Part shown: one piece after another, positions 1 to 31,170 of the stretch
Layout of the letters: the number at the start of each line of letters is the position of its first letter
Position numbering within the stretch: position 1 is the stretch's first letter
DNA from: a virus
IMG/VR virus record: IMGVR_UViG_3300024339_000053
Span: 1 to 31,170 of that record
Reading direction: 5' to 3' (one strand)
Length of the DNA: 31,170 bases
The notes under the pieces: model-generated
What the model was told of the DNA's origin: nothing
Seen by the model: the letters and a program-made list of their open reading frames with translations, nothing else
The model's database searches: none
Position numbers and translations under genes: made by a program

Positions 1-776
1 GCAGCCTTTAAGTCGTAAATGAGAGGGCCTAAGAAGGAGCGTACAGAGTAATCGTGTGTAATCTCCTTCGGTGGTGTTGCTGAGAAACCAAGGCGAACAG
101 CAGCCTTCTTAAAGGACTTTAAGCAGCTTTTAGAAAGTTTCCCTTTTCCAAACTCGTGAATTTCGTCATAAAGGATAAACTCTGCGTGGTCTACATGACT
201 ATCTAAAATCTTGTCTACTGACTGGATAGTGCAAAGAGTGATTGGTTTAATATCGTTAGCCTCTCCACACACAATACCACAGTCAATACCTAGTTTTTGG
301 AATTCCTTGTAAGTTTGAAACAAAATCTGCTTTTTAGTAAAAAAAATAACTCCTATAGAGTCTTTAAAATAATTTGCAACACTAGCTAAAATAAGAGTTT
401 TACCTGACCCTGTAGGTGCTTTTATAATTCCTCTAAAATTATTCCTTTCAATAGCCGATAAAGCACTTTCTTGGTAGTGCCGTAAAGTGACACCTGGTAA
501 AGGGTTACGGTTTATAGAAGGGATACTAGTTGTGTTATCTTTTAAAGTGTATTGAGCATTCACAGTGGAAAGATCGTCCAAAACTTCGTCAATAATACCA
601 GTGCCTAATCGGCCACCTTTAGTAATAAATTGTTGAGTACCATTCCAACCTCCTCGTCCTTTGGAGGCAAAATAAGCATTAGGGATTTTAAAACTATACT
701 TTTTTACTAATAAAGATAATAACTCTTTATCACATTTAACCAATCTTGTATAAATATTATCTTTTATGATTTGCAT
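1..776 (-). CDS. SF2 DNA/RNA helicase, UvsW-like (partial, C-terminus off the window)
   Basis: The minus strand reads open from an ATG at 776-774 to the left edge, giving the first 258 residues. Visible are a Q-motif-like LRHYQESAL, Walker A APTGSGKT (motif I), IFFTKKQILFQTY (motif Ia region), the DEAH-type motif II as DEIHEF, and motif III as SATPP. Their order and spacing are those of an SF2 helicase of the T4 UvsW / type III restriction ResIII class. In T4, UvsW unwinds branched DNA and RNA-DNA hybrids in recombination-dependent replication. The roughly 110 residues before the Q motif suit a UvsW-type N-terminal DNA-binding region. The C-terminal RecA lobe (motifs IV-VI) lies outside the window. 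The gene diverges from the gp26-like gene across 44 bp. There is no Shine-Dalgarno; a TATTATAGT box sits 4 nt before the ATG. The helicase call is firm and the UvsW assignment likely. Confidence 0.9.
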   Translation of the reverse strand, partial: MQIIKDNIYTRLVKCDKELLSLLVKKYSFKIPNAYFASKGRGGWNGTQQFITKGGRLGTGIIDEVLDDLSTVNAQYTLKDNTTSIPSINRNPLPGVTLRHYQESALSAIERNNFRGIIKAPTGSGKTLILASVANYFKDSIGVIFFTKKQILFQTYKEFQKLGIDCGIVCGEANDIKPITLCTIQSVDKILDSHVDHAEFILYDEIHEFGKGKLSKSCLKSFKKAAVRLGFSATPPKEITHDYSVRSFLGPLIYDLKA

Positions 777-780
777 ACTA

Positions 781-789
781 ACTATAATA
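781..789 (-). promoter_or_regulatory. Start-proximal TATTATAGT box upstream of the helicase
   Basis: On the minus strand TATTATAGT is followed by 4 nt (TAGT) and then the helicase ATG. The same box, at nearly the same distance, precedes the genes at 821 and 4887. Read as a -10 element without a -35, like T4 late promoters, transcription would begin at or within a few nt of the AUG. Promoter function is inferred from position and recurrence. Confidence 0.5.
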
Positions 790-808
790 ATGAATAGGGG
801 TTACTCCC

Positions 809-817
809 TATTATAGT
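809..817 (+). promoter_or_regulatory. Start-proximal TATTATAGT box upstream of the gp26-like gene
   Basis: TATTATAGT ends 3 nt before the ATG at 821, and no Shine-Dalgarno lies between. It is identical to the box before the divergent helicase gene and one base different from the box before 4887. If it acts as a -10 element the transcript would be leaderless or nearly so. This rests on recurrence and position only. Confidence 0.5.
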
Positions 818-820
818 AAT

Positions 821-1645
821 ATGAACGAAGAAAATAATAAAACTCTTGGAGATCTTTTCGCTGAAAAGTATCATGGAAGCAAAGAAGCTACTACTCCTAC
901 TCCTGGTATCCCTGTTGATACCACAAAAAAAGATATCCTTTCAGGTTTACTTTCAGAAGTGAATAATGATTTTATTGAAATTGTGCTTCCTTCAAAAAAT
1001 GTGTTTTATGAAGAAGATACAAAAGTAATGATTAAACCTTTTACTTATGAAGAAGAGAAAATGCTTTTATCCTCTTCCAAAATAGGAGGTAAAAACATTA
1101 TTAACAATATGATGGGGAAGTGTGTAAAGGGAGTATCCATTCTTGATCTTACGTTACCAGATAAAATCTATCTTTTATTCAAGTTGAGAGAAATTTCGTA
1201 TGGTACAGATTATAATGTTCTTTTAAATTGTTTACACTGTGAGGAACCCAATGAGATGATTATCCCTATTAATGAGCTAACTGTTAATTATATTGATGAA
1301 AAGGCATGCACTGTAAAACAACTATTTCTCCCTGGGTCTAAGAGAAACGTAGAAGTAACGGTACCTAGATCAAGAGATGAAGACCTGATAACCAAACCTT
1401 CTAAGCTCATGGATAATTTGTGGAGATTTGTGAACAGGGTAGAGGATATTGAAGACAAAGATATTATTAGAGCTTTCGTTAAAAAATTACCTGCACAAGA
1501 TGTTTCAAAACTTCGGAATTCCATTCTTAATGAAGAATGGGGTTTAGAGACTAAAATTTCTTTTCATTGTATGCATTGTGAAGAAAAAAATGATATGGAT
1601 CTACCTTTAACAGCAGATTTTTTCTCAGCGAGTTCAGAGAATTAA
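821..1645 (+). CDS. T4 gp26-like baseplate hub / tail assembly protein with two CxxC pairs
   Basis: The 274-residue product matches my recollection of the T4 baseplate gp26/gp51 family. After a disordered N-terminus comes the LPSKNVFYEED block (56-66), then KPFTYEEEKMLLSS (72-85), then REISYGTDYN (123-132). C137/C140 (CLHC) and C250/C253 (CMHC) form two CxxC pairs, probably one zinc site. In T4, gp26 is needed for baseplate hub assembly. T4 gp26 is shorter (about 208 aa); the excess here is mostly the N-terminal 50 residues. The 0-frame stop at 1643-1645 lies just after a slippery heptamer, so this is probably the short product of a frameshift pair, as with lambda gpG/gpGT. The ATG has no Shine-Dalgarno and follows a TATTATAGT box by 3 nt. 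The helicase diverges upstream and a structural gene follows. Confidence 0.82.
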   Translation: MNEENNKTLGDLFAEKYHGSKEATTPTPGIPVDTTKKDILSGLLSEVNNDFIEIVLPSKNVFYEEDTKVMIKPFTYEEEKMLLSSSKIGGKNIINNMMGKCVKGVSILDLTLPDKIYLLFKLREISYGTDYNVLLNCLHCEEPNEMIIPINELTVNYIDEKACTVKQLFLPGSKRNVEVTVPRSRDEDLITKPSKLMDNLWRFVNRVEDIEDKDIIRAFVKKLPAQDVSKLRNSILNEEWGLETKISFHCMHCEEKNDMDLPLTADFFSASSEN

Positions 1646-1663
1646 CCTTTCGTTCCCTGAACT
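1618..1663 (+). other. Programmed -1 ribosomal frameshift signal
   Basis: TTTTTTC at 1618-1624 is in the correct phase for X XXY YYZ slippage (codons GAT TTT TTC). It is followed by a 6-nt spacer (1625-1630) and a perfect 7-bp inverted repeat, AGTTCAG (1631-1637) with CTGAACT (1657-1663), whose 19-nt loop contains the 0-frame TAA. A shift into the -1 frame gives an open frame to 1815. Heptamer, spacer, stem and productive frame agree, which makes chance unlikely. Confidence 0.8.
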
Positions 1664-1815
1664 ATGAACTTTATTTGTTAGTAAAGAACATCGGATTTAG
1701 TTATGAAGATGTTCATCGTATGACAAAAGCAGAAAGGAATATATACCTAGAATTTCTAATAGAAGAGAGGAAAGAGGAGAAGGAACAACTAAATAGTATT
1801 AGAGCAGGTTCTTAA
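1624..1815 (+). CDS. -1 frameshift extension of the gp26-like protein (gp51-like C-terminal tail)
   Basis: After slippage the ribosome would read CTC AGC GAG TTC and continue for 63 codons to TAA at 1813-1815, giving a 331-residue fusion (268 + 63). The frame has no plausible start of its own: its first ATG is deep inside, at a methionine in HRMTKAERN. The tail is helical and charged, with MTKAERNIYLEFLIEE as its most recognisable part, the kind of C-terminus seen in tail assembly chaperone T domains. In T4, genes 26 and 51 are neighbours and both act in hub assembly, so a 26/51-type short/long pair fits the position. It ends 4 nt before the next ATG, so translation of the long form could couple to the 323-aa gene. 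Homology to gp51 is inferred from position and form. Confidence 0.72.
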   Translation, partial: LSEFRELTFRSLNYELYLLVKNIGFSYEDVHRMTKAERNIYLEFLIEERKEEKEQLNSIRAGS

Positions 1816-1819
1816 TCCT

Positions 1820-2791
1820 ATGGCAACAATTCCAGGCAATAAAAATATCAGTGTTACTAACCGTAACAACCGACCATCCCCTTCTTCCAGAGTGCTTCTA
1901 GAGTTATACACTCTAGAAGCGGGATCTCCTTACAACATCTACGAGGTGCATTCAGTACATGTGTTCCCTAAAGGAGACTTCAATTATGAACAAGTAGAAA
2001 GTCAATATTTTGTAGATTATGAAACAGGGTTAGTTAGCGAGGACCAAGCATTAGAAAGTGCAGTTATGATTTTCTCAGGAACTGAGAATGGGGGAGCAAC
2101 AACGCTTGGGTGTAAACATATTTCAGAGTATACAGGAGATGCTACAACATCACAAGATATCTATCAAATGTATTCTATTGAAGCACAGTGGGAACATCCA
2201 GGATTAGAAAGGTATGGTATAGCTTTACATAAAGATTCCCTCTTTACAAAAGATGCCATAGTGTATACAAATGGAGCTACCCATTCTGGTGATTATTTTG
2301 ATGTATGGACTGTAACTTTTGGCCCAGGGGAAGACCCTCAGCTATTAATTAATGAGTTCACACTTTATCCTAGTAATAGGTTTCATTTTACTGAACCTCT
2401 ACATGCAAAGGCTAAGGCACGCTTAAAGACAAATAAGTTGAAGTATGGTTCTAAAGAGGAAGTGATTCTTTCTACAAGTGTAAGTATTCTTAATAAAAAT
2501 ATTGGAAGTGAGATTATTGCAATGCTTAGACACTCCCTTATTGAAGAAGCAGAATACACTATTACTCGCTATAGGGAAGATGGTGAATTCCCTCAAAAAG
2601 CCCTCCTAAAGGATTGGACTCCAGTTGATACTATTGATTCTGATGATACCTTATCTTTTATGTTAGATACTACAGAGTTAAATGCAAATGAGTTAATTAT
2701 TAACCCTAGAGGAATGTATCATATACAAGTAAGATTTAGTCTTGCTGGTCAAATAGTTTACTCAGATGAATTCCCTTTGATTGTAGAGTAA
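1820..2791 (+). CDS. Hypothetical virion structural protein, beta-rich (323 aa)
   Basis: I do not recognise this protein. It is soluble, with no signal peptide or membrane segment, and rich in alternating hydrophobic and polar strands. An N-terminal domain (to about 195) contains the EVHSVHVFP and YGIALHKDSLF stretches. A C-terminal portion (about 196-323) runs from LHAKAKARLKTNKLKYGSKE to MYHIQVRFSLAGQIVYSDE. Its strand pattern resembles an Ig-like or CARDB-like beta sandwich, as in adaptor or decoration proteins. The ATG lies 4 nt after the stop of the frameshift product and has no Shine-Dalgarno, so reinitiation is likely. Its 3' end overlaps the convergent primase gene by 34 bp. A structural role is inferred from context and composition. 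Confidence 0.6.
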   Translation: MATIPGNKNISVTNRNNRPSPSSRVLLELYTLEAGSPYNIYEVHSVHVFPKGDFNYEQVESQYFVDYETGLVSEDQALESAVMIFSGTENGGATTLGCKHISEYTGDATTSQDIYQMYSIEAQWEHPGLERYGIALHKDSLFTKDAIVYTNGATHSGDYFDVWTVTFGPGEDPQLLINEFTLYPSNRFHFTEPLHAKAKARLKTNKLKYGSKEEVILSTSVSILNKNIGSEIIAMLRHSLIEEAEYTITRYREDGEFPQKALLKDWTPVDTIDSDDTLSFMLDTTELNANELIINPRGMYHIQVRFSLAGQIVYSDEFPLIVE

Positions 2792-3804
2792 ACAAGATCC
2801 ATAGAATCATACTTCTTAGTCTTTTTAATTTGAAGTAAAACGGATTCTTTTCCTTCTAATGTAAACATATCATTCCAATCTTTGTATTCTAATGAAGGGT
2901 GACAGGTTAAAATTCGTTCTGGCTCTATTCCAACTTTAAGAAGTTTAGGCACAAGACTGGCTTCAGCTACTCTCCCTGGTTTATCATTATCCATAGATAA
3001 AACAAACTTCATATGTTTATCTATTTTTAATACTCGTAACTGTTCCTGAGATATAGAAGAACCTTGGAGAGAAGTAGCATTAACTCCTATACTCTGGAGG
3101 GTTATAGCATCCAGAGGTCCTTCAACAATAAACAAATAATCTTTCTGGGTGTTATAAGGGTATAAAATATCTGAAGATTTAACCCCACAGTCTTTTGAAG
3201 AAGGATTAAGATATTTAATTTTATCATTAAATAAGGTTCTAGCTTGATAATAAATTACCTTATCTTCCAATATAAAAGGAATAATAAGTCTACCAAACAA
3301 AGGACCAGGTTTATCTCCGATTAAGAACAAGTGGTTTAAGTTATATAAACCTTTATTCTTTAATAACTTAATAGCTTTATTCTTTAATATATTGTTATTA
3401 GTATCTTTTATATTGTTTGTATATTCTTTTATATTTAAAGAAGAGAAGTCTTTGTTATTACTAATAAATAATCTATTATAGTCATCTTGAGGAGGCTCTA
3501 GAAGACTTTTTATGTTTTCTTCCAGACTTTCCATACTGCGAAGGTATTTCCTTCTTAATCTAGCCTCTGCTTCTCTAAAAGAGATTTTCTCTACAGCTGC
3601 TACCAACCCAATAATATTTCCTTTCTTTTTGGCTCTAAAGTCTTGCCAGAGTCCCGTTTGCATATTAATCGAAAGGTGGTATCCTGTATCCTTAACAAAT
3701 ACAGAGTTTATAGTGAACTCCTGACTATGATAACCTACCACCTTGTAATCGGTGAAAGTAGACTCCAAATAGTCTTTAATATTTTTAGAAGAAAGTTTAA
3801 TCAT
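2758..3804 (-). CDS. TOPRIM DNA primase, DnaG/gp61-like, lacking zinc ligands
   Basis: A 348-residue primase that would make RNA primers at the phage replication fork. The N-terminal region (residues 30-85) has the spacing of a CHC2 zinc-binding domain, with HLSINMQTGLWQDFRAKKKG where family members carry Cys/His ligands, but no CxxC is present. Only two cysteines occur in the whole protein, both downstream. A very AT-rich Asn/Lys linker (about 115-155) follows. Next comes the DnaG-like core: GRLIIPF (171-177), the TOPRIM glutamate in VEGPLDA (E228), the DxD in SMDNDKPGR (D272, D274) and a DWND motif (309-312). I chose the ATG at 3804-3802 over an upstream GTG at 3840 because it shares CATG with the divergent nuclease start. 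The 3' end overlaps the plus-strand structural gene. Confidence 0.85.
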   Translation of the reverse strand: MIKLSSKNIKDYLESTFTDYKVVGYHSQEFTINSVFVKDTGYHLSINMQTGLWQDFRAKKKGNIIGLVAAVEKISFREAEARLRRKYLRSMESLEENIKSLLEPPQDDYNRLFISNNKDFSSLNIKEYTNNIKDTNNNILKNKAIKLLKNKGLYNLNHLFLIGDKPGPLFGRLIIPFILEDKVIYYQARTLFNDKIKYLNPSSKDCGVKSSDILYPYNTQKDYLFIVEGPLDAITLQSIGVNATSLQGSSISQEQLRVLKIDKHMKFVLSMDNDKPGRVAEASLVPKLLKVGIEPERILTCHPSLEYKDWNDMFTLEGKESVLLQIKKTKKYDSMDLVYSTIKGNSSE

Positions 3805-4594
3805 GTTTATAAATAATTTTTCAGCATCCAAGCTAAGCACTTATGAGGAATGTCCTCTGAAGTATAAGTTGAGGTACGTTGATCGTCTTGATCCCGTGTT
3901 TAATGATAATAGTAATACAGACGCTTTACACTATGGTTCTTTCGTTCACAAGGTATTTGAGGATGGCGTTGAAGCTGAAACTATGGAAGACCTAATGGAA
4001 ATAGCAAATAAAGAGAGAGACAACTACGACTTTCCTAAATCTAAGTTTCAAAACTTTAAGGACATGTGCAAAAACTTTCTTAAGTTAAATGCTACCTTGA
4101 ACGAAGTAGGAGAGGCAGAGCAGAGGTTCAAGTTCCAGTTTGGAGACCCAGAAAAAGATATGAACGTCAATGGTATTATAGACCGTATCATTAAGTCAGA
4201 GAGTGGAAAATACTTAGTCATTGATTACAAAACCTCTAAACGTCCAAAAACCCAAATGGATTTGTTCAGGGATGACCAAATGAAGATGTACGCCTACGCA
4301 GTCACTCAGCTGTACTCTGTGAGCGTTAAGGACGTTACTCTTGCCCATTTCTACCCCCACCTCGATAAACTCGTTACAGTGCGTTTCTGTGCGGCTGACA
4401 TAGCTTCCTTTTTGAAGAAAGTGCAAGAACGAATGTGGAAAATCCGAAAAATGAAGAAAGATGATTTCTCAGCTTGCCACAACAAGTTCTGCAATTGGTG
4501 TGGGTACAAAGGAGTATGTCCTAAATTCAATGACCAAATGTTAATTGAACAAAGAATGCAAGCTTTTCTCGATACTAAGGGAGATAAAGGTTAA
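3803..4594 (+). CDS. PD-(D/E)XK nuclease, RecB/Cas4-like with probable Fe-S cluster
   Basis: The 263-residue protein shows every motif of the RecB/Cas4/AddB-type nuclease family. These are SASKLSTYEECPLKYKLRY with C17, GSFVH (G45, H49), NGIIDR (D127), VIDYKTSK (D141, K143) and QMKMYAYA (Q159, Y163). C230, C233 and C239 in FCNWCGYKGVC, with C17, match the four-cysteine iron-sulphur staple of AddB and Cas4. The likely activity is metal-dependent DNA end resection in recombination, repair or genome processing, with the neighbouring helicase and primase as plausible partners. The start is fixed by the motif beginning at residue 6. Base composition differs from its neighbours: 4261-4380 is about 47% GC by my count, against about 22% in 4621-4740. 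Its 3' end overlaps the convergent 93-aa ORF by 20 bp. Confidence 0.9.
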   Translation: MFINNFSASKLSTYEECPLKYKLRYVDRLDPVFNDNSNTDALHYGSFVHKVFEDGVEAETMEDLMEIANKERDNYDFPKSKFQNFKDMCKNFLKLNATLNEVGEAEQRFKFQFGDPEKDMNVNGIIDRIIKSESGKYLVIDYKTSKRPKTQMDLFRDDQMKMYAYAVTQLYSVSVKDVTLAHFYPHLDKLVTVRFCAADIASFLKKVQERMWKIRKMKKDDFSACHNKFCNWCGYKGVCPKFNDQMLIEQRMQAFLDTKGDKG

Positions 4595-4856
4595 GGTCTA
4601 TATCCTCGAAGAACTCAAAAATAATTTCCTCATTAAACTTAGTTTTAATTTTGAGGAAATTTTTTAGGGATTCCCTCTTAATTGGTTTTATTTCTTGGAG
4701 TGATTTTAAAATTTTTAATCTAAAAACTCTAATAAAGTCTTCAGAGTATTTATGTTTCCATTTTAGTAGGAAAGCTTCAGAAAATAAAAAATCTAAACTA
4801 TCTACATAATCTAAAAGTTCTATACTATAAGAGTTTACTTCTTCAAAATATACCAT
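4575..4856 (-). CDS. Hypothetical small protein, very AT-rich (93 aa)
   Basis: I do not recognise it. It is predicted to be helical, with an acidic, hydrophobic N-terminus (SLDFLFSEAFLL), a basic middle (FRLKILKSLQEIKPIKRESLK) and an acidic, hydrophobic C-terminus (IFEFFEDIDLNLYLP). There is no membrane segment. It fills the whole space between the nuclease and the tail operon, overlaps the nuclease by 20 bp tail to tail, and diverges from the 191-aa gene by 30 bp, as a real phage gene would. It ends in TAG. SLDFLF resembles the clamp-binding peptides of T4-like proteins such as gp33, whose C-terminus I recall as TLDFLL, but here it is near the N-terminus and the rest does not match. Confidence 0.55.
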   Translation of the reverse strand: MVYFEEVNSYSIELLDYVDSLDFLFSEAFLLKWKHKYSEDFIRVFRLKILKSLQEIKPIKRESLKNFLKIKTKFNEEIIFEFFEDIDLNLYLP

Positions 4857-4873
4857 ATTCTTTCTATTCTATA

Positions 4874-4882
4874 TATAATAGT
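4874..4882 (+). promoter_or_regulatory. Start-proximal TATAATAGT box upstream of the tail operon
   Basis: TATAATAGT, containing a perfect TATAAT, ends 4 nt before the ATG at 4887, the first gene of the long tail operon. It matches the TATTATAGT boxes before 821 and the helicase at one changed position. A start site 6-7 nt downstream would fall on the AUG itself. No Shine-Dalgarno is present. Promoter activity is inferred. Confidence 0.5.
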
Positions 4883-4886
4883 AAGC

Positions 4887-5462
4887 ATGTCCCATCCTTT
4901 ATCTAAATACTTGACTACAAGTAAACGAATAAATTACTTAAATGTAAAAACAGGTTCTAGTTCTCACTCAAGCCATCCAAACTTGAGTGTTGTTTCTGAC
5001 CCTGAAAAGAGAAATTTTATTCATGATGGTGATGGCATCCCTCAGGAGGCTACTTGGGAGAGAAGTATTTTACCTTGGCGATCTCCTTCAGGTACCATTT
5101 TTAAATTTCCTTACCAGAGTTCTGATTCCCAAGGCAGAGCCAATAAGGATAACTACCCTATTGTTATTTACCTTAATCACAATAACTATGACATGAGGTA
5201 TAATACTACTGGGTGGGGAGATAGTCTTTATGACAACAATGCAGGTGCTCAATTTTTCACGGGAATTAGTGTTCGATACGTAGACTTAGAACTAGCACTT
5301 GCTTTGTCTCGTATTATTAAGAATAAAGGGCATCATGTTAATTATGAAACCATCCAGAACATTGATAAATATATTGCGTACTCTGCTTACAGGATGTACT
5401 ACAGAAAAAATATTCCTGAAAAAAGTGTAGAAAAATTAAATATTACTAAACTAGAATACTAA
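4887..5462 (+). CDS. Hypothetical tail-operon protein (191 aa)
   Basis: I do not recognise this protein. The N-terminal third is Ser/His-rich and probably extended. A middle region has aromatic, beta-type segments (SILPWRSPSGTIFKFPYQ near 61-78, then NYPIVIYLNHNNYDMRYN near 88-105). The C-terminal 60 residues look helical (VDLELALALSRIIKNKGHHV, then KYIAYSAYRMYYRKN). There is no membrane helix or signal peptide. It leads the tail operon, sits directly before the tape measure gene and overlaps it through TAATG. That place suits a tail assembly, tail terminator or tube-associated protein, but nothing in the sequence decides which. The start is supported by the TATAATAGT box 4 nt upstream. Confidence 0.65.
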   Translation: MSHPLSKYLTTSKRINYLNVKTGSSSHSSHPNLSVVSDPEKRNFIHDGDGIPQEATWERSILPWRSPSGTIFKFPYQSSDSQGRANKDNYPIVIYLNHNNYDMRYNTTGWGDSLYDNNAGAQFFTGISVRYVDLELALALSRIIKNKGHHVNYETIQNIDKYIAYSAYRMYYRKNIPEKSVEKLNITKLEY

Positions 5463-7582
5463 TGTCTGATCTTGACCAATCCTCCTCTACTGAGATTTTA
5501 GCGTCTCACCTACTTATTTTAGTTGAAACTGTTAAAGATCTTACTTCTTCTTTAAACACACAAAAGGAAGAAGTTGTAAGAAATAAAAAAGCTACAAAGA
5601 CTGCTGCTGACCATTTAACGGATGCAGGAGAAGCTGCTAACCAGAGTAGTAGAAATGTTGAAAGAGCAGGTTTGGTAGACATAGAATCCAGTAAAGGGAA
5701 TGCTAGAGTAAGAGAGAAAAGTATTCTTCGTACATTAGGGGTTTTTGGTAAGCTTAACTCTACTATTACAGATACTTACACTCAAGGTTTAGGAAAGACT
5801 TTGGGCTTAACTGATAAAGGATTAAATTTCTTTGAAGAAGCTAGGAGAAAAGAAGCAATTGGACGTGTAAAGAGCTTTACTTCTGTTACTCATTATTTAA
5901 AACTCTTTATTGGTTTTCTCAGTGGGGCTTTAATGCAAGGAGCAAAAGATGTTGTAAAATCTTTTTCTCAAATTTCTTCTGTGTCAGCGGCTTTTGGAAA
6001 GTCATTCGACGATGTTCTCAACACTAAATTTTTAGCAGAATTAGCGAAAAGTGGGATTACTTACAAGGAAGGAGTTGAAGCTATCGTAGCTGCAACTACA
6101 AATGGTTTTAATCCTATGTCCAAAGGGATGCAAGACCTTGCTAAGAGATCTGCCCTTTTAGGGATGGATGTTTCCCAAAATACGGCTATTACTAAGCAAC
6201 TCTCTGTAACTACAGGAATAGGCAATAAAGCTGGTCTTGAATTAGTGAATGCTACTCTAGACTTAGCACAATCCTTTCATTTAGATTCTCATCGTCTTGT
6301 AATGGCTTTACAAGAATTAGGTCCAACTCTAGCAAGAGTTTCCCTTGCACAAGGAAAGGATGCTGCGATAGCAATGGGGGAAACATTGACTAGATTGACT
6401 AGTTTAATGGGGTCTAGGTCAGAAGGTCAAATTGCAGATCTTTTACAAGGGTTAGCAGGGAACCAATTTAAAACTTTTGTTACAAAAGGAATGTTTGCGG
6501 GTAATGTATCCTCGGAAGCATTAGCAGGTAAGGAAGGTTCTAAGCAACAAGTGCAAGCTTTGGCTGACTTAGGACAAGCAATTAAGTCACAGCTTACTAC
6601 TGCTTCTGGAGGATCGAGTGCTGAAGTTGGTGCTTTATTAGCACCCATTTTTGCTGACCTTACAGGCTTAACCCAGAATCAATTAGAATCCCTGATGCTT
6701 ATTGCTGACTCTTTTACTACAAGTGCAAATAATGAAATAGAAAATAGAAATGTGTTATTAAAACAACAGGAACAAACCATTTTAACAAATGATTTAATGA
6801 GAAGTTTTAATACTTCCCTTCAAGCTTTACTTGTTAGTTTTACTGGAGAGGCGATTCCCGTTGTACGTTTTTTATCAGCATACTTACAAGTGTATGGCTC
6901 TATAGTATCTCAGCAAATTATAAAAGTAGCTAAATTTAGCTATTCTCTTGTAGCTTTTGCTGTTAGGAATTTTGGTCTTTTATTAGGAATGAAAGGTTTG
7001 CTTTTTCTAAGTAACACTCTTTCAAAAGTGCATGCTCTTCAAGCCCAAGTTTTAGAAGCAAAGAATGTTGGTATTACTCACAACATTTTACGTGGTATTC
7101 ATACTGAACTTGTAAGAAATACAGCTACAACAGCAGCAGGCAATGCTACAGCTACGGGGGGTAAATTCGCAGGAGCTCTAAGTTTCTTAGGGCCTCTCGG
7201 TATGGTTGCTGGTTTAGCTACAACTGCTTTTACTATGTACTCTGCATATAAAGGAGCAAAAGGAGTATTAAATCACGATTATGAATCTCCTTCCGAAGAT
7301 GCTCAAATTAAGAAGTTACTAAAACAACAAGAAGATGATATGGCTAACGAGTTAGCTGAACTTAGAAAACAAACTAAATCTTTAGACACTATTAAGGATA
7401 ATTCATCTAAGAATAACCCCCTAAATTCCGTTTTTGAAAATGCTCAAGTTCTACAAAGTGAATTAAGTTTGCAAATTCTAGAAGAGCTTAAAGCTGCGAA
7501 TGCTCTAAGGCAACAAGACTTAAGACAAAGAATAATAGATGGGTCATCACCCACAAATGCAACTCTAAATACAGGGTTTTAA
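5462..7582 (+). CDS. Tail tape measure protein (T4 gp29 position)
   Basis: The 706-residue protein has the make-up of a tape measure: mostly helical, rich in Ala, Leu, Gln and Ser, almost without cysteine, with hydrophobic patches in a soluble framework. A helical N-terminus (1-60) is followed by hydrophobic stretches near 143-165 (LKLFIGFLSGALMQG), 490-517 (YSLVAFAVRN, LLLGMKGLLFL) and 568-600 (FAGALSFLGPLGMVAGLATT). The C-terminal 90 residues form a charged coiled-coil-like tail (IKKLLKQQEDDMANELAELRKQ). At about 0.15 nm per residue, the length predicts a tail of roughly 105 nm, close to T4, whose gp29 has about 590 residues. The ATG shares its A with the stop of the preceding gene. Baseplate hub genes follow immediately, as expected. 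Confidence 0.8.
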   Translation: MSDLDQSSSTEILASHLLILVETVKDLTSSLNTQKEEVVRNKKATKTAADHLTDAGEAANQSSRNVERAGLVDIESSKGNARVREKSILRTLGVFGKLNSTITDTYTQGLGKTLGLTDKGLNFFEEARRKEAIGRVKSFTSVTHYLKLFIGFLSGALMQGAKDVVKSFSQISSVSAAFGKSFDDVLNTKFLAELAKSGITYKEGVEAIVAATTNGFNPMSKGMQDLAKRSALLGMDVSQNTAITKQLSVTTGIGNKAGLELVNATLDLAQSFHLDSHRLVMALQELGPTLARVSLAQGKDAAIAMGETLTRLTSLMGSRSEGQIADLLQGLAGNQFKTFVTKGMFAGNVSSEALAGKEGSKQQVQALADLGQAIKSQLTTASGGSSAEVGALLAPIFADLTGLTQNQLESLMLIADSFTTSANNEIENRNVLLKQQEQTILTNDLMRSFNTSLQALLVSFTGEAIPVVRFLSAYLQVYGSIVSQQIIKVAKFSYSLVAFAVRNFGLLLGMKGLLFLSNTLSKVHALQAQVLEAKNVGITHNILRGIHTELVRNTATTAAGNATATGGKFAGALSFLGPLGMVAGLATTAFTMYSAYKGAKGVLNHDYESPSEDAQIKKLLKQQEDDMANELAELRKQTKSLDTIKDNSSKNNPLNSVFENAQVLQSELSLQILEELKAANALRQQDLRQRIIDGSSPTNATLNTGF

Positions 7583-7584
7583 TT

Positions 7585-9186
7585 ATGACAAAAGCTTCCA
7601 GTTACACAATAGTTACACCTCCTGATGGAGGCCATGCTACAATTATTCCCCATAATACAGAAGCAGCGGGGTACATAGGGCAACCTTGGTTAGATAAAAG
7701 ACAGGTTCTCATCCTTGATTCTAATGCTCACGCAGCAGAGCATATTGGAGAACCCGCACTCGATCGTAGAAAGGTTATTCTTCAATCGGAAGGACAAGGT
7801 ATTAGTGGTATTTTAAATGCTGTTGGTGCTGGAGGTTTAAGTACTATTCATTTAGACATAGCAGAAAGATGGAAATCTATTGCTATGGGTGTTTTACAGG
7901 GGGACAAAACTAGGCCCCACCAAAACGAATTTCAAATACTTGCCAACTCTTTACCTTCCTTAGGTGGTGGGTGGGGAAATCAAAATATAGGTATTGATGG
8001 TACCCAGTATCCTATCGACGGTTTTTCTCTTGGTGACACAATTGAGGATGTTAGAGGAGCTATTGCAGGTTTTGCATCTGACGCTGTTTCGTGGGCAACA
8101 GACACCTTAGGTAATGCTCTCGCTGGGGGAGCAGAAATGGGTGACCCTGCAAAGGAACAACGAAGAAGAGACAGAGAAAATTGGGAAAAAGTAGCAAAAG
8201 AAGAAGGTGTTCCCTCTAACGCTACTGCAGTTAAAATAGCGAAAAAAGGAAGAATAAATCAAATATTAGATAAAGTAGGTTTTCTTCGTGTAGTTTATCC
8301 TTCTACTAAAATAGGAGAAACAGACCTTACTATGCAATTTCCTTTTTTTGAGAATCCTATTATAAGTGAAAAGAGAAAAGCAAAATATTCATCTATCCCT
8401 ATCTTTAATAGAAATGAACCTTTACGCTTATTCACAGGTGCTGAAGCTAGGAACCTAGATGTAACTTTTACATATACTATCCCCCATATACATGAGATGG
8501 GGTTTGACTTTTTTAAGCCTTTAGACACAGACAAATACAGTCAGTTTAAAATAAAGCTTCAAGAAATTTTAAGGGAGAATAATCAAAGTTTAGAATCTCT
8601 AAATGAAAGGTTCAAAACGGAGCTTGAACCTTCCTCACCTATAAATGGAGATGATCCTCAACTTGAAGGTACAGAAGCAGGAAAAGAATTTGGCACTCAA
8701 GAGTCTCTCCGAAATACAACGAAAACATCAGGGATGTTTCAAGAATGGAGAGATTTAAATCTCACTAGGAGACCTGACGATTCTGATTTTATATTTCAAA
8801 ATAAAGAGTTTGGAGCTTCTTACTTAAACACACTAAACTTATTTTCCTATGTTGTTAACGCTGTTCGTACTTTCGTTGTAGGTTCTACACACAGCCCCTC
8901 CGTAGGTCCTCCTCTCGTGCATTTAAACTTTGGGTACTTGTATAGAGACGTTCCTTGCATTTGTACAGACTACAGTTTTACTGTTGAAGGAAGTCAAGGT
9001 TATGATAATTTTTCTTTAATGCCTAGGCAACTAAAAATCAAAATCTCCCTAGAAGAGTATCGTCAAGCAGGGGGTATAGGAGCAGAAGCTTATGACTTTG
9101 AAGAGAACCCTTATGGCTTACCAGGGTGGTTAGACTTTACAGAACAAGGAACTTTGGATCCTATTTATACCGAAGAGGCATTTTAA
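7585..9186 (+). CDS. Tail-tube initiator-like baseplate protein (gp48/gp54 or gpU/XkdP-type role)
   Basis: A 533-residue protein of three parts. The first 70 residues contain a two-copy repeat (24-44 and 47-67, pattern NxxAAxxIGxPxLDxRxV). Residues about 150-225 are helical and Ala/Gly-rich (DVRGAIAGFASDAVSWAT, then a charged stretch). The C-terminal 300 residues look like a tube-fold domain: FLRVVYPSTKIGE, FPFFENPIISEKRKAKYSSI and FNRNEPLRLFTGAEARNLDV recall the conserved patch of tube-initiator proteins, and SFTVEGSQGYD with LMPRQLKIKISLEEYR forms the final strands. In simple contractile systems an XkdP-like protein joins such a domain to LysM; here LysM is the next gene, 0 bp downstream. 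The predicted role is capping the hub and nucleating tube assembly. The assignment rests on motifs and order. Confidence 0.6.
   Translation: MTKASSYTIVTPPDGGHATIIPHNTEAAGYIGQPWLDKRQVLILDSNAHAAEHIGEPALDRRKVILQSEGQGISGILNAVGAGGLSTIHLDIAERWKSIAMGVLQGDKTRPHQNEFQILANSLPSLGGGWGNQNIGIDGTQYPIDGFSLGDTIEDVRGAIAGFASDAVSWATDTLGNALAGGAEMGDPAKEQRRRDRENWEKVAKEEGVPSNATAVKIAKKGRINQILDKVGFLRVVYPSTKIGETDLTMQFPFFENPIISEKRKAKYSSIPIFNRNEPLRLFTGAEARNLDVTFTYTIPHIHEMGFDFFKPLDTDKYSQFKIKLQEILRENNQSLESLNERFKTELEPSSPINGDDPQLEGTEAGKEFGTQESLRNTTKTSGMFQEWRDLNLTRRPDDSDFIFQNKEFGASYLNTLNLFSYVVNAVRTFVVGSTHSPSVGPPLVHLNFGYLYRDVPCICTDYSFTVEGSQGYDNFSLMPRQLKIKISLEEYRQAGGIGAEAYDFEENPYGLPGWLDFTEQGTLDPIYTEEAF
7654..7785 (+). repeat. 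Two-copy 21-residue repeat inside the tube-initiator-like gene
   Basis: Bases 7654-7716 and 7723-7785 encode NTEAAGYIGQPWLDKRQVLI(L) and NAHAAEHIGEPALDRRKVIL(Q), spaced 23 codons apart. Twelve or more positions match. The DNA has diverged more than the protein, so the duplication is old and appears to be kept by selection. Confidence 0.8.
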
Positions 9187-9468
9187 ATGAGTTGGATTAA
9201 CGATTTTAGTTTTAAAACAAAACACAAAGGAAAAAAAATAGTAACTGTTATAGGTTCTAAAGAATTTGATGACTATTATAAAAATGTAGGAAAAAAAGGA
9301 AGTAACAAAGTTATTAAAGTTCCTGCGGGGTACGAAGGTAGATTAGATTTACTTTCTCTTGAAGTTTATGGTACTCCTTCTAAATGGTGGCAACTGGCTA
9401 TCGCCAATAATATTTTCGACCCTGTAGAGCAAATCCATGCTGGTATGCTTTTAAAAGTTCCTTTCTAA
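9187..9468 (+). CDS. LysM-domain baseplate protein (gpX / gp53-type)
   Basis: This 93-residue protein ends in a LysM-like fold: VPAGYEGRLDLLSLEVYGTP, then SKWWQLAIANNIFDPVEQIH and AGMLLKVPF. The YGTPSKWWQLAIANNIFDP stretch matches the LysM signature seen in P2 gpX-type tail proteins and in T4 gp53 (my recollection of gp53 is an IYGNP...YW...NDNYDP segment). In contractile tails this domain bridges tube initiator, hub and wedge; a peptidoglycan-binding role is less likely here. The first 35 residues are basic (KHKGKKIVTVIG, KNVGKKGSNK). It starts directly after the preceding stop codon and is followed after 2 nt by the hub gene. The domain is clear; which T4 or P2 protein it replaces is less sure. 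Confidence 0.8.
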   Translation: MSWINDFSFKTKHKGKKIVTVIGSKEFDDYYKNVGKKGSNKVIKVPAGYEGRLDLLSLEVYGTPSKWWQLAIANNIFDPVEQIHAGMLLKVPF

Positions 9469-9470
9469 CC

Positions 9471-12400
9471 ATGCCCGTTCCCGTACCCAACACTCACTCT
9501 GGGGAGAACTTTCCCTATGAGAATAACGCTTCTTTAGTTAATGTTGCAATGTCTTTCGATGAAGAAGCGATGCTTAAGTTTAAAAAGGGTTTGGCTAAAG
9601 GAGTTATTGAAGATACTCCGAATGTTTTTTCTTTAACACCTGGAAATCAATTAATTAGTTTTGAATCAAAGATAGGAAAGTATCAATCAGAAACTGAAGC
9701 TGGTTTACTCTATGATTTGAAATTGCTGGAGCTTCCTACTGAGGAAGGGGATTACTTTCAAGCTATGCTTTTCGAGCAATATATTATGACCAAAAACTGT
9801 ACGATGAGTATGGTTGCGGATGACACAGGAAAATATTCCTTAACAGGAGGTATTGAAGGTATTCCTTCTTTATACCTTATGTGGGGTTATGGGGCTCATG
9901 AAAGAACATGGTCGGAACCTCATAAGGCTATTATTAGTGAGATTAAATATGACTTTAATACTTTTGGAGATAAAATTTTAAATATTAAAATGCAAGATAT
10001 CATCTCTTTTGAAATGGGTGTTCTTGCTAACAAAAAAGCGTCTTACGAAATTTTGACAGAGATTGATTTTAATAAATCTTTCTACTGGAATATTTCTAAT
10101 TCTATTTCTAAGTTTTTGTCTGGCGTTTTCTATAACTCCTTTACGGTTGTTAACCTAGGGAAAGAGTTTAAAGCAAAACTTGACGCTAGAGAAAAAAAGT
10201 TAACAACCCATGAGTTATCAGACGCAATGCAAAAGGATAAACAGGAAGGAGAAGATTTTGTGCCTATTTTATTCTCTACCCCCAACGATCCAGCACCCCT
10301 TCCTCCTTCTCCAACAGCTAACCAAGAAAAATTACTCAACCAAGAAAGAGATAATGTAGAAAGGCTTACCTTCGATTTAAATACCTTAAAAGAAAAAGAA
10401 AGTAGTCTTACAGCTAACAAATCAAAACTTATTAATGAATCAACCTCTCAAGACCCAAAAGATGCTGAAATAGCTCAGATTGAACAACAACTTACAAATA
10501 ACAAAACTGAACAAAAGAGTACTTCAGCTTCCATTACTTCCTCTCAAAATAATATTAAAAATTTGGAATCAAATGTTGAAAGGAGATATCCTCCCACAGA
10601 AACGGATACTACTTACGCTCAAGGTGGCTTCCTTGATGGAGCTGATCCAGAAGACGCTTTTCCTGCCTCAAAAACAGGAGATATAGAGGTATCCCCTACA
10701 AGGCACTCTTCAGGGCAGTCTGTAGATACTATGGAGACACAAAGACATTCAGAAAACATTGACAAATATAATTCTCTCCTACAAGACTTTTTAAGTACAG
10801 TTGGTTTTTCCACGTATAGAGCTGTACAACTCAAAAATAATCAATCCCCAGCCCAGCCTAAAGTTTTTGTGTATGATGATTCAATTCCAGAAACAGAAGG
10901 AGATAATAGTGGCAGTTCTCCTAATAGAAAGGTTAACGACAATTTTGCAACAGAATTAGAACCTGACCTTCAAAAAGAGTTTGATACTACTATGAATTCT
11001 ATGGGATCTGTTACAACTTCTCCTTTCGTTTTACACTTAAATGTATTAAGGTCTGAACAGCTTTTTGGGAGAGGGTCTTGGGATAAAGATGGAAAATTAA
11101 AACCTCCTCCTAACCTTGATTTAAATTTACATAGTAGTGATAATGGATTTTCTCCTTACTCTGTGATAGCTTATGGAAAAGGGATAGGCCAAGCTCTATC
11201 CATTTGTTCAAACGATGAAACAGATAAAAACGGTCCTGCACATATGGAACAAGCTAGGTTTATTGTAAATGCTCAGAAACTAGAGGAAAAAAGGAAGAAT
11301 TATGAAAATCCAATAGTTACTGCTGATTCTTTAACGAATAAAACAACAGGAATGACATCTCAAGAAAGACAAGATTTTCTTGAGGAAGTTTCTGAAGCGC
11401 AGTACCAACAAGACAGAGACGATTTTAGTGAAAAAAGTAAAATAAAAATTTATATTAGAATGGCTAAACCTGCAGGGATCTCTATGCGAGATTTTATATT
11501 AGGCAGTAAAAATTCTAATAATAATGTCCCAGGGCTAGTCCCTCAGTTAACTGAACTTGCTGATGCTTTAGGAGTAGAGGACCATGAAAGTCTTATTTTT
11601 ACTTCTTCTCGCATAAAGGATGATATTATAGTTAACGAGTACATAAAAAACTCAGAAATGGCAACCTTAGTTTATCTAGGAAAAGAAAATTTATATCACG
11701 ACTTGATCTTGAAAGGAGAATCTCCTTCAGAAGACAAGTACCACGAAGGAACATCTTTTCGAAAAGTACACTCTTTAAAATGCACTTCTAACTCTGTTCG
11801 TTCTTCCTCTGATTCTAAAGTTTCTGATACTCCAGAAAGTTACGATTTAGTTTTTACTTATGGGAGAAGAGGAGTAGCTACAACAGAAGGAACTCAGTAC
11901 ATTCAACAAGAACCTCTTATTATTGACATGAAGTATAAACTTTTTTCTTCCTATTATTATAGTCTTTTTTCTAATTTGCGTTCTAACAATGAGTCTATTT
12001 CAGATAGACATGACACATCAATCACAGCTATGCTTGAGAAATTAACAGCCGAAGGAAAAGATAAATTTATGGAAAACTATCCTAAATGGTTAGGTGTTTC
12101 TCCTTCTGACTCAAACTATCATGTTATAAAAAAAAGAGCAAGTAAAGTATGGGACTATTTTACAGATTCTGCAAGTAACACCTTTAGTATATCTAAGTTT
12201 TCTACTGACGATAATCTTCGAAAGATTGCTACTTCAGATATGCAAGACATTAAAAGTAATATTGTAAATGGAGCTAAAGGGTTATCAGATGAGGACGCAG
12301 AATTAGGATTAAATTTCTTTTTTAGCTTAACTAAAAGTAAAAAGCCTAATAAGAGATGGGTAGGAGAGGAGGAAACCTTTGATAATACGAGTGTAGATGA

Positions 12401-12743
12401 ATCCGTTTTAGTTCCAACTTACTTAGTAGAAGGGTGGAGCGACCCTGACCCCAAGATACAAACAATAGACCTCCTGAATCAACAAGCTAACCACTATTCT
12501 AGGATTAATCAACTACTTCACGAACTTACGATTACAGTTCCTGGAATACCTGAGCTTTCTTCTTTAAACGAAGTATGGGGTAAAGATAGAAGGTGGGTCA
12601 AGATTCAAGTTTATAACCAACGGACAGGAACTGCACACTGGTTGTCGGGAAAATATTCTCTCTATGGAATGTCTCACAAAATTTCTTCTGATGGGGGTTA
12701 CGTTACTAAGCTTCACTTAATCAATATGGTAGGTAAAATATAA
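9471..12743 (+). CDS. Giant baseplate hub protein (gp27/gpD-like) with coiled-coil insertion
   Basis: The 1090-residue product sits between LysM and spike genes, where the hub (T4 gp27, P2 gpD) belongs. The N-terminal 240 residues are beta-rich with LMWGYGAHERTWSEPHKAII (136-155) and FGDKILNIKMQDIISFEMG (165-183). Then comes a Pro-rich hinge (DPAPLPPSPT, 273-282) and a long coiled coil (about 284-370, NQERDNVERLTFDLNTLKEK and onward). After an acidic, Ser-rich linker, a second globular half ends in a typical hub domain: RRWVKIQVYNQRTGTAHWLS, then YSLYGMSHKISSDGGYVTKL with final LHLINMVG. T4 gp27 has only about 390 residues, so this is a large expansion. It probably forms the trimer that carries the spike. 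The ATG follows the LysM stop by 2 nt, and the stop overlaps the spike start as TAATG. Confidence 0.7.
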   Translation: MPVPVPNTHSGENFPYENNASLVNVAMSFDEEAMLKFKKGLAKGVIEDTPNVFSLTPGNQLISFESKIGKYQSETEAGLLYDLKLLELPTEEGDYFQAMLFEQYIMTKNCTMSMVADDTGKYSLTGGIEGIPSLYLMWGYGAHERTWSEPHKAIISEIKYDFNTFGDKILNIKMQDIISFEMGVLANKKASYEILTEIDFNKSFYWNISNSISKFLSGVFYNSFTVVNLGKEFKAKLDAREKKLTTHELSDAMQKDKQEGEDFVPILFSTPNDPAPLPPSPTANQEKLLNQERDNVERLTFDLNTLKEKESSLTANKSKLINESTSQDPKDAEIAQIEQQLTNNKTEQKSTSASITSSQNNIKNLESNVERRYPPTETDTTYAQGGFLDGADPEDAFPASKTGDIEVSPTRHSSGQSVDTMETQRHSENIDKYNSLLQDFLSTVGFSTYRAVQLKNNQSPAQPKVFVYDDSIPETEGDNSGSSPNRKVNDNFATELEPDLQKEFDTTMNSMGSVTTSPFVLHLNVLRSEQLFGRGSWDKDGKLKPPPNLDLNLHSSDNGFSPYSVIAYGKGIGQALSICSNDETDKNGPAHMEQARFIVNAQKLEEKRKNYENPIVTADSLTNKTTGMTSQERQDFLEEVSEAQYQQDRDDFSEKSKIKIYIRMAKPAGISMRDFILGSKNSNNNVPGLVPQLTELADALGVEDHESLIFTSSRIKDDIIVNEYIKNSEMATLVYLGKENLYHDLILKGESPSEDKYHEGTSFRKVHSLKCTSNSVRSSSDSKVSDTPESYDLVFTYGRRGVATTEGTQYIQQEPLIIDMKYKLFSSYYYSLFSNLRSNNESISDRHDTSITAMLEKLTAEGKDKFMENYPKWLGVSPSDSNYHVIKKRASKVWDYFTDSASNTFSISKFSTDDNLRKIATSDMQDIKSNIVNGAKGLSDEDAELGLNFFFSLTKSKKPNKRWVGEEETFDNTSVDESVLVPTYLVEGWSDPDPKIQTIDLLNQQANHYSRINQLLHELTITVPGIPELSSLNEVWGKDRRWVKIQVYNQRTGTAHWLSGKYSLYGMSHKISSDGGYVTKLHLINMVGKI

Positions 12744-13720
12744 TGAACACACTTCAAATTTATGAAGGGATAGTAGAGCCAAACAGTGATAACAATGCAA
12801 TGGAATCAGGGTCTCTACAAGTTAAGTATGCCGAAGGAGTGGCTACCGTACATTACTGTAGTCCTTACGGTGGTTTTGACTACGGCTTTGTAGGTATACC
12901 TTTAGCAGGTACAAAAGTTGCTTTCGCTAGAACTAACAAAGGAAACTATGTTCTACTTGGGGCAATTTTTACTACAGAGTGGCATGAGAAAGAAGTGGGG
13001 GGCGAGAAAGATTTTATAGCAACACCTACTCTTCCTGATAAAGCGGAGATCTTTAAATGGAGTGGTTTTCCTGGAAAATCTGTTTGGAAAGACCCTAATA
13101 ATAATAAGATTTGGTTAAACCATCAAACAGTAAATACGGAAGATGAAGGAGAGAAGCAAGATAGAGGAATTCTTTTACGCACAGAGTTAGAGAAACATAT
13201 CCACATAAATGATACGAAGGATGCTGAGTATATTATATTAGGGGATAGAGCTAACAATGAGGTGGATGATAAAGTAAACTGGATAGGGATTATAAAAGAT
13301 GCAGAAGGTTTAGACGATGACTCCATTGTTGCCTTTGCTACTAATAAGATTACTTTAACAGGAAGGGGGGTAGGGGATATTAAAATTGTTGTTAAAGCTA
13401 ATCATTTTGATGTCGATATTATTATTGAGAATGAAGGGGCAGGAAACATTAACATTATCGCTGCTCAAGGGGATATTAATTTAACCGCAGAGCAAAGTAA
13501 TATCAATTTAACAGCTGCAAAGGATATTATTCTTGATGCAGGAGGGGAGGTAGGTATCCATGCAGGTTCAGCAATAACCGAAACTGCTGGAGGTACTATT
13601 TCTCAAAGTGCAGGGGCTAGTTTTACCCAATCTTCAGGAGGGGCTATGTCCTTATCCTCAGCTGCAGGAAGTTGGTCAGCTGCGGGTTTAAGCCTAGGTT
13701 CTCCTGTTGCTATGCTTTAG
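12743..13720 (+). CDS. Central spike protein, gp5/gpV-type (OB fold plus beta-helix)
   Basis: The 325-residue protein forms the cell-puncturing tip under the hub. Residues 1-95 fit the OB-fold of gp5/gpV/VgrG proteins (IYEGIVEPNSDNN, LQVKYAEGVATVHYCSPYGG, PLAGTKVAFARTNKGNYVLL). After a linker, residues about 195-320 are short repeats typical of the trimeric spike beta-helix: NINIIAAQGDINLTAEQS, NINLTAAKDIILDAGGE, then Ala/Gly/Ser-rich turns such as TISQSAGASFTQSSGGAMS. There is no lysozyme domain, unlike T4 gp5, so it resembles the simpler P2 gpV. I see no metal-binding HxH tip motif; it ends in LSLGSPVAML, so a separate PAAR protein elsewhere is possible. It overlaps the hub gene through TAATG and ends in TAG, with 20 nt before the next gene. 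Confidence 0.85.
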   Translation: MNTLQIYEGIVEPNSDNNAMESGSLQVKYAEGVATVHYCSPYGGFDYGFVGIPLAGTKVAFARTNKGNYVLLGAIFTTEWHEKEVGGEKDFIATPTLPDKAEIFKWSGFPGKSVWKDPNNNKIWLNHQTVNTEDEGEKQDRGILLRTELEKHIHINDTKDAEYIILGDRANNEVDDKVNWIGIIKDAEGLDDDSIVAFATNKITLTGRGVGDIKIVVKANHFDVDIIIENEGAGNINIIAAQGDINLTAEQSNINLTAAKDIILDAGGEVGIHAGSAITETAGGTISQSAGASFTQSSGGAMSLSSAAGSWSAAGLSLGSPVAML

Positions 13721-13740
13721 CACTACATACTATTAGAATT

Positions 13741-16383
13741 ATGAACGTTGAATTTTACACTATTTCAGAGCTAAAAATGCTACCTTCTCCCAGTTTAGCA
13801 GCTCTGAAGAAAACACAGAGTCTTACTATGAGTGCTATAACTTCTCGTGTTAAATCGTTAGAGATAGAAATTGCCAATCTTTCTGGTATCACAAAAGTAA
13901 ACACTGGAAGTGTAGGAGGTCTTGTTTCTGTTCCACAGTGGGAAGGACTACTTCCTTCTGGTTCTATCTTACAAGGAGCTTTAAATTCGTTAGATTCTGT
14001 TAGTACTACTATGAGGACACTACAAGATAATGGAGTGGACGTTTTTGAAGGAGATACCCTCCCCGATGAAGACTCTTTAAATTCTGTTATCTCTAAAGTA
14101 GAAAGAGATACTTCTCAGTATATAATTAATTCTTCTCTCATTACTGAAAGAAAAAAAGCTAAACTTTCAAATTTAGAAAGTCAATTAGAACTTGGATTAA
14201 GCCAAGTTAATGTTTTAAAAGCTAACTTGGATGCTATTACATCTATTGTTGGAAATAGAGCCACTGGCAGTTTAGAAGAGCCATCCCTTAATTATGAAGG
14301 GATGCCAGTAGGACCAGACCCTGTTTCTGAGGAACACCAAGAATTTCTTAGTCGTGCAATTATTACTCCTTGGGCTGCTGACCATTCGAAGTGGTTGCAG
14401 GTTCAAGCCCAACTTAATAGGTTCCTCCCTGGTTTAGAACCTACTTATGACTTGATTCATGGTCCACCAATTTCCTCTATTGGTCGTTACGTTTTATCTG
14501 AAAACGGATTCTACTATGATTCCAGAAGTACTAAAGAAGCACCTTCTCCCAATGGGAAGGTTCCTTCAGATGCTGCTACTAGTTTTAATTACGCTCCAAA
14601 CTTAGGTGGTAGAGGGGAAGTATATAAAGAAGAAGATTTAGATTGGTACACAGACACTATAATGGATTTTGAGAATGCTAAGGAGACTGATGAATTATTA
14701 CAATTTTATTACTCTGACAACATACTTCAAAATTTTATTGCGGATAGACAAAAAGAAATATACGATGTATCAGGTCAGATTCAAGAGCTTCTCGAAAAAG
14801 GGCATGAGGAAAAAGGACCCTTAGTTACAAATTATAACCAACAATTAGGGGGTATTTATACCTCTTACGAGTTAAAGATAAAAAAGAGAAAGAAACAATT
14901 AGAACTTGCTAGATTGTCTGGCCGTTTTGAAATTGTGGGAGGAGAAGAGGTTCTTTTTTTTAAGGAAGATGGAACGAAGGAAGTTCTAAAACACATTCCT
15001 GTAAACGATTTTTCTTTTACTAAAAACATGCGATTGCGTCCTACCTTAGGGCAACAGGTAAGCATAACTTTAGGAAAAGGTGATGTTGATGATTCTGTCC
15101 TTCCCCTCGATCCTTTATACTTAAACACTCTGCCTAAGGAAGGAGTACGTACTTTTGAACACTTAGCTTTAGCTAACGAAGGAGCAGGAGTTGGTCCTCA
15201 TTATGATAAGACAAAAGGACAAACTAGTCTTTACGATGTGAGTGGGGAAGGATACTTAACTCGTAATATAACTGATTCCGTAATTACTAAAGGGCTAGAG
15301 GCTGGTTTTGCTTTTCTTAACCCTTTAACTGGGTCTTCTACATCTATAGATGACTACCAAATTGATAACTTTGGAGCAAATGGTCTAGGGGTAGGAAACG
15401 CTCAAATGCTTGCAAATGATCTCATTGAGGTTTATCCTTCTGGCTTAAGCATTCCTTTTCTTCGAGGTTCCGATTTAATTAACGGAGGAGCCTGTGTACA
15501 AATCCCAGTATGGGAAGATTTAATTAGTGGTCTTTATTCCAAGGCTGGTTTTACTTTTTCTGTTTGGACACACATTCCCAAATTAGAGAGCGATAGTTTC
15601 TTTGACGATGACCACACTTTTAGGTTGCTTCTTGCTTGTGAAAATACAGGAGAGGGGGGTCAAACTGATCTTAAAAATTATGTAAACGCTGATATGACTG
15701 TTGAAGACGCTAAGGTGCGAGGTTTTGTTTTCGGTTTTGTAAGAGGGGTGCAAGGAAAGCCTCTTTTAGGTTTGTACCCTACGGTTTCCCAGAATGAAAG
15801 AAGATTAGGTTGGGATCCTAGTGTTTGTTTTGGAGAAAACGAAAATAAAGAACGGTTAGGAGTCTCATGGGTACCCCCTTCTATTGATTTAGAGGAAGAT
15901 TTAACATCTAGTTTCCGACAGATTACTTTTACTGTTAATCCTTCGAGAAAGAAAGTTAAAATCTTCTATGATGGAAAATTGCAAATAACCGAATCTGTAA
16001 AAAATGTTTTTGGTTTAGGAATCCCAAAGAGCCCTACTTTTCATACTTTAAACCATACTAATCCTAATCTTGTTAGTTACTCCGCTTCCTCAGGAGTAGC
16101 TCCCTCTATTTTACCTGGGAGCTCTTTTACTCCTTTTATTCTTGGGGGAGGTTACACTGATACCTTAGAGACTGGAGGATTTATGGGTAGCAATACAAAT
16201 AGCTACTATTCAAGAAACAGTAGTATGCAAGAAGCAGCTCTGCTAAATAATAATAACTCCAAAAGTGGACTGTTTGGTTTCATAGGGTTACCTTTACTTT
16301 ATAGTAGAGCTTTAACAGAAAAAGAAGTTCTTAAGAATTTTAACCAAACAAAAGCTTTCTTTAAAAATATTAAATTAGACTAA
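13741..16383 (+). CDS. Baseplate-associated protein with C-terminal LamG/ConA-like lectin domain
   Basis: An 880-residue protein in two parts. The N-terminal part is helical, with coiled-coil segments (SLTMSAITSRVKSLEIEIAN near 25-45; ERKKAKLSNLESQLELGLSQ near 135-155; a basic helix near 376-395). Residues about 520-870 look like a concanavalin A/laminin G sandwich: GFTFSVWTHIP (604-614), RQITFTVNPSRKKVKIFYDG (726-745), PFILGGGY (798-805) and FIGLPLLYSRALTEKEVLKN (847-866). The last is the usual closing 'decor' strand and helix of LamG domains. This suggests glycan binding near the tail tip. I chose ATG 13741 over an upstream TTG at 13672, which would overlap the spike gene by 49 bp and add a cysteine-rich leader of no apparent meaning. 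The next gene overlaps through TAATG. Confidence 0.65.
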   Translation: MNVEFYTISELKMLPSPSLAALKKTQSLTMSAITSRVKSLEIEIANLSGITKVNTGSVGGLVSVPQWEGLLPSGSILQGALNSLDSVSTTMRTLQDNGVDVFEGDTLPDEDSLNSVISKVERDTSQYIINSSLITERKKAKLSNLESQLELGLSQVNVLKANLDAITSIVGNRATGSLEEPSLNYEGMPVGPDPVSEEHQEFLSRAIITPWAADHSKWLQVQAQLNRFLPGLEPTYDLIHGPPISSIGRYVLSENGFYYDSRSTKEAPSPNGKVPSDAATSFNYAPNLGGRGEVYKEEDLDWYTDTIMDFENAKETDELLQFYYSDNILQNFIADRQKEIYDVSGQIQELLEKGHEEKGPLVTNYNQQLGGIYTSYELKIKKRKKQLELARLSGRFEIVGGEEVLFFKEDGTKEVLKHIPVNDFSFTKNMRLRPTLGQQVSITLGKGDVDDSVLPLDPLYLNTLPKEGVRTFEHLALANEGAGVGPHYDKTKGQTSLYDVSGEGYLTRNITDSVITKGLEAGFAFLNPLTGSSTSIDDYQIDNFGANGLGVGNAQMLANDLIEVYPSGLSIPFLRGSDLINGGACVQIPVWEDLISGLYSKAGFTFSVWTHIPKLESDSFFDDDHTFRLLLACENTGEGGQTDLKNYVNADMTVEDAKVRGFVFGFVRGVQGKPLLGLYPTVSQNERRLGWDPSVCFGENENKERLGVSWVPPSIDLEEDLTSSFRQITFTVNPSRKKVKIFYDGKLQITESVKNVFGLGIPKSPTFHTLNHTNPNLVSYSASSGVAPSILPGSSFTPFILGGGYTDTLETGGFMGSNTNSYYSRNSSMQEAALLNNNNSKSGLFGFIGLPLLYSRALTEKEVLKNFNQTKAFFKNIKLD

Positions 16384-16829
16384 TGACTAAATCTAGAAAT
16401 ACTACTCTTTTTACACCTATTGAATTTGTAACTACTTCAAAAGTTACACAGACAATGGGGATTTCTTACCCCTTAAAGAAAGATTCACAAGGAGGCTTCT
16501 TTACTAAGGAAACGGATCACTTTCTTATAAAAAATAATTTAAGACAACTTATCTTAACAGAGAGAGGAGAGAGGCCCATGCAACCTTCCTTCGGTGTACA
16601 ATTAAGATCAAAGCTATTTGAGCCTCTAGACTCTTTCTTGCTTAAAGGGATTAAAGAGGACATTAGAGAGACAATCGCTATTTATGATAAGAGAATTAGA
16701 ATTACTTCTCTTCTCGTAGAAGAAGATGTAAGCCTTCGAAGTAGAGGCTTAAATAAAATTTATATTAAACTATCTTTTGTTATAAAAGATTTTCCTACTT
16801 TTGTAGACACCTTGGAGATTACCATTTAA
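16383..16829 (+). CDS. Baseplate wedge / sheath initiator, GPW/gp25 family
   Basis: The 148-residue protein has the family's size and hallmark: NNLRQLILTERGERPMQPSF followed by GVQLRSKLFEP (residues about 52-82), in which the Glu-Arg-Pro of TERGERPMQP matches the EPR-type motif of gp25, P2 gpW and T6SS TssE. The C-terminus RIRITSLLVEEDV and KIYIKLSFVIKDFPTF gives the closing strands. In assembled tails this protein starts sheath polymerisation at the wedge. An N-terminal extension of about 45 residues precedes the core. The ATG overlaps the preceding stop (TAATG), and its own stop overlaps the gp6-like gene the same way, so the trio is tightly coupled. This call is firm. Confidence 0.9.
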   Translation: MTKSRNTTLFTPIEFVTTSKVTQTMGISYPLKKDSQGGFFTKETDHFLIKNNLRQLILTERGERPMQPSFGVQLRSKLFEPLDSFLLKGIKEDIRETIAIYDKRIRITSLLVEEDVSLRSRGLNKIYIKLSFVIKDFPTFVDTLEITI

Positions 16830-18442
16830 TGAGTTACGACCGTTCAGTACCATGGAGAGGGCTTACTAATAGAAAAGCTCCTGATCAATTAGTTACTTCT
16901 GATTTTATTAAAGTAGCACAGTTAAATGCAAGTAATACCTTACCCCCTATTGATTTTACATCACAGGATTACGAGGGTATCAAAAAATCTTTAACGGATT
17001 ACCTTAAAGCTTTTTACCCTTTAGACTACAATAATTTTGTGGAGTCTGACTTAGGAATGATGCTTGTGAATACTATGGCTTACATGGGAACCACTCTTTC
17101 CTTAAAGGCGGATATGCTTGCAAACGAAAATTTCCTGGAAACAGCCAGGGTACCTGCTAATGTTAGAAAGCTGCTTCAATTAATTGGTGTAGACATGAGA
17201 GGTCCTTTAGCTGCTAAAGCTAATGCTAAGTTGACTCTGGACTCCTCACCCCAAGGTGATTTCAAAATAACAAAGGAAGAAAGGAATGTAACAGTCATTT
17301 CTGACAGAGATGGTCAACCTGTGTCTTGGGTGCTTTATTACTATGATCATTCTACGGGAGAGATTTTATTAGATGGAAAGTCTGATCTAATTATCCCTCA
17401 CGGAGACTTTGATAATGGAACTTCTATAAGTAATCTTATTCTCTTAGAAGGGTTTTTAAAGGAAGAAGAAGGCTCTTTTGTTGATATCGACGCAGTTAAG
17501 TATATCTACTTAAAGGAAGCTCCAGTAGTAGAGGGAAGTATTCAAGTCTCCTCTTCAGAAGGAATGTGGGAAGAGATTGATAGTCTTTACCTTGCTTCAG
17601 GATCGGATCATAAAGTTTTTGAGAAAGTGTATGACGACAACTATGGAGTAAAACTTATTTTTGGAGATGGTATTAGGGGTAAACCTCCAATCTCTGGGGA
17701 TTCTTATACAGTTCTTTATAGAACAGGAGGAGGTTTTCGGGGTAACATAAAAAATAATTTTCTTAACAAAAATGTGAAGGGTATTGATTTAGTTACAGGG
17801 AGTCCTCTCATAAAAGGTAATTATGTAAACACTACTATTAGTACGGGAGGTCAGAATGCAGAGTCGGTAGACCACGCTAAAAAGTATGCGCCTTACTTGT
17901 TTAGATCCCAATACAGAGCAGTAACAGGAGATGACTATACTGCGATTTCCAATGCTTTTCAAAGCTCAGTAGGTTATGGTAAGTGTATTGCTGTTAATAG
18001 ACAATCAGGTGCTTCTTCCAATATCATTGACATTTATTGTATTGCTGTAGCAAATGAGATTCACTTAGAGAGAGCATCCTTACAATACAAGCAAGAACTT
18101 ATTGAATACATGAATGAGTTTAAAATGATTGCTGTTGAGATTGTAGCTATTGATGCACTAATTAGAACTTTAGATTTAGTAATAACAATTATGCTTAAAA
18201 GAGAGGATAAGCCAAATGAAGAAAGGATTAAGGTAGGTGTAGCTTCCAAAATAAAAAGACTTTTTCATGCAGATAATGTTGACTTTGGAGAAACTCTCTT
18301 TTTAGGAGATATCGTAGTGAAAGCTATGGAGGAAGAAGGGGTTACTTACACAACAGTAGACAATATCAAAGAGGATATTTTTCTGATGTACAATGAAATT
18401 ATACAATTAAACAATATAGAGATTAACGTAGAATATGTATAG
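16829..18442 (+). CDS. Baseplate wedge protein, gp6/gpJ-like
   Basis: The 537-residue protein has the baseplate J / gp6 architecture. The N-terminus carries FTSQDYEGIKKSLTDYLKAF (43-62), SDLGMMLVNTMAYMGTTLSL and ANENFLETARVPANVRKLLQ, the typical start where wedge subunits dimerise. The middle gives GVKLIFGDGIRGKPPISGDS and YTVLYRTGGGFRGN. Then comes RSQYRAVTGDDYTAISNAF (355-375), the conserved gp6 motif. The C-terminus (RIKVGVASKIKRLFHADNVD, GDIVVKAMEEEGV) is the usual J closing domain. gp6 forms the inner ring holding wedges together. It lies between gp25-like and gpI-like genes, as in P2 (W-J-I), overlaps the first through TAATG and the second by 8 bp, and ends in TAG. Confidence 0.9.
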   Translation: MSYDRSVPWRGLTNRKAPDQLVTSDFIKVAQLNASNTLPPIDFTSQDYEGIKKSLTDYLKAFYPLDYNNFVESDLGMMLVNTMAYMGTTLSLKADMLANENFLETARVPANVRKLLQLIGVDMRGPLAAKANAKLTLDSSPQGDFKITKEERNVTVISDRDGQPVSWVLYYYDHSTGEILLDGKSDLIIPHGDFDNGTSISNLILLEGFLKEEEGSFVDIDAVKYIYLKEAPVVEGSIQVSSSEGMWEEIDSLYLASGSDHKVFEKVYDDNYGVKLIFGDGIRGKPPISGDSYTVLYRTGGGFRGNIKNNFLNKNVKGIDLVTGSPLIKGNYVNTTISTGGQNAESVDHAKKYAPYLFRSQYRAVTGDDYTAISNAFQSSVGYGKCIAVNRQSGASSNIIDIYCIAVANEIHLERASLQYKQELIEYMNEFKMIAVEIVAIDALIRTLDLVITIMLKREDKPNEERIKVGVASKIKRLFHADNVDFGETLFLGDIVVKAMEEEGVTYTTVDNIKEDIFLMYNEIIQLNNIEINVEYV

Positions 18443-21400
18443 AGATTCCCTTGACCGAAAGTATTTTCAGCATAATTATATTGATGTTGTAGCTAAATTT
18501 GTTCCTCAAGTTTATTTTGAGGAAGAGGAACTCCTGTATGGAAAAGAAGAAAACATTATTTACACAATGATAAATAGGGTTGCTGCTTTCGCCTCTGAGT
18601 TTAATTCCAACATTGTGACCCTGGAGAGTGATTACACAGCAAAGGAAATTAGTTCTTTCTTTACTAATAACCACAATAAAACAAGTGTAGATGCCTCTTT
18701 AATTCAGAAGATTCTTCTTGACCCTTTAGGGGAATTATTAGTAGACCAAGGGTTTCCTTCATTACTTTCTGAATTTGAATCTGTAAGTGATTTACGACAA
18801 GCTCTCGTTTCAATAATTTTACCTCATTTGTTTCCTGGAAATACAAGTAATGAGATGAAAAACAATCTCAATAGCCAATTAGGGATGGCGTTAAGCTCTG
18901 AGCAAGAATGGCAAACATTCTTTTTAAATAATCTTGGGTTACTTTTTCCTTTAGCTTCACCAGGAAATCACGATGCCGCACTAGCACCCGCAAGTCTTCG
19001 TCCCTATCATACTTTTATTGAACTCATTGTTAACGTTTATGAAAATGGAATAACAATTGATACGGGAGATTGTGTTAAAGGTTTCTATAATTATCTCTGG
19101 ATTAATACCGATAATATCCTTTCTTTTAATTCGTATATTCCTTCTATTTTAAACAAAAGAAACGCTACTGCTGACGGGTTAGAGCAAGATTCCCAAACTT
19201 CGGGTGTTCAACATCTTGAAAGAATAAACACTTACATAGATATTATCTATAATTCTAATGATAAATCTTCTAGGGTTTTAGCCGATTCTATCCACACTTT
19301 AAATGAAGGAGGTTACCTAGAAATAACAGAGGAGGCTGCAGGTCCTTTTATAAAATTCTTAAAAGGAATGGGTTGTTCTTTTCATGATATTAAATCTACT
19401 GTTGACGGGATAGGTGATCTTCTTGACATAGATCAATGCCCCCGTGAATTCTTCGAATATTTAGCTCGTTACCTAGGATGGGCTTTACAAGGAAGTGACT
19501 TTACTCACTGGAAGGCTCAGTTAAGGCAAGCAATTTATGTTTACAAATCTAAGGGAACTCGAAAAGCTTTAGCAGGAGCATTAAATAGTTTATTCACTAT
19601 TGACCACTTTAATGTGGATAGAGACTTAATAGAATGTTGGGAATCTTATATTCCTAACATGCTTTACTACATTTTAAAAACCGAATCTCCTATTTTTGAA
19701 GACGAGCTATCAGGAGAAAGAGCCATTCTTTGTGAAACTTTCCTTAAGGATGGAATTCAAGCCCTACTTCCAGACTACTTCAGAATTCCTAAAACTTTTG
19801 ATAAACAGCTAAGAACTGCTGTCGATTACCTCCTTGCCAGGGTTCATCAAGATACAAAGTTTATGATGTATGGTAATCAACCTTGGGAATTCCAAAAAGT
19901 GCATGATCTAGGAAGAGATACAATTGTTCCTCCTTTTGAGAGAGATAATTATTATAGATACTTCGAGGTAACTAAACCCCAACTACAATCTTTAAAGAAG
20001 TGGTTAACAGCTCCAATTTGTAGTGGAGGCTTCGGAGTTGACGCAGACACAATTGAGTTTATGTTCGATTACGTTAGAGGTGCTGCAATGTACCTTGAAG
20101 ATGGTTTTGGTACTCTTGGGGTTGGAAAGAAAAGATGGAAGTTCTTGGTTAGTGACTTTCAGTATCCTACAAATAGAGCGGAGTCCATTAAGAAAGGAGA
20201 AGTGGCTTCTTTAGACTACTGGTGCTCTAAATCTTCAGAGATTTTTGTAATGTTGGAGTTAGATGCTTTCCATTATATGCCCGCTGACCCTACATCTAGG
20301 GCGTGGGGAGAAGATGCTGTAGAGGTTCTTTCAAAAACACTGCAAGAATTTATTCCTTTTCACCTCCACTTAAATCTTCACTTCTACAAAGAAATGGAAG
20401 AGAAGTACCCAATCCCTCCTTACTGTTTCTTTGCAGTTATTTATCCAACTAGAACTTTTGAACACAACAAAAGTTTGCTTACTAATCCTAAAGTAGGCGG
20501 TTTTAATCTAGCATCAGGTACAGGAGAAATCTTTAATAACAATATAGGGCATGGTATAGATTTTCCTTTAAAAGAAATGTATAAAGAGCATCAAAGTATG
20601 CCTCCTGTTTCTAGTACAGTTTGGAGAGGTATTACAGACTACACAGACACGATGATATCGAATACTGATGTAGAACGTAAATCTATACGAAGAAAGAGCT
20701 TATACCAAGCTACCCCTACTGACAATTTGCATTATAGAGATGGAAAAGCACAACCTGCACCTTTACAATTCCTGTCTGCTTCTTCTATCCTTCCCCCTCA
20801 TGCAGATTTTATGTACACCCCCCAGTTTCTAATGAAAGGGTATTTACCTTCTGAGGAAAGGTATGCTCCTTCTTACCTCCAAAGAAAACCTGCTAACGGT
20901 TTTGTTACTACAGTTAATGTAGATCCTGTTTGGGATGCTTCTGTTGGGGATGTTTTAGGAGACACTCACTATGGTGTAGAAGTTAGGGATTTTTTCCCCA
21001 TTCGTAACTCTACTACTTTATGTGCGTCTGCTTTACAGTATAGAGATGGAATGACTCCTGGCACGTTTGAGCTTTGGAAGTTAAAGGATTCTCTTGAGAC
21101 AAGTGAAAATTTAATTAGGAATGGAGACTTTGCCGACGAATGGGAAGATGACTGGGTAGATATTTCAGAAGAGGAAGGAAGTATAGAAAGAGTTAACCTA
21201 CAGGACATTGTTGCTTTAAAGCTAAATTCAAAACATTGGCCAACTGCTTCTTTAAGTACGTCTTACCCTCATGTCGCAGGAGTAGAACAAACGTTAACAG
21301 GATTAAAACCTTTCACAGAGTATAAGGTTTCTTATAAAACCAAGTTAAATCCCTTGGACTCTTTAGATGGTTATAACAATGGAGTTATTGCTACGGTAAA

Positions 21401-24038
21401 GAATGAAGCAGAAGAAGGATCTACTCTTCACTGGAATTTCTCTTATGACAAAGAGGACACAAATGCTCCTTCTGAAGGTGTTTGGATGAATTATAACCAG
21501 AATAAGGCTAACAAATTAAAGTTTTGTCCTTCCTGGGGAAATAATAAACCAGAGAGTGATATTCTAGATAACTCTTTTACTTTTGTAACTTTCGATCATC
21601 CTCACAACATAAAGCTTCAATTTTGGGGAGGAGGCTCTTTAACAGCTTCTGCAGTGAATACTACCCTTACAAGTGAGTACGATGAGTTAGACCACAGTTT
21701 ATTTTGTGACACTTATATTACAGATGTTTCTGTAACAGAAGTTAAAGAATCTAATTTTAACTTAGAAGGTTTAGACTTAGGAGAAGGTGTTGCTAGATTA
21801 TGGCATGAATACAACAGATGTAACAAAGCTATGAACAGTGATACTTTTGACGGAGGCTCTACTTTAGTGTCTCATATCGCAGGTCCTCACTTAAAGGGAG
21901 GGTATCTAGGGACTACTTGGGATACTAGTAATATCGAAATTCTAACAGGGGTAACAAAAGACTACCCTGGTGCAGAACCCATATTAGGGGAAGAGTTTCT
22001 TCCTTCTTATGGTTTTGAAACTTCGGCGGGGTGGACAGCTTCTTCCAAAGTAATTTTATCTTCCTTAGACTTTGATGATACCTTAAATTCAATGTTTTAC
22101 ACTCAGAACTCTGGACTTGAAGGAAATGATTGTTATACTGAAGGTAACTTTGAAGTAGGGAGAAGACCCTGCGTTTTATCTTTTTACTGGTCCGCCTCTG
22201 GCATGGCTGGTACCACGAGTGGGTCTCCAACTGTTCGGTTACACAATGAAACTAAGAATTATGATTATTCCTTTAACTTAGCTAAATGGATTCCTAACAT
22301 TGATACCATAAACGATAAAGAGTACTGGAGAATTGGTACAGAAGATATTGCTGCTTTACCTACAAATGCTTCCTTTAGTGATATGGGATGGCATTACTTT
22401 GAAACCGTAATTTACGCTGATTCCAACTTCCAATTGAGTGATAACTACAAATTATACATAGCGGCAGAAGCTGAGGCTCAAATTTACAATAGTGTTGCTG
22501 CTTTCACTTTAGTTTCCTTAAAACCTATTTTAGGGTGGAGAACTTCTGAGTTATTTGATAATACTCATTTTGATGTTTTCCCTGAAAAAGCTCATGACAA
22601 TTCTGTTTTCTTTAACTTTGGCGATAAGTTAAATGCAGACCCTACGGATGGGACTAGTTTTAGTTTTATAACAGATGGGGGAGTAGACACAGTTAATATG
22701 ATTAAACATATCGGTCCTGAAGAATTTTTTAAAGATTCCATGCGTATTGATTTAGATTCTTGGGATTTGGTTAATGCTCGTGTTGTTAATAACATTAAGT
22801 TTTCAGGTTTTGGTGCTTACCCCTCTTTATCCAGAAACCCAGAGGATATTACATTTCTTAACAGCTTTGGCACCCATTGGGATAATAATATAATTGAAAT
22901 GGATTATAGTGGGGAAGGTACTACTAAGGTTACTAGTAAGCCCTTTAACTTAAGAATAAACACTCCCATTGCTTTTTCTATAGCTGCTTTAGAATTAAAT
23001 AGTGTGGCTACTACTAACCCGTTAAGGTTCACTCTTAGAAACAAACGTTCTGGGAAGTACTTCGATTTCTCTACCTCTACTTTTGTTTCTTCTCCTTCCT
23101 ACTGTTCCTCCTTTATAGATGGTACAGTTTCTACTGGAGTATGGGGTGAGATTTATGCGGTTTTTAATTCCTCCTTGTTTAAAGAGTCAGATGATTTTGA
23201 AGTAGAGGTTACATTAGACAGTCTCCTTGCAGATTCCTCTAATAAGAAATGTTACTTAGGACCTATCAAAGTAACAAGTTTAACAAATAATAATCTTGAA
23301 CCTGACGCTAATTACACTATTTCAATCTCAAATAGAAATAACTCTTTTAATGAAGAAGTAGGTGTTGCTATCCGTACAGAGGACATTGATGGGGTTTCTT
23401 GGTACTTTGATTTCACTCGTCAAAGATGGGAAGCTAGAAAAACTGGAGACAGGGATTTTCCTTTTCATACTTTTAAAGTAGGATATACCGCTTACTACCA
23501 GGAATCCTCAATTTATTTTAATACCTTTAATGGGAGAAGAAACGTTCCTTCCTTTGCCTCTCAATGGGAACATAGGAATGGACCTATATGTACTCGTGAC
23601 AGAACTTATGAAGTAATAGTCTTTAGAAATACAAAACAACAAAGATCTAACATTAATACTATTGTAAACCCTGACGACCCCTATGTTAACTCTAACTGTT
23701 TTGAAACAATTAGATTAAATACCTTAGTTTCTGTTGGGTATGTGAGTATAATAAATGAAGATAACAAATCTTTTTACTACGATAAAAATAATATTACAAC
23801 ATATAAAGGCTTAGGTCATATTTATAAAGATATTTTTGATGTTTATGGAGAGGATTTTTTAAGCAGGGATGCTTCTCTTTCCCAATTTAGCTATAATGGA
23901 GGGGCAAGATCACTTTATCTCGATAGTTATGGTTTTGATTATGATCATGCCGCTACTAAATATGGGCAGATGGATGCGAACGGAAGCACAGAAACTATTT
24001 TAGGAAATAATTCAAACAGTTACGAATTCGAAGAATAA
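18435..24038 (+). CDS. Baseplate wedge protein gp7/gpI-like fused to several carbohydrate-binding-like modules
   Basis: At 1867 residues this is the largest gene. Residues about 300-395 carry a phage tail protein I domain: LLDIDQCPREFFEYLARYLG, then WALQGSDFTHWKAQLRQAIY and YKSKGTRKALAGALNSLF. With gp6 this subunit makes the wedge (P2 gpI, T4 gp7). Beyond about 880 there are at least three probable jelly-roll modules, each opening with a CBM-like strand ending in W: NLIRNGDFADEWEDDW (near 890), LPSYGFETSAGW (near 1184) and FLNSFGTHW (near 1472). Each is followed by strands such as FTEYKVSYKT, VLSFYWSASGM or FTLRNKRSGKYFDFSTSTF. T4 gp7 has about 1030 residues and P2 gpI under 200, so the tail half is accessory and probably surface-exposed. 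Minus-strand ORFs inside it are shadows. The wedge call is good; the module count is approximate. Confidence 0.78.
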   Translation: MYRDSLDRKYFQHNYIDVVAKFVPQVYFEEEELLYGKEENIIYTMINRVAAFASEFNSNIVTLESDYTAKEISSFFTNNHNKTSVDASLIQKILLDPLGELLVDQGFPSLLSEFESVSDLRQALVSIILPHLFPGNTSNEMKNNLNSQLGMALSSEQEWQTFFLNNLGLLFPLASPGNHDAALAPASLRPYHTFIELIVNVYENGITIDTGDCVKGFYNYLWINTDNILSFNSYIPSILNKRNATADGLEQDSQTSGVQHLERINTYIDIIYNSNDKSSRVLADSIHTLNEGGYLEITEEAAGPFIKFLKGMGCSFHDIKSTVDGIGDLLDIDQCPREFFEYLARYLGWALQGSDFTHWKAQLRQAIYVYKSKGTRKALAGALNSLFTIDHFNVDRDLIECWESYIPNMLYYILKTESPIFEDELSGERAILCETFLKDGIQALLPDYFRIPKTFDKQLRTAVDYLLARVHQDTKFMMYGNQPWEFQKVHDLGRDTIVPPFERDNYYRYFEVTKPQLQSLKKWLTAPICSGGFGVDADTIEFMFDYVRGAAMYLEDGFGTLGVGKKRWKFLVSDFQYPTNRAESIKKGEVASLDYWCSKSSEIFVMLELDAFHYMPADPTSRAWGEDAVEVLSKTLQEFIPFHLHLNLHFYKEMEEKYPIPPYCFFAVIYPTRTFEHNKSLLTNPKVGGFNLASGTGEIFNNNIGHGIDFPLKEMYKEHQSMPPVSSTVWRGITDYTDTMISNTDVERKSIRRKSLYQATPTDNLHYRDGKAQPAPLQFLSASSILPPHADFMYTPQFLMKGYLPSEERYAPSYLQRKPANGFVTTVNVDPVWDASVGDVLGDTHYGVEVRDFFPIRNSTTLCASALQYRDGMTPGTFELWKLKDSLETSENLIRNGDFADEWEDDWVDISEEEGSIERVNLQDIVALKLNSKHWPTASLSTSYPHVAGVEQTLTGLKPFTEYKVSYKTKLNPLDSLDGYNNGVIATVKNEAEEGSTLHWNFSYDKEDTNAPSEGVWMNYNQNKANKLKFCPSWGNNKPESDILDNSFTFVTFDHPHNIKLQFWGGGSLTASAVNTTLTSEYDELDHSLFCDTYITDVSVTEVKESNFNLEGLDLGEGVARLWHEYNRCNKAMNSDTFDGGSTLVSHIAGPHLKGGYLGTTWDTSNIEILTGVTKDYPGAEPILGEEFLPSYGFETSAGWTASSKVILSSLDFDDTLNSMFYTQNSGLEGNDCYTEGNFEVGRRPCVLSFYWSASGMAGTTSGSPTVRLHNETKNYDYSFNLAKWIPNIDTINDKEYWRIGTEDIAALPTNASFSDMGWHYFETVIYADSNFQLSDNYKLYIAAEAEAQIYNSVAAFTLVSLKPILGWRTSELFDNTHFDVFPEKAHDNSVFFNFGDKLNADPTDGTSFSFITDGGVDTVNMIKHIGPEEFFKDSMRIDLDSWDLVNARVVNNIKFSGFGAYPSLSRNPEDITFLNSFGTHWDNNIIEMDYSGEGTTKVTSKPFNLRINTPIAFSIAALELNSVATTNPLRFTLRNKRSGKYFDFSTSTFVSSPSYCSSFIDGTVSTGVWGEIYAVFNSSLFKESDDFEVEVTLDSLLADSSNKKCYLGPIKVTSLTNNNLEPDANYTISISNRNNSFNEEVGVAIRTEDIDGVSWYFDFTRQRWEARKTGDRDFPFHTFKVGYTAYYQESSIYFNTFNGRRNVPSFASQWEHRNGPICTRDRTYEVIVFRNTKQQRSNINTIVNPDDPYVNSNCFETIRLNTLVSVGYVSIINEDNKSFYYDKNNITTYKGLGHIYKDIFDVYGEDFLSRDASLSQFSYNGGARSLYLDSYGFDYDHAATKYGQMDANGSTETILGNNSNSYEFEE

Positions 24039-24961
24039 TGAAAGGAAACGTTTCAATTTATATGTATAAGGACTATGAATCAACTTTGGTTTATGAGTCT
24101 GAAAATCTCGTTGTTGATGGTGCTAAAACAGCAGTGGTAGATATGTTAACTTTTGATCGTCCTGTTTCTTCCTTAAGTAACTTAGAGGATATAGTTGATC
24201 CTAATAATTTCACAATAGCTGCTATGTCCTTAGGCCCTTCTAGATTCGATTTAGATAATAGAACAGAAACGCTTACTGAGTCAGTAAGTGGGACAAATAA
24301 TAAGTTTCCTATTCTAGCAAAACCACATGATAAAACACTTCAACCTGTGGATACTTCTAACACCTTTGGGCATCACTTAAACTACTATGAGTTCTCCTCA
24401 CAGGTAGAAGGGATCAACCAATTAACTGATCCCTCTGTTTATGAACCACTGTTGCATTTTTATGGGGGGTATCCTAAGTCTGACACTTCAAATGCGAACT
24501 CTAGAAGTTTTATAGACAAAAATGGTTTCATCCATCTAAATCCAGATATGTTGAAAAACCAAACACCTTCTATAGATGAATCAACAAATGGTGTAATTGT
24601 TTCCAGTGTTGGAACTGTAAGTGGAATTGAGAACCAAGAGGTAGAATATATCTTTTCCCTATCTCAATCTGATTTCGAAGGTTTGTGGGACAATTTTGGA
24701 GGGATAGACACCTTAGGTTTATGGGTTTGGGATAGAAAGTACAATGCTCGTTACATAGGGGATCCTCCTTACATTCCTAAAGGAGTAGCAGCTACTGGAG
24801 GTAGTGGAGGTAAACATCCCACAAGCCTATATAATTTTGAAGATGTAAAAGCATTTCCAAAATTTAAATTATTTGCTAAGAGAATAGTGTTTCCCGATGG
24901 TTTACAAATCAATGAAACAAGTTATGACTGGCTAACTATTAAATGGAAAATTAGATTCTAA
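24038..24961 (+). CDS. Baseplate/tail-fibre connector-like protein, paralogue A (307 aa)
   Basis: The N-terminus has a pattern common in phage tail-tip proteins: GNVSIYMYKDYESTLVYESE, then NLVVDGAKTAVVDML, a 'Y..Y....V....N.(I/V)V..G......(M/L)L' block (residues 3-38). The C-terminus ends in FPDGLQINE and WLTIKWKIRF. Both ends recur in the next gene, so the two are tandem paralogues with different middles. Here the middle (about 80-230) is mostly extended and may hold an insertion. There is no membrane segment. It overlaps the wedge gene and its paralogue through TAATG. A role at the baseplate rim, linking wedge and fibres (the place of T4 gp8-gp10), fits the position but is not shown by sequence. 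Confidence 0.6.
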   Translation: MKGNVSIYMYKDYESTLVYESENLVVDGAKTAVVDMLTFDRPVSSLSNLEDIVDPNNFTIAAMSLGPSRFDLDNRTETLTESVSGTNNKFPILAKPHDKTLQPVDTSNTFGHHLNYYEFSSQVEGINQLTDPSVYEPLLHFYGGYPKSDTSNANSRSFIDKNGFIHLNPDMLKNQTPSIDESTNGVIVSSVGTVSGIENQEVEYIFSLSQSDFEGLWDNFGGIDTLGLWVWDRKYNARYIGDPPYIPKGVAATGGSGGKHPTSLYNFEDVKAFPKFKLFAKRIVFPDGLQINETSYDWLTIKWKIRF

Positions 24962-25578
24962 TGAATTTTCAAGAACTACTTAAAAACGCAAAGGGTCACT
25001 TAGAAGTTGTAAAACTGTATGATGACCACGAAGAAGTTGTATTCTCAGATCATAATGTTATTTGTTCTGGCTTAGCTGCTAACATGGCAGCTATGTACTC
25101 TTCATCAGGATTAGATGTGTCATCGTACCAAATGAATATTTTCCAACTTGGAGAAGGTACAGATGCCACTATTGGGGATACGGTAGTTCCCAATGTCTTA
25201 CAAACTCCTCTAGACTGGTCATCCTACGGTGAGAATGCTTTAATGGCTTTAGATAAAACTACAGGTACTTTACAGGATTTAAGTGATGCTAGTCTTTCAA
25301 CGGGAGAAGCCTTCTTAGTTTTACCTCAAACGTATGTAGATAAAGTTAACGATAGTACAGTAAGATGGAATCTTCACGTAGACGAAAATACAGCCAATGG
25401 GCAAACACTAACAGAAATTGGTTTATTTACTAATAATCCCTTCGAAAAAGATTTAACTGCTGAAGAAAGGATAACTTGGATTTGCGCTTACAGATTCTTT
25501 GGAGACCCTTCTACAGGGCAAGGAATTTATAAAACACAGCATTTTGCTTTAGTATTTAAGTGGACAATTCAATTTTAA
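24961..25578 (+). CDS. Baseplate/tail-fibre connector-like protein, paralogue B (205 aa)
   Basis: This protein shares with its upstream neighbour the N-terminal block (GHLEVVKLYDDHEEVVFSDH, then NVICSGLAANMAAMY, residues about 12-46). It also shares the C-terminal pattern (TEIGLFTNNPF, ITWICAYRFFGD, FALVFKWTIQF). It is about 100 residues shorter because the middle is compact, so it may show the minimal fold of the family. The region SYQMNIFQLGEGTDATIGDT resembles a beta-strand-turn unit that also occurs as AAMSLGPSRFD in paralogue A. It probably forms a beta-rich baseplate subunit by which fibres or wedges contact each other. The start codon overlaps the preceding stop, and the next gene begins 3 nt after its own stop. 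Confidence 0.6.
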   Translation: MNFQELLKNAKGHLEVVKLYDDHEEVVFSDHNVICSGLAANMAAMYSSSGLDVSSYQMNIFQLGEGTDATIGDTVVPNVLQTPLDWSSYGENALMALDKTTGTLQDLSDASLSTGEAFLVLPQTYVDKVNDSTVRWNLHVDENTANGQTLTEIGLFTNNPFEKDLTAEERITWICAYRFFGDPSTGQGIYKTQHFALVFKWTIQF

Positions 25579-25581
25579 AAT

Positions 25582-28500
25582 ATGATTAACGACGATTACA
25601 ATGACCTTACCGATGTAAGTGGAGGACCCATGATAATGGGAGACTACACAGCGAGTGTCTTCCAACATGATGCTAGTGGTTTCTACAACTGGCAGCAAGA
25701 TAACATTCCCTTATTGGATCTCCAGGAAAGGGAGGATTTCTTATTTAAAATGATAGGTGCTCCAACTTCCGCTGTTGAAGGGGTATCCTTTGTGTTATCT
25801 TCTACTACAGGACCTACTGGAACAAATATTTTTTCTGATATAGAGGATATTGTGGCTCGTTTACCTAAACGGATTACTTTTCCTATCTTAATTGAAATTT
25901 GTAAGTACGGTGATTTAGGGGAGTTACAACTAGAAGGGATTACTACTGAGAGAGATGGTTCTCTTCGGATTGTTAACCGACTGGGTGCTTACGCTGCTAA
26001 CGCGAACCAAGTACAAACTAATGCTATAGATGCTACTTACTATGACACAGGAGATAAAAAAACTCCTCACCATGTAGAAGGTGACTGGTCAATGGTCTTT
26101 GATGCTTCTTGTGAAACTTTAAACGATTTATCTATTTATGATTTAGATTCTTGGGAGAATGAGAAAAAGGGCTACTATATGAAAGCTCCTGGTAAAGACG
26201 AAGATCAAGCAACAGACTTTGTTTACTTAGATATTGAGAGCTCGACTGAAAAAGCTACTACTGCTTGGACTGATATTGCAGGTACTCAAACAGCATACAT
26301 GGAAGTTCCTTACGATTCTAATAGAGACTTATCTATTAGTGCCTTCGATCCTAACCCTTCCGTTCGTTCTGGGTGGGGGGATGCTTTATGGCAAACGGCA
26401 GAGGACCAAGTAAGTGCACGCTCCATTAGAAGAGGAGTAACTCAAGGAGGAAACTTAAACTTTGCTATCTTCTTTGGAAACTTCTTTAGTAAGGTAACGG
26501 CTAACAATACTTCAGGTAAAATTATTCTTGAGAATATATTAGTAGATGGAGCTTTAGGTGAAGCTTTATCCTTAGTACATACTACAGCTAATGGTTTTGA
26601 TTTAAAAAACTCATCTTTTGCTCTTCGTAATTGTATGAGTATCCGAAATTATAATGCTGGTTTCCGTTTAGTAAATTCTCAAATTAAAGTAATTGAAAGT
26701 GTGTGTTCAGCTAGAAACTATAGTGTTTCCGCTGTCGGGGTAGATTTACTTAGAAGCCACCATCAATATGGCGACCATAACATGACTGCAGATACTACTC
26801 ATGAGTCTGGTGGTTTCGGTTTTGAACTAATTAATAGCCAGATAGATTTCGATGTACACCAAGAAAGTACCAATGCTTCTATCTACCCAACGGTTGCCTT
26901 TGCTAACTCTGTTGGTGTTTCTTTAAAGAATTCTACTGTGGTAGGTGGTTTTACAGGTACCGATTCACAAACAACACACCTTCTAACATTATTCAATAAT
27001 TACGATGGCTTGGAAGCTTCTAATTCGCAGGTGAACTACAATGGTTGTATTGATTCTGCTATGAATGGAGGTAACGGCGTTTACTTAGAAGATTCTACTT
27101 TAAAAGGCAACTCTTTCGCTGTAGAAGATAATCAAAGATCGGGAGTTATGGCGGTATCAAGTAGAATTGTTTACGGTCACAAACACAATCGTTCTTCTAG
27201 AGGAACAGCTAGTTCTTCGTTAGCCCGTGGTCAGTTTTCCTTTACTAATAATGGCCAAAATTTAACCCTTCTAGACAACTCTAGTTTTAAACCAGGACTA
27301 CCTTTAAAACATAGAAAGGAATATGATTATACTCTTTTAGGTACTATTATGGGTGAGTGGACTACAAGTAGTACACACCATGGAACTTCTTTAGAATACA
27401 CAAAAGGGTATGATTCTACTGCTGTTGATTTAAACGATGCAAGAACAAAAGGACTAGAAGGTTGTATTCCTGGTATTTTAGTAAAAGATAACTCTATAGC
27501 AGAGATTCTTAACTTAGATTACATGGCTCCAAGTTTAACTCATCATGATGAGTACCCTAAAGGGACGGCAGGAATGTCAGAAGACTATTATGCAAGTATG
27601 GCTATTTACGGTCATTGTGTTTTAGCAGATTCTAATTCCGATGTAATCCTACGAGGAGCTGGATACACAACTGCTTTAACATCAGACTTTTATGCTGATG
27701 AAGCAGACATACAATTAACTAGTTATCAAAATGATGAAGCATATTTTCATTTAAGATCAATATGGACAAAATCTGCTGCTTGTGCTAGGAGAAACTCAAG
27801 ACTTCGGATTTCAGGACCTACAAAAATTAGTAGATTTGGAATTGGTTTACAAGCAGAAGATTACTCTACTCTTGAAGTTCTTCCTCATGAATATCCTTTT
27901 GGGGATGGGGATCAAGCAGATTCCTCTTTCTATAACAATACTACTGATTCTTATGAAACTTCCTTAGAAGTACACTCAACTAGAGCTTGTATCGTGGTAA
28001 ACAATAAATCACACTGGAAATGTGAGTATATTGGAACTACTGTTAATTCTGCCGATAATGCTTGGAACTATAATAGTGGTTATAATCACAACTCAGGAAA
28101 TTGTACTGACTCTGGTTACATTAAATTTTATCCAAACCCTTTTACTGTTAATTACAATAATTTAACGGGAAGCGAAGCTTCACCTTTTTTCTTAATAGAT
28201 GAAGATGTAGGGTCTACAACTAGAGGTTTTGATGACGCTGAAGATTTTGATAAAACTTTAGGAGGTATGTGTGTTCGTGCTATTGGGGACTCTTCCATTT
28301 ATATTAATGAGACTGATTTTAAACCTACTGCTTCTTATAACGCAGTGTCAGGAGCGTACTATGACATTAATCAAGGAGCTTGTCAAAGACCCCACCTTTG
28401 GAATTTTGGGGATACTTCCAGACTACAAATTACCAATGTAACCGTAAGTGGAACAGGAGGTAGAATCTTAAACGATGGGTCTACTTGGTCCTATCACGGT

Positions 28501-29214
28501 CCTTCTGGTACTTACGATGTTACTGCCATTTCTGCTCTCTATGGAGGAGGAGGAGGAGGAACTACTTCTGAGGTAGCAGATACTCTTGAAGCTAATTATT
28601 TCTTGGACGATTTTGGACCAGAAGGAAGGATGGTATCAGGTTCAAATGACGAAAGTTATAAAAACAACGGTATTTATAGAATAATGGTAGGTATAAACCC
28701 TATGGCTGAACAATTATTACTGCAAAATACAGCTGCAGAAGGTAACGTTTTAGTCCAACTCCTTTCCCAAGGGTATACTCCTTGGGGGGCTTTCCCTTCC
28801 TTTGATGCTACTTCTGACATATCCTACTTAACAACCTCAGCAACTACTGACGTGTTGCAAAAAGATGATTATCCTGTTAGTGCCACTGGCGGTTTCATCC
28901 ACGATCCCTTTTATGGTTACAGGTTTGGGCAAGGTTATATTGCTAATCCTAGTTTTCCTTTCGATACTGGAGAAAGCTATGCTTCAGCTCCTTTCTTAGA
29001 CATTCAAATGGGGGCTAGAAGAACAGTAGATGACTCCGCTTTACAAATCTTTCAAAATGCTAAACATCTGACACAACCACACTTAAGCCAGTTAACTGTT
29101 ATAACTACAGGAAATAGTTACTTCAGTGATGAATACGTTCACTCCTCTTCCATAGCAGGTTACGGACAAGGAGTAAGGTCTGTTAACAGATTCGATCTAA
29201 AACGCTTAACATAA
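25582..29214 (+). CDS. Tail fibre/tailspike with right-handed beta-helix (1210 aa)
   Basis: Residues 34-55 hold a docking-like motif (FYNWQQDNIPLLDLQERE) also seen in the next gene. From about 310 to 535 repeated short strands with Asn/Ser turns mark a parallel beta-helix: IILENILVDGALGEALSLV, GFDLKNSSFALRNCMSIRNY, AGFRLVNSQIKVIESVCSAR, GVSLKNSTVVGG and GVYLEDSTLKGNSFAVED. More strand-turn units follow to about 1000 (DNSIAEILN, LADSNSDVILRGAG). The C-terminal 220 residues begin with a hexaglycine and may be a head domain. No catalytic signature of a known depolymerase can be assigned, since beta-helix spikes place acidic residues variably. The likely role is receptor or polysaccharide binding, perhaps with cleavage. 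It has no Shine-Dalgarno and starts 3 nt after the preceding stop. Confidence 0.7.
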   Translation: MINDDYNDLTDVSGGPMIMGDYTASVFQHDASGFYNWQQDNIPLLDLQEREDFLFKMIGAPTSAVEGVSFVLSSTTGPTGTNIFSDIEDIVARLPKRITFPILIEICKYGDLGELQLEGITTERDGSLRIVNRLGAYAANANQVQTNAIDATYYDTGDKKTPHHVEGDWSMVFDASCETLNDLSIYDLDSWENEKKGYYMKAPGKDEDQATDFVYLDIESSTEKATTAWTDIAGTQTAYMEVPYDSNRDLSISAFDPNPSVRSGWGDALWQTAEDQVSARSIRRGVTQGGNLNFAIFFGNFFSKVTANNTSGKIILENILVDGALGEALSLVHTTANGFDLKNSSFALRNCMSIRNYNAGFRLVNSQIKVIESVCSARNYSVSAVGVDLLRSHHQYGDHNMTADTTHESGGFGFELINSQIDFDVHQESTNASIYPTVAFANSVGVSLKNSTVVGGFTGTDSQTTHLLTLFNNYDGLEASNSQVNYNGCIDSAMNGGNGVYLEDSTLKGNSFAVEDNQRSGVMAVSSRIVYGHKHNRSSRGTASSSLARGQFSFTNNGQNLTLLDNSSFKPGLPLKHRKEYDYTLLGTIMGEWTTSSTHHGTSLEYTKGYDSTAVDLNDARTKGLEGCIPGILVKDNSIAEILNLDYMAPSLTHHDEYPKGTAGMSEDYYASMAIYGHCVLADSNSDVILRGAGYTTALTSDFYADEADIQLTSYQNDEAYFHLRSIWTKSAACARRNSRLRISGPTKISRFGIGLQAEDYSTLEVLPHEYPFGDGDQADSSFYNNTTDSYETSLEVHSTRACIVVNNKSHWKCEYIGTTVNSADNAWNYNSGYNHNSGNCTDSGYIKFYPNPFTVNYNNLTGSEASPFFLIDEDVGSTTRGFDDAEDFDKTLGGMCVRAIGDSSIYINETDFKPTASYNAVSGAYYDINQGACQRPHLWNFGDTSRLQITNVTVSGTGGRILNDGSTWSYHGPSGTYDVTAISALYGGGGGGTTSEVADTLEANYFLDDFGPEGRMVSGSNDESYKNNGIYRIMVGINPMAEQLLLQNTAAEGNVLVQLLSQGYTPWGAFPSFDATSDISYLTTSATTDVLQKDDYPVSATGGFIHDPFYGYRFGQGYIANPSFPFDTGESYASAPFLDIQMGARRTVDDSALQIFQNAKHLTQPHLSQLTVITTGNSYFSDEYVHSSSIAGYGQGVRSVNRFDLKRLT
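28543..28560 (+). repeat. (GGA)6 microsatellite encoding six glycines
   Basis: Six perfect GGA codons in phase give a hexaglycine between SALY and TTSEV in the beta-helix fibre. Length changes in steps of three bases would keep the frame, so it could vary as a hinge length but would not act as an on/off switch. It is also the strongest Shine-Dalgarno-like run in the window, but no ATG lies close downstream. Confidence 0.85.
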
Positions 29215-29218
29215 TATT

Positions 29219-30760
29219 ATGAGTAAAATTATAAATGAAAACATTCGTTTCTATAAGGAAACAGATCCTTACTACTGGGAAGTTGATAATCTTCCTTTAC
29301 AAGATCTCTTAGCTAACGATAAGGAATTAGAAGAAGCGATTCTTACTTTGGCTCCACAAATTAGTGGAGGTAAAGATAATGATTTATCTAAGATTAAGGA
29401 TGGTTTAGCTTCTGCTAGAAGAAAAGGGGCTAAAATTAGAAACCTGAAAGGACCTACTGTTCAAATGATTGGACGTGAAGGTTTTGATGACCTTCTTCCT
29501 TACGCAGGAGATGGTGATGGTAAAGTGTATGTTTCTCCTGGAATTTTTGAGGCTAGGGCTGGACATTGGCCTTATTACAATCAAGGTTTAGACGAACATG
29601 ATGCAGACACCGATCCTAATAGAGAAAATGACCATCTTGTTACTACAGGCGAAAAAGGGGAACACAGAAAGAGAAATGAGTCTTGGCATTATCCTGGAAG
29701 AATGGAAACCTTTCAACTCCTAAAAGAAGCAGACTTAACTAACCCTTCTGTTTTATTATCGTCTTTTGACGCAGGAGCTTTTGCAAATAATAGTACTGCT
29801 TTCCCTCAGTACAGAATTGATTTAATTGGTGTTGCAGGGGATAAAGACAAACCTTTCCTCTTTGTTATTGAAGGTGCTGGTCTTTTATCTGCACAATGGG
29901 AAGACAGGTTCAAAATTAGTGCTTCAAAAGGGTACATATATGCAGACGCTTGGGAGAATGATCCTGTAAGTACATCCCATTCAGGGAGAACTCCTAAGTT
30001 ATCTTTTAATGGTATTACACGAACTGTAGGAGCAGCTCCTCTTCCTTCTGACTTGTTTAACGCTGCCCCTGGTATTGTAGACTCAATCCTGCAAGGAGAT
30101 CCTAGTTTAAAATTTGGAATTCCTGTGTGTTTTGTTTACGTTCCTGCAGGACATACAGCTGGCGATAATATTACGGATAATCAAATTATTGATGCTAGAC
30201 CTTTCTTTAAATCTAATGAATTAACACTAAAAGAAAGACAAGCCATTGCTGTAGCAGACCCTCACCCTAATCTAACTAACCCTTTTATTACAAAGGCGGT
30301 TACAGATTCCCTTTCCTCTGAGATTGACACTGTAAGAGACTTGATTCCTGATATTCCTGATTTCCAGGATCCTACAGATTATAGTTTTTTTGGAGCAATA
30401 AGAATGTACAGAGTCTCTCGTTCTAATGGAAGTAACGTTCATACAGATTATGCTTCTTTACCTAAAGGTTACTACTTGGCTTTTATTAACTGGGAGTTTT
30501 CTTCTGATGGAGTTGTATGCGATATTGGTGTACAAGCTTGGAGTTCAGCGCAAAATAATACATTACTAAGAATGGATGGAAGTCCTTCTCACTTGAGCTA
30601 TCGGAGAAATTCAGATGATGATGCTCATGGTACAACTACTCTTGACTTTGAAGTGAAAGAAGCTAATGATAATGTTCGTTTTAATTTAACTACTAGTCAT
30701 AGTAAATGTTTTGGTTCGATGACAAATATAAAAGATGCTTTTATTATAAGGCTATCATAA
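29219..30760 (+). CDS. Tail fibre / baseplate protein with shared docking motif (513 aa)
   Basis: Residues 18-37 (YYWEVDNLPLQDLLANDKEL) match the N-terminal motif of the preceding fibre, suggesting that both bind the same baseplate site. A middle part (about 60-320) contains GREGFDDLLPYAGDGDGKVY followed by VSPGIFEARAG. It closes with ITDNQIIDARPFFKSNELTL and KERQAIAVADPHPNLTNPFI (about 320-360). This looks like a beta-structured baseplate or fibre-shaft segment. The C-terminal 130 residues (from YSFFGAIRMYRVSR to AFIIRLS) look like a compact beta-sandwich head, a plausible receptor-binding knob. There is no membrane segment or enzyme motif. The gene starts 4 nt after the preceding stop and is followed after 3 nt by a partial gene. 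Confidence 0.65.
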   Translation: MSKIINENIRFYKETDPYYWEVDNLPLQDLLANDKELEEAILTLAPQISGGKDNDLSKIKDGLASARRKGAKIRNLKGPTVQMIGREGFDDLLPYAGDGDGKVYVSPGIFEARAGHWPYYNQGLDEHDADTDPNRENDHLVTTGEKGEHRKRNESWHYPGRMETFQLLKEADLTNPSVLLSSFDAGAFANNSTAFPQYRIDLIGVAGDKDKPFLFVIEGAGLLSAQWEDRFKISASKGYIYADAWENDPVSTSHSGRTPKLSFNGITRTVGAAPLPSDLFNAAPGIVDSILQGDPSLKFGIPVCFVYVPAGHTAGDNITDNQIIDARPFFKSNELTLKERQAIAVADPHPNLTNPFITKAVTDSLSSEIDTVRDLIPDIPDFQDPTDYSFFGAIRMYRVSRSNGSNVHTDYASLPKGYYLAFINWEFSSDGVVCDIGVQAWSSAQNNTLLRMDGSPSHLSYRRNSDDDAHGTTTLDFEVKEANDNVRFNLTTSHSKCFGSMTNIKDAFIIRLS

Positions 30761-30763
30761 TGT

Positions 30764-31170
30764 ATGGCTACATATCCTGACTTATTAGTTGAAACATTTG
30801 AGGATTTTTCAATCCCAAGTGAACTTCCACTTAATGGGGCAGCAGAATTTACATTAAAAGTTTTTAATTCAGCAGTGAATGCCGCTGTAGACGTTACAGA
30901 TGATTTTTATTTTACGTTACGTTTAGTTCCTACTAATGATATAAACCAAAATTATATTTTTGAATACTATTGGTTAGCAGGTTGTGACTCTTCTTGGGAG
31001 ATTCCTTCCGACACAAAAGTAGAGAAAACTTTTGATTTTAGTTTTGAGTATTCATATGACCAGTACGCTGTAATTGGAAATACAACCCTTCCCTCCCTTG
31101 GGGTTTATGATATTTATGTTGATGTTAATAAGGACCTTGAGGGAAACAGACTGATTATTGAAAGTTCTTT
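30764..31170 (+). CDS. Hypothetical beta-rich structural protein (partial, 3' end off the window)
   Basis: An open frame of 135 codons starts at ATG 30764 and runs off the right edge. I preferred this ATG to one at 30760, which overlaps the previous stop but closes after six codons. The visible part begins MATYPDLLVETFEDFSIPSE and shows alternating strands (AEFTLKVFNSAV, FYFTLRLVP, KTFDFSFEYSYD, GVYDIYVDVNKD) with the rhythm of an Ig-like or CARDB-like sandwich. The overall style recalls the C-terminal half of the 323-aa protein at 1820, but I cannot align them with confidence. It continues the tail operon, probably as another fibre-associated or adaptor protein. Confidence 0.65.
   Translation, partial: MATYPDLLVETFEDFSIPSELPLNGAAEFTLKVFNSAVNAAVDVTDDFYFTLRLVPTNDINQNYIFEYYWLAGCDSSWEIPSDTKVEKTFDFSFEYSYDQYAVIGNTTLPSLGVYDIYVDVNKDLEGNRLIIESS

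Follow-up and report, generated by a model that had tools for sequence, protein, structure and literature searches.

Comparison with relatives makes it very probable that a single gene of an uncultured T4-related phage yields two tail-assembly chaperones, one short and one long, by ribosomal −1 frameshifting. The gene lies in a viral DNA stretch of 31,170 nucleotides (IMG/VR record IMGVR_UViG_3300024339_000053), analysed whole and called the window here, and its features are collected in Table 1. Most ribosomes would read the gp26-like frame (TAC-N, 274 residues) to its stop, while a minority would slip back one base at T_TTT_TTC as the Phe-tRNAs in the P and A sites pair anew with TTT TTT, an event that a downstream hairpin may assist. 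The slipped ribosomes would read the −1 frame to position 1815 and yield a predicted product of 331 residues, TAC-NC, in which gp26 is joined to a gp51-like helical tail. We infer both the slippage and its rate. By analogy with lambda gpG and gpGT, the short and long forms may act as chaperones, many short and few long copies coating the tape measure protein and recruiting tail tube subunits.

Table 1. Features of the chaperone locus, in window coordinates
Feature	Coordinates	Strand	Details
gp26-like short product, TAC-N	821..1645	+	274 aa; gp26 stop 1643–1645
Slippery heptamer T_TTT_TTC	1618..1624	+	in phase, X_XXY_YYZ
Spacer TCAGCG, 6 nt	1625..1630	+	read from the sequence
Stem-loop AGTTCAG/CTGAACT, possible stimulator	1631..1663	+	folding energy; hairpins at a similar place in many relatives
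Putative −1 frame extension, gp51-like TAC-C	1624..1815	+	63 codons + TAA; phrog match, selection, model
Next gene, conserved neighbour	1820..2791	+	323 aa; tblastn matches 3′ of the pair in most clade contigs

Re-reading of the sequence showed all the coordinates in the first-pass annotation to be correct. The heptamer is in phase within the open reading frame, TTT occupying 1619–1621 and TTC, which encodes residue 268, 1622–1624. The six-nucleotide spacer follows directly, and the stem is perfect, its seven base pairs joining 1631–1637 to 1657–1663. Open from 1624 to the TAA at 1813–1815, the −1 frame provides 63 codons after the heptamer, runs 56 codons past the gp26 stop and ends 4 nt before the ATG at 1820. 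The extension was also described as having no sensible start of its own, and this is so: near the junction the −1 frame offers a single start codon, a TTG placed 19 codons in, which sits within the conserved core of the extension and has no evident ribosome-binding site. An open frame of 66 codons has a chance probability of about 0.003 at the composition of the window. From the window alone, the case for a frameshift would be suggestive; comparison raises the heptamer and open −1 frame far above chance. Sequence, phase, family identity, conservation and selection on the −1 frame are all directly observed.

When IMG/VR was scanned with five aligned relatives as query, 80 loci were recovered; three do not differ from the window over the matched stretch, and the rest are 28–39% identical. 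A readable gp26 stop is present in 78 sequences, namely 77 relatives on viral contigs and the window itself. The expected conservation of the heptamer was found throughout, with TTTTTTC or TTTTTTT (T_TTT_TTY) in phase near the end of gp26 at 78/78 loci. At every one of these the −1 frame continues for 51–65 codons past the gp26 stop, and in no relative of the window's clade is the heptamer lost and the −1 tail kept, a case that the first-pass annotation had held to speak against frameshifting. The gp26 TAG of two loci (L058 and L059) lies 16 nt after the heptamer start, like the others. Given amino acids and codon usage, the unfailing retention of NNT followed by TTT has log10 p = −17.4 (45 representatives, below 90% identity), a value that is overstated because it assumes independence. 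Elsewhere in the gp26 of the relatives, 3 of 11,951 codon positions carry an in-phase T_TTT_TT. The tail was compared within seven independent relative pairs: counted by first, second and third codon position in the −1 frame the changes are 28/9/75, and of the single changes 62 are synonymous and 16 nonsynonymous. This pattern argues that the tail is translated in the −1 frame and is under purifying selection.

The identity of the short product as gp26 was borne out by matches to PF12322 (T4_baseplate, the gp26 family; E = 3.3e-17, 63.4 bits against a cut-off of 24.5, residues 66–268) and to phrog_150 (baseplate hub; E = 5e-19). Its AlphaFold2 model (pLDDT 86.7) resembles other gp26-like proteins, best of all the baseplate hub subunit of SP-15 (Foldseek E = 2e-19). 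A sequence search of the PDB with the gp26 profile gave no match and a fold search there with the model gave nothing significant; comparison with the HK97 chaperone (2ob9) fell below significance (Foldseek E = 4.9, TMt 0.37), which counts against the chaperone reading.

A gp51 identity had likewise been proposed for the tail, and profile searches agree with it. The match of the −1 extension to phrog_634 (baseplate hub assembly catalyst, gp51; E = 1.4e-3, columns 73–113) is weak for the window alone and so is a further point against, and the match to the C-terminus of phrog_150 has E = 0.06. The tail of one relative (L013) matches phrog_634 at E = 1.3e-3, and the gp51 proteins of cyanophage and T6 match the same families, their values for phrog_634 being 5.7e-28 and 4.5e-24, respectively. 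A 65-residue tail, modelled without an alignment and hence from shallow though usable data, is predicted to be helical (pLDDT 82). The PHROG matches also illuminate the make-up of gp51. T6 gp51 matches phrog_150 over its full length (columns 14–280) as well as phrog_634, and the match of T6 gp26 to phrog_150 ends at column 235; the 57-residue P-SSM2 gp51 matches phrog_634 and, within phrog_150, covers just the C-terminal columns 239–278. These column ranges indicate that the T4-type gp51 is a gp26-like protein plus the tail, and that the cyanophage 'gp51' is the tail alone. For T6 gp51 the PHROG matches are better evidence of homology than a scan with a long-form profile, in which it came only second of 2001 against shuffles.

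The hairpin in the window is real, but its stability is only moderate given the base composition (−11.0 kcal/mol, z −2.0 to −2.9), 3–7 of 200 dinucleotide shuffles being as good. Many clade members have, at the equivalent place, a perfect hairpin of 9–11 bp and different sequence that starts 8–9 nt after the heptamer, and 72% of cells in the relatives' hairpin are paired compared with 47–56% in slid versions. The stability of the family's hairpins differs weakly from that of a control stretch downstream (mean z −1.6 against −1.2). Pair-change measures of covariation across the relatives are no better than in shuffles and RNAalifold found no consensus fold in their hairpin region, so we claim no conserved stem; these measures did not bear out the conservation of the stem that the first-pass annotation had proposed as a check, and the missing covariation is another point against the frameshift. 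The window stem is a possible local stimulator.

If the tail were instead a small gene in its own right, gp51, with translation beginning at a start of its own or by re-initiation past the gp26 stop, TTT TTC would just encode Phe-Phe, a pair that is near-invariant in gp26. The cyanophages lend this explanation some substance: in 80/80 loci (L090–L169) gp26 ends TTTTTTC-NNN-stop-GT-ATG, the ATG annotated as the start of gp51 lying two bases past the stop, so that gp51 could be produced there in two forms, fused to gp26 and as a small protein of its own. Some jumbo-phage relatives also have an ATG early in the −1 frame. A tail encoded as a separate gene with its own start, which the first-pass annotation regarded as evidence against frameshifting, was not seen in the window's clade; cyanophages do provide such a start, yet all 80 cyanophage loci keep TTTTTTC in phase near the end of gp26. 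Within the clade, the −1 frame lacks an ATG close to the junction in 30 of the 34 representatives, the window offers only the TTG mentioned above, and NNT-TTT-TTY is invariant well beyond codon usage. T6 and a Mosigvirus serve as natural controls, since their gp51 is a separate gene on the opposite strand to gp26 (T6 positions 2192–3618). Their gp26 has no heptamer and writes Phe-Phe as TTC TTT, and past this point the −1 frame belongs to the next gene and not to gp51. Retention of Phe-Phe without the heptamer where gp51 is separate would be predicted if the heptamer's role lies in the shift and not in the protein. We consider a separately started tail improbable in the window. The T6 gp51, as a full-length gp26 homologue with a tail, fits the idea that a second gene took the place of the frameshift.

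A shift made by RNA polymerase slipping on the T run, and not by the ribosome, seems to us a little less probable still. The signal does contain a run of six or seven T, and slippage on runs is a known recoding route (PMC5009743). It is general knowledge, however, that polymerase slippage does not require the X_XXY_YYZ phase and that six T followed by C is short for it; longer runs, moreover, have not been selected. Ribosomal −1 frameshifting is also in keeping with other phages, an in-phase T_TTT_TTN together with a gp51-like or gp51-positioned tail in the −1 frame being seen in Vibrio nt-1 and VH7D, Aeromonas G2, Escherichia 121Q, Agrobacterium Atu_ph07, Pseudomonas Ettore, Xanthomonas XacN1 and Rhizobium RHph_I1_18. 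The conserved heptamer, the codon test, selection and the family matches leave well supported the proposal that gp26 and gp51 are here one gene with two products, the T4 counterpart of lambda G/GT.

A different arrangement is seen in SP-15, LIS04, GXN1, Flavobacterium immuto and LR756508 and in 29 contigs with a readable stop, one of which is SP-15 itself: there the +1 frame carries the tail, and early stops interrupt the −1 frame in most cases. Many of these loci share GAR-TTY-TTT-CGT(-CCN) near the gp26 end and have no in-phase −1 heptamer. This sister clade probably uses a +1 frameshift, and the direction of the shift thus appears to differ between sister clades. We lean, by a little, towards a single chaperone family whose long form would be made in three ways: by −1 slippage at T_TTT_TTY in the window's clade, jumbo phages, KVP40-like phages and cyanophages; by a +1 (or −2) shift, often at GAR-TTY-TTT-CGT, in the SP-15 clade; and as a separate gp26-like paralogue in T4. 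If true, gp26/gp51 would form a natural series in which a recoding signal switches direction and in the end gives way to a second gene, and such changes of direction between clades would make the evolution of recoding signals testable. The +1 branch was not found in the literature searched, the full text of Vladimirov, Gautam & Davidson (2022) falling outside that search. Loci with a +1 (or −2) tail are L006, L007, L008, L177, L182 and L183–L214.

In lambda, the G/GT heptamer is GGGAAAG and the pair lies directly before the tape measure gene. The window, with TTTTTTC, is likened to lambda by scheme and not by sequence. Vladimirov, Gautam & Davidson (2022; Virology 566:9–15, doi 10.1016/j.virol.2021.11.003) reportedly treat the tail assembly chaperones of T4-like phages, naming genes 26 and 51 in the abstract, and are said to find frameshifting kept in several T4-like groups, while in T4 itself 26 and 51 are two distinct genes. 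These authors had already proposed the link between T4 gp26/gp51 and G/GT; it is well supported here, and the window is a well-supported example of a known device. A 2016 review had described G-T frameshifting as widely conserved "except T4" (PMC5009743). Passages citing Vladimirov et al. (2022) mention a short gene and a separate long fusion gene in some T4-like phages (PMC10274946) and, within T4-like TAC-N genes, poly-T signals for −1 frameshifting (PMC12846349). As represented in such passages, these chaperones share with the window a TAC-N of the gp26 family, a gp51-like TAC-C and poly-T −1 signals, but the window belongs to another, uncultured lineage, in which helicase, primase and exonuclease genes flank the pair. 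Kyanoviridae (P-SSM2, S-8S55) resemble the window in having an in-phase TTTTTTC where gp26 ends and a gp51 encoded in the −1 frame, but the additional gp51 ATG allows re-initiation as an alternative there. The TAC locus of Vandenendeviridae and Andersonviridae (phage Adele) also has a conserved −1 frameshift at a poly-T motif; that motif is GTTTTT and was described from genome comparison (PMC12846349). The present analysis adds a marine lineage in which conserved replication genes lie next to the pair, and a sister clade whose tail is in the +1 frame. The results provide independent support, from many more genomes, for the T4 hub factors gp26 and gp51 as the T4 version of the lambda G/GT chaperones. 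They also indicate that in several groups of phages, among them a large one of mostly uncultured marine and jumbo phages, annotation splits or misses the long form and its gp51 tail.

Most clade contigs have the order helicase (−), gp26 (+), tail (+), 323-residue protein gene (+), primase (−), PD-(D/E)XK exonuclease (+) and small gene (−), so the lineage stably keeps replication genes next to the pair. This conserved mixed block, from helicase to small gene, spans 3–4856 of the window. The remainder is a contractile-tail cluster with gp25-like and gp6-like wedge proteins, a Tail_P2_I domain and a DUF2345 (VgrG-type) protein. The presumed tape measure (5462–7582; 706 residues, eight Pro, no Cys) is a guess from position and composition, with no family match and no relative in ten contigs. 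Of the earlier statement that the pair lies about 3.6 kb from the tape measure with replication genes between, the distance and the intervening genes (the 323-residue protein gene, primase, exonuclease and two small genes) stand, while the tape measure itself is that positional guess. The usual G/GT layout, in which the gene is directly upstream of the tape measure, is not essential and is not seen in the window; this separation, which most frameshifted chaperones do not show, counts against the reading. T6 genes 26 and 51 also lie outside that layout. Elsewhere in the window, the gene at 12743–13720 and the large gene that follows it have reading frames that overlap at 13672–13720, with an in-phase GGGTTTA at 13684; the listed ORF start, TTG at 13672, is probably not the real one.
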